Shown here: positions 1 through 64,000 of the stretch, in pieces
How the letters are laid out: every line of letters begins with the position of its first letter
How positions within the stretch are numbered: the stretch's first letter is position 1
Assembly (NCBI GenBank): GCA_024639845.1
Contig: JAHEGG010000001.1
Location: 62,001-126,000, forward strand
Source of the DNA: Microbacteriaceae bacterium
GTDB lineage: Bacteria > Actinomycetota > Actinomycetes > Actinomycetales > Microbacteriaceae
Reading direction: 5' to 3'
Length of the DNA stretch: 64,000 nucleotides
Notes under the pieces: generated by a model
What the model was told of the DNA's origin: nothing
The model's input: only the letters and a program-made list of their open reading frames with translations
Databases searched by the model: none
Position numbers and translations under genes: made by a program

Positions 1-693
1 GCCACGGTTTATCTGATCGTGAACAAACGATCCTCGTGCAGCAAGACCACTTTCTATACGCCGCAAACTACTGACTACCCAGGTGGAAACCGAAACGGCG
101 ACACACATTCGATTGTTCGCGACTGGTGTGGTGACCAACCACAAATGGGAGCCGGCGAGACGGCCATTATCGGCACCACCGATGCATTTGGAAAAGCCAC
201 CTACACGCTAAAGAACTACAACCTCACTGGTGAACATTTTCCGAAGGCCTTGAATAAAGAAAACTACTACTCAATAGGCGTTCCTTGCGGTGACGACAAC
301 ATGTGCCTGCAAACCACCATCGCCCCGAGCATGACCGCGCATCCGAGTGCAGATTACGAGCGTGGCGAAGACAAGGACCTCCTGTTCTTGCACTTTGTAA
401 ACCCAAAGGTAACGGCTGTGGTTGCCAGCCAGTATGCCAAATCGGGCACAGCTAAAAAACTTACCTACAAGCTCACCAGCCTGAAAAACAAACCCGTCAA
501 AGGAAAGAGCGTCACTTTCGAATCCTGGGGTGAGGGTGACGAACTAAAGACCTGGTCGGTTGTTTCAGATGCCAAAGGCTACGTGTCGATAACTGTGACC
601 GCAAAGAAGGGCACGAGCGGCTTGCAAGTAGTGCGCGCTCACATTTATGGCGCACCTAAGGGAACGGACTCCAAGATTTATTGGGTCAAGTAG
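1..693 (+). CDS. Secreted/surface Ig-like protein, 3' end only
   Basis: The frame is open from the first base of the window, so this is the C-terminal part of a longer gene; the GTG at 19 is probably internal. The last 90 or so residues (from about residue 130 after that GTG) alternate short hydrophobic and polar strands with a D-x-x-G-x-x-S turn (SDAKGYVSITVTA), typical of a bacterial Ig-like (Big_1-type) beta-sandwich. Cys residues at intervals (SCSK, DWCGD, PCGDDNMC) suggest an exported protein with disulfides. It ends 39 bp before the glycosyltransferase fusion on the same strand. Function unknown; similar Ig-like units occur in the secreted protein at 51666-52736. Confidence 0.6.
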   Translation, partial: ATVYLIVNKRSSCSKTTFYTPQTTDYPGGNRNGDTHSIVRDWCGDQPQMGAGETAIIGTTDAFGKATYTLKNYNLTGEHFPKALNKENYYSIGVPCGDDNMCLQTTIAPSMTAHPSADYERGEDKDLLFLHFVNPKVTAVVASQYAKSGTAKKLTYKLTSLKNKPVKGKSVTFESWGEGDELKTWSVVSDAKGYVSITVTAKKGTSGLQVVRAHIYGAPKGTDSKIYWVK

Positions 694-732
694 GGTTGAA
701 CACGAAGAAACTGCTACCCGATTGAGGTTTTC

Positions 733-3288
733 GTGCGCAATTTTCTAAATCGAGCCATTCGCTACGTTCTAAAACGAGGCAAGGTTCGTCGTTACACCCT
801 GAAGTTCAACGCATTCAGCGAAAAGTTGCTGCTTCAAACCGAGGATGAGCTCAGCGCGCAACTCGTAAAGCGACTCGAGCATGGCAAGGCCCTCGACGAG
901 ATTCTCGTAGCGCACGTTCGCACCAGCTACCCAAAGGGCAACCGAGTCGCCGCGCGCGCGGCACTTCAGCGAATCTATGACGCGCCGTCAACACGGACGC
1001 TCGGTGCAATCGGCTTCGGCACGTTCTTGGCCACCGATGGCCTGCACGAGTCGGCACTGGGCTTCTTTCGCGAGGCCGGTGTCGACCGGGTTAAAGAAGT
1101 AGCGGCCTTCGAATACTTCGACTCGCTCGTGCAGGTTGAGGGTGCCTCTGCCAAGAACGAAATCAGTGAACTACTGGCGAGTGACGCGCTTAGTGCCTCG
1201 ACGAGAGCGACGCTCATCCGCGTTGCCATCAAGCACCAGCACATCGCGGATGTTCGCAAGTGGGTAGGTGGCCTCGATACGCAGGCTAACCGCAAAGCTC
1301 TTAGCGACGCCGAACGCACCGAGCTTGACTGGTGGGTTCGAATGCTTGCCGATGACGGCACTCAGGCGAAAGATCTGCCCAAGACCGTCAACTTTGCCGT
1401 GATGGATTACAAGATGCTCGACTACGAGCGCTCATCTTCGAACCGTGGCGACTATGTGCAAACCCTCGCCGCGATCTCACACCTGTTGCGTTTTCAGAAC
1501 GTCGAGTTTGTCGGCGGCAGCAAGATTGCCGGCTATCTCACCGGGCTCCAGAAGAAGGTTCACAAGAATCGCCGCATCCAAGGCGAGTCGGTCAAGGTGC
1601 AGCCGATCGAACTGCAGCGTGACTTCGCCTCTGGCAAGAGCTACCCAAAGAACACCTGGCTGATCAGCAATGGCTGGTTCATGCATCGTCCATACCTTGG
1701 GCAGGTTGACTTTCCATATCCACAAAACATCAACCCGATCATGATTTCATTCCACATTCAGGATGCAGGTGTGCTCAACGAGGAGGTTGCCGCCGAGCTT
1801 AAAAAGTTTGGCCCGATCGGTTGCCGCGACTGGACCACCGTCTATCGCCTGCGGGACTATGGCGTGCCAGCGTTCTTCTCCGGCTGCGTCACCACCACGG
1901 TTGGTCAGGTGTTGCCGAAGGCACGTCTCGCCGGCAAGATTCCAAAGCTCGCCGTGGTCGAAGCCGGTCTCAATTGGTCCAAGTTCCGCTACCTCTTCAT
2001 GTGGAAGTGGTTCTACATTCAGATCGGCGATTATGTTCGCAAGTTCACTCTCGTCGAAGGCATCGAGGATGCTCGCAAGATGCTCGCGAAGTATGCCTCC
2101 TATGGCAAAGTCATCACCAAGCGTCTGCACTGCTACCTACCGGCGCGCTCAATGGGTCTTCCTGTCGAGTTTGTGCCAGGGAAGCGCTCGGATGTTCGAT
2201 TCGAAGGTCTGCTAGATCTCAACGCCGAAGACTTCAACAAGATTCGCACGGGAATCGAGCACAAGCTCGAGGTGGTCATCACCAACATCCTGGCCGGAAA
2301 ATCGCACGAAGAAGTCATGGCCATTTGGCGTGAACTCGTTGCCCCAGACGTCGCTTTCGCAGAAGAGTATTGCACCAACCTCGAGCCACTCGGCGAATCG
2401 GCGATTGACCTTCAAGACGTATATAAGAAGTTCGATTCGCACGTGGTTAGCTTGGGCAAAAACAAGCGAGGCAGCAAGGCTGTTGAAATTGCGTTTGCTT
2501 GCGACCAGAACCTGCAGAACGAGCTCATCGTGGTTCTCGCTTCACTGGTCAAAAACACCAAACGAGAAATCAACGCGCACATTCTCACTCGCGGGCTCGG
2601 CAAGGATTACTTCAAAAAGGTTGCCGGGCTGTTCCCTCAGGTGAACTTCTATTTTCATGACTTCAGCAACATTCAATACGGCAGCAAGGTGAACCTGATG
2701 CAACACATCACGGTTTCGACCTTCGACCGCTTGTTCTTGCCGGCCGTGCTTAAAAACCTCGATAAGGTTCTTTACTTGGATGTCGACATTTTGGTGCGTG
2801 GCGATGTTGGCAAGTTGTTCGATCTTAAGATTGGCAACAAAGTCTTCGGTGGCAAGAAGAGCCGCCTAGACGGTTGGTCGAGTCTGATCGATGTGATCAC
2901 TCGAGTAAGCCTTTCATTGCCGGCAAAGCAGGCATGGGCGTTGCGTCGTCGCGCACACGAGACCGGTGACCTAACCGCCGATACCTACAACGCAGGCATC
3001 CTATTGATGAACCTGGCCAAGATGCGCGACGAAGATTTCATCGAAACGAACCTTTATCTGGTCGAAGAACTTCGTTTGAATGATCAGGATGTGATGAACT
3101 TCTGGTCGCGCGGACGAGCTCTGGCGATTGACGATGACTGGAACTTCGTGCCAACCCAGGACTATTCGACCGACCCGAAGATTGTTCACTGGGCCGGACC
3201 GGGCAAGCCTTGGAAAGCCGGTTACGCGCTCTACAAGGATGAGTTCCTAGGCTATGCCAAAGAACTCGGCATCAAGGTTGGCAAGTAG
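733..3288 (+). CDS. Polysaccharide pyruvyltransferase / GT8 glycosyltransferase fusion
   Basis: 851 residues in three parts. Residues 1-210 are mostly helical with a TPR-like look. Residues about 215-500 match the polysaccharide pyruvyl transferase (CsaB-like) fold: an RGDY motif after the first strand, GPIGCRDW, then FSGC and KRLHCYLPARSMGLP. Residues about 585-840 match GT family 8: IAFACDQN at the start, the metal-binding DVD in YLDVDILVRGD, NAGILLMNL, and a C-terminal IVHWAGPGKPW. It therefore probably adds both a ketal-pyruvate and a sugar to a surface glycan. The GTG start at 733 has GAGG six bases upstream. It converges on the GT2 gene. The combination of both domains in one chain is unusual; domain identities are confident, substrates unknown. 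Confidence 0.85.
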   Translation: MRNFLNRAIRYVLKRGKVRRYTLKFNAFSEKLLLQTEDELSAQLVKRLEHGKALDEILVAHVRTSYPKGNRVAARAALQRIYDAPSTRTLGAIGFGTFLATDGLHESALGFFREAGVDRVKEVAAFEYFDSLVQVEGASAKNEISELLASDALSASTRATLIRVAIKHQHIADVRKWVGGLDTQANRKALSDAERTELDWWVRMLADDGTQAKDLPKTVNFAVMDYKMLDYERSSSNRGDYVQTLAAISHLLRFQNVEFVGGSKIAGYLTGLQKKVHKNRRIQGESVKVQPIELQRDFASGKSYPKNTWLISNGWFMHRPYLGQVDFPYPQNINPIMISFHIQDAGVLNEEVAAELKKFGPIGCRDWTTVYRLRDYGVPAFFSGCVTTTVGQVLPKARLAGKIPKLAVVEAGLNWSKFRYLFMWKWFYIQIGDYVRKFTLVEGIEDARKMLAKYASYGKVITKRLHCYLPARSMGLPVEFVPGKRSDVRFEGLLDLNAEDFNKIRTGIEHKLEVVITNILAGKSHEEVMAIWRELVAPDVAFAEEYCTNLEPLGESAIDLQDVYKKFDSHVVSLGKNKRGSKAVEIAFACDQNLQNELIVVLASLVKNTKREINAHILTRGLGKDYFKKVAGLFPQVNFYFHDFSNIQYGSKVNLMQHITVSTFDRLFLPAVLKNLDKVLYLDVDILVRGDVGKLFDLKIGNKVFGGKKSRLDGWSSLIDVITRVSLSLPAKQAWALRRRAHETGDLTADTYNAGILLMNLAKMRDEDFIETNLYLVEELRLNDQDVMNFWSRGRALAIDDDWNFVPTQDYSTDPKIVHWAGPGKPWKAGYALYKDEFLGYAKELGIKVGK

Positions 3289-3309
3289 ACGCAGCCCGCG
3301 CGCAGGAGC

Positions 3310-4308
3310 TCAGGCGTCGATCTTGGCCAGTTCGGCTAGCTCGCTTGCCTTGTCTGGGTGAAGTCGCAGGTCATGTGAAAGCACTCGGTCGGCGAACGCT
3401 TCAAGGTTTTTGTGATTCGCTCGTTTTACCGCCACAGCAGCCACGATGCTCGACTTTACCTGCTTCAGCTGTTCGAGCCGGTGCTGAAACTTGACTTCGT
3501 CTGCCGACTGCTGGGTTATCGACCGGTCACCTTCGGTTCGGATTCGCCAGTGCACGATTGGTTTGGCCAGTATGTCGAATTTCTCGGCCGCAATCAGGGC
3601 CTTGGTCATCGGGGCGAAGTCTTCGAAAAACCGACCTACCGGAAATTCGATGCCAGCATCGTGATAGAAGCTCCAGCGGAACAGTCGATTCCACGCGGTC
3701 AAATCACGGATGACCTCCGGATGTTCGGCGAACGTGACTCCGGGTCGCGTTCCCTGCTTAAATACCTGACGCGTATCGATGCGTTTGACCCAGACGACTC
3801 CCTTGGTGCGAACCGTGTCTCCAATCACAAAATCCGAACCGGATTTTTCGACCTGTGTCACGAGGCGGCGGATCGCGCCAGGAAAAAGGGTGTCGTCGCT
3901 ATCAAGGAACATCAAGTAATCGGTTTGCCTGATTGCTCGAACTCCGGCGTTTCGTGCCGCCGAAATGCCCGCGTTTTCTTGCCTGAAGATCTCGAGGTTG
4001 AGCTGGTTTTCAAACTTGCGCGCAATCTTGATCGAATGATCGGTCGAACCATCATCAACCAAAACCACCTGGATGTTTGAATAGCTTTGCGCTTGGATAC
4101 TCTTCAAGCACAGGTTGATATAACGCTCAACGTTATAAACCGGGATGACGATGGTGACAAGAGGTTGGTTGGCAGCGGGCACGCGCACGGCGTTCCAAAA
4201 GATTTTCCAGTCGAACTCCAGATTGAGCCAGAAATCCGAAACTCGGGCAAAAAAAGGCAGCGACAAAAAGTCATAGCCGGCTCGCAACACTCGGCCTACC
4301 ACGCTCAT
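3310..4308 (-). CDS. Family 2 glycosyltransferase
   Basis: 332 residues. The GT-A core starts near residue 50: VTIVIPVYNVERYINLCL, then VLVDDGSTDHS, ENAGISAARNAG and the metal-binding FLDSDD. These are the standard nucleotide-sugar-binding motifs of inverting GT2 enzymes. Residues 1-45 are basic and aromatic and may form a membrane-proximal segment. The acceptor is unknown; beside the pyruvyltransferase/GT8 gene it probably works on a cell-surface polysaccharide or teichoic-type polymer. The start has a TATGCT box exactly 6 nt upstream and no Shine-Dalgarno, so the mRNA is probably leaderless. Confidence 0.9.
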   Translation of the reverse strand: MSVVGRVLRAGYDFLSLPFFARVSDFWLNLEFDWKIFWNAVRVPAANQPLVTIVIPVYNVERYINLCLKSIQAQSYSNIQVVLVDDGSTDHSIKIARKFENQLNLEIFRQENAGISAARNAGVRAIRQTDYLMFLDSDDTLFPGAIRRLVTQVEKSGSDFVIGDTVRTKGVVWVKRIDTRQVFKQGTRPGVTFAEHPEVIRDLTAWNRLFRWSFYHDAGIEFPVGRFFEDFAPMTKALIAAEKFDILAKPIVHWRIRTEGDRSITQQSADEVKFQHRLEQLKQVKSSIVAAVAVKRANHKNLEAFADRVLSHDLRLHPDKASELAELAKIDA

Positions 4309-4314
4309 GGTTCA

Positions 4315-4320
4315 AGCATA
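4315..4320 (-). promoter_or_regulatory. -10 box of leaderless GT2 gene
   Basis: TATGCT on the minus strand, 6 nt before ATG 4308; no Shine-Dalgarno sequence between them. Confidence 0.55.
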
Positions 4321-4435
4321 ACCATGGGGTTCGCGAGACCTCGCGGGAGAAAATGCGGCGGCGAGTTCGAAAAATTGGGGAAATTGCGTTACTAAACCGT
4401 TATTCGAATCGGGATGCTCTCAGCGTTTTCACAGA

Positions 4436-4463
4436 TTGACTGAACTTGTAAGCCCGATTTACT
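4436..4463 (+). promoter_or_regulatory. Putative promoter of the rhodopsin gene
   Basis: TTGACT (4436-4441), 16-nt spacer, TTTACT (4458-4463). Transcription would begin near 4470 and give a leader of about 85 nt. This intergenic stretch of 246 bp is the longest gap in the window. The leader ends with GAAAGG at 4541-4546, a normally spaced ribosome-binding site for ATG 4555. No riboswitch fold is recognised in the leader. Confidence 0.45.
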
Positions 4464-4554
4464 GGCCCGAAGCAGTGCCAATTTGATTTATCGTGCACCG
4501 CTGCAGACCTTCATGACTTACATCGAAGTAATTGATCAATGAAAGGTTATTCAA

Positions 4555-5328
4555 ATGAATCTCGTACAACACGGTGCGGTTTACAACATGCTTTCCCTTG
4601 GTATTGCGAGCATGACGTTCACCTCACTTTTCCTCTGGTACGGGCGCGAGCGCGTTCTGCCTAAGTTCCGCATGGCTGTCATGGTTTCAGCAACCGTTAC
4701 CTCGATTGCCGCCTACCACTATTTCAGAATGTTCGACTCGTTCAACGAGGCTTATCCAGTCGGTGGAACCGTTGATGGCGGCTTCGCCGGCTACAACGTC
4801 GGCTACCGATACGTGGACTGGTTCCTCACGGTTCCTCTGCTACTCGTTGAGCTCGTTGCAGTCATGGGCTTGGCGCGTGCCGTGCAGTCATCGTTGCTTA
4901 AGCGTCTTGTACCAGCCGCCGCAGCCATGATCGTGCTTGGTTACCCTGGCGACATGCACACCCAGCTATTCGGTCTATCGAACAGCATGTGGGGACTGCT
5001 CTCAACCATCCCGTTCCTGTACATCATGTACGTACTCTTTATCGAAATTGGTAAGAGCCTGGCATCGCAGTCGCCAAAGGTTCAGGGCCTCCTGAAGGGT
5101 GCACGTCTCCTACTCATTGCCACATGGGGTGTTTATCCAATCACCTTCATCTTGGCTATGAACGACGTTGGCGCTCCATCGTTTGAGGCGGTGGTCAACC
5201 GTGAAATCGGATACAGCATCGCAGACATCCTTGCAAAGTGTGTCTTCGGTCTGATCATCTTCACCATTGCCCGCATCAAGTCGGCAGAAGAGAACAAGGA
5301 ATTCGCTGCAAACGAGTTCCGCGACTAA
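4555..5328 (+). CDS. actR: Actinorhodopsin, light-driven proton pump
   Basis: 257 residues, seven TM helices. Helix C RYVDWFLTVPLLLVEL carries proton acceptor D88, T92 and proton donor E99, the DTE triad of outward proton pumps. The Schiff-base lysine is K228 in helix G (DILAKCVFGL). H55 in helix B (AYHYFRM) matches the His that pairs with the acceptor in proteorhodopsin. L96 sits at the spectral-tuning site, predicting green absorption. G147 in helix E (SMWGLLST) replaces the bulky Trp of bacteriorhodopsin, the fenestration seen in carotenoid-binding xanthorhodopsin. It has its own promoter and a strong terminator, so it is monocistronic. No retinal-synthesis gene (blh) is next to it. Confidence 0.97.
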   Translation: MNLVQHGAVYNMLSLGIASMTFTSLFLWYGRERVLPKFRMAVMVSATVTSIAAYHYFRMFDSFNEAYPVGGTVDGGFAGYNVGYRYVDWFLTVPLLLVELVAVMGLARAVQSSLLKRLVPAAAAMIVLGYPGDMHTQLFGLSNSMWGLLSTIPFLYIMYVLFIEIGKSLASQSPKVQGLLKGARLLLIATWGVYPITFILAMNDVGAPSFEAVVNREIGYSIADILAKCVFGLIIFTIARIKSAEENKEFAANEFRD

Positions 5329-5388
5329 CCGAAACGACTAGTCAGAAAGTGGGAGAGACGAAAGTTTCTCCCACTTTTGTCGTTTCGG
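5329..5388 (+). terminator. Long hairpin terminator after the rhodopsin gene
   Basis: Starts directly after the TAA. Outer stem CCGAAACGAC/GTCGTTTCGG and inner stem AAAGTGGGAGA/TCTCCCACTTT form a near-continuous stem of about 20 bp with a T-rich 3' arm. The length suggests an efficient intrinsic terminator that may also stabilise the mRNA. Confidence 0.85.
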
Positions 5389-5416
5389 CATACTTGCTAT
5401 TGAAAAGGAGGTCGAC

Positions 5417-5803
5417 ATGACTGAACTCAAATCAATTTCACGAGTCAGGCTCGTGCTTCGCACCGGGTCTGCCGTTTTCGGCCTGAGCGCACTGGCCCTA
5501 ACAATCACCCCAGCCATCTTCAACGAGCTACTCGGTCTAATTAACACGCCCGAGCTCGAATGGTCGATGCGAATGATCGGCATCGCACTGGTTGCGCTGG
5601 CGGGCAACATGTTCTCGGTTGCGAGCCGTGGCAGCGAAGCATCCGTGCGATTTTCTGGGCGAGTGATGCAGGTTAGCGCTTTCGCGCTCGGGGTTCTCAC
5701 GCTGATCATTCCGGCATCGCTCAACTGGTTCACGATCGCTTATGCCTGTGTGGGCTTCGGCTTCTCGGCCGCCTACACCTGGGCGATGTTGGGCAAGAAC
5801 TAG
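5417..5803 (+). CDS. Small 4-TM membrane protein of unknown function
   Basis: 128 residues with four hydrophobic segments (about 17-40, 50-67, 80-98 and 105-125) and short loops. The start has a near-perfect AAAGGAGG ribosome-binding site (5404-5411). It lies behind the rhodopsin terminator, so it is probably transcribed separately or by read-through. It ends 4 bp before the convergent photolyase stop. I do not recognise a family. The overall shape resembles DoxX-like or DUF4345-like small membrane proteins, but no diagnostic motif is visible. Confidence 0.75.
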   Translation: MTELKSISRVRLVLRTGSAVFGLSALALTITPAIFNELLGLINTPELEWSMRMIGIALVALAGNMFSVASRGSEASVRFSGRVMQVSAFALGVLTLIIPASLNWFTIAYACVGFGFSAAYTWAMLGKN

Positions 5804-5807
5804 CCGC

Positions 5808-7343
5808 CTAGATTTGCCCGAGCTCGAGGCCTTCGAGGACCTCGACAGCACGCTCGCGCAATTCGGGCAAATCCGAGAGCCGATTCAGACCCATAATTTG
5901 CTGGCCCATGCGATGGTTTTTCGCGAAAGCATCACGATGACGATCAAGAAAGTCCCAATAGAGGGTGGTGAATGGGCACGCGTTTTCGCCAACGCGGAGC
6001 TTGGGGTCATAGCCGCAGCCTTTGCAGAAGTTAGTCATTCGGTTCACATAAGCACCGCCCGCGGCATAGGGCTTGGTCATGAGTTGCCCGCCGTCGGCGT
6101 GAACACCCATACCGATGACGTTTGGCACCATGACCCATTGGCTCGCGTCGACGAAATTTTCGCGCATCCAGTCAAGAAATTCGCGCGGATTAGTGCCGGT
6201 GACCAGTGCCAGGTTGCTCAAAATCATTAGGCGCGGGATGTGGTGAACCCATGCCCGCTTTTCGACATCGGCCACGACGCCACCCACGCAGGCCATCTTG
6301 GTTTTGTTGGAGTCGCTAAAAACCGGCAGGAGTTTGCGGTTTGCCGCCAAGCCGTTGCGGTTAGCGTAGTCCTCGCCCAAAAACCAATACATTCCGTTGA
6401 TGTATTCGCGCCAGCCGATCACCTGGCGCACGAACGCTTCGACCGACTCGATTGGCGCAGCGCCCCTATTGAAGGCGGCAACGGCAGCGTCAACCAACTC
6501 ACGCGGATGCAGCAAACCGACGTTTAGATATGGGCTCAGCAGCGAGTGGTGCAACGACCAGTCTTCGTCGGTGACGGCGTCTTCATAGGGGCCAAACTGC
6601 ACCAAGTTGTGCTGCACGAAATGATCGAGCACCTTAAGCGCGCCAGCTCTGGTTGTGGCCCAAAGCGCGTTCGGTGCGTGGTTGAGTTGCCGCGCTACCT
6701 CGAGGTCAAGATCATCGCGTTCGTGTTCGAGTCTCGGCGGCCAGACGTGATTCTTCGGCGGTGGCAGACGATTCTCGGCGTCAAAATTCCAGCGTCCGGT
6801 CACGGGTTTGCCGTTTTCCACCAGGATGCCCAAACGCAACCGCTGACCCCGATAAAAGTTCTCCATCACGAAGGCCTTTTGGCCACCTGCCCAATGAGCA
6901 AAGAACGCTCGGCTGGTTAGGAATAGGTCGTTCTCCACAAGCTCGATGCCGAGTTGGCGGAACTGCCGATGCTGCTCGAACGACGACGGCTCGGCACTCA
7001 GGGTGGGCAAACGCCCGTGTTCTTGCCAAATCGCGGCTAGCCCATCCGGGGTGTTTGCTGCTTGGCGATAATCGACGGTGAATCCTTCGGCGCGAAGCGA
7101 CTCGGCAAAATGGCGCGCACTCGACACCATGAAGAACAACCGCTCGGTGTGCCAGGGGCGGCCGGCGAGCATCCGCTGGCTTTCGACCATCACGATCAGG
7201 TCGATTTCGGGGTCGGCATCGCGCAGCACACCTGCGTCGCGATTCAGATGATCGAACGGCACCACGAGGATGCGGCGAAATCGAGCACTGGGCGCGGAGG
7301 GCTCATGAGCTGTCGAAAGCTCAGCCCCTGACTCCTCAGCCAC
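5808..7343 (-). CDS. FeS-type photolyase/cryptochrome, (6-4) photolyase family
   Basis: With the GTG start at 7343 the protein has 511 residues, the usual length for the FeS-BCP (PhrB/CryB) clade. Residues about 20-150 are the Rossmann-like antenna domain; the rest is the helical FAD domain ([31 protein letters not shown]). Four Cys, C352, C440, C443 and C456 ([27 protein letters not shown]), match the 4Fe-4S ligands of Agrobacterium PhrB in spacing. It should repair UV (6-4) photoproducts with blue light. The frame is open further upstream to 7427, but that extension is low complexity and lies over the DUF2256 gene; the GTG at 7343 overlaps that gene's stop by 8 bp, which argues for translational coupling. 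Confidence 0.93.
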
Positions 7344-7473
7344 GGCACTTTTTCGAGCAGTATTTGACGTTGGCCCAGTCTTTTGCCCACTTTTTGCGCC
7401 ACTCGAACGGCAACCCACAGCGTTCACAAACCTTTGGCTCGAAGCCGTTCTTAGTCTTTGGTGTCGGGGTCAC
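7336..7473 (-). CDS. DUF2256-type zinc-ribbon-like small protein
   Basis: 45 residues. The protein has C16-x2-C19 and C39-x3-C43 around a basic/aromatic core ([12 protein letters not shown]), the pattern of DUF2256 proteins, and probably binds one zinc. Translation begins at GTG 7473, the only start codon after the upstream in-frame stop at 7498-7500, and ends 8 bp inside the photolyase. The gene lies between the DUF305 lipoprotein and the photolyase on one strand, apparently in one transcript. Its function is unknown; coupling to the photolyase suggests an accessory role in photolyase maturation or DNA-repair control. Confidence 0.85.
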
Positions 7474-7497
7474 GCTCAGTGAAACCGAACGGTTCGG

Positions 7498-8082
7498 CTA
7501 ATTGTTTCCAAGCAGCGACTCGATGTAGGCAACCTGGTCGGTCTGGGTCGACACAATCGACTCGGCGAGTGCTTTTACGTTGATGTTTTTCGAGGTCAGC
7601 ACGGCCTGAGCCATCTCGATTGCACCCTTGTGATGTTCGATCATCGACAGCAAATAGAGTTTGTCGAACTGATCACCACTCGCGGCTGCAAGGTTGTCCA
7701 TCTGGGATGCACTGAGCAAGCCCGGCATGTCCATCGAGTGCCCCATCTCAAGAGGTGCACCGGCCGATTCGAGCCAAGACTTCATGAGTTCGATTTCGGG
7801 GGCTTGCTCATCCTTGATTTCGGCAGCCAGTTTGCGTACAACCTCTTTGCCCGCTCGAGTCTCGGCCAAAACGCCCATATCAACTGCTTGCTGATGATGC
7901 GGAATCATCATCTGGGCGAACATGATGTCGTCGGCGCTTAGCTCTTGTGCGGTGATTTTTTCACCAGGCTGATGCATCGAGTGGTCGCTGCTACTTGCCC
8001 CGGATGCGCTGCAGCCGGTCACACCTAAAACCACACAGGCGGCTAAAGAGATTAAGAACGCTCTGGTTTTTCGGCTCGACAT
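7498..8082 (-). CDS. DUF305 lipoprotein
   Basis: 194 residues. The N-terminus is a lipoprotein signal (SLAACVVLGVTGCSAS, lipid-modified Cys near residue 24). The body carries two DUF305 signatures, MIPHHQQAVDM and MIEHHKGAIEMAQ, paired His motifs in a ferritin-like helical bundle probably facing outside the membrane; M-rich stretches (HSMDMPG) suggest copper or other metal binding. First gene of the run DUF305-DUF2256-photolyase. A TATTCT box 6 nt before the ATG points to leaderless transcription. Confidence 0.9.
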   Translation of the reverse strand: MSSRKTRAFLISLAACVVLGVTGCSASGASSSDHSMHQPGEKITAQELSADDIMFAQMMIPHHQQAVDMGVLAETRAGKEVVRKLAAEIKDEQAPEIELMKSWLESAGAPLEMGHSMDMPGLLSASQMDNLAAASGDQFDKLYLLSMIEHHKGAIEMAQAVLTSKNINVKALAESIVSTQTDQVAYIESLLGNN

Positions 8083-8088
8083 GGGTCA

Positions 8089-8094
8089 AGAATA
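8089..8094 (-). promoter_or_regulatory. -10 box of leaderless DUF305 gene
   Basis: TATTCT on the minus strand, 6 nt before ATG 8082, no Shine-Dalgarno. It would drive the DUF305-DUF2256-photolyase transcript. Confidence 0.55.
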
Positions 8095-8184
8095 AGTCGG
8101 TTTTTGCTAGCCGCCGAACTTGTTGTGCTGACGGCGAAACACTAGGCTTTCACTCGAACCCGCCCTCCGCAAGAGAGACAATTC

Positions 8185-8511
8185 ATGCGTTTTATCATCG
8201 CCGTTATTGACCACCAGAGCCGCTCGGCCAGCACCGACGAAATCGCCGCAATCGACGCATTCAACGACGGCCTTCAGGCCAACGGTCACTGGATCATCGC
8301 CTGCGGAATCGATTCGCCCAAAGTAGCGACCGTGATCGACAACCGCGACGACCTCGGCCTGGTTACTCCCGGTCCGCTTTTTGACCACGACGAATACATG
8401 AGCGGATTCTGGTTGATTCACGCCGCAGACATGGAAGAAGCGCTCAAGCTCGCCGCCGCCGGCTCAAAGGCCTGCAACCGCAAAGTTGAAGTTCGCCCGC
8501 TGCTCGGCTAA
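8185..8511 (+). CDS. YCII-family protein
   Basis: 108 residues with the ferredoxin-like YCII fold: N-terminal strand MRFIIAVI, a central HWIIACGI strand, and GPLFDHDEYMSGFWLIHAADMEEALKLAA, the DG/DH-plus-FWLI region of the family. YCII proteins are thought to be small hydrolases or lyases with an active-site His-Asp pair; the D and H here sit in FDHDE. A purine-rich AAGAGAG precedes the ATG. It is followed 22 bp later by the FAD oxidoreductase, which has its own leaderless promoter signal. Confidence 0.8.
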   Translation: MRFIIAVIDHQSRSASTDEIAAIDAFNDGLQANGHWIIACGIDSPKVATVIDNRDDLGLVTPGPLFDHDEYMSGFWLIHAADMEEALKLAAAGSKACNRKVEVRPLLG

Positions 8512-8521
8512 CTTGCGCGCC

Positions 8522-8527
8522 TAGACT
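8522..8527 (+). promoter_or_regulatory. -10 box of leaderless oxidoreductase gene
   Basis: TAGACT, 6 nt before ATG 8534; the intervening GGTCGA contains no useful Shine-Dalgarno. Confidence 0.55.
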
Positions 8528-8533
8528 GGTCGA

Positions 8534-10117
8534 ATGGTCGAACCCAACTACGACGTTGCCATCATCGGCGGAGGCCACAACGGCCTAGTTGCCGCCGCCT
8601 ACCTGGCCAAGGCCGGCAAGTCAGTCGTGGTGCTCGAACAGCACGATGTTCTCGGTGGTGCCGCCGTCTCGGCCCAAGCTTTCGCGGGAATCGACGCTCG
8701 CCTCTCCCGTTATTCATACCTGGTCAGTCTTTTGCCGGCCCGCATCATTGAAGACCTAGGTCTAGAAGTCGAACTTGCCCCACGCCGCTTCGGCTCGTTC
8801 ACCCCTGATCCTGCTGGAGACTCTGGGTTGCTGATTGATAAAACGGATACTGACGCCACCGCCCGTTCGTTTGAATCGGTTTCGGCCGCCGACGACTTCG
8901 ATCGGTGGAACGAGTTTTATGCCAAGACCGAAGTTATTGCCCGCAAACTTTTCGGCACTGTGCTCGAGCCCCTTCGCCGCGAGAACGATGTCGCGGCGAT
9001 GCTGGGGCCCGAACTTTGGCACGAGTTCTTCGAACAGCCGATTGGCGAGACCATCGAGGCGAGTTTTTCGAGCGACCTAGTGCGCGGGGTAGTCATGACC
9101 GATGCGCTGATTGGCACCTTTGCGTCTAATCGCAACGAGTCGCTTGAGGCCAACAAGTGCTTTCTCTATCACGTGATCGGAAACGAGACCGGCGAGTGGA
9201 GCATCCCAGTTGGTGGCATGGGCGCGGTGACTGGTTCGATGGCGCGTCGGGCAGGCGATCTGGGTGCAGAGCTTAAAACCGGATGTGCCGTTATTGCGGT
9301 TGTGCCAGCTAGCAAGTCAGGTGATTCGGCCGGACACACGGTGACCTATCGCGAGGGCACAGCCAGCAAATCGCTAACCTCGCGCTACCTGCTGGCGAAC
9401 GTTTCAAAACCGGTCATGGATGCCCTACTCGGGCAGCCCAGCGAGCACGAGATTCAAGGCGCTCAGGTTAAGGTGAACATGCTCTTGCGGCGGTTGCCGC
9501 GCCTCAAGGCCGGCACCGACCCGGTCGCAGCCTTCGGCGGAACCCTGCACATCAACGAAGGGTTTGCCCAGCTGCAAACGGCGTTCGAGCAGTCCTCGAG
9601 CGGTCGGATACCAGATCCGTTGCCTTGCGAGATTTATTGTCATTCGCTCACCGACCCGAGCATCCTCGGGCCAGAGCTGCAGGCATCCGGGGCTCAAACT
9701 CTTACGGTGTTTGCCCTGCACACACCGCACTCTTTGCTAGTCGGGCGTGACGGGGATGCGATGCGCGACGCCCTCGAACGTGCGGTGATCGACTCGCTCA
9801 ACTCGGTGCTCGCCGAGGACATCCGTGATCTGCTGATGATCGACGGCGACGGCAATCCGTGCATCGAAACCAAAACCACTCAAGACCTCGAAGATGCGCT
9901 CGGGCTACCTGGCGGAAACATCTTTCACGCTCCGCTGAGCTGGCCTTTCGTGCCAGACGACTCACCGCTAGAGACGCCGGCCGAACGGTGGGGTGTCGAC
10001 ACTGGGATGCTGGGCATCCTCTTTTGCGGATCAACCGCCCGTCGCGGTGGTGCGGTCAGCGGAATCGGTGGCCACAACGCGGCGATGGCGGTGCTCGAAC
10101 TCGAAGCTAGGGTTTGA
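8534..10117 (+). CDS. Phytoene-desaturase-like FAD oxidoreductase (PYROXD2-like)
   Basis: 527 residues. The dinucleotide-binding motif YDVAIIGGGHNGLVAAAYLAK is followed by VVVLEQHDVLGGAA, as in the phytoene dehydrogenase/amine oxidase superfamily. A second FAD contact lies at the C-terminus (LFCGSTARRGGAVSGIGGHNAA). The overall sequence fits the PYROXD2/CrtI-like branch better than a true CrtI, whose genes normally sit with crtB and crtE; none of those is here. The substrate is unknown. The location next to the rhodopsin and photolyase genes makes a carotenoid or retinoid substrate possible but unproven. Confidence 0.85.
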   Translation: MVEPNYDVAIIGGGHNGLVAAAYLAKAGKSVVVLEQHDVLGGAAVSAQAFAGIDARLSRYSYLVSLLPARIIEDLGLEVELAPRRFGSFTPDPAGDSGLLIDKTDTDATARSFESVSAADDFDRWNEFYAKTEVIARKLFGTVLEPLRRENDVAAMLGPELWHEFFEQPIGETIEASFSSDLVRGVVMTDALIGTFASNRNESLEANKCFLYHVIGNETGEWSIPVGGMGAVTGSMARRAGDLGAELKTGCAVIAVVPASKSGDSAGHTVTYREGTASKSLTSRYLLANVSKPVMDALLGQPSEHEIQGAQVKVNMLLRRLPRLKAGTDPVAAFGGTLHINEGFAQLQTAFEQSSSGRIPDPLPCEIYCHSLTDPSILGPELQASGAQTLTVFALHTPHSLLVGRDGDAMRDALERAVIDSLNSVLAEDIRDLLMIDGDGNPCIETKTTQDLEDALGLPGGNIFHAPLSWPFVPDDSPLETPAERWGVDTGMLGILFCGSTARRGGAVSGIGGHNAAMAVLELEARV

Positions 10118-10153
10118 CCACTCGCGGCCTAGCTGGTTGAAGTTTCTGCCCGC

Positions 10154-10420
10154 CTAGCGAGCAATCGCTATCCCCTTGCCGGTCAACCAATACCTCGAGC
10201 CGTCGGCAATTCGGTCGAGAAAGCCCCACTCGATCAGAAGGCGCCTAGCGAAGACGTGATCTTCGAAAAGTTGCATCAGGATGATGTTGACCTCCGTCTC
10301 GGAATACTCGCGTTCGGATTCGAAATGTCGCACCGCCCTCTCGAGTTGGGCCATGCGCTTGGGAAGCCGCCTTGCTATTTTTGCCGGAGACGCATCCAAA
10401 ATTTCTGGTTGTTTGGTCAC
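10154..10420 (-). CDS. DUF2087-like small protein
   Basis: 88 residues, GTG start. The segment from about residue 20 (KRMAQLERAVRHFE, YSETEVNIILMQLFEDHVFARRLLIEWGFLDR, YWL) follows the DUF2087 pattern of a winged-helix-like C-terminal domain found in small regulators. A TAACCT box lies 6 nt before the GTG, with no Shine-Dalgarno. It is an isolated gene between convergent and same-strand neighbours. Function unknown; DNA-binding is possible. Confidence 0.7.
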   Translation of the reverse strand: MTKQPEILDASPAKIARRLPKRMAQLERAVRHFESEREYSETEVNIILMQLFEDHVFARRLLIEWGFLDRIADGSRYWLTGKGIAIAR

Positions 10421-10426
10421 GTTAGC

Positions 10427-10432
10427 AGGTTA
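10427..10432 (-). promoter_or_regulatory. -10 box of leaderless DUF2087 gene
   Basis: TAACCT on the minus strand, 6 nt before GTG 10420; the same hexamer at the same spacing precedes seryl-tRNA synthetase. Confidence 0.55.
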
Positions 10433-10512
10433 GCTGACTACAACAGGGGTTTGATCAATCATTCCATTTAGATTTCACCTGGGTAGAGAAAAAGTGGATT
10501 CGGATTGCCGCA

Positions 10513-12195
10513 TCAGTGCCTAAGCGCTAATGTCAACTTCGAACCGCCTTGTGATAGTGCCTTCAGCGACCAATTTTGACCACTGACCGTCGAAAAATAC
10601 TTGCTCCCCAGCCCAACTGCCCCGGCGCGCGGCCCGATGCCGTCATCGGTGACCTGAATCACGACGTCATCGGAGAGGCACACCACACTGACAAGAATTG
10701 TGTGAGCCAAGCCGTGCCGAATTGAGTTATTGGCCGCTTCTTCGACGATCCGAACAATGTCACTTCGAGATTCGCAGAGTTGACACATTTGTGAGACTTC
10801 AATTTCGAGATTCGCAAATCCCTGCCATCGTTGCGCGAGGTCGGTCAGGCTCGCCGAAGTTGTAATGGCGGTTAAGGGCTTTTGAAGTAAAGCGAGCATC
10901 GAATCAATTTGTTCAAGTTCTGCCTGGAGGTTTTCTCCCTCACCACGATCCAATTTGAAAGCCAGCAGCAAAAGTTTGTTTTGAACATTGCCATGAATGT
11001 GATTTGCGAGTTCACGGCTGACGAGTTGATTTTTCGTATGAATGACCTCAGCATCTACTCCGAGCTGCACCGCTAACTGCTCTAGCTGCCTTCGAATTTC
11101 AGCCCTGGTCTCCAAAGTGCTCTTGACGAACCCCGTCATAAAACCAGTTTGAGTTATCCAGACAAACATGACGGCAACCGCTACGGCTGTTGGATAGTTC
11201 GCCAGTGTGCCGAACAGCAAATCCGAAACTACGACGACCGCTGTCGCTGTAGCAAAGTTGAACAAGACAAAGTAAGCAGCGGATCCAGCTATCGAAGCCG
11301 GCCTGACTTTACTAGCTGCCCAGTAGGCCAGCCAAATCACTGTTCCGGTGGCCAAAGATCTTAATATTCCCTCGCCCACTCCCGTCTCTTGCAGATACGG
11401 GATAAGTATCCCGGTCGAGACTATCCCCGCAACCGCGGTGCCCGCGAAAGGTCGGTTGAGAACCGCCAACCGTGACAAATTTTTGAACGAGAAGTCTGAC
11501 GCGTTAGATTTTTGTTCCTCCCAAAGCCTCTGAGCTAAGGGGCGAAGTTGCTCGTGAACCACATCTTTCAAAAGAGCTGGGACTCTTGATTCGGAGTTGC
11601 CGCTGAGTTGGTGCTTAACATCTGAAATCGACGATCGGAGTCTGTCGATTTCTAGACGGATTTTTCCTGACTCAAACGTTGCGGAATTGGAAGCTTGACT
11701 TACTCTCTCTGCAACGAGCGCATCGCGTTCGTTTTGAAATCTCTTAAAACTTGCCGCCAGGATGGCTAGTGCTGGAAGAGTCACCAATCCCAAGATGGCA
11801 GCTTGAACAGTTCTCGGCCAGAGCGTGTCAAGATGCGCCTCGGCACCTAGTAACCATGCGAGATAGATGGTGGCCGAACCTTTAGTGGCTCCAATAAACA
11901 AAGCAAATGTCAGAACGGCAAGGATGTTTGCCGGCTTCAGCTTGCGGTTGGTAAATATTCGCCGATCGGCAAAGAGCAAAAGGACCCAGCAGATTGCCAT
12001 GGCAAGAATATTGGCCACAGTCCAAACACCAAGATTAAAAAAACTGAAGTTGTGCAGGTTGGAGAGCAGAGATGTTATCCAGAACGCAGGCAGAAAAAAT
12101 AGATAAACGCGAAAGTTAAATAGTGAAGGACCGGTGACAGCGGAAATCAATTTTCGGATTCTTAACGCGGGCTTCTCGACAACTCCATATGTCAT
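10513..12195 (-). CDS. NarL-type membrane sensor histidine kinase
   Basis: 560 residues. Two blocks of TM helices (about 30-150 and 250-355) flank a cytoplasmic segment with a predicted coiled coil (155-240). The HisKA_3-like region RELANHIHGNVQNKLLLL carries the likely phospho-acceptor H401. The ATPase domain at the C-terminus has an N box (EEAANNSIRHG), a G1 box (VTDDGIGPRAG) and a degenerate lid. The start overlaps the response-regulator stop as ATGA (12192-12195), so the pair is translationally coupled. No extracellular sensor domain of note is visible, so it may sense a membrane or intracellular signal. Confidence 0.9.
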   Translation of the reverse strand: MTYGVVEKPALRIRKLISAVTGPSLFNFRVYLFFLPAFWITSLLSNLHNFSFFNLGVWTVANILAMAICWVLLLFADRRIFTNRKLKPANILAVLTFALFIGATKGSATIYLAWLLGAEAHLDTLWPRTVQAAILGLVTLPALAILAASFKRFQNERDALVAERVSQASNSATFESGKIRLEIDRLRSSISDVKHQLSGNSESRVPALLKDVVHEQLRPLAQRLWEEQKSNASDFSFKNLSRLAVLNRPFAGTAVAGIVSTGILIPYLQETGVGEGILRSLATGTVIWLAYWAASKVRPASIAGSAAYFVLFNFATATAVVVVSDLLFGTLANYPTAVAVAVMFVWITQTGFMTGFVKSTLETRAEIRRQLEQLAVQLGVDAEVIHTKNQLVSRELANHIHGNVQNKLLLLAFKLDRGEGENLQAELEQIDSMLALLQKPLTAITTSASLTDLAQRWQGFANLEIEVSQMCQLCESRSDIVRIVEEAANNSIRHGLAHTILVSVVCLSDDVVIQVTDDGIGPRAGAVGLGSKYFSTVSGQNWSLKALSQGGSKLTLALRH

Positions 12196-12842
12196 TTAAG
12201 CGGTTTACCGATCGACCGAAAGACCACGTTGGCAATGTGGACTCGCTGGTTCACCGACGAATCAAACTTGATGTCTAACGCTTTAGCGATTCGCGAGATA
12301 GAAACTTCCACAGACTTTTCCGTGACGAAACGGGTCTTGGCAATCTCTGCGTTAGACATTCCGCTGGCGACCAACCGGAGTATCTCAATCTGCGAGTCAG
12401 TGAGTTTAGCGAGCGGACTTTGGCGGCCCAATGTGGAATCCTTGCTGCGATTTTCTGAGGCTCTGGTGAGTGCGGCGATCAGAATCTCAACCGAAGTGAC
12501 CGAACCCTTGGTCAGATATTCAACGTTGGGAGGTAGCTCCGAGAATGTGCTGTTGAGCAGCCTTGGGTCATCGAAACTTGTCAAAAATACGATTCCCAGA
12601 TTGGGCAGCAACCGTCTCAAACCGTGAGCTAGGTCGAGACCAGTCGGGCCAAGACCTAGGTGCAAATCAAGAACAACGACATCTAAATGCGGAATGTTCT
12701 TCTTCGCTTCGATAAGTGCGTCGCTTGCCGAACTCGTTTCAAAAGCCACTTCAAAACCGGCAAGCCGAATTGCCGAGACAATGGCCAGGCGCATCAATGA
12801 ATCATCTTCGACCACAGCGATTTGCAGAACCATACCTGACAT
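12192..12842 (-). CDS. LuxR/NarL-family response regulator
   Basis: About 216 residues from ATG 12842. The receiver domain begins LQIAVVEDDSLMRLAIVSAI, with the phospho-acceptor Asp in VVVLDLHLG and the conserved Lys in YLTKGS. The C-terminal LuxR helix-turn-helix is LTDSQIEILRLVASGMSNAEIAKTRFVTEKSVEVSISRI. The frame is open to a TTG at 12872, but those ten extra residues are not family-like; ATG 12833 is an equal candidate. First gene of the two-component operon, divergent from the secreted protein at 12988, which could be a target. Confidence 0.9.
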   Translation of the reverse strand: MSGMVLQIAVVEDDSLMRLAIVSAIRLAGFEVAFETSSASDALIEAKKNIPHLDVVVLDLHLGLGPTGLDLAHGLRRLLPNLGIVFLTSFDDPRLLNSTFSELPPNVEYLTKGSVTSVEILIAALTRASENRSKDSTLGRQSPLAKLTDSQIEILRLVASGMSNAEIAKTRFVTEKSVEVSISRIAKALDIKFDSSVNQRVHIANVVFRSIGKPLK

Positions 12843-12987
12843 TGTTTCATTGCCCGCGGTTATGCACAGCAAAACCCTGCGACCCTGATGGGTTACCCCG
12901 TCAATATGTAACTCGATAGTGGCAAAGCCTGTTCGGTGGCGAGGTTAATACGTAGCCTGTTGCTAGATCACACCTTCGGAGGCATTC

Positions 12988-14475
12988 ATGCGAAACAAAC
13001 TGGCGGCCGTACTTGCAACACTCACTCTGGCGATGGCTTCACTTATCCTTCCCGCTCAGGCGGCTTTTGCCGATGAGCCCGCAGCAGCCGACATCAGCGT
13101 GATTGAACTCAAGGATGCGCTGTGCCAGTTCACAGTGCAAGTTACCTACCCCTTGGATTCGCTCCCCGATGAAGGAAGTCAGGTGCTGAGGATAACTAGC
13201 CCCTCAGGAAACCTCGAAGGAGGAGTCGCTTGGACGACCTTGCAGGGCAAGGGTTCTAGCTACTTCACCCGAACTACATTCAATGGAATTAACCTCTTGA
13301 ATAACCTAAAAGAGAGCGATGCTTGGTTTAACGGGCAAGCGAATTTCAATTCACAATGGTGCGGCATAGACTTCACTCTTGAAGTGACCTATACGCACAA
13401 CGGCATTCCATCTGCAGTTGCCAGCAAAACAATCGTCAGCGAGTCCTACCTGACCAGTGACTACATTTATGCCTGGAAAGAGATCAGCCCCGAGGGCTAT
13501 TGCGAGCTCTACATTGACTTTCATCCTGGGCACCTACCCGATGACGACGGTGTATCCGGAAGAGTCGGCTGGGTCACTTACTCGGAACAGGGGCTAGACC
13601 TTGCGTTCACAGTTCTTAACCCGACTGCCGATGACATAACCTACCGCTTTGCGACCGAAACCGTGGTGGATGCCGAAAGCACAATCATCTCAATGCAGTC
13701 GAGCGGAGCAGTCGACGGCTGCGGTGAAGAAGGCCGAGCGGAGTTTGGTTATGTTTCTTTGGGACAGTCGAACTGGGAGATTGCTGATGTTGCGCCTCTC
13801 CCAATCTGCGGCAAAGGAACCTTCAGTTCCACTGGGCACTATTGGGGTTGGGGTTGCGTGGAAGCCCCGGTTGGATACTACGTCGATGATTACGGCGCTA
13901 AAGCACCGACAATCTGCCCCAACGGTCAGACCACCGAACAGCCAGGTGCCGCTTCCGAGAGGGAGTGTTTTAGCACCGCAGTTCCCACCTTTGACATTCG
14001 ATACTTGTCTGGAACTGGTTTAGCCCCATCCTCGCCGCTGAGTGTCGATCTGGGAGCTTCGTTCACTCTTCCAGCCAATACTTTCAAGCGAACCGGATAC
14101 ACATTCGCCGGATGGTCTGACGGTGCGGTCGTATACGCGCCCGGTTCTACCTATGCGAATGCTGCCGGAGACCTCACTCTATCTGCCACGTGGAAAGTTA
14201 CTCACACAGCCAAACGGCTTAGCGCTCTCAAGGTTCTCAAAGTTGGCGTCACAAAATCGCTCCTGGCGACCTCCGACCAAGGCAAGGCTACTGTTATCAA
14301 AGCTTCTGGCGCGTGCAAGTCGAAGCAGTACACGTTAAAAGGCAAACGGATGCTCAAGATCACGGCTAGCAAGAACTCCGGAGTTTGCACCCTGTCCGTA
14401 TCCTCGCCTGAGACTTCGAAAATTACGGCCCTCAAGACCACGCTAAAGATTCGGGTATCCAAGACAGGCCGATAA
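12988..14475 (+). CDS. Secreted protein with InlB B-repeat
   Basis: 495 residues. Signal peptide 1-28 (basic MRNKL, hydrophobic core, AQAAFA cleavage). Residues about 30-290 form unrecognised beta-rich, Cys-containing segments. Residues about 330-408 match an InlB B-repeat (Listeria-Bacteroides repeat; RTGYTFAGWSDGA, LTLSATWK). The last 85 residues are a Lys-rich Ig-like unit with two Cys spaced as in the C-terminal units of the subtilisin at 18224. A GGAGG ribosome-binding site precedes the ATG. Probably a surface adhesin or cell-wall-associated protein; no LPXTG motif. Confidence 0.8.
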   Translation: MRNKLAAVLATLTLAMASLILPAQAAFADEPAAADISVIELKDALCQFTVQVTYPLDSLPDEGSQVLRITSPSGNLEGGVAWTTLQGKGSSYFTRTTFNGINLLNNLKESDAWFNGQANFNSQWCGIDFTLEVTYTHNGIPSAVASKTIVSESYLTSDYIYAWKEISPEGYCELYIDFHPGHLPDDDGVSGRVGWVTYSEQGLDLAFTVLNPTADDITYRFATETVVDAESTIISMQSSGAVDGCGEEGRAEFGYVSLGQSNWEIADVAPLPICGKGTFSSTGHYWGWGCVEAPVGYYVDDYGAKAPTICPNGQTTEQPGAASERECFSTAVPTFDIRYLSGTGLAPSSPLSVDLGASFTLPANTFKRTGYTFAGWSDGAVVYAPGSTYANAAGDLTLSATWKVTHTAKRLSALKVLKVGVTKSLLATSDQGKATVIKASGACKSKQYTLKGKRMLKITASKNSGVCTLSVSSPETSKITALKTTLKIRVSKTGR

Positions 14476-14663
14476 CTCTTGCCGATGTGGATTCGGGGAA
14501 AAGGCGTTTAGCCGCTCGATGTTCCCGAGCAAATCCAGGGTAAAAGCTCGGCTCTCGAGAGATTTGTTCCCGTTGACTCGGCGTGGAATCGTTGACTGAA
14601 TCGCTGACCGACATTGCTACTCCTCATATTTGGAGTGCTGGTTACGGGGGCTAGAAATGCGAA

Positions 14664-14685
14664 AAGCCCCGCAGGGCGGGGCTTC
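14664..14685 (-). terminator. Intrinsic terminator after tRNA-Arg
   Basis: AGCCCCGC/GCGGGGCT stem with a 3-nt loop, followed on the minus strand by TTTT. It lies 20 bp past the 3' end of tRNA-Arg. The preceding 14476-14663 holds nothing recognised. Confidence 0.8.
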
Positions 14686-14704
14686 TGGCTATGAATCTGT
14701 TCGT

Positions 14705-14777
14705 GCGCTTGGAGGGACTCGAACCCCCAACCTTCTGATCCGTAGTCAGATGCTCTATCCGTTGAGCTACAAGCGCC
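14705..14777 (-). tRNA. tRNA-Arg (anticodon ACG)
   Basis: 73 nt: acceptor GCGCTTG/CAAGCGC, D-arm GCTC/GAGC, anticodon stem TCTGA/TCAGA with loop CTACGGA, T-arm GGGGG-TTCGAGT-CCCTC, discriminator A. CCA is not encoded. ACG would be deaminated to ICG and read CGU, CGC and CGA codons. Confidence 0.97.
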
Positions 14778-14909
14778 GGGATTGCCTGAAGAAATCTAGG
14801 CAACCTGAACATTCTATCCAACGAAAGGTGCTCTTGCCAAGTGGCACCCCATGCGCGCATGCTTGCTAAGGTTCTAGTTATCACAGGCGATAACTTCTGC
14901 CGGGGGACC

Positions 14910-15521
14910 ATGAAAAATAGACTGCAAGCAATCGCCTTCGCGCTTGTACTTGGCGCAACCGTTTCGGGATGCGCGCCAATCCACGAACCGGAACTTTCCG
15001 GTGTTATCGATCGCGGCACCGATCTGGCGGTGGCCAGACAGATTGCCTACGCACATGAGCACTATAAAGAACCCAACACTTTAAAGTTCGGCAATCTGGG
15101 TGCTACCGACTGCGTGAATTTCACGAGCCAAACCTTGTTAGCCCGAGGCTGGTCAATGACCCAAGGATGGGGTGTTGAGAAGCTTAATGGAACGTTTGCT
15201 TATACCCGCGCTTGGATTTCATCCACTGGTTTTCGCGACTATCTCGCAGGGCACCCAGAACTGGCTACGGCCGTGAGCTGGGATAACAGAAACTCTGTTC
15301 AGAGTGGTGATGTCGTTCAGTTCGACTGGGATGCCTCCGGCGACCGCGACCACACAGCGATTGTTAGCGGTTTCGAAGAAGATGCCGCCACTGGGCGACG
15401 CACAGTTCTTGTGAGTTCTCATAGTCCTGGGGCTTTTGATTGGCCCATCACTGATGTGCTTGCGGAGAACGACAGCCGCGCCAAAGTTTATTTTTGGCAC
15501 ATCAAGTCGCCGAACGACTGA
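14910..15521 (+). CDS. Lipoprotein with putative amidase domain
   Basis: 203 residues from ATG 14910, which has GGGGGA upstream and begins a good lipoprotein signal (KNRLQAIAFALVLGATVSGC). The mature part resembles the Amidase_6-type NlpC/P60-like fold: ATDCVNFTSQTLLARGW supplies the probable catalytic Cys, DRDHTAIVSGFEE the His, and VSSHSPG follows. This family cleaves peptide or amide bonds, often in cell-wall material. The frame extends upstream to 14841, but that extension would bury the signal peptide. Confidence 0.82.
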   Translation: MKNRLQAIAFALVLGATVSGCAPIHEPELSGVIDRGTDLAVARQIAYAHEHYKEPNTLKFGNLGATDCVNFTSQTLLARGWSMTQGWGVEKLNGTFAYTRAWISSTGFRDYLAGHPELATAVSWDNRNSVQSGDVVQFDWDASGDRDHTAIVSGFEEDAATGRRTVLVSSHSPGAFDWPITDVLAENDSRAKVYFWHIKSPND

Positions 15522-15542
15522 ATCGTATCCTCAGCGTTCAGA

Positions 15543-15662
15543 CTACTCTCCGCAGGTGCAGAGTTGCTCTTCTGGCACTCCAGCCAAAGCCTCTTCAACG
15601 TGCTGACCGCAACCGGCCCAGGTTACTTTGCCGCAAGCATCACACAGGGTTTGTGCACACAT
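15543..15662 (-). CDS. Tiny Cys-rich protein (CxxC..GCGQHV family), copy 2
   Basis: 39 residues. Cys at 2, 7, 10, 18, 35 and 37; core CDACGKVTWAGCGQHV, then GVPEEQLCTCG. It aligns along its whole length with the 55-residue protein just upstream (shared C-x2-CGK-x-TW-x-GCGQHV and GVP), so the two are tandem paralogues. GGAG precedes the ATG, and the start lies 9 bp after the stop of copy 1. The CxxC and GCGQH groups suggest a metal or persulfide-binding site. I recall similar short proteins in bacteria and fungi, without an assigned role. Confidence 0.8.
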   Translation of the reverse strand: MCAQTLCDACGKVTWAGCGQHVEEALAGVPEEQLCTCGE

Positions 15663-15671
15663 TTGATCTCC

Positions 15672-15839
15672 TTATTTCTTTCCGAAGAGGCGAGCGAAAA
15701 ATCCTGGTTCTTTCGGATCATTCGCATGGCCTTGGCATTGCTGGCTCTTTGGCACTCCACGCATCACATCATTGACATGCTGACCGCAGCCCGTCCAAGT
15801 TGCCTTGCCACATTTGCGGCAATTGATTTTCTGACACAT
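15672..15839 (-). CDS. Tiny Cys-rich protein (CxxC..GCGQHV family), copy 1
   Basis: 55 residues. Core CRKCGKATWTGCGQHV near the N-terminus, then GVPKSQQCQGH, and a short amphipathic tail FFARLFGKK that could touch the membrane. Its ATG directly follows the TAA of the rhodanese lipoprotein, so it must be read from that mRNA. Its place in a transcript starting at a CstR-like operator ties it to sulfur or metal stress. No catalytic fold is expected at this size; a metal-binding or thiol-carrier role is an inference. Confidence 0.82.
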   Translation of the reverse strand: MCQKINCRKCGKATWTGCGQHVNDVMRGVPKSQQCQGHANDPKEPGFFARLFGKK

Positions 15840-16208
15840 TTACTGCACCACTTTCATTCCGGTCATGCTTGAGGCATCTGCGACGCTTCCTGCATTTATT
15901 AGTTCGCCGGTGAATCCGGCATTTTTCATGTAGTCGATTGCTTGGCCAGCCCGATTACCCGAGCGACAGTAGACGATGTAGTTGGCGGCATGATCGAGCT
16001 GGTCAATCTCTGCCGCAAAGCTAGCGCTCTTAATGTCTATGTTCACCGCGCCGTCTAGGTGACCCGAGGCCCACTCTTCTGCTGTGCGAACATCGATAAC
16101 GGCTGCGTAGGCGCTCATGTCCTTCGCTGCTGGTGCACAGGCGGTCAAAGCACTGACTGCGAAAACGGCAATAAACACGGATGCTATAAACCTGATTAGT
16201 TTCGTCAA
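15840..16208 (-). CDS. Rhodanese-domain lipoprotein
   Basis: 122 residues from a TTG start with AAAGGAAG upstream. Lipoprotein signal with lipobox LTAC (C24); rhodanese domain about residues 33-120 with VIDVRTAEEWASGHLDGAVNID and the active-site loop CRSGNRAGQA (C81). It should sit on the outer face of the membrane and move or reduce sulfane sulfur there. First gene of a three-gene minus-strand run with the two tiny Cys-rich proteins. Its promoter shares the palindrome at 16224-16243 with the divergent repressor. Confidence 0.92.
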   Translation of the reverse strand: MTKLIRFIASVFIAVFAVSALTACAPAAKDMSAYAAVIDVRTAEEWASGHLDGAVNIDIKSASFAAEIDQLDHAANYIVYCRSGNRAGQAIDYMKNAGFTGELINAGSVADASSMTGMKVVQ

Positions 16209-16223
16209 GACGAGCTTCCTTTC

Positions 16224-16243
16224 GTATACCCCCTAGGGTATAC
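16224..16243. promoter_or_regulatory. CsoR/CstR-type operator palindrome
   Basis: GTATACCCCCTAGGGTATAC, an almost perfect inverted repeat with the G/C tract and AT flanks typical of CsoR-family operators. It overlaps the plus-strand -10 box of the repressor gene (TATACT, 16239-16244) and a TATACG box on the minus strand for the rhodanese gene, so binding would silence both. Confidence 0.8.
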
Positions 16244-16244
16244 T
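16239..16244 (+). promoter_or_regulatory. -10 box of leaderless repressor gene
   Basis: TATACT, 7 nt before ATG 16252, inside the right arm of the operator. Confidence 0.55.
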
Positions 16245-16251
16245 AAATATT

Positions 16252-16509
16252 ATGAAGATTCAACCAGAAGAGTTAAAAGCCGCGAGAAATCGGTTGGTAA
16301 GAGTGCAGGGTCAAATCGCTGGAATCGTGAAGATGCTTGACGAGGGTAGGGATTGCACCGATCTACTAACTCAGCTCGCGGCGGCAAGCACTGCACTTAA
16401 TCGGGCAGGCTTCGCGATTATCGCGACCGGGATGCAACACTGCGGCGCAGACGCCAATGGTGAAAAAAACCGAGAGGCTCTCGAAAAGGCCTTCATGTCG
16501 TTGGCCTAA
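16252..16509 (+). CDS. CsoR-family repressor, CstR-like persulfide sensor
   Basis: 85 residues, all helical, with RVQGQIAGIVKMLDEGRDCTDLLTQLAA. C35 and C64 are 29 residues apart, as in CsoR and CstR. The copper ligand His that CsoR has four residues before the second Cys is replaced by G60, as expected for a thiol-only CstR-type sensor that responds to persulfides rather than Cu(I). H63 sits directly beside C64 instead. Context agrees: two genes for sulfur-transfer enzymes flank it, and the CoA-disulfide reductase follows 2 bp after its stop. Confidence 0.87.
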   Translation: MKIQPEELKAARNRLVRVQGQIAGIVKMLDEGRDCTDLLTQLAAASTALNRAGFAIIATGMQHCGADANGEKNREALEKAFMSLA

Positions 16510-16511
16510 TC

Positions 16512-18179
16512 ATGAAGGTGATCATCATCGGTGGCGTGGCTGCCGGAATGTCTGCTGCCGCTCGCCTACGTCGGCTTGACGAAAGCGCTCAAATCACGGT
16601 TTACGAAATGAGCGACCACGTTAGTTATGCAAACTGCGGGCTGCCTTATTTTGTGAGCGACGTTATCTCGAATCGCGAAGCCCTACTGCTTCAAAACCCA
16701 ACCTCACTCTGGAATCGATTTCGCATTCGAGTCAAGGTCAAACACATGGTTACGGCCATCCACCGCGACTCAAAAACCGTGACGGTGACAAACCTCTCGA
16801 CCGGCGCTACCGAAACCGACGAATACGACAAGCTAGTGATTGCAACCGGCGCAAAGCCACGCGTGCTCGATGTTCCTGGAATTGAACGAGCGCTCTGGCT
16901 CAGAAATGTGTCTGATGCAGACAGAGTCAAGGCCGCGGTCAAAGCCGCGACAGACAAGTCGGTGGCGATACTCGGTGCTGGATTTGTAGGCATCGAGTTG
17001 GCCGAAAATCTGCGGCATCTAGGTTTGCCGGTAACCACGATTCAACGTGGGCCAAGCATCCTGAGTCAGTTCGATCGCGAAATGATCGCCCCTCTACAGT
17101 CCACCCTCGAAAAACACGGCGTGCAAATCCTGTTGAATGCCGAAGTCGATCACATCACCGAGCAACATGTGGTTCTGAAAGACGGCCGAAGAATAGATGC
17201 CGGTTTGGTTTTCACGGCGGTCGGGGTCGAACCAGACAATTCGCTAGCCAAGGATGCCGGACTCAAGATCGGCAGCACAGGAGGCTTGTGGGTTGATGAT
17301 CAGCAGCGCACGAGTGATCCAGACATTTTCGCCGCCGGAGATGCTGTTGAAAAGCACGGCGAACTCACAGGCAATCAGACGCTGGTGCCGTTGGCAAACC
17401 TTGCCAACCGCCACGGTCGACTAATCGCAGACGTGATTGTCGGCATTGATACCAAAGCGCACCCGGTGACCGGCACCGTAATACTCGGTGCATTCGGTCA
17501 CGCAGTGGCCATCACAGGTTTGAACGAAAAAACAGCGACGGCTGCGCAAATCGCGCACCAGATCATCCACGTGCATCCGAACAATCACGCTGGCTATTAC
17601 CCAGGTGCTACGCGGCTGTCGCTAAAGGTTTTGTTCGAGCCTGGTTCGGGAAAGATTCTCGGCGCGCAGGCCTACGGCGAAGACGGTGTTGATAAACGCA
17701 TCGATGTAATCGCCACAGCGATTCGCGCAAACCTAACCATCGAAGACTTGATGGACTTAGAGCTCGCCTATGCCCCCCAGTTTGGATCGGCCAAGGATGC
17801 CGTAAACATCGCTGGTTATGTTGGCAACAACGTGTTGACCGGCATGACGCCGACGCTTCAATGGCACGAACTGGAAACCGCCCGAGCCAACGGAGCTCAG
17901 ATTGTCGATGTGCGTTCTGCGTCAGAACACGGAAACGGGCACATCCCCGGCACCCTGAATGTGCCTGTTGAAGAACTTCGCGACCGGCTCGAAGAAATTC
18001 AAACCTCGGATGTTGTGGTGTACTGCCAGGTTGGGCAACGCGGGCACATCGCGACACAAATTCTGAAGGCGAATGGCGCAAAGGTGCGCAATCTCGACGG
18101 AGGTTATTTGACGTGGGGCACGGGAGTGGCGTCACGGCCCGAAGTTGGCGCAAAACCGCAGCTAACCAAGACTTCCTAA
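16512..18179 (+). CDS. CoA-disulfide/persulfide reductase fused to rhodanese
   Basis: 555 residues. Residues 1-450 are a CoA-disulfide reductase of the pyridine-nucleotide disulfide reductase family: FAD motif VIIIGGVAAGMSAA, single redox Cys C42 in SYANCGLPYF, NAD motif VAILGAGFVGIELAENL, and FAAGDAV. Residues about 460-540 form a C-terminal rhodanese domain with active Cys C505 in VVYCQVGQRGHIA. This CDR-RHD architecture is known as an NAD(P)H-dependent persulfide reductase. Starts 2 bp after the repressor stop, so it is co-transcribed and controlled by it. Confidence 0.95.
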   Translation: MKVIIIGGVAAGMSAAARLRRLDESAQITVYEMSDHVSYANCGLPYFVSDVISNREALLLQNPTSLWNRFRIRVKVKHMVTAIHRDSKTVTVTNLSTGATETDEYDKLVIATGAKPRVLDVPGIERALWLRNVSDADRVKAAVKAATDKSVAILGAGFVGIELAENLRHLGLPVTTIQRGPSILSQFDREMIAPLQSTLEKHGVQILLNAEVDHITEQHVVLKDGRRIDAGLVFTAVGVEPDNSLAKDAGLKIGSTGGLWVDDQQRTSDPDIFAAGDAVEKHGELTGNQTLVPLANLANRHGRLIADVIVGIDTKAHPVTGTVILGAFGHAVAITGLNEKTATAAQIAHQIIHVHPNNHAGYYPGATRLSLKVLFEPGSGKILGAQAYGEDGVDKRIDVIATAIRANLTIEDLMDLELAYAPQFGSAKDAVNIAGYVGNNVLTGMTPTLQWHELETARANGAQIVDVRSASEHGNGHIPGTLNVPVEELRDRLEEIQTSDVVVYCQVGQRGHIATQILKANGAKVRNLDGGYLTWGTGVASRPEVGAKPQLTKTS

Positions 18180-18223
18180 CTGTTTTGGACAGCGATAATC
18201 TGGATGCAACTGAGGAGACGGCC

Positions 18224-21196
18224 ATGCATCCGCGCAAGTTTGCAGCTCTGGTGGTGACCACCGTCGCGATCATTTCATCGCTTGGCCAGTTGCCTTCAGT
18301 TGCGCTTGGCGCCGAAATAAACCCCACAACCAGCACATCAGTCTCCGCGCCTCCCAGGGCCAAAAACGGTTGGGCATATGACATGGTGCGCGTTGACGAA
18401 GCTCACGCGCTCGGATACACGGGAGCTGGCATCCGTGTGGCCATTCTCGACAACGGCATCGACCCTAGAGCAACAGGTATCACCGGAAAGGTGGTAGCGA
18501 GTTTTGACGCGGTGCACGCCGTGAACGGGCAGCAAGAACACGGAACCGCGACGGCTGGAATCGTGGCCGCCGAAACTAACTCGGAGGCCGGTATTGGCGG
18601 GGTAGCGCCTGACGTTGAAATTTTGAACGTCAAGGTTTGCACGCTCAGCAACTGTCGCACCGAAGCGATGATTGCTGGCCTGAGGTGGGCGATTGATAAC
18701 GGTGCCGACATCATCAGCATGAGCATTGGTGGGCCAGGCACAGACGGTGCGGTTGCCGCTTTGATTCGAGATGCCGTCGACGCTGGCATCGTTGTAGTGG
18801 CAGCGGCCGGAAACAGCGCGTGCTTTGCTACTTGGGAATCACAAGAAGGCAAGAAGAGCCGCAACTGCACGCAAACATCGCTGTCGCGCAATTTTCCAGG
18901 CTCATACCCCACCGACGGAGTTATCACCGTTGGCGCCGTCGACCGCGAGCGCAAGCGCGCAAGTTATTCGAGTTACAACGCGCAAGTGGATGTCTCGGCT
19001 CCAGGCACCGGTGTGTCAACCACTTTTCCTTGGGGGCCTAACGCCGATTTTGGTGGCACATCGGCGGCCACCCCGGTGGTTGCGGGCGTGGCGGCATTAG
19101 TTATGGAAGCAGCGCCAAGTCTGACCCCCGCTCAAGTTCAATCGGTGATTCAACTGAGCGCAGCTGAGGCCGAGAATTCGCCACCAGAGGTTTGGGACTC
19201 CTGTGTGTGGAATGCCGAGGCGGTGAAGTGGGAATGCGTCAATCTGAGCCCGGCAAAGTGGCCGGCGCGCTTCTACACAGGCGCGGGTGTAGTCGATGCG
19301 GTTGCAGCGGTAACTCTCGCCCGCGAGATCGAGGCGCAGATTCAAGGTGCAGCGGTTGGATCGCCCGCAGTGACCGAGACTGACGCGACTCTAGCTCTCG
19401 ACTGGTCTGCGTCAGGGCTAGGGGCAGGCCCCTACAAAGTAAGCCTCGATGGCGAAGAGGTTGCACAAGCCAACGGCACATCGATTGTGCTCAACGACCT
19501 GATCAACGAGGCCACCTACTCGGTGCGTGTGAGTGACGCATCCGGCAAACTCACCCTGCCGGTTCTGGCTAGGCCAAGTGACGCGGTTGCGGTGCCGGCT
19601 TTTCACATGACCAACCTGCGTGCCGAACGAGACGGTATGTATCCGACCTTCGCCGAAGCGCTGCCGGGCAACGGCTACGGCGCTTTGCTGCTTTCAGACG
19701 GCATCCGTGTTTCTTGCAGCGAAACCCAGTGTGACTACAGCATGCCCGCGGGAACAGTGACGGCACGCTACGTTTCAATCGACAGTCTCGGGCGCCTAAG
19801 TGAACCATCGCAAGAGATAAGTGTCACATCCACCGCCCAATTTGGTGCCCCGCAAAACATCGTGATCAGCGACATCACTGCGACAAGCGCAAAAGCCAGC
19901 TGGGATGCGGTTGCGGGGGCTGAGCATTACTACTACTACGACGCTGGCGCTGGTGAGTGGAAGGTCACAACCGAGACAACAGTGGTCATGGAGGGTATGA
20001 AAACCGCTTTGCCCAGCACTTTCAGAGTGGCGGTTAGTGCTCCACACGGTTCGCCAATTGGCGTTTGGAGCCCTACGCACTGGTATTACGCCTTGCCTCC
20101 AGAGCTGCCAGCCCTCACCGGTCTCTCGGTCAAGAACATCTCTGCAAAAGAAGTCGCCATCAGCTTCACAAAAAATGAAGATGCCGAGCGAATCGCCTAT
20201 TTCAGGTCAGACGGCAAGGTTAACTACCTGCCCGCATCGTCACCCGAGATTGTCGACCGATTCGACGAATACGACGCCGGAAAAACCTACAGCTACTTTT
20301 TCGTTCAGCTTGATGACATGCAATACGGCACTCAATACGGCGTTGTTTCGCCGGCATTCACCATAACTGTGCCATTGCCGAAAAAAGTGGATACTCTAGC
20401 CTCCGACCTCACCAACGAACCCTTGCAATACGAAACCGAGCGTGAGTTCACCGGCACCAGCACATCTGGCAAAAAGGTCTGGTGGTGGGTTGAAGGCCCC
20501 TGTCAGCTGGTCAATCAGGATGGGCCAAAGGTGAAGGTTCGAGCAAACGGCATTGGGGCTGATTGCCTTGTAAAAGGCAACACGCAAGAAGACGAAATTT
20601 GGGACAGAGGCTACATAGAGATTCGGATTCCGTTGATCAAAAAGACTGAAACGCTCTCTCTAACGACCGGCGCATCAAATGGTCTTGCCTACGCATCCGA
20701 AACTCAGATAACTGCCACGGGCAACTCGAATCGGCCGATTAGTTGGTTTATTGACGGCAACTGCAGGCTTATTGAGACACAAGACCGTTGGGCGCGAGTG
20801 AGATCAAATGACGGCCAGGGTGTCTGCAAAGTTGAAGCCAGGCTCTATGAAGACCCCTGGTTTAGCGGTGCCAGAGCGACTCTAGATCAGGGCATGGTTG
20901 TTCGCACAGACAAGTTGACCATGTCGGCAAGCAAGCAAATTTATAACCGTCGAACGATCGCCTTGCGTTATGACACCGCTAGCGGTCGCTGGCCAGAATT
21001 CAAAACCACCGGAATGTGTCGAATAGTGAAGGTAACCCAGACTCACGTGCTGATTGCCTCGCGATTCACGTTCGGCTCGTGCCTGATTACGGCGACTCTG
21101 AAGGCAACCCGCGCCGAAACCGGCTCAGAAACCACAACTCGCGTTGCTCTTTTGAAGCACAAGCAAAGAGCTGAAGTCGACTCCCTGAACGACTAA
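18224..21196 (+). CDS. Large secreted subtilisin-like protease (S8)
   Basis: 991 residues from ATG 18224 (GAGGAG upstream). Signal peptide about 1-30. Catalytic domain about 45-390 with D76 (VAILDNGID), H107 (EHGTATAGIV), oxyanion N197 (AAGNSA) and S280 (GGTSAATPVVAGVAAL). Then fibronectin III-like and other beta domains (about 400-740) and, near the C-terminus, three repeated Ig-like units each with one Cys pair (about 745-985). No cell-wall anchor is visible, so it may be released or bound non-covalently. The frame is open to 18113, but that would overlap the persulfide reductase. Confidence 0.93.
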   Translation: MHPRKFAALVVTTVAIISSLGQLPSVALGAEINPTTSTSVSAPPRAKNGWAYDMVRVDEAHALGYTGAGIRVAILDNGIDPRATGITGKVVASFDAVHAVNGQQEHGTATAGIVAAETNSEAGIGGVAPDVEILNVKVCTLSNCRTEAMIAGLRWAIDNGADIISMSIGGPGTDGAVAALIRDAVDAGIVVVAAAGNSACFATWESQEGKKSRNCTQTSLSRNFPGSYPTDGVITVGAVDRERKRASYSSYNAQVDVSAPGTGVSTTFPWGPNADFGGTSAATPVVAGVAALVMEAAPSLTPAQVQSVIQLSAAEAENSPPEVWDSCVWNAEAVKWECVNLSPAKWPARFYTGAGVVDAVAAVTLAREIEAQIQGAAVGSPAVTETDATLALDWSASGLGAGPYKVSLDGEEVAQANGTSIVLNDLINEATYSVRVSDASGKLTLPVLARPSDAVAVPAFHMTNLRAERDGMYPTFAEALPGNGYGALLLSDGIRVSCSETQCDYSMPAGTVTARYVSIDSLGRLSEPSQEISVTSTAQFGAPQNIVISDITATSAKASWDAVAGAEHYYYYDAGAGEWKVTTETTVVMEGMKTALPSTFRVAVSAPHGSPIGVWSPTHWYYALPPELPALTGLSVKNISAKEVAISFTKNEDAERIAYFRSDGKVNYLPASSPEIVDRFDEYDAGKTYSYFFVQLDDMQYGTQYGVVSPAFTITVPLPKKVDTLASDLTNEPLQYETEREFTGTSTSGKKVWWWVEGPCQLVNQDGPKVKVRANGIGADCLVKGNTQEDEIWDRGYIEIRIPLIKKTETLSLTTGASNGLAYASETQITATGNSNRPISWFIDGNCRLIETQDRWARVRSNDGQGVCKVEARLYEDPWFSGARATLDQGMVVRTDKLTMSASKQIYNRRTIALRYDTASGRWPEFKTTGMCRIVKVTQTHVLIASRFTFGSCLITATLKATRAETGSETTTRVALLKHKQRAEVDSLND

Positions 21197-21225
21197 AGGT
21201 CAAAGTTCGCTTGCTCGCCAAGAAC

Positions 21226-21266
21226 GAAAAAACCCCGCCAACGTATTGCTACGCCTGACGGGGCTT
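21226..21266 (-). terminator. Terminator after tRNA-Ser(GCT)
   Basis: Minus-strand hairpin GCCCCGTCAGGCGTA/TACGTTGGCGGGGT with two mismatches and a 4-nt loop, followed by TTTTTT. About 40 bp past the tRNA 3' end; it may also end the convergent protease transcript. Confidence 0.75.
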
Positions 21267-21306
21267 CAACCACCTTTTCAGCTTTAGCTGTAACTGGCGG
21301 ATCTTG

Positions 21307-21397
21307 CGGAGACGAGAGGATTTGAACCTCCGAGGGACTTTAAGATCCCTACCTCATTAGCAGTGAGGCGCACTCGACCGGGCTATGCGACGTCTCC
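21307..21397 (-). tRNA. tRNA-Ser (anticodon GCT)
   Basis: 91 nt: acceptor GGAGACG/CGTCTCC, anticodon arm CTCAC-TGCTAAT-GAG with anticodon GCT, a long variable arm (GGGATCTTAAAGTCCC), T-arm GGAGG-TTCAAAT-CCTCT, discriminator G. Reads AGU/AGC. Confidence 0.96.
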
Positions 21398-21477
21398 AAT
21401 AACTCGATTAGTTTAGCCGATGCCAACGGGCGAGTGAAACTTGCATTTTGGGGCGCTTGAGGCGGGCATCCCGATGC

Positions 21478-22818
21478 TTAGCATTCGACCACGTTTACCG
21501 CGAGACCACCCATCGAGGTCTCTTTGTATTTGCTTGACATGTCGAGTCCGGTCTGCCGCATGGTTTCGATCACAGTGTCGAGCGAAATCTTGTGGCGACC
21601 GTCGCCGATTAAAGCCAACCGGGATGCTGCTACCGCTGTGCCTGCGGCTATCGCGTTGCGCTCAATGCACGGCATCTGCACAAACCCACCAACCGGGTCG
21701 CAGGTTAGGCCGAGGTTGTGCTCCATGGCTATTTCGGCAGCATTTTCGACCTGCGCTGGACTCCCGCCGAGCACTGCAGTCAGAGCGCCGGCTGCCATCG
21801 AACAGGCCGAACCAACCTCGCCCTGGCAGCCAGCTTCAGCTCCCGAAATGCTGGCATTTCGTTTATAAAGCGATCCGATTGCAGCAGCCGTGAGTAGGTA
21901 GTCTCGGGCAAGAGTTTCGTCGCTAACCCCGCGGAATTCGCGCGCGTAATAACCCACAGCCGGGATGATGCCGGCTGCGCCATTCGTCGGCGCAGTAACC
22001 ACGCGGTTTCCGGCAGCATTCTCTTCATTGACCGCGATGGCATAAGCCTGAAGCCATTCCATTGACTGGTCTCCGGCGGCAGACTCGGATGCTGCGGCTC
22101 TGTCCCACAAGCCTCTTGTCATCTTGGATGCTCGCCGCTCGACCTTGAGATAGCCGGGCAATGTGCCTTCGGTTGCTAGCCCCGATTCGACGCATGCGAC
22201 CATAGCGCTCCATATTTTTTCGAGCCTCGCTTGCACCTCTTCGCTGGGCCGCAGCGCCAACTCGTTTCGCCACACCAACTCAGCGATGGTTATCCCCAGA
22301 TTCTCGGAAGAGGCGATTAGCTCGGATGCCGTTTGGTAGTTATGAGGCATGTCAACTTGCTCACGCTCACCTCCGAGAGGGCCCTGCTCGTCTTCGATGA
22401 ATCCGCCGCCCACCGAATAGTAGACGCTTTCTAGCAGCAGGCCGTCGCTCGCATCCGTTGCAACGAACCGCATGCCGTTTGAGTGTCTCTCAAGACGAGT
22501 TCGGGATTGCAAATCGAATTCGCCTAGTTCAAATTCGAGCATTTCTGGGTTAGCCGCCCTAACCTCTTCGGGCTGGCATGTTTCGGGGGTCGACCCCGCC
22601 AAACCGGCAATAATCGCGTTTGTTGTGCCATGCCCTGGCCCGGTTGCACCGAGTGAGCCATATAAAGTCACGGCGACCCGCGCCACGCGGGCGCGTTTGC
22701 CAGAGCTCTGGAGTTCATCTTTGAACGCCTTGGCCGCCCGCATCGGGCCAACCGTGTGAGAACTCGACGGGCCGATGCCGATGGTGAAAAGATCCAGAGC
22801 CGAAACGAATTCGGTCAT
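21478..22818 (-). CDS. sdaA: L-serine ammonia-lyase, single-chain FeS type
   Basis: 446 residues. Residues 1-150 are the beta domain ([22 protein letters not shown]); the rest is the alpha domain with Cys residues that fit the labile 4Fe-4S cluster ([19 protein letters not shown] and [14 protein letters not shown]). It deaminates L-serine to pyruvate and ammonia. TAGTCT lies 6 nt before the ATG, so it is probably leaderless. It sits between two tRNA-Ser genes and downstream of seryl-tRNA synthetase on the same strand. Confidence 0.96.
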
Positions 22819-22824
22819 GGCTTC

Positions 22825-22830
22825 AGACTA
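22825..22830 (-). promoter_or_regulatory. -10 box of leaderless sdaA
   Basis: TAGTCT on the minus strand, 6 nt before ATG 22818. Confidence 0.55.
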
Positions 22831-22844
22831 ACTCTGGTTCGGTG

Positions 22845-24104
22845 TTATCCCGAACAGGTCGTTGTTGCCGCGTTGGTTCCGCGCCATTCGGGGTCGGTGC
22901 TGCTCGGGCTCGGTGCGGGTGTTGCCGTTGACGACTCGGATGGTGTTGCCGAGGGTGTTGGCGACGCACTCGGGTCTACGACCGCTCCAGAACCGGTGTT
23001 TGCCTTCTCAATGACGATCGGTTCGTCGTTTTGAAGTTTGCTAAACAGAATGTTTGCCTGCTCATAAACAGGTGCAACTCGACCCGAGTATGGCGCGGGA
23101 AGACCACCGCGCGAAGGCACCTGCAGAAAGGTCATCTTCTCGAGCTCAACGTCTTTGAGTGCAGACGCGATTGCCACCATTGTGTTGAGGTCAGTCAGGC
23201 TGCTTGAGAGCTTCATGTTGCGTGCTGCAGCGTTGGCCAACGAGTAGAGATAGACAGGGTTTGTGAGCACGCCAGCGCTCCGCACCTTGCGAACCAGCGA
23301 AGTCAAAAACACCTGCTGGTTGCTGATGCGGCTTAGGTCAGAGCCATCGCCGACACCGTGACGGGTTCTCAAGAACTGCAGTGCGGCACGACCCTGGAGC
23401 ACGTGCTTGCCAGGCTTGAGATAAGTGAAGGTGTAGTCGTCTTTGATCTCCTTGGCGACACAAACCTCGACACCCCCGATTGCGTTAGACATTTCGATGA
23501 CGCCCTTAAAGTCGATCATCGCTAGGTAAGGAATGGTCAGACCGGTGAGCTTCTGCACGGTCAGGAGCGTGCATCCTGGGCCGCCGTTAGCGATTGTGGC
23601 GTTGATTTGGCCGAGTGCTTGAGGCAGATAGCCTGGGCCGCCGCTTGTGCTCGGGCAAGCCGGCCAGGGCACGAGCAAGTCTCGTGGAAAAGACACCGCC
23701 ACCGCGTTTTTGCGATCGGCCGAGATATGCAAAAGCATGATTACATCGGCGAGCACCGAGGTGTCGTTTCCGAAACCGCTGCCTTGGCCCGCACGCGTGT
23801 CGGAGCCAATCAAGAGGATGTTGATTGGACCCTTGAGGTCGTCGCCGGTTGGTGCTTGAAACTTGTTTCCATCAGCATCGGTCAGGGTGATTCCGTTGGC
23901 AGCGATCTGGTTTGAAACATCCCAAGCTACCAAGCCGACCAACGCTATTGTGGCGCCTAGAACGGCGGCGACACCCTTAAAAAACAACCCCCACAGCGCC
24001 GAACCCTTGGTTTGAACAGGAACTTTTCCATGGCGCGCATAGGCGCGACGACGGTCAACCTTGGTTGCTCGTCGCCAAAAGCGCCTTGGCTGCTGCTCTG
24101 ACAT
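22845..24104 (-). CDS. LytR-CpsA-Psr (LCP) family ligase
   Basis: 419 residues. Basic cytoplasmic N-terminus, one TM segment (about 38-58), then the LCP domain with INILLIGSDTR, ADVIMLLHISADRKNAVAVSFPRDLLVP, and the Arg/Asp-rich LQFLRTRHGVGDGSDLSRISNQQ. The C-terminus is a Ser/Pro/Thr-rich tail. LCP enzymes attach wall glycopolymers from lipid carriers to peptidoglycan. AGAGGA precedes the ATG, unlike many neighbours. The gene follows tRNA-Ser(TGA) on the same strand. Confidence 0.94.
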   Translation of the reverse strand: MSEQQPRRFWRRATKVDRRRAYARHGKVPVQTKGSALWGLFFKGVAAVLGATIALVGLVAWDVSNQIAANGITLTDADGNKFQAPTGDDLKGPINILLIGSDTRAGQGSGFGNDTSVLADVIMLLHISADRKNAVAVSFPRDLLVPWPACPSTSGGPGYLPQALGQINATIANGGPGCTLLTVQKLTGLTIPYLAMIDFKGVIEMSNAIGGVEVCVAKEIKDDYTFTYLKPGKHVLQGRAALQFLRTRHGVGDGSDLSRISNQQVFLTSLVRKVRSAGVLTNPVYLYSLANAAARNMKLSSSLTDLNTMVAIASALKDVELEKMTFLQVPSRGGLPAPYSGRVAPVYEQANILFSKLQNDEPIVIEKANTGSGAVVDPSASPTPSATPSESSTATPAPSPSSTDPEWRGTNAATTTCSG

Positions 24105-24128
24105 GGAATTCCTCTGATGGGATTTGAG

Positions 24129-24213
24129 CGGAGGGCGTGGGATTCGAACCCACGGAACCTTTCAGTTCACTGGTTTTCAAGACCAGCTCCATCGGCCGCT
24201 CGGACAGCCCTCC
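24129..24213 (-). tRNA. tRNA-Ser (anticodon TGA)
   Basis: 85 nt: acceptor GGAGGGC/GCCCTCC, anticodon arm CTGGT-CTTGAAA-ACCAG with anticodon TGA, long variable arm, T-arm GTGGG-TTCGAAT-CCCAC, discriminator G. Reads mainly UCA. Located between the HAD phosphatase and LCP genes, same strand. Confidence 0.96.
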
Positions 24214-24241
24214 TGGCTTCGGCAGCGAAGCAAGAACAAGT

Positions 24242-25117
24242 TTAGCCGAGTGACCTGCTGAAAAGAATGCCCTCAAACCCTGAGAGAACTCTGGCAACTC
24301 CATCTTCGGTGACAGGTGCGGTTACGGCAGCCGCAGCCGCCTTGACTTCATCCGGGCCTTGACCCATGGCAAAACCGATTCCCCCACCAGCCTGAGCCCA
24401 CTCGAACATGTTGATGTCGTTGCGGCCATCACCAACGGCAAGCACTTGATCGGCGCGAATTCCGTGCACAAGTCGCAATTTTTCAAGCGCACTCGACTTG
24501 GTGACGCCCAAAGGAGAAATGTCGAGCCACGCGGTGTAACCGATCGCATAAGAAACCGAATGCAAACCAACCCGCGAAACGGCATCTAAGAATTCTTCAA
24601 CCTCTTGATTCGGGCTGAGCACGACAACGCGACTTACCGGATGCTTGACCAACTCTTCGAGCGGTGTCTCAACATTGTTGTCGCCGAGAGCGTAGGCGGG
24701 AAAGTGCCTGTGGAACAGATATGAACCGTCAGCCTTCTCAACCGCAAAGTGGGCGTCTGGCAGGGAGTCAATCAACTGCCCTAAAACCTGCGAAGGGTCG
24801 AATGTGATCACTTCGACGGGGTCAAAACCGCGCGGATGCTGCTCATCCAGCCGAATCGTAACCGCACCGTTTGACGCCACCGCAAAACCGTCGAGGATTC
24901 CGACATCCTTGATAACTGGATAAGCGTTAGCCGCCGAACGACCGGTGGCAACCACCACGATGTGGCCAAGGTCTCGCACACGTTGAACTTCGCGCACAAC
25001 CGCAGGCGACAGGTCGCCGTCATCGGTTACGAGAGTGCCGTCGATGTCTAGCGCGATTAGCCAGCGTTCATCGCCTGTTGCTTTGGTCGCTGCTGTTGAG
25101 CCCGAGGCGTCGGTCAT
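24242..25117 (-). CDS. Cof-type HAD phosphatase
   Basis: 291 residues. Motif I is LIALDIDGTLVTDDGDLS near residue 20; motif II VVVATGRSA; the C2 cap follows; motif III K in LGVTKSSAL; motif IV VGDGRNDINMFEWA. These mark a class IIB HAD phosphatase of the Cof/YbiV type, active on sugar or nucleotide phosphates. The ATG lies 5 bp after the serS stop with no Shine-Dalgarno, so translation is probably coupled. The serS-HAD order is, to my knowledge, common in actinobacteria. Confidence 0.92.
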   Translation of the reverse strand: MTDASGSTAATKATGDERWLIALDIDGTLVTDDGDLSPAVVREVQRVRDLGHIVVVATGRSAANAYPVIKDVGILDGFAVASNGAVTIRLDEQHPRGFDPVEVITFDPSQVLGQLIDSLPDAHFAVEKADGSYLFHRHFPAYALGDNNVETPLEELVKHPVSRVVVLSPNQEVEEFLDAVSRVGLHSVSYAIGYTAWLDISPLGVTKSSALEKLRLVHGIRADQVLAVGDGRNDINMFEWAQAGGGIGFAMGQGPDEVKAAAAAVTAPVTEDGVARVLSGFEGILFSRSLG

Positions 25118-25122
25118 GGGTT

Positions 25123-26394
25123 TTAGGCTCGAGCCTTCGGTTCGATAATCTCAGCGCCACCCAAATAAGGTCGCAATGCAACGGGGATGCGCACCGAACC
25201 GTCGGCCTGCTGGTGGTTTTCGAGAATCGCAACGAGCCAGCGAGTTGTGGCTAGGGTTCCGTTCAGGGTTGCGACCGTGGCGGTCTTGCCGTCTTCGCCG
25301 CGGTAACGAACGTTTAGGCGTCTCGCCTGGAAGGTCGTGCAGTTCGAGGTCGAAGTGAGCTCGCGGTAGTTGCCCTGAGTCGGCACCCAGGCCTCGGCGT
25401 CAAACTTGCGAGCTGCGCTCGAACCAAGGTCACCTGCTGCGGTGTCGATCACGCGATAAGGCAGTTCGCACTTTTGCAGCATCTGCTCTTGCCAGGCCAA
25501 AAGCTTCGCGTGCTCGGCTTCGGCTTCGGCAGGGTCGCAATAAGAGAACATCTCGAGCTTGTTGAACTGGTGAACCCTAAGGATGCCGCGAGTGTCCTTG
25601 CCGTGGCTTCCGGCTTCGCGCCGATAACAGGTGCTCCAGCCCGCATAGCGAACCGGACCTTCGCTAATGTCGATGATTTCATCTCGGTGATAACCCGCCA
25701 GCGCAACCTCGCTTGTGCCGGTCAAATAAAGATCATCGGCGGGCAGGTAGTAGATCTCGTCGGCGTGCGCTCCCAAGAAACCGGTGCCTGCCATGACCTC
25801 AGGTCGCACCAAGGTTGGGGTGATTAAAGCGGTGAATCCCGCGGCCACCGCTTGGTCGAGCGCTAGGTTCATGAGGGCCAGTTCGAGGCGAGCGCCCCAT
25901 CCCTTCAAGAAATAGAAACGACTGCCAGAAATCTTTGCACCACGCTCGATGTCAATCACGTCGAGCAATTCGCCGAGGGCCACGTGGTCGCGAGCCTCGA
26001 AATCAAACGCAGGCTTTGTGCCGACTTCACGAACGACGACGTAGTCGTCTTCACCGCCTACCGGAACGCCATCGATAACGACGTTTTCGATCTGCCAAAG
26101 CACCGAGTCGATGGCCGTTTGGGCCTCGGATGCTGCCGCGTCGGCCGCCTTAACGCGGGCCGACAGTTCTTGCGCGGCGGCGACAAGTGCAGCCTTTTCT
26201 TCTTTGGGGGCACTCGCGACTAACTTGCCGTGCGCGTTCTGCTCGGCGCGAAGATTCTCGAACTCAAGAAGGGCTTTTCGCCAGGCGAGATCCGCGGCAA
26301 TCGCCTGATCGACCAACGACTCATCGGCCAAACGAGCGCGCTGAGATGCCTTGATGGCTTCTGGGTTTTCTCTAAGAAGAACTAGGTCAATCAC
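25123..26394 (-). CDS. serS: Seryl-tRNA synthetase
   Basis: 423 residues, normal length. Residues 1-105 form the long antiparallel coiled-coil arm that grips the tRNA-Ser variable arm ([20 protein letters not shown]). The class II core has motif 2 ([27 protein letters not shown]) and motif 3 ([18 protein letters not shown]), plus [16 protein letters not shown] start with TAACCT exactly 6 nt upstream and no Shine-Dalgarno. Confidence 0.98.
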
Positions 26395-26400
26395 GTTTCA

Positions 26401-26406
26401 AGGTTA
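26401..26406 (-). promoter_or_regulatory. -10 box of leaderless serS
   Basis: TAACCT on the minus strand, 6 nt before GTG 26394; likely drives serS and the HAD gene. Confidence 0.55.
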
Positions 26407-26434
26407 GCCGATAGACCCGCGCATTCAGGTAGGG

Positions 26435-27061
26435 CTAGAGTTTGTTGAGGTCTTCAACCGAGTAGTTATAGACGAACATCATTGCCGCGAGAGCTTGACG
26501 AACATCCGCGTCTAACAGCGCCGGTTCGTACTGATTTCGAATGAGTTCGTAATCTCCAAAAAGCCGTTTGATCGCCGCTTTCGCCTGTGCGTTTCTTGCA
26601 TCCAAAGATGGAGCGCTCAGCAGAGTGGGTTTCACAACGATGTCTACCTCGGCTAGCACTTCGGGCAAATCCACTGCAAGCCCCTGATGAGCACTACTCA
26701 TCAGCCAATCGTGCGCCATTGCCTGTGGTGCCATGGCACGACCAGACAGGTTATTTAAGAGTGCACCCAGTTCGGGATCAATACCCACCCGCTGAGCCTC
26801 GGCTTTTAGTTGGGTGAGCTCGTCAAGATTGGTAGCAATCAGGGTAGCCGCCGTAAAACTGGTGACCAGGTTGAACTCAGCTTGCGGGTCTCCCGACGTA
26901 TCTTGCGACTGGGTTGGCGCGGGGTTCATTGGAATGCCAAGTCGTTTTGAGCGTGCATCCATGAAAAATTGAGCCTGCAAAACAAACAGTGTGACGAGCA
27001 GGCCGCTGGCGATTAAGCCAACGACCCACCCGACAGCACGTCTCTGAATTGCCAAACCCAT
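26435..27061 (-). CDS. Membrane-anchored protein of unknown function
   Basis: 208 residues. One N-terminal TM segment (about 10-32, VGWVVGLIASGLLVTLFVLQ) and an exported helical body without Cys. No family recognised. The start is 18 bp after the stop of the 2021-residue surface protein and in the same direction, so the two are probably co-transcribed, suggesting an assembly or anchoring partner. The sequence just before the ATG (GGGTAGGA) is a poorly spaced ribosome-binding site. Confidence 0.7.
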   Translation of the reverse strand: MGLAIQRRAVGWVVGLIASGLLVTLFVLQAQFFMDARSKRLGIPMNPAPTQSQDTSGDPQAEFNLVTSFTAATLIATNLDELTQLKAEAQRVGIDPELGALLNNLSGRAMAPQAMAHDWLMSSAHQGLAVDLPEVLAEVDIVVKPTLLSAPSLDARNAQAKAAIKRLFGDYELIRNQYEPALLDADVRQALAAMMFVYNYSVEDLNKL

Positions 27062-27079
27062 TCCTACCCATTGCTTGAA

Positions 27080-30000
27080 CTAGAAGCGGATGTTCAACTC
27101 AACTCGACGGTTCTTGGACTGAACCTTGCTGACCGGCTGCTTTGCACCGACCGGGTTCACCCAGAACTTCGCCTTAAGCCCTTGCGCCTTGAGCTGGTTA
27201 ACCGTCACTTGAGCGCGCTTCTTGGCTAGCAATTTGTTGATCGCCATCAAAGTGCGACCCTTGCCATCGGTTTCGGTAAAGCCCGATACTTTGACTCGAG
27301 TTGCGGTCTTCATCCAGTACTTGACGGCCTTCAACGTCGCCTTAGAATCCGCTGTCAGCGCCCACTTCTGGTAATCAAACAGCAGACCCTTCATGGTCCA
27401 ACTCAAGTCCTCATTCTGTTCGATGACCGCCTTGAGGGCACACTTGGCTCCGAGCACGACGTATACAGTCGAGCGGTATTTCTTGCCCGCTTCGTCGACC
27501 GATTCCAGAATGAGTCGGTGCAACCCTGGTGGCACACAAGCTTTCGCGGGTATGACCATGGAGCCGTTGATTGAGCCATCTGGTGAAACAGTGCCCGTCA
27601 CCATTGGCACTTTCTTCGAATACATGTTCAAGGTGTAGTCGGCACCGGGTTTCAGATCTTTAGCGCTCATGCCCACGGTTTGACCAGACAGCTTCTGCCC
27701 AAAATTAGGGTTCAGTAGTTTCAGGGCCAAGTCAGGCGTAGGAACAACCGTTGGGGCCTGGCTGTAGGTGTAGACAAACGATGTACTGCCACTTGTGGCC
27801 GTGATAAGAAGCGTAGCCTTGCCAGTTCCAGCAGGGGCGTTGAAACTAATGGTCGTTCCATCCTGGCTTCGAACCAAAGCCGAGTTCGGAATCACCGATG
27901 TGCCCAACTTGATTTCGCTGACCAGCTCTAGGTGCGAACCGGTCATAACGATTAGGTTGCCTCCAGCTTCAAACCCGCTAAGCGGAGCGACATCATTCAC
28001 GGCTGCGACAGGCGGGTCATACGAGTAATCGAGTGACAACTCGGACTCACCAGCGATCAGAATCACCGAGACGTTGCCGGTTCCGGCTGGCGCTGAGAAA
28101 GTGATTTCAGTGCCGTCGCCGTTTACCGTGAAGCCGGTGTTTGGAATAACTACGTCGCCGAACTTGATCGAACTCACGTCGCTCAGGTTGGTTCCCGAAA
28201 TCACGATGGTTTCGCCACCGGCTTCGGAACCGGAGGTTGGTGCCATGCCGCTGATAGTCGGTGGTGGCGTCGTGATGATCAAGATTCCAGGCACGAACTC
28301 AATCGCGGCATCATAGGCTGCCAAGTTTGTGGTCACGATGTTAGCGCTCGAAGGAACCACCGTGTATCGTCCTGGAGCGGTTGGTGCCGCGTCAAGTTTG
28401 GTCACGCCGTCGTAGTAATCGAAAACAACCGTATCCACACCATCCCCGTCAGCCAAACCGATAACTTCATAGGTTGGCGAAGGTGTTTCACCCTCACCGA
28501 TCGTGATGTCCTGAGTGATCAGCGAGACCTTCTTGGGTTGGGCGTAGACCGTGATGGTCAATGATTCAACCGTCGACTCTGGGTCACTGGTTGCCACGGC
28601 CGCGTTGTAGTTGGTAGAACCGGCTTGAGATGCTTGCACGATGCAGTCGCCTGGCGCAAGCGCGGTCACGACAAGTTCTGCCGAAATGCTACAGATTGCC
28701 GGAGTCGCAACCGTCACGACGACATCCGAAGCTCCAGATTCTGCAATCGGCGCATTACCCGTAGCAGTATCGATCGAGTAGGCAGTAATCGTTGATTGCT
28801 CAACCACCGACATAACCAGCGACTGCGTTGTAGCGCTCAAGCTCAATCTGGCATTCGCCTTGGTTATCGAGCCAAGAACAAGCAACTCTGAATTTGTCAG
28901 GAAGTAGTTCCAGTCGAAAACTCCGTCGAGTTTGATGCGTTGGATGAAGTCTGTCTGACCGTCTGAGCCAGCGACATAGACTGGCTTGTTCTCACCTACC
29001 GATGCGTCAGCGAAGTAGCCGTTGCGGCCATCATTGCCTTGCAGCGTTGGCGTCTCACCATCGAGAGCACCAGTGACAGTTAGTGCTCCTAGATAAATCG
29101 CGACACTGCCGTCATAGGGCTTGCTTGCCGTAACTTTATCGATGGTCAGCGCTCGCTTGGCAATCGTCAAGTTGAAGACATTAAAGGTAGGCAAATAGAA
29201 CATCGCCTGGTCTTTTCCGTCTTTGAGCATTTCGAACGATTTAACTCGGATGTCCCAGCTGCTGGTCGTGGTTCCGTCACCGCCGCACTCATTGAAGACG
29301 ACTGCGACGTTTCCTGGCAAGCCCTCGGACCAACCATATTCAGGGTTATTCTGACCACAGGCCCGGTTTCGATATTCCCAAACCACCTTTGTGATTTCTG
29401 GTGCACCCGCCGGGACATCTAGCGTGTATTCGATGTCCTCATTGCTGTCATTCGTTCCGTCACCGAGTTGACCGCGGTAAAGAATCGATGTTTCGGTGCT
29501 TCCCTTGAGCTTAGGTGTGAAGCCAATCGGAGTTCCATTTATCTGAACGTGCACTTCTGATGAAGACACACCAACATAGAGGCCGCGATCAATCAGCACA
29601 GTTGCGGTGTTGGGGTTTGCTCGCACATACCAGTCGCCAGCGTAGGTTGGAAGACCATCGTGAACGCCATACGTCCAGGTGTAGGTGCGCGCATGATCGG
29701 CAGCCGACTGATATTGGTAGCCAGCGGTTGGCCAGGCTACATCGGGCACGACTTCGTTGAGGCGTTTTGCCGCCGGGATGTTGGCCGATACAGTGAAGTC
29801 GGAACCGGCCTGCACGGTGAGATCTGCGGTCGAACCGTTAATCTTGGTTTCAACCTCGGCCCAGACGCCACAGAACCAGCTGAAGGATCGCGAAATCAAT
29901 CCGGTATCGGCCGGAGTGAACTCGAGGGTTTTCTGACCCCAATGTTCAGTCAAGTCGGTTTGCAGCTTGGAGAAATCAATGACTACCGAGTCGGCAGTCC

Positions 30001-33000
30001 AAGTGAGTGCTGCAGTGTTTATGGGCTGGCCAGACAGCGTCACAGAACCCGTTGATCCAAACATCCCCGTGCCAGTTACCTGAACTGTTGCGGGATTAAA
30101 AGCGCCGATTGCATCTTTGGTGCACAGACCATATGAACCCGAGATGTTTGCCGATGGGGGAAGTGCACCAACATAATGAATCGCATGGCGCACGTAGGTG
30201 AGGTTGTCGTTAGTCTGAACGGCTACGCCGGTCCATCGAACCGGGTTATAGCTTCGCACCGCGGAGAAAGTGATGGATGTATCCGTGATCGACAGAACCG
30301 TGACTTTGACTCTCTCTGTGCTTTCATAGCGCGGATCCCCCCAAGTGTCTAGTTGATATACCTTGGTGCTCGCTCCACTGTCAGAGCCTAAGAATCCCCG
30401 GCCGACAATTTCGAATATCGAACTCGCGTCTTGGGAAGGATCAAAGTTATAGCTTGCGTCGCCGCGACTGTTGGCAACAGTAGGAGCCACCCCGTCGATA
30501 GCCAACGGTGCAACAGAAAGGTCTTCGACCGAAGTGAAGGCGCCACTCCAGGTTTCGCTGGCAAGCCCAGACCCAGGAACCACCGTGACGTCGTAACTTC
30601 CAACAGGGAGAGCGGGGAGAACCAAAAGGATGACTGTGTCGGTGTATGAATCAGGGACCACCGATTGACCTCCGATCTGCACTGTTCCCGAAGATCCGAA
30701 TCCGGTTCCCTTCAATTTGAGAACTTCTCCGCCGTTCTTATTGAAAGATGGGCGGGAACGGCCGTAACCGTAGATGCACTCCCAGTTGTCGGTGGCACAA
30801 GTTGCGTTATAGATGCCTAGATCTTGATCAGTGCCCAAGTATGTGACATTTGGCTTGGTTACGCGAACAGAGGCAGCCAATGGCGTGCTTGCGCCATTGG
30901 GGGTGACCAGAATCGAGAGAGAGCCAGCAACATCGTTTGGAATAACTATTCCTGAAATTTTCGTTCCAGAGTCAGTCGATGTGTATGCCTGCTCCGCGAG
31001 CTGGCCGATCTTGAGTGTTCCCGAACTGCCAAACCCAACACCGGTAATGGTGACGGTTCGGTCGGCTGACGATGCCGATGCGGCAACACTAGACGGGGTG
31101 ACTGCCTTCACAGCAGGAATGGCCGTGTAGGTGTATGCGTCTGAAACCACCTTTTGGCCAAGGTTCGTCGAAACCGTTACCGATACCTTGCCGGCGCTTC
31201 CAGCAGGAACCTTAACGTCGACTTCTGATGCTGTTGCTCGAGTGACCTCGGCAGGGTTCAACCCGAACATCACACCAATCGTGGATGGCGTTCCGGCGTT
31301 GGCAACAGAAATGGTTACCGTCTCGCCTCCGGACGTGACTCCTGCGCTGGCCGAAAGGTTCGATACCGTAGGTGCTTGGGATGCAGCGACAACGTTGATT
31401 GAAGCGGGAACTGCGTTTGCTCCGCCACCGCTTGAAGAAAGAATGGTTACAGGTTGAGCGCCAAGTGGCAGGTCGAAAGGAACAATTACATCCACCATCG
31501 AGTCTGAGACCAAGATGACCTTAGGGGACTTCTTTCCTCCGATGGTGACTGTCGGTGAACCACTAAAGCCGAAGTTGGTGCCTTCAAGGCGAATCTTGGA
31601 ACCCCCGGTTGCTGCCAAGGAGGTTTCGCTTATCGAAGAAATGACTGGGGTCGCCCCATAGGTGAACGTGGCTGCCACCTTGATCGGGCCGTTTCCATTG
31701 TCAACCGTCACGGTCTTGATTCCGGTGGAGGTTCCCTCTGGAACAATTCCCGTGATCCACTGCTGAACTGGCTTGCCAAACTGATCCCAGGCAGAACCGC
31801 AGTAGTCGCCGTACTGGAGATTGACAGATGTCAGTGCCTTACCGTCAATTTTCACCTCGACGAAGTTTGGCTCGGTGTAGAGATTGCAGAGGTTATAACC
31901 CGTGACCTTCACACGTTTGCCGCCGCTGATGTCGGACTTGGCCGGCGAGAAAGCAACGGAGGAGGGTAGCGTGGGCTTCCAATTCACAACCTTGCTAGAC
32001 AAAACCACAAAATTCCACTTGTCAGTAGTTGGGTCGTAGTTGTTGTAACCAACCTCGAGAGTTTTCTTGCCCGCGGAACGAAATTCAGGCTGTCGAGAAT
32101 ATCCGTTGGCAAGGCCAGTCCATGAATGTAGCTTTGGTTTCACGGTCGGATCAGGCATGACACCCCAAAAATCAAGCGAAACATCGGTGGCAGTGTCTCG
32201 TAAGCGCAACTGAATGTTGCTCTGTGGATAAAGGTTTGGGCCCTTAACCTCGATTTGAGACAAACCCGTGATCGTGCCGGCACTTACGATTTCAGTCACG
32301 GAGTAGGGTTCGGAAAAAGTCATTGTTGAAACCGAGGAGGATTCAGCCGACATATACGCACCCCACTCGTTTGACGCTCGCATCAAGCCGTCGCAATTAT
32401 TTTGCAAGCTAACTTTGGCGGACCCAGAGAAACCCGTGGGCATGTTTGGCGTGTAACCACTGAGTGTGGTTATGCCTTCAGCGTCTGTCGTTGGCGGATT
32501 AGCTTGTTGCCAGCCGAACCAAGTGCTGTTCGCCTGCGTGTTTCCACTGGCAGGATCGACATATGTGTAGAGCAAGTAGACATAACAGTTTGCCGCGGTG
32601 TGCCCTGGGATGCTGCCAGAAGAAAGGTTCACGTTTTTCATGCGAACCGTAATGGGCTTGCCACCAATCCAGGAAGCAGTGTCGGTTGAAACCGATACCA
32701 GTTCTGGGGCAGCCATAACCTGATTGCTGATGTTCACTGTGTAGTGCTTTTTTGTGGTCCCATCCTGGGCGGTCACTTCAATGTCGAGCAGACTGGATTC
32801 GGGCTCGAGGAAGATCTGATATGGGGTAGCACTAAGCGCCGTGCCCGTGACTCCCTTAAAAGTAACCTTCATGGTTGCCAGCGGGTCAGATAGAACCGCA
32901 TTCACGTCAACGGTGTCGGCCACGGTTGCCAACTGGTAGCTATAAAGATTCGAATCGAATGCCGGGTATATCCCCGTGGAATCACGGCGACCCCACCAGT

Positions 33001-33145
33001 CGAAGTAGTTTTGACTTCCGAAGCTCAGCCCTGTGAGGCTTGCGTCGCTGGAGAGCGGTCCTGCGTTCGCTGGGCTAATCGGCCCTGAGAAAAACGCAGC
33101 TAGAAGTGCGAAAAAAGCTAGAACCGCGACATAAGACTTTTTCAA
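27080..33145 (-). CDS. Giant IPT/TIG-repeat surface protein with OmpA-like C-terminus
   Basis: 2021 residues. TTG start preceded by AAAGGGG. Signal peptide about 1-28. Residues about 32-126 resemble the cadherin-like beta-sandwich domain (LTGLSF, YSYQLATVADTVDVNAVLSDPLA, YTVNIS). Then many IPT/TIG units (PVISSISETSLAATGGSKIRLEG, VSPSSVA, APTSGSEAGGETIVISG, VAPLSGFEAGGNLIVMTG), an MBG/YDG-like unit (LTIDKVTASKPYDGSVAIYLG) and one Cys-pair Ig-like unit. The final 110 residues look OmpA-like (VKVSGFTETDGKGR, LAKKRAQVTVNQLKAQG, NRRVELNIRF), a domain that binds peptidoglycan. No LPXTG motif. Probably a wall-bound adhesin or stalk. Confidence 0.88.
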   Translation of the reverse strand: MKKSYVAVLAFFALLAAFFSGPISPANAGPLSSDASLTGLSFGSQNYFDWWGRRDSTGIYPAFDSNLYSYQLATVADTVDVNAVLSDPLATMKVTFKGVTGTALSATPYQIFLEPESSLLDIEVTAQDGTTKKHYTVNISNQVMAAPELVSVSTDTASWIGGKPITVRMKNVNLSSGSIPGHTAANCYVYLLYTYVDPASGNTQANSTWFGWQQANPPTTDAEGITTLSGYTPNMPTGFSGSAKVSLQNNCDGLMRASNEWGAYMSAESSSVSTMTFSEPYSVTEIVSAGTITGLSQIEVKGPNLYPQSNIQLRLRDTATDVSLDFWGVMPDPTVKPKLHSWTGLANGYSRQPEFRSAGKKTLEVGYNNYDPTTDKWNFVVLSSKVVNWKPTLPSSVAFSPAKSDISGGKRVKVTGYNLCNLYTEPNFVEVKIDGKALTSVNLQYGDYCGSAWDQFGKPVQQWITGIVPEGTSTGIKTVTVDNGNGPIKVAATFTYGATPVISSISETSLAATGGSKIRLEGTNFGFSGSPTVTIGGKKSPKVILVSDSMVDVIVPFDLPLGAQPVTILSSSGGGANAVPASINVVAASQAPTVSNLSASAGVTSGGETVTISVANAGTPSTIGVMFGLNPAEVTRATASEVDVKVPAGSAGKVSVTVSTNLGQKVVSDAYTYTAIPAVKAVTPSSVAASASSADRTVTITGVGFGSSGTLKIGQLAEQAYTSTDSGTKISGIVIPNDVAGSLSILVTPNGASTPLAASVRVTKPNVTYLGTDQDLGIYNATCATDNWECIYGYGRSRPSFNKNGGEVLKLKGTGFGSSGTVQIGGQSVVPDSYTDTVILLVLPALPVGSYDVTVVPGSGLASETWSGAFTSVEDLSVAPLAIDGVAPTVANSRGDASYNFDPSQDASSIFEIVGRGFLGSDSGASTKVYQLDTWGDPRYESTERVKVTVLSITDTSITFSAVRSYNPVRWTGVAVQTNDNLTYVRHAIHYVGALPPSANISGSYGLCTKDAIGAFNPATVQVTGTGMFGSTGSVTLSGQPINTAALTWTADSVVIDFSKLQTDLTEHWGQKTLEFTPADTGLISRSFSWFCGVWAEVETKINGSTADLTVQAGSDFTVSANIPAAKRLNEVVPDVAWPTAGYQYQSAADHARTYTWTYGVHDGLPTYAGDWYVRANPNTATVLIDRGLYVGVSSSEVHVQINGTPIGFTPKLKGSTETSILYRGQLGDGTNDSNEDIEYTLDVPAGAPEITKVVWEYRNRACGQNNPEYGWSEGLPGNVAVVFNECGGDGTTTSSWDIRVKSFEMLKDGKDQAMFYLPTFNVFNLTIAKRALTIDKVTASKPYDGSVAIYLGALTVTGALDGETPTLQGNDGRNGYFADASVGENKPVYVAGSDGQTDFIQRIKLDGVFDWNYFLTNSELLVLGSITKANARLSLSATTQSLVMSVVEQSTITAYSIDTATGNAPIAESGASDVVVTVATPAICSISAELVVTALAPGDCIVQASQAGSTNYNAAVATSDPESTVESLTITVYAQPKKVSLITQDITIGEGETPSPTYEVIGLADGDGVDTVVFDYYDGVTKLDAAPTAPGRYTVVPSSANIVTTNLAAYDAAIEFVPGILIITTPPPTISGMAPTSGSEAGGETIVISGTNLSDVSSIKFGDVVIPNTGFTVNGDGTEITFSAPAGTGNVSVILIAGESELSLDYSYDPPVAAVNDVAPLSGFEAGGNLIVMTGSHLELVSEIKLGTSVIPNSALVRSQDGTTISFNAPAGTGKATLLITATSGSTSFVYTYSQAPTVVPTPDLALKLLNPNFGQKLSGQTVGMSAKDLKPGADYTLNMYSKKVPMVTGTVSPDGSINGSMVIPAKACVPPGLHRLILESVDEAGKKYRSTVYVVLGAKCALKAVIEQNEDLSWTMKGLLFDYQKWALTADSKATLKAVKYWMKTATRVKVSGFTETDGKGRTLMAINKLLAKKRAQVTVNQLKAQGLKAKFWVNPVGAKQPVSKVQSKNRRVELNIRF

Positions 33146-33290
33146 TTCAAAACCCCTTTAATGTTGCAGGCACTTCGGCCTACACCAAACTCTACGCCTG
33201 TCTGCGCTGTCTGGCTAACAATCGAATGCTGATGGCAAAACTGTCACGCAAAGTTAATGCGCCACCAACTCAAAACGTGATCAAAGGTGA

Positions 33291-34238
33291 CTATTTTGAG
33301 TTGCGGATGGACTTGAGCCAAGCTTCCGCCGAATCAAACTCAGGGTTCGAGTTGTTGCCCTCGTGTTGCGATTTTTGCTTGTCGGCGCGCGCGTATGAGC
33401 CGAGATAGATAACCTTTGGGCTAAACCGATGAAGACCCATGAGTGCTTCTGCAACTGCGGAGTCATCAATGTGACCCTGAACGTCGATGTTGAAGCGGTA
33501 ACGACCAAGACGGTCACCAATCGGGCGAGACTCGATTCGGCTCAGATTCACCCCACGAGCGGCAAACTGTTCAAGCATTTCAAGAAGCGCACCCGGACGA
33601 TCGCTCGGAAGCTCGACGATGACCGATGTCTTGTCGCGCCCAGTGCGAGCAGGAGCCTTTGCCGCGAGACCGATCTCAATGAAACGGGTTTGCGCGTTGC
33701 GGTTGTCGCCGATGTTGCGGGCGAGCACGACCAACTTGTAGTGGCTGGTGATGCTCGGTGCAGCGATGGCAGCTTGCGCGAACTCGTTCTCGAGCAACCC
33801 CGCCGCAGCCGCAGCCGTCGAGGTGGCTGGTAGGTGAGAGTGGTTCGGAAGATTCTCGGCCAGCCATCCGCGACACTGCGCGTAGGCGACCGGGTGGGTT
33901 GCGACGGTTTGAACATCCGCCAATTTAACGCCTGGACGGGCAACGAGATTAAAAGTGACCGGCACGAGGTATTCGCCAAAAATGCGAATGTCGGTGCTGT
34001 TAGCGAGGGCATCTAAAGTGGCCGAGACTCCACCCTCGATCGAGTTTTCGACGGGCACGATGGCTCGAGTCGCGGCACCGCTGAGCACGTCATCGATTGC
34101 CTCGGTGACCGAGGATACTGGCTTGTGAACGGCACCCTTGGCAGCCTTCACCTGGGCGAGCGCGAGCTCGGTAAACGTGCCGACAGGGCCAAGGAACGAG
34201 TAGACCTTTTTTGACGAGTTTCGCGCTGAAGATGGCAT
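33291..34238 (-). CDS. pheA: Prephenate dehydratase
   Basis: 315 residues. Catalytic domain about 9-190 (YSFLGPVGTFTELAL, AIVPVENSIEGGVSATLDAL, TRFIEIGL) followed by a regulatory ACT domain about 205-285 (TSVIVELPSDRPGALLEMLEQFAARGVNLSRIESRP, the ESRP phenylalanine site). Converts prephenate to phenylpyruvate, with expected feedback inhibition by phenylalanine. The start lies only 29 bp from the divergent pgm start; TACCCT is 6 nt before the ATG. The 145-bp gap up to 33145 holds only the leader of the surface-protein gene. Confidence 0.97.
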   Translation of the reverse strand: MPSSARNSSKKVYSFLGPVGTFTELALAQVKAAKGAVHKPVSSVTEAIDDVLSGAATRAIVPVENSIEGGVSATLDALANSTDIRIFGEYLVPVTFNLVARPGVKLADVQTVATHPVAYAQCRGWLAENLPNHSHLPATSTAAAAAGLLENEFAQAAIAAPSITSHYKLVVLARNIGDNRNAQTRFIEIGLAAKAPARTGRDKTSVIVELPSDRPGALLEMLEQFAARGVNLSRIESRPIGDRLGRYRFNIDVQGHIDDSAVAEALMGLHRFSPKVIYLGSYARADKQKSQHEGNNSNPEFDSAEAWLKSIRNSK

Positions 34239-34244
34239 AGATAA

Positions 34245-34250
34245 AGGGTA
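34245..34250 (-). promoter_or_regulatory. -10 box of leaderless pheA
   Basis: TACCCT on the minus strand, 6 nt before ATG 34238, inside the 29-bp pheA/pgm gap. Confidence 0.5.
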
Positions 34251-34267
34251 GCGACCAAAATGGTTCT

Positions 34268-35890
34268 ATGAGTGAACGAGCAGGGCAATTGGCCCAATCC
34301 CAAGACCTGGTCGACATCGATAAATTGCTGGCTGCCTATGCCGACATTCATCCTGATGTGACCAACCCGGAACAAAAGGTCGTCTTCGGCACCAGTGGAC
34401 ATCGCGGCGCTGCATTCGCCGGCTCGTTCAATGAAGATCACATCGCCGCTATCACTCAGGCGATAGTCGAGTACCGTGCCTCGCAGAACATTCGGGGCCC
34501 GATTTATGTGGGCAAAGACACTCACGCACTAAGCACCCCAGCCGAGCAGACCTGCCTCGAAGTACTGGCTGGCAACGGCATCCCCGTTTTGATTGATTCT
34601 GACGATCGCTACACGCCAACACCAGCGGTCTCGGTGGCCATCATCAACCACAATCTCGGCAAGCCGGCCACGGATGCTTCGCGTGCAGACGGAATCGTGA
34701 TCACACCGAGCCACAACCCGCCAGCCGAAGGTGGCATTAAATACAATCCGCCGCACGGTGGGCCGGCCGACTCGGACGCGACAAACGTTATTGCCGCCCG
34801 CGCTAACGAACTGATTGCCGGCGGCCTTCGCGAAGTTCGTCGGGCTAAGCCGCGCGCTGGCAAGTTCGACTTTAAAAACAACTACATTTCGCAACTTGGC
34901 GACGTGCTCAACCTTGATGCCATCGCCGGATCGAACGTCAGCATCGGAGCCGACCCGATGGGTGGCGCTTCGGTCGACTACTGGGGCGAAATCGGCGAAC
35001 GTTATGGCCTGAACCTGACCGTGATCAACCCAAACGTGGACTTTCAGTTTGGGTTCATGACCCTCGACTGGGACGGCAAGATTCGAATGGACTGCTCCAG
35101 TGCGCACGCGATGGCTTCGCTGATTGCTGACCGCGACCGGTTTGACATTTCGACCGGCAACGACGCCGACGCCGACCGACACGGCATCGTCACGCGCGAT
35201 CACGGCTTGATGAATCCGAACCACTTTTTGGCGGCATCCATCGACTATCTCTATCGCAACCGTTCAAGCTGGAGAGCCGACGCGGCCGTTGGCAAGACCA
35301 TGGTTTCTTCGTCAATCATCAACCGCGTGGTTGCCGATCTAGGCAGAAAACTCATCGAGGTGCCTGTCGGCTTCAAGTGGTTCGTTCCAGGATTGATTGA
35401 TGGTTCGGTCGGGTTCGGTGGCGAAGAGTCGGCCGGTGCGTCGTTCTTGCGAAAAGACGGCACCGCCTGGTCGACCGACAAGGATGGCCTGATCCTTGCG
35501 CTGCTAGCCGCCGAGATCACCGCTGTCACCGGGCTGACCCCGAGCCAGCAGTATGTGAAAATTACCGACCGTTTTGGGTCATCGTTATATGAGCGAATCG
35601 ATGCGCCAGCCACTGTCGAGCAAAAGTCACGCCTCGGCAAACTAAGCGCGGATGCGGTGACCGCAAGTTCCCTCGCTGGTGAACCGATCACGGCGATTTT
35701 GACTCACGCTCCTGGCAATGGAGCTGCGCTTGGCGGCCTCAAGGTTGAAACCGAAAATGCCTGGTTCGCCGCGCGACCTTCGGGCACCGAAAACGTCTAC
35801 AAAATTTATGGCGAATCGTTCAAGGGTGAAGCTCACCTAAAGCAAGTTCAGCAAGAGGCCAAGGCCCTCGTCGACTCCGTGCTCGGCTAG
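34268..35890 (+). CDS. pgm: Phosphoglucomutase (alpha-D-glucose phosphate-specific)
   Basis: 540 residues, typical of bacterial Pgm. Substrate-entry TSGHRGAAFAGSFNEDHI, phosphoserine loop GIVITPSHNPPAEGGIKYN, metal loop NDADADRHGIV, sugar-binding GGEESAGASFLR, phosphate-binding RPSGTENVYKIYGESF. Interconverts glucose-1- and glucose-6-phosphate, supplying sugar nucleotides and glycogen. No Shine-Dalgarno; a CAAAAT box lies 6 nt before the ATG. Its TAG overlaps the convergent peptidase stop in a shared CTAG. Confidence 0.97.
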   Translation: MSERAGQLAQSQDLVDIDKLLAAYADIHPDVTNPEQKVVFGTSGHRGAAFAGSFNEDHIAAITQAIVEYRASQNIRGPIYVGKDTHALSTPAEQTCLEVLAGNGIPVLIDSDDRYTPTPAVSVAIINHNLGKPATDASRADGIVITPSHNPPAEGGIKYNPPHGGPADSDATNVIAARANELIAGGLREVRRAKPRAGKFDFKNNYISQLGDVLNLDAIAGSNVSIGADPMGGASVDYWGEIGERYGLNLTVINPNVDFQFGFMTLDWDGKIRMDCSSAHAMASLIADRDRFDISTGNDADADRHGIVTRDHGLMNPNHFLAASIDYLYRNRSSWRADAAVGKTMVSSSIINRVVADLGRKLIEVPVGFKWFVPGLIDGSVGFGGEESAGASFLRKDGTAWSTDKDGLILALLAAEITAVTGLTPSQQYVKITDRFGSSLYERIDAPATVEQKSRLGKLSADAVTASSLAGEPITAILTHAPGNGAALGGLKVETENAWFAARPSGTENVYKIYGESFKGEAHLKQVQQEAKALVDSVLG

Positions 35891-36672
35891 CGCAAATAGC
35901 TAGGCGCTGGCTCGAGAGCCCAGAAATTTTCGAGCACTGTCGCGCCGGCATTTCGCATCTCCGCGGCTAGTCCAACACCGACATACCTCAGGTGCCAGGG
36001 CTCGTACTGATAGCCGGTGATTGTCGTTTGCCCGTTCGGATAGCGAATGATGAAACCGTATTTATACGCATACTTGGCCAAATATCTACCAGCCCGCGTG
36101 GTTGAAAAACAGACTTGGATAACGCAGCCCTGACCGACCGCGGCAACATCGACCGCAAGCCCCGTCTGGTGCTCGCTGTGACCGGGGCGAGCCGCGAGCG
36201 CTTCACCCGCCTTTAGCCCGAGTCGCGCCACGGCACTACGATGTACCGAAACCTGGTAGTTGTAGCTTCGATAGGCGCTCTGCATGAAGATATCGCCCGC
36301 ACCGGCTTTTTTTGCCGCAGCCGCGAGAGTCACAAAGGCATCTGCCGCAGGCTTAGCCAACACGAGACCATAGGGGTTATTTGTGCGCGGTGCGGCAAGG
36401 GAGGGTTTCACCAGATTCGAGGGCACATAGTTGAGTTTGGACAATGGTCGCTGTTTGTTCACAACGACCCACAAGGAGTCTGCCTCGTCGATCGAATAGT
36501 CATCGGGTTCAAAGCAAGGTTCGGCAATACACAAAGCGGGTTCAGCGTTTGCCGATTGTGCACCGATGCCAATCGCCGAGACCAACGGGGTTAGAATCAC
36601 TAATAGAGAAAAGACCACGCCGTAGCGGCGTTTGGTGATCGAGCGACCTAGATCGCGACTAAATAGAGGCAT
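35887..36672 (-). CDS. M15-family D-alanyl-D-alanine carboxypeptidase
   Basis: 261 residues. N-terminal signal or anchor (about 15-42). Peptidase domain: SAYRSYNYQVSVHRSAVA, zinc ligands in HSEHQTGLAVDVA (H and D) and EPWHLRYVG (H). This VanY-like family trims the terminal D-Ala of peptidoglycan stem peptides outside the cell. TAGGCT lies 7 nt before the ATG. Convergent with pgm, sharing four bases, and divergent from the exporter gene. Confidence 0.93.
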   Translation of the reverse strand: MPLFSRDLGRSITKRRYGVVFSLLVILTPLVSAIGIGAQSANAEPALCIAEPCFEPDDYSIDEADSLWVVVNKQRPLSKLNYVPSNLVKPSLAAPRTNNPYGLVLAKPAADAFVTLAAAAKKAGAGDIFMQSAYRSYNYQVSVHRSAVARLGLKAGEALAARPGHSEHQTGLAVDVAAVGQGCVIQVCFSTTRAGRYLAKYAYKYGFIIRYPNGQTTITGYQYEPWHLRYVGVGLAAEMRNAGATVLENFWALEPAPSYLR

Positions 36673-36679
36673 CTACTCA

Positions 36680-36685
36680 AGCCTA
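36680..36685 (-). promoter_or_regulatory. -10 box of leaderless M15 peptidase gene
   Basis: TAGGCT on the minus strand, 7 nt before ATG 36672, within the 36-bp gap to the divergent transporter. Confidence 0.5.
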
Positions 36686-36708
36686 ACTTTGAGAGAGAAA
36701 GAGTTCTC

Positions 36709-38424
36709 GTGTCTAAAGAACGAAAAGCTGCAGCGGAACGCGTAAACCAAGGCGGCGGCCCGCTGACTCATAAAGAAATTGTTTTGATTCTGATCGGCCT
36801 TATGGCGGGCATGTTCCTGTCGGCTCTCGACCAGAGCGTGGTGGGTTCGGCCATGCGAACCATCGCCGATGACCTGAAAGGGCTCGAACTTCAGGCCTGG
36901 ACGACCACCGCCTATTTGATTACTTCGACGATTGCCACCCCGATCTATGGAAAACTCGGAGACATTTTTGGTCGCCGCCGCATGTTCCTGATTGCGATAT
37001 CCATTTTCATCGCCGGTTCGGTTGCCTGTGGTTTCGCGGTGGACATGTATCAGCTCGCCGGATTCCGAGCCTTCCAAGGGCTTGGTGCCGGTGGTCTATT
37101 CGCGCTTGCGATTACCGTGCTCAGCGACATCGTTTCGCCTCGCGAGCGCGCTCGCTATCAGGGCTACATCCTGGCAGTCTTCGCTTCGTCTTCGGTTCTC
37201 GGCCCGGTCGTCGGTGGTCTGTTTGCGGGCGCCGACCAAATTCTGTGGATCAATGGCTGGCGCTGGGTGTTCTTGATCAACATCCCAGTTGGAGCAATCG
37301 CTCTCTACCTTGTTTGGCGATTCCTGCACGTGCCACACACCCCGATCAATCACCGTATCGACTGGTGGGGTGCGACAACCGTGATTCTCGCGGTCGTGCC
37401 GATTCTTCTGGTTGCCGAAAACGGCCGTGAATGGGGCTGGGACAGCGCCATCTCGATTGGCATGTATGTGACCGGCGTGGTCGGAATCATTAGCTTTATC
37501 ATCGCCGAGCGCGCCGCTGGCGACGAGGCAATCTTGCCGCTAAAACTATTCAAGTCAAACGCGTTCACAATGTCGACCATCGTCGGCGTAATCGTTGGTG
37601 TTGGCATGTTCGGTGGAATGATGACCCTTCCGCTGCTGCTTCAAATCGTCAACGGTGCTACGCCAACCGAGGCGGGTCTCTTGATGCTGCCGATGGTGGC
37701 AGGAATGATGACCGCGTCTATCGTGAGCGGGCAGGTTACTTCGCGAACCGGAAAATACAAGCTGTTCTTGGTGTCAGGAACCGCATTCTTGACCGCCGGG
37801 TATGCCTACATGTTCAGCTACACCTACGACCAGCCAATGTGGCAGGTTTCGATCGGCATGATCATCATCGGAATGGGTCTCGGTCAGCTGATGCAGACCC
37901 TCACCTTGGTGGCGCAAAACGCAGTTCCTGCGAGCGACATCGGTGTGGCAACATCCTCGGCGACCTTCTTCAGACAGATGGGTGGAACGCTCGGCGTTGC
38001 AATCTTCATCTCGATTCTGTTCAACAGCCTGCCCGACAAAATCGCCAAGGCCTTCGAAGACAACAAGTCAGAATTCACCGACGCAGTTAGGCGGATTACC
38101 GCAGATGCGATGTCTGGCAAAATCGGTGCGGATGACCCGAACGTCAAGTTCCTCCAGACAATGGGTGACCCAAACGCGACCGCCGAACTGGGCGACAAGT
38201 TGAACACCGACTCTTCATTCCTGACCGGACTAGACCCAGCTCTCTCGAAGCCGTTCTTGGTCGGTTTCTCGAACGCCGCACTCGATGTTTTCTACGCCGC
38301 ATCCGGTGTGGTCGCGGTGGCGTTCATCTTGTCGTTCTTCGTCAAAGCGATTCCGCTGCGAACAAAGTCGGCAGCCGAAGAGAAGGCCGACGAGCAAGCG
38401 GCGTTGGCTTCGGTCGGTCACTAG
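36709..38424 (+). CDS. DHA2-family (14-TM) drug/proton exporter
   Basis: 571 residues, GTG start. About 14 hydrophobic helices; motif A YGKLGDIFGRRRMFL, antiporter motif C region SSVLGPVVGGLFAG, DHA2-typical AGMFLSALDQSVVGSAMRTIADDL in TM1. An extracytoplasmic loop near residues 440-500 is rich in D, N and K. EmrB/QacA-type exporters extrude lipophilic compounds, dyes or lipids. A long cytoplasmic tail ends KSAAEEKADEQAALASVGH. Substrate unknown. Confidence 0.93.
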   Translation: MSKERKAAAERVNQGGGPLTHKEIVLILIGLMAGMFLSALDQSVVGSAMRTIADDLKGLELQAWTTTAYLITSTIATPIYGKLGDIFGRRRMFLIAISIFIAGSVACGFAVDMYQLAGFRAFQGLGAGGLFALAITVLSDIVSPRERARYQGYILAVFASSSVLGPVVGGLFAGADQILWINGWRWVFLINIPVGAIALYLVWRFLHVPHTPINHRIDWWGATTVILAVVPILLVAENGREWGWDSAISIGMYVTGVVGIISFIIAERAAGDEAILPLKLFKSNAFTMSTIVGVIVGVGMFGGMMTLPLLLQIVNGATPTEAGLLMLPMVAGMMTASIVSGQVTSRTGKYKLFLVSGTAFLTAGYAYMFSYTYDQPMWQVSIGMIIIGMGLGQLMQTLTLVAQNAVPASDIGVATSSATFFRQMGGTLGVAIFISILFNSLPDKIAKAFEDNKSEFTDAVRRITADAMSGKIGADDPNVKFLQTMGDPNATAELGDKLNTDSSFLTGLDPALSKPFLVGFSNAALDVFYAASGVVAVAFILSFFVKAIPLRTKSAAEEKADEQAALASVGH

Positions 38425-38510
38425 TTTCAGCGCTGGGGGTTTCGATCCCCGCGTTGAGCTCGGTCGCTCATTCGAGTCGAGCTCGCTCACTCATCCGAGC
38501 GATTTAGAGT

Positions 38511-38516
38511 TAACCT
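38511..38516 (+). promoter_or_regulatory. -10 box upstream of the TPP riboswitch
   Basis: TAACCT, the same hexamer as before serS. Transcription would start near 38523, right at the riboswitch P1 stem. No good -35. The preceding 38425-38510 holds only a weak GGGG/CCCC hairpin after the exporter gene. Confidence 0.45.
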
Positions 38517-38523
38517 AGAAATA

Positions 38524-38616
38524 CACGGGAGTTCGGTTTCACCGGACTGAGAGGAAGACTTCGTAGTCTTCGACCGTCAAACCTGATCTGGGTAATGCCA
38601 GCGCAGGGAGGACCTC
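38524..38616 (+). ncRNA. TPP riboswitch (THI element)
   Basis: Contains the two conserved halves: the pyrimidine-sensing CGGACTGAGAGGA and the pyrophosphate-sensing ACCTGATCTGGGTAATGCCA followed by GCGCAGGGAGG. The variable P3 arm is AAGACTTCGTAGTCTT. P1 pairs the GGGAG/GGTT region at the 5' end with the 3' CCTC/AACC. It controls the thiamine transporter genes immediately downstream. Confidence 0.95.
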
Positions 38617-38620
38617 AACC

Positions 38621-38651
38621 CGTGCCCGTTTTTCGCTAGAGAAAGGGCACG
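38621..38651 (+). promoter_or_regulatory. Shine-Dalgarno-sequestering hairpin of the TPP switch
   Basis: CGTGCCC (38621-38627) pairs perfectly with GGGCACG (38645-38651). The 3' arm contains the GGG of the ribosome-binding site GAGAAAGGG (38639-38647) just before GTG 38655. There is no T-tract after it, so TPP binding should block translation, not transcription. Confidence 0.75.
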
Positions 38652-38654
38652 CAA

Positions 38655-39656
38655 GTGCAGATTAAAAACACTCGGATGCGCCGCACCCTCGCCGCGCTAA
38701 CCACCATAACCATCGCAACCGCCGCACTGGTGGGCTGTTCCACGAACGCATCGAAAGCGGTCGCTATCGCGAGCCACGATTCGTTCATTTTTCCTGATGC
38801 GCTAATCAACCAGTTCAAGTCTGAAACTGGTTTCTATCTCGAGGGCGGTGCCAAACTCGGCGACGCCGGCGAGCTGACCAACAAGTTGGTGCTCACCAAG
38901 GATTCGCCGGTGGCCGACCTCGTCTTCGGCATCGACAACACTTTTGCCGGGGTGGCCCAGTCCAACGGAATCATCGACGGCGAGCTCGTGCCGATTGATT
39001 ACGCCGATGTTTGCTTCAACTATGACAAGAACTGGTTTGCCAAGGCTGGCATCCCCGCTCCAACCTCTTGGCGCGAACTCACCGACAAGAAATATGCGGG
39101 CCTTACGGTTGTCGAAAACCCAACCACCTCATCCACGGGTCTTTCGTTTTTGTTCGCATCGATCGGTGCGCTTGGCGAATCGGGCTGGCAATCGTGGTGG
39201 AGCAAGATGCGCGATAACGGACTCAAGGTGACCGCCGGTTGGGAAGACGCCTATTACATCGAGTTCACTGCCGGTGGTGGCTCGGGCACATACCCAATCG
39301 TGCTGTCTTATTCTTCGAGCCCGGCATTCACGGTCGATGCCGCAGATGGAGAAAGCACCACCGCGTCGATCAACAACGAGTGCTTCCGACAGATCGAATA
39401 CGCGGGCGTGCTTAAAAACGCCAAAAACCCGGCCGGCGCGCGAGCCGTGATCGACTTCATGCTCAAGAAGGACTTCCAGTCCGCGCTGCCCGACTCGAAC
39501 TACGTCTATCCCGTTGACGAATCGGTGCAGCTGCCTGAGAGTTGGGCAAAGTTTGCGCCAGCATCCCAGTCGTTTGTCGACGTATCTGGTCTCGACTTCG
39601 AAGCCAACCGCAAAAAGTGGCAGCAGCAGTGGCGAGACATCCTCGAGAGCAAATAG
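38655..39656 (+). CDS. thiB: Thiamine ABC transporter substrate-binding lipoprotein
   Basis: 333 residues, GTG start. Lipobox ALVGC (C28) anchors it outside the membrane. The mature part is a type 2 periplasmic-binding fold typical of ThiB: DSFIFPDALINQFKSETGF, LVFGIDNTFAGVAQ, VPIDYADVCFNYDKNWF, and WEDAYYIEFTAGGGSGTYPIVLSYSSSPAF. Binds thiamine or its phosphates. Placement behind a TPP riboswitch supports the assignment. ATG at codon 8 is an alternative start. Confidence 0.95.
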   Translation: MQIKNTRMRRTLAALTTITIATAALVGCSTNASKAVAIASHDSFIFPDALINQFKSETGFYLEGGAKLGDAGELTNKLVLTKDSPVADLVFGIDNTFAGVAQSNGIIDGELVPIDYADVCFNYDKNWFAKAGIPAPTSWRELTDKKYAGLTVVENPTTSSTGLSFLFASIGALGESGWQSWWSKMRDNGLKVTAGWEDAYYIEFTAGGGSGTYPIVLSYSSSPAFTVDAADGESTTASINNECFRQIEYAGVLKNAKNPAGARAVIDFMLKKDFQSALPDSNYVYPVDESVQLPESWAKFAPASQSFVDVSGLDFEANRKKWQQQWRDILESK

Positions 39657-39693
39657 CCGATGATGATTAAAAACCGAGGATGACGCGAACCCG

Positions 39694-41325
39694 ATGACGC
39701 TCAAGCGAGCAACCCTGTGGATGGTGCCGATCATCGTGATTGGCGTTCTGTTCTACTGGCCGATGACGCGGGTGCTGAGTGAGGGTCTCACCGGTGATTG
39801 GCTGGCGACGCTTGCCGAGCCCAGAGTGGTCGGCGCCATTTGGTTCACCATCTGGCAGGCAATCGTTTCGACTATCATCTGCCTGGTGATGGGCCTGCCC
39901 GCCGCCTATGTTCTTTATCGCAGACGCAGCCCTGCCGCCCGATTGCTACGAGCCTTATTGACCGTTCCGTTCGCGCTACCAACCATCGTGACGGCGATCG
40001 GTTTCACGGCCTTTAGAACCCAGGATGTCTGGCACACCGGCACCGCCGCCGAAGGGTTTTTCGACAGCCCAACCACCTGGATAATCGCCGCCCACGTGTT
40101 CGTGAACTTTGCCGTAATCACCCGTGTGGTCGGCTCGACCTGGGTTTCGCAATCGCACGACACCGAAGAAGCGGCAGCCCTGGCCGGTGCCGGGCGGCTA
40201 AGAATCTTCTGGTCGATCAGCCTACCCCAGCTTCGACCGGCGATCGTCTCGGCAACCTTCACGGTCTTTCTCTATTGCACCGCGAGCTACGGTCTTGTTC
40301 TCGTGCTCGGCGGAGGGCTGGTCAACTCAATCGAAACCGAAATCGCTATCGCGGCAAACCAGTTTCTTGATCTGCAGGAGGCGGGAACTCTCGCCCTCCT
40401 ACAAACCCTTTTGAGCATCCTCGCTTTTGCAATCAGCACCACCGGCACCCGCTCAAAAATCGGTTTTGACGTTCAAGACGCGGATGATGGCAAACGCCCG
40501 ATCGATCGCCGCGACCTTGCAGCCGTTGCGCTCACCTGGGTTTCGATCGCGCTCACTGTTGTGCCATTAGCTCTGATCGTGCTGCGAGCGTTCACGACCG
40601 ATTCGGGCACACCTACGCTGGAAAACTTTTTCAACCTCGGCACGAACGGCGCTAGAAACCTGCTCGACATAACCCTCGGACAGGCGGCTCTCAATTCGTT
40701 GCGAAACGTCGTTGTCGCAACCTTGCTGGCCGGCACACTCGGAACTTTGGTTGCCTACCTGCTAACCAGGCCGACGCGAAGCCGAGTCGCACACCGATTC
40801 AATCGGGTCTTGGATGTGGTTTTCTTGATGCCACTCGGCGTCTCGACCATAGTCCTCGGGTTCGGCTACCTGCTGACCTTCGGGGGCGGTTGGCTGCCGC
40901 TTCGTTCATCCTGGCTGATCGTGCCGCTCGTGCAAGGCTTGATGGCTCTGCCTCTAGTGGTTCGCATCGTGCAACCTGCGCTCAACGCGGCCAGCGAAGA
41001 ACTCGCCGAGCAAGCGGCCACCGATGGCGCGAGCGCCGCTTCAACCTTCTTCCGGGTTGAACTGCCGATGGCCCGCGAGGCGATCACAGCTGCGTTTGGT
41101 TATGCCGCCATCGTGTCAATCGGCGAATTCGGTGCCGCAAGTTTGTTGGCATATGGCGACCAGGCAACCCTTCCGACCGTGCTCTATCAACTGGTCAGTC
41201 GGCCGGGCGGTGACAACTACGGAATGGCCATGGCTATGAGCGCAATTGTGATTGCCCTGACTTTTGCGGTGGTATTTGCCGCTAGCCTTCCTGCGAAACA
41301 TCGAACTCGACCCCAGCGTTTTTGA
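39694..41325 (+). CDS. thiP: Thiamine ABC transporter permease
   Basis: 543 residues, about 12 TM helices in two homologous halves. Each half has an EAA loop for the ATPase: EEAAALAGAGRLRIFWSISLP and EQAATDGASAASTFFRVELP. This fused double-permease layout is typical of ThiP/FbpB. It lies 37 bp after thiB. Its 3' end overlaps the convergent methyltransferase by 44 bp. The expected third gene, the ATPase thiQ, is not here. Confidence 0.94.
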   Translation: MTLKRATLWMVPIIVIGVLFYWPMTRVLSEGLTGDWLATLAEPRVVGAIWFTIWQAIVSTIICLVMGLPAAYVLYRRRSPAARLLRALLTVPFALPTIVTAIGFTAFRTQDVWHTGTAAEGFFDSPTTWIIAAHVFVNFAVITRVVGSTWVSQSHDTEEAAALAGAGRLRIFWSISLPQLRPAIVSATFTVFLYCTASYGLVLVLGGGLVNSIETEIAIAANQFLDLQEAGTLALLQTLLSILAFAISTTGTRSKIGFDVQDADDGKRPIDRRDLAAVALTWVSIALTVVPLALIVLRAFTTDSGTPTLENFFNLGTNGARNLLDITLGQAALNSLRNVVVATLLAGTLGTLVAYLLTRPTRSRVAHRFNRVLDVVFLMPLGVSTIVLGFGYLLTFGGGWLPLRSSWLIVPLVQGLMALPLVVRIVQPALNAASEELAEQAATDGASAASTFFRVELPMAREAITAAFGYAAIVSIGEFGAASLLAYGDQATLPTVLYQLVSRPGGDNYGMAMAMSAIVIALTFAVVFAASLPAKHRTRPQRF

Positions 41326-42127
41326 GGCGCGCAGTAATCACCGCTATCGACTGAGGGTTTTGATCGACCAGCACGAAGCTCCGGTCGAGCGAGGCGGCGA
41401 CCGCACCCGTGGTGCCAGACCCGGCAAAGAAGTCGAGCACCAAATCGCCCGGTTGGCTCGAAGCCTGAATTACGCGTCGCAGAATTCCTTCGGGCTTTTG
41501 CGTTGGATAGCCAGTCTTTTCTTTTCCGGTCGGCGAAACGATGGTGTGCCACCAAACGTCGGTCGGAAGTTTGCCTCGCTCGACCTTCTCAGGAGTGACC
41601 AAACCGGGTGCCATGTATGGCTCGCGGTCGACGGCATCCGAGTTAAAAAAGTAGTTCTGCGGGTCTTTGACATAAACCAGGATGGTGTCGTGCTTGGCCG
41701 GCCACCGACTCTTGGACTTGCCGCCGTAGTCATAGGCCCAGATGATCTCGTTTAAGAAGCAGTCGCGGCCGAAAAGTGCGTCGAGCAGCACCTTGGCATA
41801 GTGCGCCTCGCGATAGTCGAGGTGAACATAAAGAGTTCCGGTTTTTTTTAGCACTCGCCAGGCTTGCTCGAGTCGGGGTTCTAGAAAACTCCAGTAGTCC
41901 GCAAACTCGTCGTCATAGCTAAGCACCGTTTGGCGAATGGTTTCGTAGCGTTGACCCTTAAAACCAACTCGGTTTCCTGTTTCGCTTCGCTTGGTGGTTG
42001 TCTGACCACGCTGTTGAGTGCGACCCGTGTTGAACGGCGGATCAACATAAATAAGCTGCACCGATTCGTCGGGCATAGACTTCAAAACAGAGAGGTTATC
42101 TGCCTCGATAAGTTTGTTGGTCGGCAC
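41282..42127 (-). CDS. Orphan adenine-type DNA methyltransferase
   Basis: 281 residues, GTG start. Catalytic motif IV is QLIYVDPPFNTGRTQQRG near residue 30; SAM-binding motif I is at the C-terminus, LVLDFFAGSGTTGAVAASLDR. This order is the beta class of N6-adenine (or N4-cytosine) methyltransferases. The target site cannot be read from sequence. No restriction enzyme is adjacent, so it is probably regulatory or a solitary epigenetic enzyme. TAATCT lies 6 nt before the GTG. Confidence 0.92.
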   Translation of the reverse strand: MPTNKLIEADNLSVLKSMPDESVQLIYVDPPFNTGRTQQRGQTTTKRSETGNRVGFKGQRYETIRQTVLSYDDEFADYWSFLEPRLEQAWRVLKKTGTLYVHLDYREAHYAKVLLDALFGRDCFLNEIIWAYDYGGKSKSRWPAKHDTILVYVKDPQNYFFNSDAVDREPYMAPGLVTPEKVERGKLPTDVWWHTIVSPTGKEKTGYPTQKPEGILRRVIQASSQPGDLVLDFFAGSGTTGAVAASLDRSFVLVDQNPQSIAVITARLKNAGVEFDVSQEG

Positions 42128-42132
42128 AGAAA

Positions 42133-42139
42133 GAGATTA
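42133..42139. promoter_or_regulatory. Overlapping divergent -10 boxes
   Basis: Minus-strand TAATCT (42134-42139) is 6 nt before the methyltransferase GTG. Plus-strand GAGATT (42133-42138) is 6 nt before the acetyltransferase ATG 42145. The two starts are separated by only 17 bp. Confidence 0.5.
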
Positions 42140-42144
42140 ACAGC

Positions 42145-42474
42145 ATGACTACCGAAGTAATTCACAACACCGAGCAAAACCGCTATGAGATTTGGCTAGA
42201 CGGTGAAAAAGTCGGTCACGCAGATTATTCAAGGATGCCCGGACAACTGCAACTCGTTCACACCGAAGTCGATCCGGCTCACCAGGGCAAGCAACTCGCT
42301 GGCATTCTCATGCAGGGCTTAGTCGATGACGTGCGCGCCACCGGTGGACTTAAGTTGGTGCCCGTTTGCAGCTACACCGTGATGTGGCTAAAGCGCCACC
42401 CGGAGCAGCACGACCTTCTCGGCGTCGACATCGACGAGGCGGTTGCCGCCTGCCGCCTGCCAAAGCGCGACTAG
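42145..42474 (+). CDS. Small GNAT-type N-acetyltransferase (YjdJ-like)
   Basis: 109 residues, the compact Acetyltransf_CG form. QLVHTEVDPAHQGKQLAGILMQGLVDDVRATG contains the acetyl-CoA-binding Q/R-x-x-G-x-G/A-like loop; LKLVPVCSYTVMWLKRHPE is the typical C-terminal strand and Cys. Substrate unknown. Divergent from the methyltransferase over 17 bp; its TAG shares CTAG with the convergent gene at 42471. Confidence 0.9.
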   Translation: MTTEVIHNTEQNRYEIWLDGEKVGHADYSRMPGQLQLVHTEVDPAHQGKQLAGILMQGLVDDVRATGGLKLVPVCSYTVMWLKRHPEQHDLLGVDIDEAVAACRLPKRD

Positions 42475-42746
42475 TCCTTTATCTCAAGTTCGTTGGTCAT
42501 CGGGTCGACGTTTAGTTTTTGACGGGGTTTCTTTGGCGGAGTGGTTGGCGGAACCCACGCTGGACCGACGGGACGCTCTGTCCGACCGGCTGCGATTTCA
42601 TCGGCACGTCGAAGTTGTTGCTCCCACGCCTGATCACGTCGAGCCTCGGCCTGTTGCCGCGCTTGCTCTTTAATCTGTTGCTTTCGTTTGCTGCTGAAGA
42701 AAATCCAGAAAATCAGTGCAAAGCAACCAATGTCGCCCCAGTCCAC
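42471..42746 (-). CDS. Small membrane-anchored protein, unknown function
   Basis: 91 residues. GTG start with GAGGGG about 8 nt upstream. One short hydrophobic segment (DIGCFALIFWIFFSS, about 5-19) followed by a long basic/Gln-rich helix with coiled-coil character (KRKQQIKEQARQQAEARRDQAWEQQLRRADEI) and a Pro-rich end. No family recognised. It shares its stop with the convergent acetyltransferase. Confidence 0.65.
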   Translation of the reverse strand: MDWGDIGCFALIFWIFFSSKRKQQIKEQARQQAEARRDQAWEQQLRRADEIAAGRTERPVGPAWVPPTTPPKKPRQKLNVDPMTNELEIKD

Positions 42747-42795
42747 TAGTTCATCCCCTCTTTAAGTCCACTATCTCTGGTCGAGTCGATGACGC

Positions 42796-43656
42796 CTAAA
42801 CGCCAAGCGAGTCGAGCCAACCGAACAGGTCGCTGAAGACTTCATCCTGGTTAGTTTCGTTATAGAGCTCGTGTCGGGCATCGTCATAGACAATAAGTGT
42901 CACGTCAGACAGACCGACCTTCAAATAGGCATCGGCGAGCGCTTTGTTCGACTTTCCGCCACCGATCGGGTCGTCTGAACCAACCAGGATGAGCAGCGGC
43001 AGGTCTTTTCTAATCGTCGGCTTTGGCGTGTGATAGAGCTTCAAGGCGTTGCCGAGCCCGAACAGCTTAATCGGATCTGCATAGAAGCATTTCGCGTCAG
43101 CCGCAAACTTCGCGCCAACCTCCGGGTCACGGCTGAGCCACTCATAACCGGTGGCACCTGGCAGTTTCGCCCACTTGGCATTCAGCGGCATCGGGTTTAG
43201 TCCGGTCGGTGTCAGAAGCGCGGAGCCCGAAAGCACGACGGCCGCATACTCGCCTGAATATGCCTTGATCAGTTTTTGCGAGATGAATGAACCATAAGAG
43301 TGCCCAACGAGGATGATCGGAACTCCGGCGTGCTCGGCCGCGATCAGCTTGGTGAACTCATGCACCTGTTCATAGGCAGCTGGTAGACCGCCTGGACCGA
43401 GGTTTCCGAGAACTTTGGTCTGGCCGATAGCAACTTGTCGAAGACCGGTTTCGCCATGACCACGGTGATCGTCTGCATAAACGTGATAGCCAGCGCGGTT
43501 TAGGCGGGCAGCCATGTCGTCATAGCGACGTGCATGTTCTCCCAAACCGTGCGCCAACTGCACGATGGCTCGGGGCTGGGCCACCGGCCATTCATAAAAG
43601 GTGATATCGACTCCGTGGGAGTCTTTAAAAATGCGCACAATTGGTAGGTCGGTCAT
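42796..43656 (-). CDS. Alpha/beta hydrolase, monoacylglycerol-lipase-like
   Basis: 286 residues. Hydrolase_4/S33 pattern: oxyanion region VQLAHGLGEHARRYDDMAARL, nucleophile elbow ILVGHSYGSFISQ (Ser about 123), acid in LPLLILVGSDDPIGG, and His in YDDARHELYNETNQDEVF. The HGLGEHARRYD motif is typical of monoacylglycerol lipases and lysophospholipases. Single gene. TAATCT lies 6 nt before the ATG. Confidence 0.92.
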   Translation of the reverse strand: MTDLPIVRIFKDSHGVDITFYEWPVAQPRAIVQLAHGLGEHARRYDDMAARLNRAGYHVYADDHRGHGETGLRQVAIGQTKVLGNLGPGGLPAAYEQVHEFTKLIAAEHAGVPIILVGHSYGSFISQKLIKAYSGEYAAVVLSGSALLTPTGLNPMPLNAKWAKLPGATGYEWLSRDPEVGAKFAADAKCFYADPIKLFGLGNALKLYHTPKPTIRKDLPLLILVGSDDPIGGGKSNKALADAYLKVGLSDVTLIVYDDARHELYNETNQDEVFSDLFGWLDSLGV

Positions 43657-43662
43657 GCGCTC

Positions 43663-43668
43663 AGATTA
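43663..43668 (-). promoter_or_regulatory. -10 box of leaderless hydrolase gene
   Basis: TAATCT on the minus strand, 6 nt before ATG 43656. Confidence 0.55.
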
Positions 43669-43752
43669 CTCCTGTTTGCTTCACGACGATTCCAACCACA
43701 CATCCAGCCCGCTCTCAGCAAACTCTCAAGTTGCGCCGACAGGGTAGAAGAC

Positions 43753-45213
43753 ATGACAGCAGAACTCAGACTCATCCAGGGCGAAGCCGGCGCACCCGCC
43801 GCAGCTCGCCCCGCTCTAGTTCTGGTTCCGCCAACCACCCGAGTTCGTCTCGGTGAGCGCAAGATGCTGCGCATCAAGCGCAGCAAGGACTTCGTCGAGA
43901 TACTCGCTTGGTCGACCGTGGTCGCTGTCGTAGCGATGTTTCTCATCGATGGCGCAGTCGCTCAGATCACGGATGTCGCATCCGGGCTCGGCGCATTCTC
44001 AAGACTCACGGCTCTGGTCGCCACCGACCTGCTGCTGATCCACATGTTGCTTGTGGCTCGAGTGCCCTGGATCGATCGCCTTTATGGCCACGACCGCGCA
44101 ACCGAGGCTCACAAAAAACTCGGCAAGCCCATCCTCTATTTAGTTATCGCTCACTTCTTGGCCTCCACCATTGGCTATGCAATCACCGATGGCAAGAACG
44201 TGATCGACGAGTTCATGTTCCTGCTGACCAGCGTTCAAGACATGCTCACCGCCATCGTCTCGCTTGTGCTGATGGTCGTGGTCGTTGTCTCGAGCATCAA
44301 GATTGCTCGCAAAAAGCTTTCCTATGAAGCCTGGTATGTGATTCACCTGATCTCGTACGCGGCCGTTCTGCTGGCTATCCCCCACCAGTTCAGCACTGGC
44401 AGCGACATCGCCGGCAAGCCCGTGCAATCTGCCTTCTGGATCGTGCTGTACATCTTTGTCGCGGGCAACATCGTTTGGTACCGCATCCTCGCACCGATCG
44501 CCAAGTCGTTCAGTCACGACCTCCGGGTTGACGCCGTCGTTCGTGAATCAAGCGACACAGTATCGGTCTATATCAAGGGCAAACGCCTAGAGAAACTTCA
44601 CGGCAAGGCCGGTCAGTTCTACATGCTGCGCGTGCTTACCAAGAGCCAGTGGTGGAGACCTCACCCTTTCTCGATCTCGGCCGCGCCAAACTCCCGCTAC
44701 GTGCGCTTCAGCATCGGAAACCGTGGCGATGACACAGCGAAGATCCAGCACCTTCAGCCAGGCACCCGCGTCATTCTGGAAGGCCCATACGGAGTATTCA
44801 CCGAGGATCGCCGCAGCCGCGAAAAGGTTGTTCTGATCGCCGCCGGTATCGGCGTTCCACCGATTCGCGCGCTGGCCGAGTCGATGGCTGCTCGCCCAGG
44901 CGACATCACAGTGATTTACCGAACCAGAAACGAAGAAGATGCCGCGCTGCTCGACGAGCTTAAAGTCATCGCTCGCCAGCGAGGTTTCGCACTTCATGTT
45001 CTAGCCGGAAACCGTGCGCACCCGCAATCGTGGATGCCAGCATCCTTGGCTGACATTCCCGACCACGCTCGCATCACCCAAATGATGCCTTGGGTGTCGG
45101 AATCTGACGTCTACATCTGTGGACCTGCCGCTTGGACCCGAGTGGTCAAGAAGAGCCTTCAGCGCGCCGGCACCCCCGACGAGCAGATTCACGCAGAGGA
45201 GTTCGCCTGGTGA
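43753..45213 (+). CDS. Ferric-reductase-like transmembrane oxidoreductase
   Basis: 486 residues. Six TM helices (about 55-250) with paired His for two hemes (LLIHMLL, RATEAHKKLG, LYLVIAHFLA, YVIHLISYAAVLLAIPHQF). Then a cytoplasmic ferredoxin-reductase-type module: FAD motif WRPHPFSISAAPN, NAD(P)-binding VVLIAAGIGVPPIRALAESMA, and C-terminal VYICGPAAWTRVV. It should carry electrons from NAD(P)H through FAD and hemes to the outside. Its TGA overlaps the GTG of the next FMN-binding gene (GTGA), so they are coupled. First gene of the flavinylation operon. Confidence 0.95.
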   Translation: MTAELRLIQGEAGAPAAARPALVLVPPTTRVRLGERKMLRIKRSKDFVEILAWSTVVAVVAMFLIDGAVAQITDVASGLGAFSRLTALVATDLLLIHMLLVARVPWIDRLYGHDRATEAHKKLGKPILYLVIAHFLASTIGYAITDGKNVIDEFMFLLTSVQDMLTAIVSLVLMVVVVVSSIKIARKKLSYEAWYVIHLISYAAVLLAIPHQFSTGSDIAGKPVQSAFWIVLYIFVAGNIVWYRILAPIAKSFSHDLRVDAVVRESSDTVSVYIKGKRLEKLHGKAGQFYMLRVLTKSQWWRPHPFSISAAPNSRYVRFSIGNRGDDTAKIQHLQPGTRVILEGPYGVFTEDRRSREKVVLIAAGIGVPPIRALAESMAARPGDITVIYRTRNEEDAALLDELKVIARQRGFALHVLAGNRAHPQSWMPASLADIPDHARITQMMPWVSESDVYICGPAAWTRVVKKSLQRAGTPDEQIHAEEFAW

Positions 45214-45959
45214 GGAGCACAACTAAAACAATCGTCGGTCTAGCCTCGCTCGGTGTTCTGGCGGCCTCCTACAAGTTCGGTATCGAAGCCCCGGCGGCGT
45301 TTGCCAATCAAGACGCTCTGACTAGCCTCGGCAGCAACACCAGCCAGACCACCGACACCAACAACACGGATGCCGGCAGCGGCACCTCGGCAAATGGTTC
45401 AAGTTCGAACGACTCTGGTTCGAGCTCGAGCAACTCGTCGGGTGGTTCTGGCAGCTCAAGTGGTTCGTCGGGCTCGAGCACGTCTGGCTCATCCTCAGGC
45501 TCATCTAACTCAGGTTCAACTTCGGGCGGCTCCAACTCTTCGAGCGGTTCAAGCTCAGGTTCCGGCTCGACCTCAGGCAATTCGGGTGGCTCTTCAGACT
45601 CAGGTTCTTCAGGTGGTTCGGGCGCTGGAGGTTCTTCAGGTGGTTCGAGTGGCTCGGGCTCAAACTCCGGAGGCTCGACCAGCGGCACCACTTCCTCGTC
45701 AACCACAGTGACCAAGTCAGGCGATTCCGTTCGATACCGTTATGGAACAGTGCAGGTTCAGGTCACCAAGACCGACGGAAAAATCACCGACATTACACTT
45801 CTCCAGGCCGGCGCAACCGGCGGACGCTCTGCGGCATTCTCCTATCTGGTCGATTATGCGATCCAGGCCCAGAGCTCAAACTTCGGCAACATCAGCGGTG
45901 CAACATACACAACGGCCGCGTTCACACAGTCATTGGATTCCGCGCTTGCACAGTTCTAA
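45210..45959 (+). CDS. Exported FMN-binding-domain protein with Ser/Gly linker
   Basis: 249 residues from GTG 45210. N-terminal membrane anchor or signal (about 5-30), then a linker of about 110 residues made almost only of Ser, Gly, Asn and Thr (about 55-165), and a C-terminal FMN-binding domain (168-249). The flavinylation motif is SGATYT with T232 as the likely FMN attachment residue, modified by ApbE. It would accept electrons from the preceding oxidoreductase. The linker could span the peptidoglycan. The frame runs further upstream to 45132, inside the previous gene. Confidence 0.9.
   Translation: MRSTTKTIVGLASLGVLAASYKFGIEAPAAFANQDALTSLGSNTSQTTDTNNTDAGSGTSANGSSSNDSGSSSSNSSGGSGSSSGSSGSSTSGSSSGSSNSGSTSGGSNSSSGSSSGSGSTSGNSGGSSDSGSSGGSGAGGSSGGSSGSGSNSGGSTSGTTSSSTTVTKSGDSVRYRYGTVQVQVTKTDGKITDITLLQAGATGGRSAAFSYLVDYAIQAQSSNFGNISGATYTTAAFTQSLDSALAQF
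45385..45710 (+). repeat. Low-complexity Ser/Gly-coding tract
   Basis: Irregular repeats of TCG/TCA/TCT/AGC Ser and GGT/GGC Gly codons. Codon choice varies between repeats, so selection seems to act on the protein rather than on a DNA repeat. Antisense frames over this tract give long meaningless Glu/Pro reading frames. Confidence 0.85.
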
Positions 45960-46392
45960 TCAGCACAGGGCGGGTTCGCCCTACACAACGCAGCGCATCC
46001 CTGGCCCAAAAAAGACTTGGATCGCTTCGACCATTGCGATCGCCGCAGTCGCTTTCGGTGGCGGTGTCGTGGTGGACATGTGGCTAAACCCAAGCGCCAC
46101 TTCGGGACAAGGCGCAACCGCGAGCGGCAACTCTGACATGACCGTCACAGGAGATGCGATTCAATACCGATACGGAGTAATTCAAGTTGAGGTTGTGCGC
46201 GCTGGCGGAAAAATCACCGCGGTAAACATGATTCAGTCGGACGCCACCGCTGGGCGTGAGCAGGCGTTTCCTTACCTGACCGACTATGCGATTCAGGCTC
46301 AGGGTTCCAACTTCGGCAACCTGAGTGGTGCCACGTTCACAACCGAAGCCTTCAAGCAGGCACTCGACTCAGCTATCTCTAAACTCTCTTAG
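45946..46392 (+). CDS. Second exported FMN-binding-domain protein
   Basis: 148 residues if it starts at TTG 45946. A TM or signal segment (WIASTIAIAAVAFGGGVVV, about 25-43), a short Ser/Gly/Thr spacer, and an FMN-binding domain (about 65-148) with SGATFT (T130). It is a clear paralogue of the preceding domain (shared RYRYG, YAIQAQ-SNFGN-SGAT). No ATG, GTG or TTG lies between the upstream stop and the TM segment, so TTG 45946 overlapping the previous gene by 14 bp is the best start; ATG 45742 lies too far inside that gene. Confidence 0.8.
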   Translation: MHSSNQHRAGSPYTTQRIPGPKKTWIASTIAIAAVAFGGGVVVDMWLNPSATSGQGATASGNSDMTVTGDAIQYRYGVIQVEVVRAGGKITAVNMIQSDATAGREQAFPYLTDYAIQAQGSNFGNLSGATFTTEAFKQALDSAISKLS

Positions 46393-46406
46393 AGGAGAGG
46401 CCGATA

Positions 46407-47195
46407 GTGCGAGAGTTTGACCACCTAGAACAGTGCATGGGCACTGTTTTTCGTTTTGCCGGTCGAACCGACCTAGACCAACCAGCCTTTGACGAGGCAA
46501 TCTTTCGCGCATGCTCCAAGCTTCATGCTGCCGACGAAATCTTTAGCCTCTATAAACCCGAGTCGCCACTCAGTCGGCTCGCCCGCGGTGAAACCTCGGT
46601 GGCCGAGTGCGCGCCGATAGTCGACGAAATCTGGGATGCCTGCGAGGGTTGGGAAAAGATCACCGACGGCTGGTTCAAATCATTCACCCCCCAGCACACG
46701 TTTGACCCGAGTGGCCTAGTCAAAACTTGGGCCGCCCGCGAGGCGGTACAGGTGCTTGAGCAAGCCGGTGTCAAAGACTTTGCTCTCAATGCCGGTGGTG
46801 ATGTGTGGTTGGCCGACGCGCTCATCCCAGGCATCAACTGGTGCATCGCCATTTCGAAACCGATTACCATCGCGAGCCCAGACTCCGGGGTGCTGACGGT
46901 TTTCGACCTGAATAACACTCGGATGCGCGCGGTGGCCACTTCTGGCTCGGCTGAACGCGGCAACCACATTTGGAACCCGAAGAACCCGGATGCTGTGCAA
47001 AGCGAACTCGTTCAGGTGACCGTGATTGCAGACGACTTGGTTCGCGCCGATGTCTGGGCGACTGCAGCCTTTGCTGAGGGGCCTCGGGCCATCGAGAGAT
47101 TAAATCGCGAAGCCGATCTCGAAGCATTGTTTGTTTTTGCCGATGGTCAGCTCGCTGGCACCGACGGTTTGGTGCCGCTATTCGCTAAGTCCTAA
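46407..47195 (+). CDS. apbE: ApbE, FAD:protein FMN transferase
   Basis: 262 residues, GTG start with GAGGAG upstream, 14 bp after the second FMN-binding gene. ApbE features: MGTVFRFAG at the start, FSLYKPESPLSRLARGE, FDPSGLVKTWAAREAVQVLEQAGVKDFALNAGGDVWL, and ATSGSAERGNHIWNP. It moves FMN from FAD onto a Thr of FMN-binding domains, here surely the two proteins just upstream. No signal peptide is visible, which is shorter than many ApbE proteins; modification may occur before or during export. Confidence 0.94.
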   Translation: MREFDHLEQCMGTVFRFAGRTDLDQPAFDEAIFRACSKLHAADEIFSLYKPESPLSRLARGETSVAECAPIVDEIWDACEGWEKITDGWFKSFTPQHTFDPSGLVKTWAAREAVQVLEQAGVKDFALNAGGDVWLADALIPGINWCIAISKPITIASPDSGVLTVFDLNNTRMRAVATSGSAERGNHIWNPKNPDAVQSELVQVTVIADDLVRADVWATAAFAEGPRAIERLNREADLEALFVFADGQLAGTDGLVPLFAKS

Positions 47196-47201
47196 GCGCC
47201 G

Positions 47202-47768
47202 CTATGCGACGGTGCGACCGGGCCACAGGCTCGGGGTGTCTTCGCGACCCTTCGGCAACGCGACACTCTTCTCCCACTCGTGAACCCACTCGGGCAGTTC
47301 GGGGCGAGGGGCATCCCAGCCGCCCATGACCTCGAGCACTTCATCCGGGGTCGGAATGCCTTTCGGGCTCTTCAAAAAGCGTAGGCGCACCACGGCTTCG
47401 GCATGAATCTGACCGTCGACCACGAATCGCTGGCGAATAAAGAACGCGATGTCGTTCCAACCGAGCACCCCAGTCTCGATCTCGAAAGTTTTCCAAGGCT
47501 TCAGTTCTTTGCGAAAGGTGACCGTTTCACCAACCACCACGGGATGCACCTTCGCCTTCACACATCTGCCCCACGCTCCGGTGCGCTTGAGCAGATCGAA
47601 TCGGGCGACGTCCATCAGAGTGAGATAGACGCCATTGTTCATGTGCCCAAAGATGTCGATGTCGGTAGGCCAAACCCGAAACTTGCGGCGACCGACATCC
47701 GTGATTTTCAGGGATGCGCGAAACCGATAACTGAGCAAAACCCAGACCAGGCGAAACCAGAGCTTCAT
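47202..47768 (-). CDS. Hotdog-fold thioesterase-like protein
   Basis: 188 residues. FRVWPTDIDIFGHMNNGVYLTLMDVARFDLLKRTG has the Asp and the GHMNN of 4HBT/acyl-ACP-type thioesterases; later strands PVVVGETVTFRKELKPWKTFEIETGVLGWND fit the fold. Probably hydrolyses acyl-CoA esters. Its ATG directly follows the M13 peptidase stop, so it is read from the same mRNA. Convergent with apbE. Confidence 0.85.
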   Translation of the reverse strand: MKLWFRLVWVLLSYRFRASLKITDVGRRKFRVWPTDIDIFGHMNNGVYLTLMDVARFDLLKRTGAWGRCVKAKVHPVVVGETVTFRKELKPWKTFEIETGVLGWNDIAFFIRQRFVVDGQIHAEAVVRLRFLKSPKGIPTPDEVLEVMGGWDAPRPELPEWVHEWEKSVALPKGREDTPSLWPGRTVA

Positions 47769-49730
47769 TTACCAGATGCTGACGCGCTCGGCAGGTTCGA
47801 GCCACATGCCATCGCCCGGTTGGGTCTGGTAGGTGTCGTGGAACACGTCGAAGTTCTTGGCGATCTGGTTGCATCTAAACTCGCTCGGTGAGTGCGGATC
47901 GGTGGCTAGGCGCTGAATCGCGATTGCCTCGCGGCTCTTTCCACGCCAGATCTGGCCCCATGAGAGCAAGAAGCGCTCGGCTGCGGTACGACCGTCGATT
48001 ACCGGTGCCTCTACACCTTCGAGGCTGAGCAAGTATGCCTTCCAGGCGATCATGATGCCACCCAGGTCACCGATGTTCTCACCAATGGTGAGTTCACCGT
48101 TGACTTTGTACTCGTCGCCCAAACCGGCTGGCGTCAGAGCGTTGTACTGATCGATCAGCGCTTTGGTGCGCTCTTCGAATGCAGCGCGGTCGGCGTCGGT
48201 CCACCAAGAAATCAGTGCGCCGTCACCGTCATATTTCGAACCCTGGTCGTCGAAACCGTGACCGATTTCGTGACCGATAACGCCACCGATGGCACCAAAG
48301 TTTACGGCGTCGTCAGCTTCGAGACTGAAGAACGGAGGCTGCAAGATGGCTGCCGGGAACACGATTTCGTTGAAGCCCGGGTTGTAGTAGGCGTTCACGG
48401 TCTGTGGAGTCATGAACCATTCGTCGCGGTCGAGCGGTGCACCGATCTTGGCGGCCTCTTTATCGGTTTGCCAAGCGTTCGAGCGGCGAACATTTCCGAC
48501 CAGATCGTCTCGCTTGATGACGAGGCTCGAGTAGTCCTTCCACTTGTTTGGGTAACCAATCTTTGGGTTGAACTTCGACAATTTCACCAATGCCTTGGCC
48601 TTGGTTTCGGCGGTCATCCACTCTAGGTTTTCGATGCTGACTCGATATGCCTCGATGAGCCACTTGACCAGTTCATCCATGCGCGCCTTAGCGGCAGGAG
48701 GGAAGTGCTTCTCAACGTAGATTTCTCCGACGGCCTCGCCAAGCGAACCCTCGACGAGCTGAACGCCGCGCTTCCATCGGGCACGCATCTCTGGCTGGCC
48801 GGTGAGCTTGGTGCCATAGAAGTCGAATCGGGTTTGCACGAATTCGTTACTTAGATATGGAGCCACCGAGTTGATGACCTGCCAGGCAGTCCAGAGTTTT
48901 AGGTTCGCGAGATTGGCTTCGTTGAACACCGAGGCGATTCCCTCGAAGAATGACGGGGTCATTACAACCGACTCAAACAGGGTCTCGGCCGAAATCTGCG
49001 AGCCCTTCTGCCAGAGATCCCAGTTGAAGGTCGGGGTCAGAGCCTTCAGCGCCTCGTAGTTATAGAGGTTGTAGGTTTTCTCTGCGTCGCGGGTCTGCAC
49101 AACATCCCAGTGGTGTTTTGCAAGCTCGGTTTCGAAGGCCATGATCGCACGTGCATCGGTGTCTGCCTTCTCGGCCGACCAGCCAGCGTGCTGCAGCATG
49201 TTAGCGATGTACGGAACATAGGCGTCGCGGAAGTCTGCGTATTTTTCTTCGCGGTAGTAAGACTCGTCAGGCAAACCGAGGCCACCCTGGAACATGTTGA
49301 CCAGGTAACGCTCTGGGTTGCCTGGGTCGTTGTTGACATACATCCCGAAGATGCCGCTGATGCCGTCGCGTGAGAACTCACCTAGCAGGTGGCAAAGTTC
49401 GTTTAGGTCGGCGTCGCTGATGCGCTTGAGGTCGGCCTCGATCGGTGCCGAACCAAGTTCGTTCACGCGCTTCTCGTCGAGGAACGAGCCGTACATGTCG
49501 CCGATTTGCTGGCTGACGCCCGCCTTTGGGTTTGCCTGCGCATCCTCAAGAATTTGCTTCACGGCTTCTTCAGAGGCATCGCGCAGCATGTAAAACGAGC
49601 CGTGCACGGCCTGGTCTGCGGGAATCTCGTAGGTGTCGAGCCAGTGCCCGTTGGTGTGGCGGAAAAGGTCGTCTTGTGGGCGGGTTTTTAGGTCGAAGTT
49701 ATCGACGTCTAGGCCTGGCTTCATTGTCAT
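47769..49730 (-). CDS. M13-family zinc metalloendopeptidase (PepO-like)
   Basis: 653 residues, full M13 length. Zinc motif GGVIGHEIGHGFDDQGSKYDGDG (HEIGH), the third ligand in GENIGDLGGIMIAW, substrate-binding NAYYNPGFNEIVFPAAILQPPFF, and the C-terminal RCNQIAKNFDVFHDTYQTQPGDGMWLEPAERVSIW ending. No signal peptide, so it is probably cytoplasmic and degrades oligopeptides. TAGGAT lies 6 nt before the ATG. Confidence 0.96.
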   Translation of the reverse strand: MTMKPGLDVDNFDLKTRPQDDLFRHTNGHWLDTYEIPADQAVHGSFYMLRDASEEAVKQILEDAQANPKAGVSQQIGDMYGSFLDEKRVNELGSAPIEADLKRISDADLNELCHLLGEFSRDGISGIFGMYVNNDPGNPERYLVNMFQGGLGLPDESYYREEKYADFRDAYVPYIANMLQHAGWSAEKADTDARAIMAFETELAKHHWDVVQTRDAEKTYNLYNYEALKALTPTFNWDLWQKGSQISAETLFESVVMTPSFFEGIASVFNEANLANLKLWTAWQVINSVAPYLSNEFVQTRFDFYGTKLTGQPEMRARWKRGVQLVEGSLGEAVGEIYVEKHFPPAAKARMDELVKWLIEAYRVSIENLEWMTAETKAKALVKLSKFNPKIGYPNKWKDYSSLVIKRDDLVGNVRRSNAWQTDKEAAKIGAPLDRDEWFMTPQTVNAYYNPGFNEIVFPAAILQPPFFSLEADDAVNFGAIGGVIGHEIGHGFDDQGSKYDGDGALISWWTDADRAAFEERTKALIDQYNALTPAGLGDEYKVNGELTIGENIGDLGGIMIAWKAYLLSLEGVEAPVIDGRTAAERFLLSWGQIWRGKSREAIAIQRLATDPHSPSEFRCNQIAKNFDVFHDTYQTQPGDGMWLEPAERVSIW

Positions 49731-49736
49731 GCGTTT

Positions 49737-49742
49737 ATCCTA
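49737..49742 (-). promoter_or_regulatory. -10 box of leaderless M13 peptidase gene
   Basis: TAGGAT on the minus strand, 6 nt before ATG 49730. Confidence 0.5.
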
Positions 49743-49747
49743 TTCAC

Positions 49748-50329
49748 TTATTCGTTGGGCTCGTTTTTCGAGCGCCAAGGTTCGCCCTTGAAGCCCCAGG
49801 CCCAATAAGGCTGAAGCGCGAAGAACCCGGTCAGAAATACGAGGATCACGAGCGTTCGATAAGAGTCGATGTTGATATCGATCGCGACTGACGGCCAAAA
49901 ACTAACAAAACCGTCTTCGCGTTCGATCAAATAAATTCGCACGTATTGCCAGGAAAGAACCATCGTTGCCAAACCCATGGCCCAGTTTTTCACATTTCGA
50001 TAGGCGCGCTTGTATGCCCTGTCTCGGCGTGCGCTCTGGTATTCGTCAACCAACTCTTCTTTGTCATCGAAAACAAAGCGCACAGAAAGCTTTTGGGCGA
50101 ACACGGTTAGAACCACGAATGTGGCATACCAAACGATGCCGCTTTCGTTCTGATAACAGATCGCTAAACCGCCGAACAGCGTCAGGTAACCCAAGACCCA
50201 GAGCAAGACTCGTGCGTAGGTGTTCCTGAATCCATCAAAGAAGCGGTCGTTCTTGACCCAGTTCTTGACTCCTTGTTCGACGCGCTTGGCTGCAGCCTCG
50301 ATTAACGTCTCGATTTCGTTCTTGCTCAT
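49748..50329 (-). CDS. Membrane protein paired with an HTH regulator
   Basis: 193 residues, about four TM segments (40-58, 65-83, about 118-136, 155-172) and a charged central loop (DDKEELVDEYQSARRDRAYKRAY). No family assigned with certainty. Its ATG overlaps the regulator's TAA by one base (TAATG), so the two are coupled. Small XRE regulators followed by a multi-TM protein of this kind are a common but uncharacterised gene pair in Gram-positive bacteria. Confidence 0.75.
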   Translation of the reverse strand: MSKNEIETLIEAAAKRVEQGVKNWVKNDRFFDGFRNTYARVLLWVLGYLTLFGGLAICYQNESGIVWYATFVVLTVFAQKLSVRFVFDDKEELVDEYQSARRDRAYKRAYRNVKNWAMGLATMVLSWQYVRIYLIEREDGFVSFWPSVAIDINIDSYRTLVILVFLTGFFALQPYWAWGFKGEPWRSKNEPNE

Positions 50330-50562
50330 TAGTTCTCCTCTTCGAGTTTGAAGATTGTCTCTACCGGCTGGGCGAGCACCTTTGCTATTTGCAGCGCAAG
50401 CACCAAACTCGGTGAATACTCACCACGTTCGATGTAGCCGACCGTCTGATAGTGAACTCCGACGGCATCGGCGAGCTCTTGCCTTGTGATGCCAGCCGCC
50501 AGTCGCAATTCTTCGATGCGGTTGATTACCCGCTCTTCTTGATCCTTAGGTTTACGTCCCAT
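50329..50562 (-). CDS. Small XRE-family HTH regulator
   Basis: 77 residues. Helix-turn-helix about residues 12-65: NRIEELRLAAGITRQELADAVGVHYQTVGYIERGEYSPSLVLALQIAKVL, then VETIFKLEEEN. Typical of the short YozG-type regulators that contain only the DNA-binding domain. TATGCT lies 7 nt before the ATG, inside an 18-bp palindrome that probably serves autoregulation. First gene of a two-gene operon with the membrane protein. Confidence 0.93.
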   Translation of the reverse strand: MGRKPKDQEERVINRIEELRLAAGITRQELADAVGVHYQTVGYIERGEYSPSLVLALQIAKVLAQPVETIFKLEEEN

Positions 50563-50566
50563 AGTT

Positions 50567-50584
50567 CATAGCATAAATGCTATG
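50567..50584. promoter_or_regulatory. Palindromic operator over the HTH gene promoter
   Basis: CATAGCATAAATGCTATG, a perfect 8-bp inverted repeat with a 2-bp centre. The minus-strand -10 TATGCT (50570-50575) of the HTH gene lies inside it. Confidence 0.65.
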
Positions 50585-50635
50585 TAGTAATAATGCAACT
50601 ATTCATGCACCATTTTTGTGTCGCGAGCGCGGGGC

Positions 50636-50641
50636 TAGAAT
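50636..50641 (+). promoter_or_regulatory. -10 box of leaderless trhO
   Basis: TAGAAT, 7 nt before GTG 50649, no Shine-Dalgarno. Confidence 0.5.
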
Positions 50642-50648
50642 TGCGAAC

Positions 50649-51557
50649 GTGGAACTTCAGAAGATCATCCTTTATTACGGCTTTGCGCCTGTGGCCGACC
50701 CTGAAGCGGTCAAGCTGTGGCAAAAGACGCTTTGCGAGTCGCTCGGACTCAAGGGTCGAATTCTGATCTCGAAACACGGCATCAACGGCACCCTCGGCGG
50801 CGACATGAGCGCACTTAAAAAGTACGTGCGTCTAACCAAGGAGTACCCCGGTTTCAAAAAGATTGACTTCAAGTGGTCAGACGGAACCGGCAACGATTTT
50901 CCACGTCTGCGCGTACGCGTGAGACCAGAACTTGTGGCATTCAACGCCCCCGATGAAATCGAAGTGGGTGCCGAAGGCGTTATCGGCGGAGGTAAGCATC
51001 TGAAGCCGGCCCAGGTTGATGCGCTGGTGGCAGAACGCGGCGGCGACGTTGTCTTTTTTGACGGCCGGAACGCATTCGAAGCGAAGATTGGCAAGTTTAA
51101 AAACGCGATCATCCCGGATGTGCAAACCTCTCATGACTTCATCCGCGATATCGAAAGCGGCAAATACGACGACATTAAAGACAAGCCGATTGTCACCTAT
51201 TGCACCGGCGGCATTCGATGCGAGATCTTGAGCTCGATAATGATCAAGCGTGGATTCAAAGAGGTTTATCAAATCGAAGGCGGGATCGTTCGCTACGGCG
51301 AATCGCAAGGAGATGAAAGCCTGTGGGAGGGCTCACTCTATGTTTTCGACGACCGCCTGAACGTTGACTTCACCGACAAAGCCAAGATAATCGGTGAGTG
51401 TGAAGCCTGCGGAGGCCCAACGAGCAAATTTAGAAACTGCGCGAACCTCGGGTGTCGCGACCTCGTGCTGCTCTGCGACTCATGCGCAGCCCAGCCTGAA
51501 AACCTCGAGTGCAAACCGACCCACACTCGCGGCCGCAAACGTGAGGCTGTGGGCTAG
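50649..51557 (+). CDS. trhO: tRNA uridine-34 hydroxylase TrhO (YceA)
   Basis: 302 residues from GTG 50649, where the family begins ([21 protein letters not shown]). N-terminal acylphosphatase-like part (residues 1-95, [16 protein letters not shown]), rhodanese domain with catalytic Cys in YCTGGIRCE, and a C-terminal Cys cluster ([30 protein letters not shown]) for zinc. It makes 5-hydroxyuridine at the wobble position of tRNA using O2. A further start at 50577 would add residues unlike the family. Confidence 0.93.
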
Positions 51558-51665
51558 TCCTGCTTTGAAGTTTGGGGTTTTGCCCCACGCTTTGCACGAA
51601 GCGCTACTGTTAGAGCACGGGTGTGTGCGCGCTCCATTTATCAATGAAGCAGAAAGCCGCCCTCC

Positions 51666-52736
51666 TTGTTCAAAAACCTCGCAATCACGCGCGCATTACG
51701 CGCCGCCTTAGCGCTCCTTCTATCAGCAACCGCAATCACTGGAGTTTTGCAAACATCCCCAGCGGATGCCGCGGCTACGGCCCTCATTTGTGGCGGTGAC
51801 AACACCCGAATCTGCGCCCCGGTAACAACATTGAAGCTGACCGACCGCGGCACCGAAGTTGCCTTGGTGACCGGCACCGATGGGGTCGCTGCGGCCACTT
51901 TGAGCAGTGACGCCAAAGACCTTGGCGGAATCTTCAAAACTTCGGCAGACTACGCGGGCAAGTTTGTGCACATCCAGTTCTTTGACATCACCAAGGGCAT
52001 GGGGTTCACGGTGCAGGCAGGTGCGGCAGCATCTTCGACAGCCTGCGACCCCGGGCCAGCGAGCGGAAACGGTTGTTATCTCAAACTTGACAGCTCGGGT
52101 TCGGCGACTTTCAATTTCAGCATCTCCAATGTCACAACGGCTAGTAAGTTCTCCATTCAAATCAGCGGCAGCGCCGGCTGGGTCTCAAAAGCCGCGATTG
52201 TCTCATTTGACACCCCCACCAAGATTGCTCCAAGTGCGCAACGGGTAGCCACCGGAATTTCGGGCAAACCGGTAACTCTCGGTTATCTTTTGACCGACAA
52301 GGCTGGGGCCGTTTTAGCCAACGCTTCGGTCACGCTCGCGACATCTGGGGCCGGAAAACTCTCTTCGACGACAGCCACCTCAGATACAAAGGGAACATTT
52401 GACGTGCTGCTCACTAGTGGTGCAGCAGAAGTTGGCGTTCAAACTCTAACCATCACGGTCAAGAGCGCTAAAGGCCTCATCTCACAAATTTCCGAAACGA
52501 TTACCTGGAAACCAGCGCCTACCTACTCGGTGATTTTGAGCTCTGGTCAGTTCAAAGTGCGAATCTTGAATGCATCAGGGATGCCTGTGCTGGTCAAGTA
52601 CGGCGCTGAAAAGTGGGTGCTTCTCGTTGCCAAAACCGACAGCGAGAACGTCATCGTCAGGACTGCAAAGGGTAGCTACTCGGTCACTGTGCAGATCGAC
52701 CAAACCAAGAGCACAAAGACGGTTGTAGTTCCATAG
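51666..52736 (+). CDS. Secreted Ig-like protein of unknown function
   Basis: 356 residues from TTG 51666, the only usable start before the signal peptide (RALRAALALLLSATAITGVLQTSPADAAA). Residues 30-200 have a C-pair (CGGDNTRIC, CDPGPASGNGC) and beta character. Residues about 205-280 form an Ig-like domain (VTLGYLLTDKAGAVLANASVTLATSG, SDTKGTFDVLLTSG). No Shine-Dalgarno. Probably surface-associated; no sortase motif. The 108-bp gap before it has only a weak TGGGG/CCCCA hairpin. Confidence 0.75.
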   Translation: MFKNLAITRALRAALALLLSATAITGVLQTSPADAAATALICGGDNTRICAPVTTLKLTDRGTEVALVTGTDGVAAATLSSDAKDLGGIFKTSADYAGKFVHIQFFDITKGMGFTVQAGAAASSTACDPGPASGNGCYLKLDSSGSATFNFSISNVTTASKFSIQISGSAGWVSKAAIVSFDTPTKIAPSAQRVATGISGKPVTLGYLLTDKAGAVLANASVTLATSGAGKLSSTTATSDTKGTFDVLLTSGAAEVGVQTLTITVKSAKGLISQISETITWKPAPTYSVILSSGQFKVRILNASGMPVLVKYGAEKWVLLVAKTDSENVIVRTAKGSYSVTVQIDQTKSTKTVVVP

Positions 52737-52757
52737 CCGCGACATCGACCGCTTAAA

Positions 52758-52789
52758 CAGAAAACCCCCGAGTAATCGGGGGTTTTCTG
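52758..52789. terminator. Bidirectional terminator
   Basis: CAGAAAACCCCCGA/TCGGGGGTTTTCTG, a perfect 14-bp stem with a 4-nt loop. A-run on one side and T-run on the other, so it can end both the secreted-protein gene (+) and the convergent gene at 52817-53356 (-). Confidence 0.92.
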
Positions 52790-52816
52790 CTCTAGGAAGG
52801 AGATAGATGAGAGGTA

Positions 52817-53356
52817 TTACGGAGTTACGGTTGGTGCCGGGGTTGCCGAGGTGGCAGGTGCTTCAACGGTCAACGACTGGCTCAACGAAACTGCTACGAG
52901 TTCAACCGAGTAGGTTCCGGGGCGCAAGTCGTTGATGGTGATTGTCTGCGAACCGGTGCCGGTGACATCGATCACTCGAGTGTGCTTCGGCGGGGTTGGC
53001 AGAGTCGTGGTGGTCGAACCGCTAGGAGCAACCGGTGCCGGACGAACGGTGGTGTCGGTGACAACCAACTTGTAAGTCTTGCCGTCGGCAGGAACATCCA
53101 CGGTAACGGTCTTCGTGATGCCAGCTGGGCGGTTGGCATCGAAGCCCTTGCCCTTTCCGTGACCCTTGCCACCCTTGTGGTCTCCGCCACCAAAGGATGG
53201 GGCAGCTGGGGTGGTTGTGCTTGAACTAGAGCTGCTCGAGGCGGCCTTCACGCTCTTGCTGGTGGCTGCGAACGATGGAGTCGCAAAAACCAATCCGAGG
53301 ATAGTGGCTGCCGAAGCGGCAACTACTGCACCGCGCTTGATCTTGTTCTTGTCCAT
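52817..53356 (-). CDS. Secreted Ser/Thr/Pro-rich protein, unknown function
   Basis: 179 residues. Signal peptide 1-30 (IKRGAVVAASAATILGLVFATPSFA). A Ser run and a Gly/His/Lys tract (GGGDHKGGKGHGKGKG) precede a small beta domain (about 85-165: KTVTVDVPADGKTYKLVVTDTTV, QTITINDLRPGTYSVELVAVS), possibly fibronectin-like. The H/G/K tract could bind metals or anionic polymers. GAAAGG precedes the ATG. The 177-bp gap to tRNA-Leu contains its leader; nothing else recognised. Confidence 0.75.
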   Translation of the reverse strand: MDKNKIKRGAVVAASAATILGLVFATPSFAATSKSVKAASSSSSSSTTTPAAPSFGGGDHKGGKGHGKGKGFDANRPAGITKTVTVDVPADGKTYKLVVTDTTVRPAPVAPSGSTTTTLPTPPKHTRVIDVTGTGSQTITINDLRPGTYSVELVAVSLSQSLTVEAPATSATPAPTVTP

Positions 53357-53533
53357 TTGTGAATCCTTTCGTAGGGGGACTCTTCGAACCTATTTCGAGC
53401 GGGGGCGGCACATCCGTGATATTCAGGTTGCTGTGCTGAACCTCACAGGGCAGGCTCAGATAAGGGTCGATTTATGTGAAAGGCCTAAGAAGCCGATGTG
53501 ACAAACAAACTGGGATGCGGTGCAAAGCCCCTG

Positions 53534-53616
53534 TGCGCGAGGCGGGACTTGAACCCGCACGCCCGTGAAGGCACTGGCACCTGAAGCCAGCGCGTCTGCC
53601 ATTTCGCCACTCGCGC
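53534..53616 (-). tRNA. tRNA-Leu (anticodon CAG)
   Basis: 83 nt: acceptor GCGCGAG/CTCGCGC, anticodon arm CTGGC-TTCAGGT-GCCAG with anticodon CAG, long variable arm (TGCCTTCACGGGCGT), T-arm GCGGG-TTCAAGT-CCCGC, discriminator A. Reads CUG. It lies upstream of and divergent from fhaA; a tRNA-Leu beside this operon is, as I recall, also found in mycobacteria. Confidence 0.96.
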
Positions 53617-53698
53617 GCAGCCTACAACGTAGGCAACTAGTCGAGATTAGCAGAGGTTTAGTGCCCCCGCCATCCCGCATGAAACAAGGGGCAAAGGT

Positions 53699-53704
53699 TA
53701 AACT
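53699..53704 (+). promoter_or_regulatory. -10 box of the fhaA-pknB operon
   Basis: TAAACT, giving a leader of about 19 nt that includes AAGGA just before GTG 53730. The same TAAACTGAA string occurs before pknB. Confidence 0.5.
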
Positions 53705-53729
53705 GAAGTCTCACAAAGTAAAGGAACTC

Positions 53730-54407
53730 GTGGGCATTCTCGACGGTTTTGAAAAGGGTCTTGAGCGCATCGTGACCGGTGCCTTCACCAAGACTTTCAA
53801 GAGCGAACTCCAGCCAATCGAGATCAGCGCCGCAATCAAAGGCGAAATGGATTCGAAGGCCTCGATTGTCGCTCGCGACCGAATTCTCGCGCCGAACCAA
53901 TACACCGTCTATCTTTCGTCTGCCGATTTCAAGCGGATGCAGGCCTTGGGCGAGAACCTTCTGCTCGAACTAAACGACCAGGCCACACGTCACGCGCAGC
54001 GTCAGAAATACCAGTTCGGAGCGGCCCTGCTCATCAACGTCGGTGAAGACGGTTCGCTCAATCTCGGGCAGATTCGAGTCACCTCGAACACCGCATCCGT
54101 GCAGGTGGAATGGACACCGGCGCTAGATGTGGCCGGCCAGCGCTATGTGCTAAACAAGGCCCGAACTGTGGTCGGGCGTGACACCAGCGCCGATATACAG
54201 GTGAACGACAACGGCCTGAGTCGACAGCACTTCGAAATTCTTTGGGATGGCGCTAAGGCTGGCGTTCGCGACCTAGGCTCAACCAACGGCACCAAGGTCG
54301 ACGGCAGACCGATCACCGAAATCGGCATTGGCGCAGACACCCAGATTCAGGCGGGTCACAGCGACTTCGTTTTCAAACTGATCGCAAAGACGACACCCAA
54401 TGAGTGA
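53730..54407 (+). CDS. fhaA: FhaA: DUF3662-FHA domain protein
   Basis: 225 residues from GTG 53730, where the family starts (GILDGFEKGLERIVTGAFTKTFKSELQPIEIS). N-terminal DUF3662 domain (1-115) and a C-terminal FHA domain (about 135-215) with GRDTSADIQVNDNGLSRQHFEI and GSTNGTKVDG, the phosphothreonine-binding loops. The usual long linker between them is short here. FhaA binds phosphorylated partners of PknB and regulates peptidoglycan precursor export. Longer frames reaching to 53565 would overlap tRNA-Leu. Confidence 0.95.
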   Translation: MGILDGFEKGLERIVTGAFTKTFKSELQPIEISAAIKGEMDSKASIVARDRILAPNQYTVYLSSADFKRMQALGENLLLELNDQATRHAQRQKYQFGAALLINVGEDGSLNLGQIRVTSNTASVQVEWTPALDVAGQRYVLNKARTVVGRDTSADIQVNDNGLSRQHFEILWDGAKAGVRDLGSTNGTKVDGRPITEIGIGADTQIQAGHSDFVFKLIAKTTPNE

Positions 54408-54915
54408 ACTAGCGCTGTTTTTAGTTCGCATGGGCTTCGTAGTCGTGCTTTGGATTTTCGTGTTCAGCATCATCTCGGTGATTCGAGCCGATATTTTCGG
54501 CCAAAAGGTTGTTTCGAAGGCAAGCGTTCGCAACGCGCCTCAGGTGCTCTCGTCGCCGATCATCCCGGCTGCGCCCACCGCGGCCGTGAGCGTCACGTCG
54601 GGTGCGATTGGCGTGGCAAGCGGAGCCGCATCCCGGTTGGTAATCATCGAAGGTGAAAACACCGGCAAAGAGATAGCTCTTGAAGGTCGCGAGATTCACA
54701 TCGGGCGCGCGCCGAACAGCGACCTCGTGGTGAACGACGAATACGCCTCGACACAACACGCCAAGCTCGTTTTGATGAACGAGGATTGGCTGATTCAAGA
54801 CTTGAACTCCACAAACGGCACCTTTCTTGCCGGCGCGAGAGTTGGCACTCCTGCCGTTGTCAAACTGAACACTCCGGTCAAGATCGGCAAGACCGTTTTC
54901 GAGCTGCGAGCTTAA
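54400..54915 (+). CDS. fhaB: FhaB: membrane-anchored FHA protein
   Basis: 171 residues. TM segment about 7-27 and an FHA domain about 85-170 with IGRAPNSDLVVNDEYASTQHAKL and NSTNGTFL. It overlaps fhaA by 8 bp. In actinobacteria FhaB (FipA/GarA-like neighbours aside) connects the Ser/Thr kinases to cell division and wall synthesis. Confidence 0.95.
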   Translation: MSELALFLVRMGFVVVLWIFVFSIISVIRADIFGQKVVSKASVRNAPQVLSSPIIPAAPTAAVSVTSGAIGVASGAASRLVIIEGENTGKEIALEGREIHIGRAPNSDLVVNDEYASTQHAKLVLMNEDWLIQDLNSTNGTFLAGARVGTPAVVKLNTPVKIGKTVFELRA

Positions 54916-54919
54916 AAAC

Positions 54920-56176
54920 ATGTCAGTCAAGCTGGTCACCTACGCGGTATCCGACATCGGTCGCGTGCGCTCGAGCAACCAGGATGGCGGCTACACGGGC
55001 TACCAGTTGCACTTTGTGGCCGACGGCATGGGCGGTCACGCAGGTGGTGATATCGCTTCGGCGATGGCTGCTCAGCAAATCGCCCAAACCGACAACCTAT
55101 ATGCAACACCCGAAGACGCTGGCGCGGTGCTGCTAGCCGCGATTCTCGAGGCAAATGAAAAACTTGCCGCAACCGTTCGCGAGCATCCAACTTTTGCCGG
55201 CATGGGGACCACTTTTTCTGGGCTCATGTTTACTGGCGACAAGGCCGTGGTTGCGCACATCGGCGACTCACGCATTTATCGACTTCGCGACGATGAGGTC
55301 CAGCAAGTCACCAAAGATCACACCTTCGTTCAGAAGCTGGTTGACACCGGCCGCATCACTCCCGCCGAGGCTCTGATTCACCCGCGCCGAAATGTACTGA
55401 TGCGAGTGCTCGGTGACACTCCCGAACGCCCACAGGTTGACAGTTGGGTCGAAGATGCTTTGCCAGGTGATCGCTGGATGCTCTGTTCCGACGGGCTCTG
55501 CGGCTATGTCGATGACACCGTGATTGCTCGCAACCTGCGCACTAAGGCACCAGCCGAGGATGTCGCACAAGACCTTCTAGGCGAAGCGCTCGAGGCTGGC
55601 GCGCCAGACAACGTGACCATCGTTATGGTCGACGTCTTAAACGCCGGAGCGCGACCAGACTTCGAGCCGACCCCGATCTATGTTGGTTCGGCAGCCAAGG
55701 ATGTAGTGATCGCCGAGCGCAAGGGCAAGAGCGTTCTGCAACTGTTCGACCCTCGCGCCCTCTCCAGCTTCTTCCGCGGCTCAGAAGAGACCACCGACTT
55801 CGTGCCCGAGTCTGCCGAATACCTCGAGAAGGTCATGGCCGACACCTATCGTCGCATACGGTTCAGAAAACTTCGCCAGGTGCTCACAATTTTGGCGATT
55901 TCGGCAGTTGCAATGGCCGGCCTTTGGTTTGGCTATAACTACACCCAAACCAAGTTCTATGTTGGCGAGTCAAACGGACACGTGACTATCTATAAGGGCA
56001 TCCGCGAGCGCCTAGGCCCAATCGGTTTTTCGAGTGTTTATTCAGAAACGGATGTTCTGGTTGCCGATCTGAGCGAATATCACCGAGGTTTGCTCGAGCG
56101 CACGATCTATGCAACCGACCTCGCAGATGCCTATCGAATCATCGAGACACTGACCACGGGTGACGGAAATGGTTAG
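54920..56176 (+). CDS. pstP: PP2C-type Ser/Thr phosphatase PstP
   Basis: 418 residues. Cytoplasmic PP2C domain 1-240 with metal-binding D22 (SSNQDGGY) and D35 (VADGMGGHAGGD), then HIGDSRIYRLRDDEVQQVTKDHT, LMRVLGD, and GAPDNVTIVMVDV. One TM near 320-340 and a short outer part. It removes phosphates placed by PknA and PknB. Starts 4 bp after fhaB. Confidence 0.96.
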   Translation: MSVKLVTYAVSDIGRVRSSNQDGGYTGYQLHFVADGMGGHAGGDIASAMAAQQIAQTDNLYATPEDAGAVLLAAILEANEKLAATVREHPTFAGMGTTFSGLMFTGDKAVVAHIGDSRIYRLRDDEVQQVTKDHTFVQKLVDTGRITPAEALIHPRRNVLMRVLGDTPERPQVDSWVEDALPGDRWMLCSDGLCGYVDDTVIARNLRTKAPAEDVAQDLLGEALEAGAPDNVTIVMVDVLNAGARPDFEPTPIYVGSAAKDVVIAERKGKSVLQLFDPRALSSFFRGSEETTDFVPESAEYLEKVMADTYRRIRFRKLRQVLTILAISAVAMAGLWFGYNYTQTKFYVGESNGHVTIYKGIRERLGPIGFSSVYSETDVLVADLSEYHRGLLERTIYATDLADAYRIIETLTTGDGNG

Positions 56177-57542
56177 TCCGATTCTCACCGGCACCATGCC
56201 GAAGGTGATGCGCGTTGTGCCGCGCAATCGCAACATCGAAGGCTTGCTTCTGTTTTTCGTCTTCGGTATCAACGCATTTGAGTTGGCACAGATTCAGCTC
56301 AGCACATTGCAGGTACTACGTTCAGACTTCTGGCTCTATTGGGCGCCACTGACCCTGATTGCACTCGTGGTTCACGGAATTCTTCGTCGCCGTGCATCCG
56401 AGGCCGACTCACTGATATTGCCAATCGCCGTCTTCTTGAACGGGCTCGGAATCGCCGAAATCTATCGACTCGATATCGCCAAGGCTGCCGCCGGCGCAAC
56501 CGACCTGTTTGCAGTAAAACAGGTGATCTGGACCCTGGTCGCCATGGCTGCCTGCGCCGCTGTGATTTGGTTCGTGCCAAACCAACTCTTTCTCAGGCGC
56601 TACGTCTTTGTCGCGATGGCGACCGGTATCGCGCTTCTGCTCTTGCCCATGCTTCCATTCATCGGCCTCACCATCAACGGCGCTCGGCTCTGGATCGGCA
56701 TTGGACCGTTCACTTTTCAACCTGGTGAGCTCGCAAAAATCGCCCTGATCGTGTTCTTCGCAGGTTATCTCGTGTCGCGCAAAGACTCGCTCGCGGTGGT
56801 CGGTCGAACCATCTTCGGCATCCACATTCCGCGAGCGCGCGAACTCGGCCCAATTCTTGTGATTTGGGTGGCGAGCCTGGCGGTTTTGGTGCTGCAACGT
56901 GACCTCGGAACATCCTTGCTTTATTTCGGACTCTTTTTGGTCATGATCTATGTGGCCACCGGCCGCGCCATCTATGTGGTTGTCGGGCTAGGTATGTTCA
57001 TTACCGGAGCCTTGGTTGCCGCGCAGGTGATGGATTATGTTGCCGGGCGCTTTGGTGCGTGGCTCGACGCGTTCAACCCCGAGCGTTACGACGCGGTCGG
57101 CGGAAGCTACCAGTTGGTTCAAGGTATTTTCGGTCTGGCACACGGAGGCCTTTTCGGCACCGGTCTTGGCGGTGGAGTGCCTCAGCTTGTTCCGCTGGCC
57201 GAGAGCGACTTCATCATCACCTCGCTTGGCGAGGAACTCGGCTTGGTCGGATTTTTTGTGATTCTGCTTTGCTACCTGCTGTTGATTCAGCGCGGTCTCC
57301 GCATTGCATTTAAACACCAGGATGACTTCTCACGATTGCTCGCGGTCGGTTTCTCGTTCGTCATCGCCCTGCAGTGCTTCATCGTCATTGGCGGAGTGAC
57401 CCGCGTTGTTCCGCTCACCGGACTCACCACTCCACTTTTGGCTGCCGGTGGTTCATCGCTACTCGCCAACTGGATGATCATCGGTCTCCTACTTCGCCTC
57501 AGCGACTCGGTTGCCATCAAGCGAGGGGCAGCCGATGAATAA
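56169..57542 (+). CDS. rodA: RodA/FtsW (SEDS) peptidoglycan glycosyltransferase
   Basis: 457 residues from ATG 56169, which overlaps the pstP stop by 8 bp. Ten or so TM helices; SEDS motifs ARLWIGIGPFTFQPGELAKI, LVLQRDLGTSLLYFG, YQLVQGIFGLAHGGLFGTGLGGGVPQLVPLAESDFIITSLGEELG, and LTGLTTPLLAAGGSSLLANW. It polymerises lipid II with its partner PbpA. A GTG at 56160 is a less likely start. Confidence 0.97.
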   Translation: MVSPILTGTMPKVMRVVPRNRNIEGLLLFFVFGINAFELAQIQLSTLQVLRSDFWLYWAPLTLIALVVHGILRRRASEADSLILPIAVFLNGLGIAEIYRLDIAKAAAGATDLFAVKQVIWTLVAMAACAAVIWFVPNQLFLRRYVFVAMATGIALLLLPMLPFIGLTINGARLWIGIGPFTFQPGELAKIALIVFFAGYLVSRKDSLAVVGRTIFGIHIPRARELGPILVIWVASLAVLVLQRDLGTSLLYFGLFLVMIYVATGRAIYVVVGLGMFITGALVAAQVMDYVAGRFGAWLDAFNPERYDAVGGSYQLVQGIFGLAHGGLFGTGLGGGVPQLVPLAESDFIITSLGEELGLVGFFVILLCYLLLIQRGLRIAFKHQDDFSRLLAVGFSFVIALQCFIVIGGVTRVVPLTGLTTPLLAAGGSSLLANWMIIGLLLRLSDSVAIKRGAADE

Positions 57543-58986
57543 GCAGTTGCGTCGGGTGTCGCTTGTGATCGCGGCAATGTTTTTGAGTCTCTTTGTGTCG
57601 AGCACGACCATCCAAGTGCTAAACGCGGATGCACTCACCGCTGACCAGCGCAATGTGCGAAGTGTCTACGATTCCTACGAAACCCAGCGTGGCGCGATTC
57701 TCGTTGACGGGCAGCCGATCGCCTCGAGCACGAAGACCGATGACGAGTTTCACTACCTGCGCGAGTATTCGAACATCCGCTATTCGTCGGTGACTGGCTT
57801 CTTCTCGTTCTTCAACGGCGCGACAGGCCTCGAAGCATCGGCTAACGACTATCTAACCGGCAAGAACTCTTCACAATTCTTCGAGCAGATCAATGCGCTG
57901 TTCTCCGGAAACCCGGTCATCGGCGGTTCGATCGAGCTGACCATCGACCCGAAGGTGCAAAAGGTCGCCTGGGATGCGCTCGGCAACATGAAAGGCGCAG
58001 TGGTTGCAATCGACCCGAGCACCGGAAACATCCTCGCGATGGTTTCGAAACCCGGATTCGACGCCAACCGACTAGCCAGCCACGATTCGACCGATGCCAC
58101 CAAGAATTACCAGAGTCTGCTGAGCAACAAAGGCGACCCACTGATCAACCGAGCCATTTCGGGCGACCTTTATGCGCCAGGTTCGGTGTTCAAGCTGATT
58201 GTTTCGGCGGCTGCCATCGAAAGCGGCAATTTCACCCCCGAAAGCAAAATCAACAACCCTTATAAATTCAAGTTGCCCGGCACCGACACCTATGTCTACA
58301 ACTCGGGCGAGGGTCGTTGCGGTGGTCAAACCACGGTTTCTCTTGCCGACGCCCTGCGCTACTCATGCAACGTGCCTTTCGCGCAAGTCGGAATCCAGCT
58401 CGGTCAAGACAAGATCCGCCGCCAGGCCGAACTCTTTGGTTTTGGCAAGAGCATCCGTGTGCCGTTGTTGGTCACGCCCAGCGTCTATCCCGATTCAATG
58501 GATGATGCACAAACCGGTCTTTCATCGTTCGGGCAATTCGATGTGCGAGTCACACCGATGCAAATGGCCATGGTGGCGAGCGCGATTGCCAACGGCGGAA
58601 CACTGATGAAGCCAAACCTGATTGAAAATGTTCTCTCTTCGAACCTCGCCTCGCTCTATCAACCGAAACCTGTGGAGTATTCGAAACCGGTTTCGCCGAA
58701 CACCGCAAAACTGCTCACCGAAATGATGGTCAAGGCGGTTTCTAGCGGCGTTAGCGGCAACGGGCAGGTGCCTGGGGTTCGCACCGCGGGCAAGACCGGA
58801 ACCGCGCAAAATGGTGAGAACGACCCATACACTCTCTGGTTCACCGGCTTCGCACCAGCCGAAAACGCGAAGGTTGCGGTCGCGGTTGTCATCGAGGATG
58901 GCGGCGGCATGGGGCAGAACGGAAGAGGCAACTCGCTCGCTGCTCCGGTGGCACGCAAGGTCATGATGGCGGTGCTCGGAAAATGA
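57535..58986 (+). CDS. pbpA: Class B penicillin-binding protein PbpA
   Basis: 483 residues from ATG 57535 (GAGGGGC upstream; overlaps the rodA stop). N-terminal TM about 8-28, dimer/pedestal region, then the transpeptidase domain from about residue 150: SxxK in [13 protein letters not shown], SxN in [14 protein letters not shown] in [10 protein letters not shown]. It cross-links peptidoglycan and pairs with RodA. Confidence 0.96.
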
Positions 58987-60341
58987 AACCCGAAGTAGAC
59001 ATGCTGTATGGCGGCCGATACCGGCTTAAATCGCGCATCGCGATTGGAGGCATGGGTGAGGTTTGGCAAGCGCACGACGAGATCATCCTGCGCGACGTCG
59101 CGATAAAGATTTTGAAACCCGAATACATGGGTGAGCCAGGATTCCTAGAGCGCTTTCGCACCGAGGCTCGTCACGCCGCGATGGTCGATCACGAGGGAAT
59201 CGCGAACGTCTATGACTATGGTGAAGACGGCGGCTCGGCCTATTTGGTAATGGAACTCGTTCCGGGCGACTCACTGGCCAAGATTCTCGAACGCGACAAG
59301 ACCATGCCGGTCGAGAATGTGCTCGACATGGTTTCACAAACCGCCCGCGCTCTCCACGAGGCACACCTAGCGGGCTTGGTTCACCGCGACGTCAAGCCGG
59401 GCAACCTTTTGATCACCCCGGATGGCCGAGTCAAGATCACCGACTTCGGCATCGCTCGCGTGGCCGACCAGGTTTCGCTAACCGCAACCGGTCAGGTCAT
59501 GGGCACGGTTCAATATCTGTCGCCCGAGCAAGCCACCGGCAAACCGGCTACCCCGGCGACCGACATCTATTCGCTGGGCATCGTTGCCTACGAGTCACTC
59601 AAAGGATCGCGTCCGTTCACGGGCGAAACCCAGATGGCAATTGCGATGGCTCAAATCAATGATGCTCCGCCACCGTTGCCAGAAGACATCCCCGAATCGG
59701 TCGCCCTGCTGGTCATGATGTGTTTGGCCAAGAAGCCGGCCGCGCGACCAGAAAACGCTCTTGCACTGGCCGAGCAGGCAGAAGCGCTGATGGCGAACCG
59801 TCCAAAGCGCGCCACTCGCACCCGACTCATCACAACGCACAACCCGGTCGTCGACACCAAGACCACTGTGCTCGAAACGGCGAGAAACGAGGATGCTGCC
59901 GAGGCCAAGCCGGCCGCCATCTGGCCGTGGATTGCCGTGATCGGCGCACTGGTGCTTACTTCGTTGGTCGTGCTCGGGGCAATGTTCTTCGGTGGGCAAA
60001 CTAAACCAACACCGAGCCCAACACCGAGCCAGTCGCAGACTAACTCGCCGAGCCCGACGCCGACCGAATCGGCAACTCCTAGCCCGACGCCGACTGATCC
60101 GAACACCGTGGTCGTGCTCTCGAGCGACATCTTCGGATTAAACATCGACGATGCCACCAGCTACCTCGAGTCGCTCGGCTTGGTGGTGCAAAAGTTTGAG
60201 GGCCTCGAGGTTGCCAACGACGACTCCCGCCTGCTCACGGTTTATGACGCCAGCCCTCTCGGCCAGCTGACCAAGGGCTCGACCATTTCGCTGGTTTACT
60301 ACATTCCTTTTGCCAACCCAGACCCGAATCCAAATGGATGA
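58983..60341 (+). CDS. pknA: Ser/Thr protein kinase PknA
   Basis: 452 residues. Kinase domain 9-270: Gly loop [15 protein letters not shown] Lys K42 (DVAIKIL), [16 protein letters not shown], and the APE-equivalent SPEQATG. Then a TM segment (about 320-342), a Pro/Thr/Ser spacer of repeated SPTPT units, and a single outer PASTA-like unit ([21 protein letters not shown], 375-445). Starts 4 bp inside the pbpA end. It regulates cell shape and division. Confidence 0.95.
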
Positions 60342-60400
60342 TTTTTAGCACCGAGCCTCGACAGACCCCAACGGCTCAAAGGCTTAAAGACCCCCGAGAC

Positions 60401-60406
60401 TAAACT
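60401..60406 (+). promoter_or_regulatory. Possible internal promoter before pknB
   Basis: TAAACT in the 90-bp gap between pknA and pknB; the string TAAACTGAA is identical to that before fhaA. No clear -35. Confidence 0.4.
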
Positions 60407-60431
60407 GAAACGAACAACACCGGAGCAAAAC

Positions 60432-62507
60432 TTGACCGAAAACCAACGAATTCTCGCCGAACGCTACGTCGTCGGTAGCCTCATCGGCCGCGGGGGCATG
60501 GCCGACGTTTATGAAGGCATCGACAACCGCCTCGGTCGCAAAGTCGCAATCAAGTTGCTCAAATCTGACCTTGCCAACGACCCAAGCTTTGAGGCTCGTT
60601 TCAAGCAAGAGGCCCAAGCCTCGGCACGCATGGCTCACCCCACGATTGTTCGCGTCTATGACGCCGGTGAAGAAATCTCAATCGACTCCAACGGCAACGA
60701 GCGGCGCACCCCATACATCGTCATGGAATATGTGCGCGGCACTCTACTTCGCGACCTGATTCACCAGGGCAACATCACGATTCCCGAGGCACTGGGATAC
60801 GCCGAAGGCGTTTTGACCGCGCTCGAGTTTTCGCACCGCGCCGGAGTCGTGCATCGTGACATCAAGTCGGCCAACATCATGATTACCGACACCGACCAAG
60901 TTAAGGTGATGGATTTTGGCATTGCCCGAGCTATCAGCGATTCCTCGGTAACCCAAGCACACACCGTTGGCATTGTCGGCACCGCGCAATATTTCAGCCC
61001 TGAGCAAGCTCGCGGTGAAACCGTGGACGCTCGCACCGACCTTTATTCGACCGGCGTCCTGCTTTATGAAATGCTGGCCGGACGCCCTCCGTTCAAGGGT
61101 GACACCGCCGTATCGGTGGCATACCAGCACGTCAGCGAAGCGGTTATTCCGCCCTCCACTTTCAACCCGCTAATCAGCGCCGAGCTCGACCAGGTTGTGC
61201 TGCACGCGCTGGCGAAAGACCGCAACGATCGTTACCAGAGCGCCGAGGAGTTCCGCGAACACCTTCTGGCTGCCGACATCACCCCACCGATGGCTGGCCA
61301 AAATGTTACTTCCGCAGAGGCTGCCGTCGAAGAAGTTGCTGCCGAAGGCGACGGTGTCTGGGCTTCGGAGCCGACGACAACCGGTGAGTTGCCGGAGGCC
61401 GCCGCGACTGAAGAGCTGGCAGCCCAAGACAGCCTGGACGAGTTCGAGGCACTGCTAGCTGCCGGCGGACTCGAGGCAACCGCAACCGTAACGACCGTCG
61501 CAGAACCTACGGCGGCTGAACCGACCGACCAAGTTGAGTCGCCCGAATCCCGCTCGGAAGTTGCACCGGTCACCCCGGTAGCCCCGATCGAAGCGGTGTC
61601 CGAGGCGGCTACGCCAGCATCCCAGTCGGTTTTCAACCAGCCGATCGCCAAGACCGAGGCGATCACCACCGACACCGATCCGTTCGGCGCACTCGGCCTT
61701 AAATTCGACAAGGATGCTGGCGCAACGATCGAAACCGATACGACTTCGACCGGCTCAACCAAAACCAAGGTCAAGACACCGGCGCTGCAGAACCCTGGCG
61801 TGCTTTGGGGCGTTGGTTCGGCGGCCGTCGTGTTCATGGTTGGCGTGGTAATTTGGCTGCTCACGGTTTCGCTGCCGAACCTGAACCCGAACCCAGGCGG
61901 TATCCCGGTTGCTGACGTAACGGGAAAGGTTTATCAAGAGGCCTACGACACTTTGACTGCTCAGAAACTGCTAGTCGATCGCCAGTATGCGGCGAGCGAG
62001 ACAGTGGCGGCAGACACGGTCATTCGCACCGATCCGGTTGCTGGAACCGCTGTTCCAGAAAACACCACGATCACCGTCTGGGTCTCTCTTGGCAAAACAC
62101 AAATCGACATGCCCGACCTTCGAGGTATGAACGAGAAGATGGCCACCGACCTGTTGGCACAAACCAAACTAACTCTCGGCGAAATCGTTCAAGGTCATTC
62201 GGCTACCGTTGCGGCGGGTCAGATTATTGAAACCGATCCACCGGCCGGCACCAAGGTTGCCGAGGGAGCGGTGGTAAACATCACGATTTCTGACGGTATG
62301 GTTGTTGTTCCAGACGTCACCAACTACTCGATCAGCGAGGCGAAGGGTTATCTAACGGCCCCGGATGTTGCACTGTCGGTCGAGATTGGAACACTTGAGG
62401 CCTGCGACTCCGCACCTGCCGGAACCATCGTGGTTGGACAGTCAATCGGGGCAGGCACCGCACCGGCCGGTTCGACAATCGTGCTTTATGTAACCTGCAA
62501 GCCCTAA
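60432..62507 (+). CDS. pknB: Ser/Thr protein kinase PknB with PASTA repeats
   Basis: 691 residues, TTG start with CGGAG upstream. Kinase domain about 10-280 with K41 (KVAIKLL), VVHRDIKSANIM, MDFGIARA, SPEQARGETVDARTDLYSTGVLLYEM. A long acidic Ala/Thr/Glu-rich linker (290-455), one TM (about 460-482) and three outer PASTA units (about 490-691; VADVTGKVYQEAYDTL, MPDLRGMNEKMATDLL, VPDVTNYSISEAKGYL). PASTA units sense muropeptides or lipid II. Its TAA shares bases with the convergent next gene. Confidence 0.96.
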   Translation: MTENQRILAERYVVGSLIGRGGMADVYEGIDNRLGRKVAIKLLKSDLANDPSFEARFKQEAQASARMAHPTIVRVYDAGEEISIDSNGNERRTPYIVMEYVRGTLLRDLIHQGNITIPEALGYAEGVLTALEFSHRAGVVHRDIKSANIMITDTDQVKVMDFGIARAISDSSVTQAHTVGIVGTAQYFSPEQARGETVDARTDLYSTGVLLYEMLAGRPPFKGDTAVSVAYQHVSEAVIPPSTFNPLISAELDQVVLHALAKDRNDRYQSAEEFREHLLAADITPPMAGQNVTSAEAAVEEVAAEGDGVWASEPTTTGELPEAAATEELAAQDSLDEFEALLAAGGLEATATVTTVAEPTAAEPTDQVESPESRSEVAPVTPVAPIEAVSEAATPASQSVFNQPIAKTEAITTDTDPFGALGLKFDKDAGATIETDTTSTGSTKTKVKTPALQNPGVLWGVGSAAVVFMVGVVIWLLTVSLPNLNPNPGGIPVADVTGKVYQEAYDTLTAQKLLVDRQYAASETVAADTVIRTDPVAGTAVPENTTITVWVSLGKTQIDMPDLRGMNEKMATDLLAQTKLTLGEIVQGHSATVAAGQIIETDPPAGTKVAEGAVVNITISDGMVVVPDVTNYSISEAKGYLTAPDVALSVEIGTLEACDSAPAGTIVVGQSIGAGTAPAGSTIVLYVTCKP

Positions 62508-63958
62508 ATCTGGATCTTCGTAATCATTGGGCGAGCGGCGAGCGAAACCTCACGGAGCACATCCGGGGTGAAGTGTCTCGGGTCGTGAGTCTTTTCGGTT
62601 AAGAAAGGGTCGACCTCGACAACCTTCACCACCTCTGGGGTTTGGGTAGCCCTCAAACGCCAGGCATCGTTGAAAGCCACAAATCTTTCTGGGGTGACGC
62701 CATATGGAAGTTCGGCATCGAAATTTTGAGATGGAAGAACGGCGATGATCTCGGCGTCGTACTCGACAACTTTATTAATCAGTGCGTCGATGGCCTTTTC
62801 GTAGGTCGCGGTGGTTGGCGGCTCAGACCAGAAGCGGTCATCGTAGTCATTGAAAACGCCATAAACGTATGTGCTCATCCTGGCCAGCTCATCTGGCTTC
62901 GACAGCATTTCATCAAGCTTAAAAATCCTCGGCCAGTTGTCCCATGAGATTCCCTGAACTCCGAGGTAGTGAGCCAACGCTCCACTTTGACAGTTGGCCA
63001 TGATGCGCAGAGGAACCGGCTCGACTGGAGTGCTCTCTTGGGCGAGTTTCTCTTTGAATGAGATATCACTCGGGTCTACGAATCTAACCCAACTTGCATC
63101 AAACATCTCGTGTGGAAGTTCGAGTTCCGGAAATGCCTCCTGCAGAATGCGTCCAACCGCTTGCTCCACACCCATGTTCATGATCCGGCAGGAATAGGTG
63201 AGATGAACTAACTTCTTCCATGAAACACATGCGAATCCGACCAGCCCGTAGAACCCAAAGTCATCCCAAACAAATACGGCAAAGGAGTCGTTTCTCGGGT
63301 TGATCAAGAATTCCGGCATCGAACCTTCCGGCACTCTTGATTTCGTGAAGTTCATCTGGTTGGTGCGGTTAATCAACTCCTCAATGCGCCCTGCAAAAGG
63401 CAAATTATCTGAGCGTCGCACTAAGACGACCCTGATGTTGCATGTTTCGAGAAAAGCTCGATTGTCTAGCCCAGATGCCGTTTTGGCTGCCCGCTTGGCC
63501 TCGAGCTGTCGATACTCTCCAACTCTTGATTTGCCAGGTTTGAGAGAGTCGATCCATTCCTCGAGTTGGCTATCCAAGTCTGGGTCATTGGCATCTATCG
63601 CTTGAATTCCTTCGTTGAAAAACTTGACTTCGTTAAGGTTCGATGTGTTGTCGTCGATAAAAATGACGTCCGGGGCACGCAGTTGCATGTCCTCGATGAT
63701 TTGCTTGACGATTTGACCTTTAGCTTCCATCTGAATTTCAGCGAACACGAACTCATCCCAAAGCCCAAAACCTTCTAGAGTGCTTCTGGCTAGCTCAAAA
63801 TTATTTTTGGAGCAAATGGAATTGACCACGCCGCGCTCGTTCAAATCCTTGATAAATCGGACGCGGTTCTCAAAAGGCTCAAGTTGGTCACCCTCGGCTA
63901 AAGTGCCAGACCACAAAGTATCATCTAGGTCCCAAATAACGAGTTTTGCCTTTAGCAC
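62504..63958 (-). CDS. FkbH-like HAD-IIIC protein with C-terminal SGNH-like region
   Basis: 484 residues, GTG start. N-terminal HAD domain (LVIWDLDDTLWSGTLAEGD, CSKNN, VIFIDDNTSNLNEVKFF), followed by the FkbH-type GNAT-like region (IRVVLVRRSDNLPFAGRIEELINRTNQMNFTKSR, FVWDDFGFYGLVGF, MGVEQAVGRILQEAF). FkbH proteins load glyceryl groups from bisphosphoglycerate onto carrier proteins. The last 170 residues (PLRIMANCQSGALAHYLGVQG, VYGVFNDYDDRFW, AEIIAVLPSQNFD) look like an SGNH/GDSL hydrolase. Probably involved in decorating a surface glycan. Confidence 0.82.
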   Translation of the reverse strand: MLKAKLVIWDLDDTLWSGTLAEGDQLEPFENRVRFIKDLNERGVVNSICSKNNFELARSTLEGFGLWDEFVFAEIQMEAKGQIVKQIIEDMQLRAPDVIFIDDNTSNLNEVKFFNEGIQAIDANDPDLDSQLEEWIDSLKPGKSRVGEYRQLEAKRAAKTASGLDNRAFLETCNIRVVLVRRSDNLPFAGRIEELINRTNQMNFTKSRVPEGSMPEFLINPRNDSFAVFVWDDFGFYGLVGFACVSWKKLVHLTYSCRIMNMGVEQAVGRILQEAFPELELPHEMFDASWVRFVDPSDISFKEKLAQESTPVEPVPLRIMANCQSGALAHYLGVQGISWDNWPRIFKLDEMLSKPDELARMSTYVYGVFNDYDDRFWSEPPTTATYEKAIDALINKVVEYDAEIIAVLPSQNFDAELPYGVTPERFVAFNDAWRLRATQTPEVVKVVEVDPFLTEKTHDPRHFTPDVLREVSLAARPMITKIQI

Positions 63959-64000
63959 TTCGAACTCCTGCGTTGAGGGTAGTCACTGACGATCTATGCA

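Follow-up and report, generated by a model that had tools for sequence, protein, structure and literature searches.

The actinorhodopsin locus

The window analysed here, a stretch of 64,000 nucleotides, carries an actinorhodopsin gene near its start (Table 1). The open reading frame runs from an ATG to a stop codon, with an in-frame TGA upstream at position 4540. Its product matches the Pfam family Bac_rhodopsin (PF01036, 8.4e-36). Among solved structures, the best match is chain 9hfk, which is the Rhodoluna lacicola actinorhodopsin (RlActR; 6.5e-108), with 178 identities over 250 aligned residues (71%). The AlphaFold2 model, obtained from a 27-row alignment, is a helical bundle (pLDDT 86.6), for which Foldseek returned 9hfk at the top and xanthorhodopsin (XR, 3ddl) next. 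A helix-D proline, which we take to be Pro120, corresponds to Pro124 in RlActR, as against Phe128 in XR, Leu125 in Kin4B8 and Val153 in GR. A mid-helix-D proline, with no position number in the source, is reported to distinguish actinorhodopsins from XR (PMC8113403). Judged by its sequence, with the Bac_rhodopsin match, the helical bundle, the Schiff-base lysine and the D-T-E residues, the protein belongs to the actinorhodopsin family and is an ordinary member of the Luna lineage. No other PF01036 match was found in the assembly (1.397 Mb in 20 contigs, 93.8% complete), a count that covers this Pfam family and not heliorhodopsins. A promoter and terminator scan gave no signal above that of shuffled sequences.

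Table 1 Features of the window discussed in the text.
Feature	Position	Strand	Remarks
Actinorhodopsin gene (257 aa)	4555..5328	+	PF01036 8.4e-36; 9hfk 6.5e-108; AlphaFold2/Foldseek
D88 codon, primary proton acceptor position	4816..4818	+	aligns with XR D96
E99 codon, proton donor position	4849..4851	+	aligns with XR E107
Gly147 codon, fenestration residue	4993..4995	+	alignment; XR G156, Kin4B8 G153, GR G178
Phe198 codon, where known carotenoid-binding rhodopsins have Tyr	5146..5148	+	alignment
Met202 codon, XR Met211 (carotenoid contact)	5158..5160	+	alignment; contact lists as reported in PMC4094778, PMC3587595
Lys228 codon, retinal Schiff-base lysine position	5236..5238	+	aligns with XR K240
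Small protein gene (128 aa), no Pfam family	5417..5803	+	directly downstream of rhodopsin; link unproven
DPRP photolyase/cryptochrome-like gene	5808-7427	-	
CrtO-like FAD oxidoreductase gene	8534-10117	+	best NCBIfam match CrtO, 1.3e-21; 3.2 kb from rhodopsin
Histidine-kinase-like (HATPase_c, weak) and LuxR-type response regulator gene pair	10513-12872	-	downstream of rhodopsin region
Surface-type protein gene (2021 aa)	27080-33145	-	TIG, YDG, cadherin-like and OmpA domains

Eighty related loci, many of them short, were compared for gene neighbourhood. A homologue of the 128-residue gene lies at +0.8 to +0.9 kb in nine of them, and none of 15 other window genes accompanies the rhodopsin in the majority of loci. 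As no neighbour is regularly found near the rhodopsin, none is proposed as a candidate retinal enzyme. A homologue of the photolyase/cryptochrome-like gene starts at most 0.3 kb from the actinorhodopsin gene in four of the 80 loci. Further along, the window holds a putative two-component pair and, in an actinobacterium, a very long surface-type protein with an OmpA domain.

Pump residues and fenestration pocket

The alignment with XR places D88, T92, L96, E99, W146, G147 and K228 at XR D96, T100, L104, E107, W155, G156 and K240, respectively. The D-T-L-E residues are present in all 111 rhodopsin reading frames of the collected loci and Lys228 in 110 of them, the remaining frame being truncated; chance is thus no issue for the pump residues. 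A previous sequence-only reading of this gene had assigned D88, T92, E99 and K228 to an outward proton pump, L96 to green absorption and G147 to a fenestration of the retinal pocket, and all three assignments are supported by the alignment. Outward pumping has been measured for two close relatives, ActR-13023 (reported in PMC8113403) and RlActR (reported in PMC11790970). The best reading of the window protein is that of a predicted outward proton pump.

Gly147 stands where bacteriorhodopsin, which is not part of our alignment, is reported to have a tryptophan (PMC13093654, PMC8113403). Two residues characterize published carotenoid-antenna pockets. The fenestration glycine (XR Gly156) is present in the window protein as Gly147. 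The tyrosine at XR 207/Kin4B8 204, described as common to known carotenoid-binding rhodopsins (PMC12308411), is replaced by Phe198, and in this the window pocket differs in sequence from the published one. In total, the protein is identical to XR at six of 11 carotenoid contacts assembled from PMC4094778 and PMC3587595, where 12 are mentioned.

Among the 111 reading frames, 99 are actinorhodopsin-like (Trp146), with Gly at position 147 in 92, Leu in six and Ala in one. Synonymous codons vary at Gly147 (GGT 59, GGC 26, GGA 7). The six Leu147 rows form one clade (support 100/99) and have Tyr at position 198, where all 92 open rows have Phe. The Ala147 row sits among the near relatives of the window gene, with an exact placement that is moderately supported, and has a further Ala at position 199, where Ile or Val is found in every open row. 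Gly147 is found in 57 of the 58 actinorhodopsin rows of the genus, which come from 57 genomes; the exception is the genome of the Ala row (G174, row L016). One rhodopsin contig (L005), 91% identical to the window gene, was found in a 3.9 Mb bin (G222) together with an unrelated crtB; it is probably a binning error.

The 12 remaining reading frames (L099-L109 and L113, same genus) encode a second, divergent kind of rhodopsin that has D-T-L-E and, in most cases, a Phe in place of Gly147 (12/12 in one alignment, 10/12 in another). Nine of the 12 genomes have, in addition, an actinorhodopsin match.

Carotenoid and retinal genes of the organism

The organism's own crt cluster is located on another contig, in the order crtB-crtI-cycA-cycB-crtEb. 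crtI matches TIGR02734 (7e-163), and cycA and cycB encode two small lycopene-cyclase subunits, both above the TIGR03462 cut-off. The CrtEb-like prenyltransferase scores 421 bits against a cut-off of 217 with NF009608/PRK13105, a model named just "prenyltransferase". crtB matches Pfam SQS_PSY (5.8e-37) and falls below every NCBIfam equivalog cut-off. Since the crtB score is below these cut-offs and the CrtEb model is generic, the gene names lean on Pfam, on gene order and on PMC12422013, which reports crtB, crtI, crtY and crtEb genes and names flavuxanthin as the product. As far as its genes tell, the cluster is that of a C50 carotenoid producer, with crtB, crtI, a heterodimeric cyclase and crtEb. 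The contig stops right after crtEb, and its final 114 bases are repeated at the end of contig C20. Through this overlap the following genes are known: SprT-like/acetyltransferase, permease and deaminase, as named from sequence.

The antenna pigment put forward in the sequence-only reading, a keto or hydroxy carotenoid with beta rings, found no such footing: no FA_hydroxylase of the CrtZ kind was detected in the genome (CrtW/CrtR-type FA_desaturases and P450 hydroxylases were outside this search), and the cluster is of C50 type. A keto-carotenoid could have come from the CrtO-like flavoprotein, in view of its best NCBIfam match and its proximity to the rhodopsin gene. However, its score of 76.8 bits compares with a CrtO cut-off of 1000, and the gene is near actinorhodopsin in just three of the 80 related loci, many of which are short (L042, L065, L071). 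For this score and this sporadic neighbourhood we rejected the gene as the source. Moreover, in the ActR-13023 study, canthaxanthin is reported not to bind and salinixanthin to lower pumping (PMC8113403). An antenna made by this flavoprotein is thus very improbable, and the keto/hydroxy idea gives way to a testable hypothesis of a C50 carotenoid.

Neither Blh nor an RPE65-type enzyme was found in the 93.8% complete assembly. As the first Blh search was positive in none of 14 control genomes, it was repeated on a wider genome set, in which it was positive in 16 of 150 family genomes and in four of 67 genus genomes; a PF01036 rhodopsin is present in 60 of the latter. Two single-contig genomes of the genus (G010, G172) have a rhodopsin and no blh match. 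In three of the four blh-bearing genus genomes, blh is 3 to 18 kb from the rhodopsin. Scarcity of blh is also reported for Luna-1 genomes, at 4% of Rhodoluna and 22% of Aquiluna (PMC12422013). Loss of the organism's Blh in an assembly gap is unlikely but possible. Of the pigment genes whose absence the sequence-only reading had named as refuting, and for which it had proposed a search, those for carotenoids turned up and a known retinal-forming gene did not. The missing gene is not decisive, because Aurantimicrobium minutum is reported to make retinal and to pump without blh (PMC7734400). Retinal for the window protein would come from outside or from a route without Blh.

In three other loci (L180:580-2223, L182:4247-5887, L183:8428-10060), blh and a gene for a lycopene-cyclase subunit are divergent neighbours outside the C50 cluster; the retinal and C50 cassettes thus look separate.

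The lack of a blh or RPE65-type gene also suits a reading in which the opsin is mainly a retinal-free phospholipid scramblase, with light harvesting secondary, and scramblase activity of actinorhodopsin is reported in vitro (PMC12805836). We regard this role as highly unlikely, given that D88, T92, E99 and Lys228 are unchanged wherever a row covers them and that A. minutum pumps without the gene.

Gly147 follows the cyclase and crtEb genes across relatives

Residue 147 was compared with crt gene content in rows drawn from a tree of 98 actinorhodopsin rows, including the window's, plus XR, in which some genomes are present twice. The row from the 3.9 Mb bin was set aside, its 3 kb rhodopsin contig being probably foreign. 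Crt status was clear in 43 rows; the other 55 were outside the set, duplicates of counted genomes or ambiguous. All 37 rows whose genomes kept crtEb have Gly147. Where cycA, cycB and crtEb are lost, the residue is Leu in five rows, all of one clade, or Ala in one row of a separate lineage. The ambiguous rows comprise a Leu147 row cut at a contig end (L028), a Gly row in which cycA is seen before the contig end (L020), a row counted under another genome (L023, G231, counted as G207) and five Gly rows with no match to the crtEb orthologue or with a different crtB type (L032, L060, L064, L065, L081).

Direct reading of crt loci in 40 genomes gave the same picture. The three genes cycA, cycB and crtEb are present in each of the 29 Gly147 loci that extend more than 2.5 kb past crtB; four further Gly147 loci run out of contig before reaching crtEb. 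None of the seven loci from Leu or Ala genomes carries any of the three genes; two of the seven are cut, one inside crtI (L143) and the other after crtB (L146, continued on L201). A genome-wide search of these seven assemblies, including two small ones of 0.7 and 0.9 Mb, found no crtEb orthologue, only a paralogue at 29-33% or, in one, nothing. Cyclase loss in the closed genomes refers to the crt locus.

Gene order shows both losses. Five Leu genomes share the order idi-crtB-crtI-MFS-DnaK, and their Gly sister (L021) has idi-crtB-crtI-cycA-cycB-crtEb-MFS-DnaK; in the sixth Leu row (L028), the crt locus is cut at a contig end. In the Ala genome, ilvD precedes crtB, and GNAT/SprT-like, CodB permease and deaminase genes come after crtI, an arrangement also seen around the cluster of the window organism. 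Its crt locus, read across two contigs overlapping by 465 bases at 98.5%, is without cycA, cycB and crtEb; a CorA-like gene is missing as well, and a 110-aa ORF follows crtI. Leu and Ala genomes alike keep crtB-crtI.

A gene pair encoding a CrtI-like flavin amine oxidase and a UbiA prenyltransferase with about 32% identity to CrtEb recurs in relatives (L179:13309-15576, L202:1997-4257 and L203:5971-8246). In L203 it lies about 5 kb from the actinorhodopsin gene, and in L179 about 10 kb. This CrtEb paralogue has no match in the window's own genome.

Strength of the co-variation

When the 43 rows were placed on a tree built with residue 147 masked, the residue and the gene content each change twice, in the same lineages. 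These are two independent pairs, both in the same direction; the sign test (p 0.5) cannot reach significance because there are only two. Weighted by branch length, the probability that each loss branch receives one of the two residue changes is 0.0021, and that both fall anywhere within the lost lineages 0.010.

Other positions of the protein changed along with residue 147. Among columns at least 97% fixed in the open rows, those changed in all six Leu rows are G147L, Y159F and F198Y (L35A is also found in the open sister, and single Leu rows have further changes), and those changed in the Ala row are G147A, L161I and M202L. In each lineage, two of the three broken columns are XR carotenoid contacts, an enrichment of p 0.005 per lineage, or 0.073 per lineage with column 147 left out. 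The Ala case is one MAG, its GCG codon is one base from Gly, and Ala147 may leave the pocket partly open.

Eight Gly147 assemblies have no match to the crtEb orthologue, and most are incomplete or cut. The crt contig stops 74 bases past crtI in G207/G231, counted as one genome, and ends after cycA in G230. G235 (0.7 Mb) and G256 (1.5 Mb) have no crtB match, G255 has a crtB fragment only, G251 and G260 have a different crtB type, and the eighth is the 3.9 Mb bin with the probably foreign rhodopsin contig. For none of the eight is a loss proven at the crt locus, but three of them, G256, G251 and G260, may truly combine Gly147 with the lack of crtEb. With two independent events and these eight assemblies, support for the co-variation is moderate. 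It comes from MAG data, and the effects of cycA, cycB and crtEb are inseparable.

The same observations bear on whether the open pocket is a relic of a xanthorhodopsin-like ancestor, empty or lipid-filled, its match with crtEb being a coincidence or a shared relaxation. The sharing of this glycine by XR, GR and Kin4B8 would fit a relic, as would the small number of events, just two, and the Gly147 assemblies lacking a crtEb match, three of which may be real. However, the length-weighted coincidence is 0.002-0.01, the Gly codon varies synonymously and yet encodes Gly in 37/37 crtEb-keeping rows, two of three fixed-column changes per lineage fall on carotenoid contacts, and the closed rows retain intact pump residues. 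An unused, inherited opening is, in our judgement, unlikely.

Candidate ligand and proposed mechanism

Lycopene alone is insufficient to hold the pocket open, since the Leu and Ala genomes keep crtB-crtI. Retinal self-supply is not what keeps Gly147 either: in the Ala genome, blh lies 3.1 kb away from the rhodopsin, and six blh-bearing genomes with crtEb stay Gly147. With both set aside, a product of cycA-cycB-crtEb remains. Three genomes of the genus (G092, G167, G169) have kept crtEb and show no rhodopsin match; the pathway thus has other uses, and any dependence would be that of the pocket on the pathway.

The pocket could also take xanthophylls released by other organisms, such as lutein and zeaxanthin, as in Kin4B8. 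The fenestration glycine is in place, the relatives are freshwater bacteria, and hydroxylated xanthophylls work in Kin4B8 (PMC13093654). An external supply should, however, be independent of the organism's own cyclase-crtEb genes, and the Tyr204/Ser208/Tyr209 set of Kin4B8 is absent, with Phe198, Ile199, Met202 and Asn203 at the aligned XR positions. Such scavenging is therefore improbable.

We favour, as somewhat more probable than its alternatives combined, an outward pump whose pocket stays open for a product of the cell's cyclase-CrtEb genes, a C45/C50 carotenoid that would most simply be an antenna. In the proposed mechanism, retinal, imported or made by a Blh-free route, would sit on Lys228 and drive outward proton pumping via D88-T92-E99, green-tuned by Leu96. 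Gly147 would open the retinal ring to the membrane, Phe198, Ile199 and Met202 lining the opening. Selection would keep this pocket open because it seats the end group made by the organism's own cyclase-CrtEb genes. The ligand would not be a keto- or hydroxy-C40 xanthophyll but flavuxanthin, which PMC12422013 names as the product, or one of its cyclised relatives, for instance decaprenoxanthin; once bound, it would most simply harvest light. After loss of cycA, cycB and crtEb, the empty pocket would be filled by a change from Gly to Leu or Ala. GR offers a reason for closing an empty pocket: its G178W variant is reported to block the carotenoid and to improve stability and pumping (PMC9151804), a gain obtained with no carotenoid bound.

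More broadly, and more tentatively, Luna-lineage actinorhodopsins may use a C50-type carotenoid antenna in a Gly+Phe rather than a Gly+Tyr pocket, with pocket and pathway co-evolving and the pocket being filled upon loss of the C50 genes. The fenestration glycine of actinorhodopsins, its match to XR Gly156 and native carotenoid binding were already reported for ActR-13023 in 2021 (PMC8113403). What is new here is that Gly147 tracks the cyclase-crtEb genes, with moderate support; no published link between the actinorhodopsin fenestration and crtEb was found in a literature search with few subscription papers and no preprints. Actinorhodopsin-bearing actinobacteria are abundant in fresh water and occur widely, and an antenna of this kind is a possible reason for C50 genes in bacteria without a known retinal gene. 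The natural closed-pocket variants would allow the worth of such an antenna to be measured.

Comparison with known systems

XR from Salinibacter ruber (48% identity to the window protein) and Kin4B8 (8i2z; 47%) have the same fenestration, through Gly156 and Gly153, respectively. They differ from the window protein in what surrounds it: XR has Tyr207 in place of Phe198 and a 4-keto carotenoid as antenna, and Kin4B8 has a polar Tyr204/Ser208/Tyr209 set for 3-hydroxy xanthophylls, which the window protein lacks. Aurantimicrobium minutum likewise combines no known retinal gene with a C50-type cluster (L151) and Gly147 (L031). Retinal production is reported for that species (PMC7734400).

RlActR, the closest solved structure, has the same D-T-E-K residues, with Gly151 and Phe202 at the pocket, and is described as a green-absorbing proton pump in a paper whose abstract makes no mention of bound carotenoid (PMC11790970). 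ActR-13023, from Candidatus Aquiluna sp. IMCC13023 (L062), has the same pocket Gly (its Gly145) and Phe, and its genome has crtEb; it also has blh, which was not found in the genome of the window organism. It is the one actinorhodopsin case we found with reported native carotenoid binding, seen by isothermal titration, a spectral shift and a higher initial pumping rate (PMC8113403). The native carotenoid, of m/z 591.49, was left unidentified in that 2021 report. Rhodoluna lacicola and Aurantimicrobium photophilum are genetically editable (PMC11577799). The co-variation described here narrows the ActR-13023 ligand to a product of three genes in editable strains, which makes the proposal directly testable.

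Follow-up and report, generated by a model that had tools for sequence, protein, structure and literature searches.

What do two cysteine-rich proteins of 55 and 39 residues do in a sulfur operon? The question is raised by a locus in a stretch of 64,000 nucleotides from a Microbacteriaceae bacterium, hereafter the window, in which two such proteins are encoded behind a rhodanese and share a single operator with a repressor of the CstR type. The answer developed below is that they probably handle zinc and sulfur as part of the cell's defence against reactive sulfur.

Organisation of the locus and authenticity of the small genes

The features of the locus, in window coordinates, are:

15543-15662 (-): short form, 39 aa, MCAQTLCDACGKVTWAGCGQHVEEALAGVPEEQLCTCGE; a tail-less Cys/His mini-protein with a C-x-C end
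15672-15839 (-): long form, 55 aa, MCQKINCRKCGKATWTGCGQHVNDVMRGVPKSQQCQGHANDPKEPGFFARLFGKK; shares the core of the short form, with C-x2-H replacing C-x-C and a C-terminal tail added
15675-15704 (-): codons for GFFARLFGKK, the amphipathic C-terminal tail of the long form; MinD-like in look, putatively membrane-targeting
15840-16208 (-): lipoprotein with a rhodanese domain and the lipobox LTAC, translated from a TTG start; opens the minus-strand arm
16226-16241 (strand.): operator ATACCCCCTAGGGTAT, between the divergent arms; matches ATACCn6GGTAT of ScCsoR (PMC7533328)
16252-16509 (+): CstR-type repressor; PF02583, 77 bits; Cys35 and Cys64, with Gly60 where CsoR has its copper-ligand His
16512-18179 (+): CoA-disulfide/CoA-persulfide-reductase-like flavoprotein with a C-terminal rhodanese domain; Pyr_redox_2, Pyr_redox_dim and Rhodanese

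A sequence-only reading of this DNA had described two small genes of 55 and 39 codons with a common core motif behind an exported rhodanese, and we recovered their reading frames, sizes, order and motif (C-x2-CGK-x-TW-x-GCGQHV...GVP in both proteins). It had also described the spacing as gapless. This is true of the first junction, where the rhodanese gene ends at 15840 and the start of the 55-aa gene follows immediately at 15839, but not of the second, since the 39-aa gene starts 9 nt past the stop of the 55-aa gene, behind a good ribosome site of the AAGGAG type (AAGGAGATCAA). These three genes form the minus arm, which diverges from the genes for CstR and the fusion of a CoA-disulfide reductase (CoADR) with rhodanese. 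The 43 bases between the arms contain a single operator, as had been proposed for the head of the set, and this is the sole TACCCNNNNGGGTA site in the 1.4 Mb genome. The flavoprotein scored 451.6 bits against TIGR03385, under the equivalog cut-off of 578.8. The sulfur operon is flanked by genes for a secreted repeat protein (12988-14475), a lipoprotein-like Amidase_6 protein (14910-15521) and a secreted subtilase (18224-21196). The window also holds a tRNA-Arg (acg) at 14703-14776(-) and, at 10513-12872, genes for a HATPase_c histidine-kinase-like protein and a LuxR-type response regulator that overlap by a few bases.

Judged by their sequences, the small proteins belong to an actinobacterial family of Cys/His proteins of about 37-63 aa that has no name and is strongly conserved. 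Protein searches found members in 92 of 200 Microbacteriaceae genomes, the family profile matched 36 of 296 genomes sampled from the phylum Actinomycetota, and at least 591 relatives emerged when each species was represented by a single genome. Searches of Pfam, NCBIfam, PHROGs and PADLOC gave nothing above a curated cut-off, the best sub-cut-off Pfam scores being 13.5 bits for FeS (cut-off 23) and 13.4 for HMA (24.8). Metallothionein models were absent from the matches of the family search, the PDB sequence search gave no match for the long form and one chance-level row for the profile (E 0.57), and a literature search with family motif strings returned no relevant paper.

Family members also occur on plasmids of Rhodococcus, Clavibacter, Curtobacterium and Arthrobacter, near the same sulfur partners; across all phyla, the plasmid matches listed were all actinobacterial except for one chance match in Sphingomonas (E 0.8). 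Of the small-gene copies on plasmids, most (for example NZ_CP077420.1 129518-129682 and NZ_CP088077.1 62953-63114) have no annotated feature beneath the match in the PLSDB gene table, which is incomplete, and the neighbouring sulfur genes are annotated there. A further member lies on an unverified 'Bacteriophage sp.' faecal scaffold (MT835623.1 19139-19300; L179), which is probably bacterial DNA, the member then not being a phage gene.

Genes as short as these could be chance open reading frames or encode non-functional peptides; their tiny size, and the sparse annotation of the plasmid copies in that incomplete table, would fit such a reading. However, pooled differences among close relatives at codon positions 1/2/3 amounted to 353/194/1546 in the long gene and 347/253/823 in the short one, with dN of about 0.1 and 0.25, respectively, and dS saturated or above 1.2. 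Because third-position changes dominate and dN is far below dS, both frames, on whose conservation the sequence-only reading had staked its case, are real, and the family is under strong purifying selection. The hundreds of homologs, the ribosome site and the invariant ligands described below also count against chance frames; the codon pattern refutes them, and the likelihood that we leave to this reading is negligible.

The pair had further been taken for a duplication. The two genes are indeed paralogs, but not recent ones: a tree built on the tail-less core splits long from short in 116 of 117 members (support 0.79), so the pair dates from an old duplication and a recent tandem event is rejected. 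One locus (L085) carries three family members in 12 kb, together with two rhodaneses, PDO, DsrE, TauE, thioredoxin and two CstR genes.

Association with the CstR operator and with sulfur genes

The assignment of the pair to a persulfide (CstR) regulon, for which a tabulation of neighbours across genomes had been suggested, holds across many genera. The tabulation covers the 80 loci with the closest matches to the small proteins, which are mostly from Micrococcales and are not independent. A CsoR/CstR-type operator was present in 77 of these 80 best-matching loci and absent from 400 kb of random Microbacteriaceae DNA; the exact ATACCn6GGTAT occurred in 69 of the loci and in 0 of 20 controls. 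Within 2.5 kb, the same 80 loci contained genes for CstR (52), CoADR (40), rhodanese (38) and thioredoxin (20), all missing from the controls; likewise, persulfide dioxygenase occurred in 9 and TauE in 8 of the 80, and in none of the controls. Seventeen of the 80 had no sulfur gene within 2.5 kb and, in 16 of these 17, the small gene is itself preceded by the operator at a distance of 41-152 bp. With the operator right upstream and no sulfur gene near, the small gene is therefore a one-gene unit in those loci.

A similar picture emerged from the 200 Microbacteriaceae genomes, in which the small protein was found in 66 of 77 genomes carrying CoADR versus 26 of 123 others (Fisher p 5e-20, relatedness uncorrected). 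The mean number of strict operators was 3.30 in genomes that have the family and 1.19 in those that lack it, the corresponding figures for a reversed control pattern being 2.15 and 1.72.

Since the operator of copper-type CsoR is similar, finding the site is not in itself proof of the signal. In an alignment of 59 CstR rows, the sensor Cys is present in all and the second Cys in 58, the remaining row being gapped there, and no row has a His at the copper-ligand position of CsoR. A copper (CsoR) regulon is rejected, the neighbouring regulators being of the CstR type without this His. The small proteins of Actinomycetes thus almost certainly belong, on this genomic evidence, to the CstR (sulfane-sulfur) regulon. 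In seven loci (L053, L056, L071, L073, L091, L093 and L112) a thioredoxin gene comes immediately after the small gene or genes, in the same orientation, and a thioredoxin under CstR control may there be part of the same unit as the small gene.

Among deep-branching members from elsewhere in the phylum, an operator was found within 700 bp in 6 of the 27 listed, and CstR or sulfur genes in about 6 of 20 wider neighbourhoods, the rest lying beside varied genes; one such member is near a gene for an MgtE-type transporter. Sulfur control thus applies to only some family members and, since deep members often lack a sulfur context, the ancestral role may not be sulfur-specific and was perhaps broader.

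Conserved residues, predicted fold and tail

Seven ligand positions are chemically invariant in the small proteins: C2, C7, C10, C18, H21, C35, and C37 or H38. In a 62-row alignment the invariant residues are C2, C7, C10, W15, G17, C18, G19, H21 and C35; the start codon stands directly ahead of C2 in all 177 genuine members. After C35 comes x-C or x-x-H in virtually every one of 174 sequences, and an exchange of C-x-C for C-x2-H is typical of metal ligands. With seven invariant Cys/His, binding of metal or persulfide is plausible, and this number of ligands suggests one or two metals at most; that the proteins bind metal we consider probable.

AlphaFold models of the two forms were of moderate confidence (pLDDT 78 and 81, pTM 0.50 and 0.45). 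Both contain a hairpin formed by residues 3-6 and 13-16, which bears a C7-x2-C10 knuckle, and a short helix after C18-x2-H21. A fold search against the PDB gave no significant match, and no VIA-align Z of 2 or more.

A C-terminal tail of the GFFARLFG type was found in 118 of the 132 members of 51 aa or more. Its hydrophobic moment is 0.40, versus 0.48 for the MinD tail. A viral scan returned four matches, all to the tail alone and in unrelated proteins; GFFARLFGK occurs in these unrelated viral-contig proteins, in two of them (L001, L004) at the very C-terminus. The string looks like a recurrent C-terminal amphipathic membrane-binding module, and we infer that the tail of the long form would bind membrane.

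Possible roles and known counterparts

The sequence-only reading had proposed that the small proteins are partners of the exported rhodanese, which would accord with the directly co-transcribed arrangement in the window and its nearest relatives. This proposal fared badly. The rhodanese is a lipoprotein with an LTAC lipobox and presumably lies outside, whereas the small proteins start with MC and have no signal, placing the two on opposite predicted sides of the membrane, so that the small proteins cannot readily serve the rhodanese. Moreover, no rhodanese is present within 2.5 kb in 42 of the 80 best-matching loci, and we regard a partnership as highly improbable. An adaptor would be another role for the tail: the core would bind the CoADR-rhodanese or another enzyme, the long form would bring it to the membrane, and the short form would compete with it as a soluble antagonist. 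This would suit the MinD-like GFFARLFGKK tail and its prevalence among the longer members, as well as the unrelated viral-contig proteins that end in the same string and the co-occurrence of long and short forms as old paralogs. However, no partner was identified, no fusion protein was seen among the loci inspected, and the 17 best-matching loci without a nearby sulfur gene also argue against this role, which seems quite unlikely.

A metal buffer or chaperone is a further candidate role. It would hold zinc (or copper) stripped or precipitated by sulfide or persulfides and return the metal, with no handling of sulfur. The seven invariant Cys/His and the ligand-like swap of C-x-C for C-x2-H are consistent with such a function, as are the deep-branching members in non-sulfur settings, including the one near the transporter gene. 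Yet the regulators at these loci are of the CstR type, without the copper-ligand His of CsoR and, among the gene types tested in the 80 best-matching loci (metal transporters not being among these types), the neighbours are persulfide enzymes and thioredoxin; a purely metal-directed role is in our estimate rather unlikely. The constant thiolate ligands, the cytoplasmic location and the sulfane-sulfur switch together favour a zinc mini-domain with a sulfane-sulfur site. Hence the best explanation overall, to which we give an even chance, is that these are CstR-regulated zinc-thiolate mini-proteins that buffer or relay sulfane sulfur; for such buffering or relay as their main role the chances appear somewhat below even.

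In such a zinc-thiolate relay, persulfides or polysulfides would modify CstR and release it from the single operator, allowing transcription of both arms. One arm would yield CstR and the CoA-persulfide reductase, and the other the rhodanese lipoprotein and the two small proteins. Each small protein would fold round zinc, probably held by the C7-x2-C10 knuckle and by C18-x2-H21 at the start of the helix. The remaining ligands, C2 (which would become N-terminal after Met removal), C35 and C37/H38, could form a second metal site or a reactive-thiol site, which would pick up sulfane sulfur and hand it to the reductase or rhodanese, or to thioredoxin, in a manner akin to a persulfide-loaded metallothionein. 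The long form would act at the inner face of the membrane via its amphipathic tail, and the short form in solution. A bolder and unlikely version of the idea is that the family represents a novel class of sulfane-sulfur carrier that is genetically encoded, i.e. a zinc mini-protein with a persulfide site made of Cys2 (thiolate and free amine), C35 and C37/H38, which would have one paralog at the membrane and one soluble and would be the core CstR target in Actinobacteria.

Several known proteins resemble parts of this picture. YacG of E. coli (PDB 1lv3) has a similar CxxCGK...W start and helix-side ligands; Foldseek gave only a weak row (E 9.4, probability 0.02) and Pfam no match, so that YacG is not a relative by the tests run. 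The membrane-targeting sequence of MinD is likewise C-terminal and amphipathic, with a GF[FL]xRLFG pattern like that of the long-form tail, for which membrane binding is putative; the remainder of MinD is unrelated. Metallothionein-3 binds sulfane sulfur via C-S-S-Zn and is recycled by thioredoxin (PMC12618007). Like the small proteins it is small and Cys-rich, and its recycling has a parallel in the thioredoxin genes counted near the best-matching loci. However, it holds seven zinc ions, far above the capacity of seven ligands, and the searches gave no sequence link between it and the small proteins.

At the level of regulation, Streptomyces coelicolor ScCsoR is a sulfane-sulfur sensor whose site was mapped as ATACCn6GGTAT and which controls a persulfide dioxygenase (ScPDO), a rhodanese and a sulfite transporter (PMC7533328). 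This circuit shares with the window the operator, the sensor class and an actinobacterial host, and genes for a persulfide dioxygenase and TauE likewise lie next to some members of the small-protein family; in contrast to the window, it comprises four genes and was described without a small protein (PMC7533328). The small-protein family appears to be a core member of the CstR regulon in Actinomycetes that went unreported in the literature searched. Although the libraries searched contain no model for it, few features recur as constantly behind the sulfane-sulfur operator of many Actinomycetes as this family, which forms a single-gene unit in some genomes.

The closest match in gene content is the cst-like operon. 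In Enterococcus faecalis this comprises CstR, rhodaneses and the CoA persulfide reductase CoAPR; the passages on this operon name RhdA, RhdB and CoaP and no small Cys proteins (PMC9405070). Features common to the window and the cst-like operon of E. faecalis and Staphylococcus aureus are a two-Cys CstR-type repressor, a CoADR-rhodanese fusion, a rhodanese and shared regulation. The window indeed contains a two-Cys CsoR-family repressor without the copper-ligand His, a CoADR-rhodanese fusion and an operator of the sulfane-sulfur-sensor type, the features that mark a cst-like operon. Its operon is a variant of this known kind that, unlike the one in E. faecalis, is arranged divergently round one operator and has a lipoprotein as its rhodanese.
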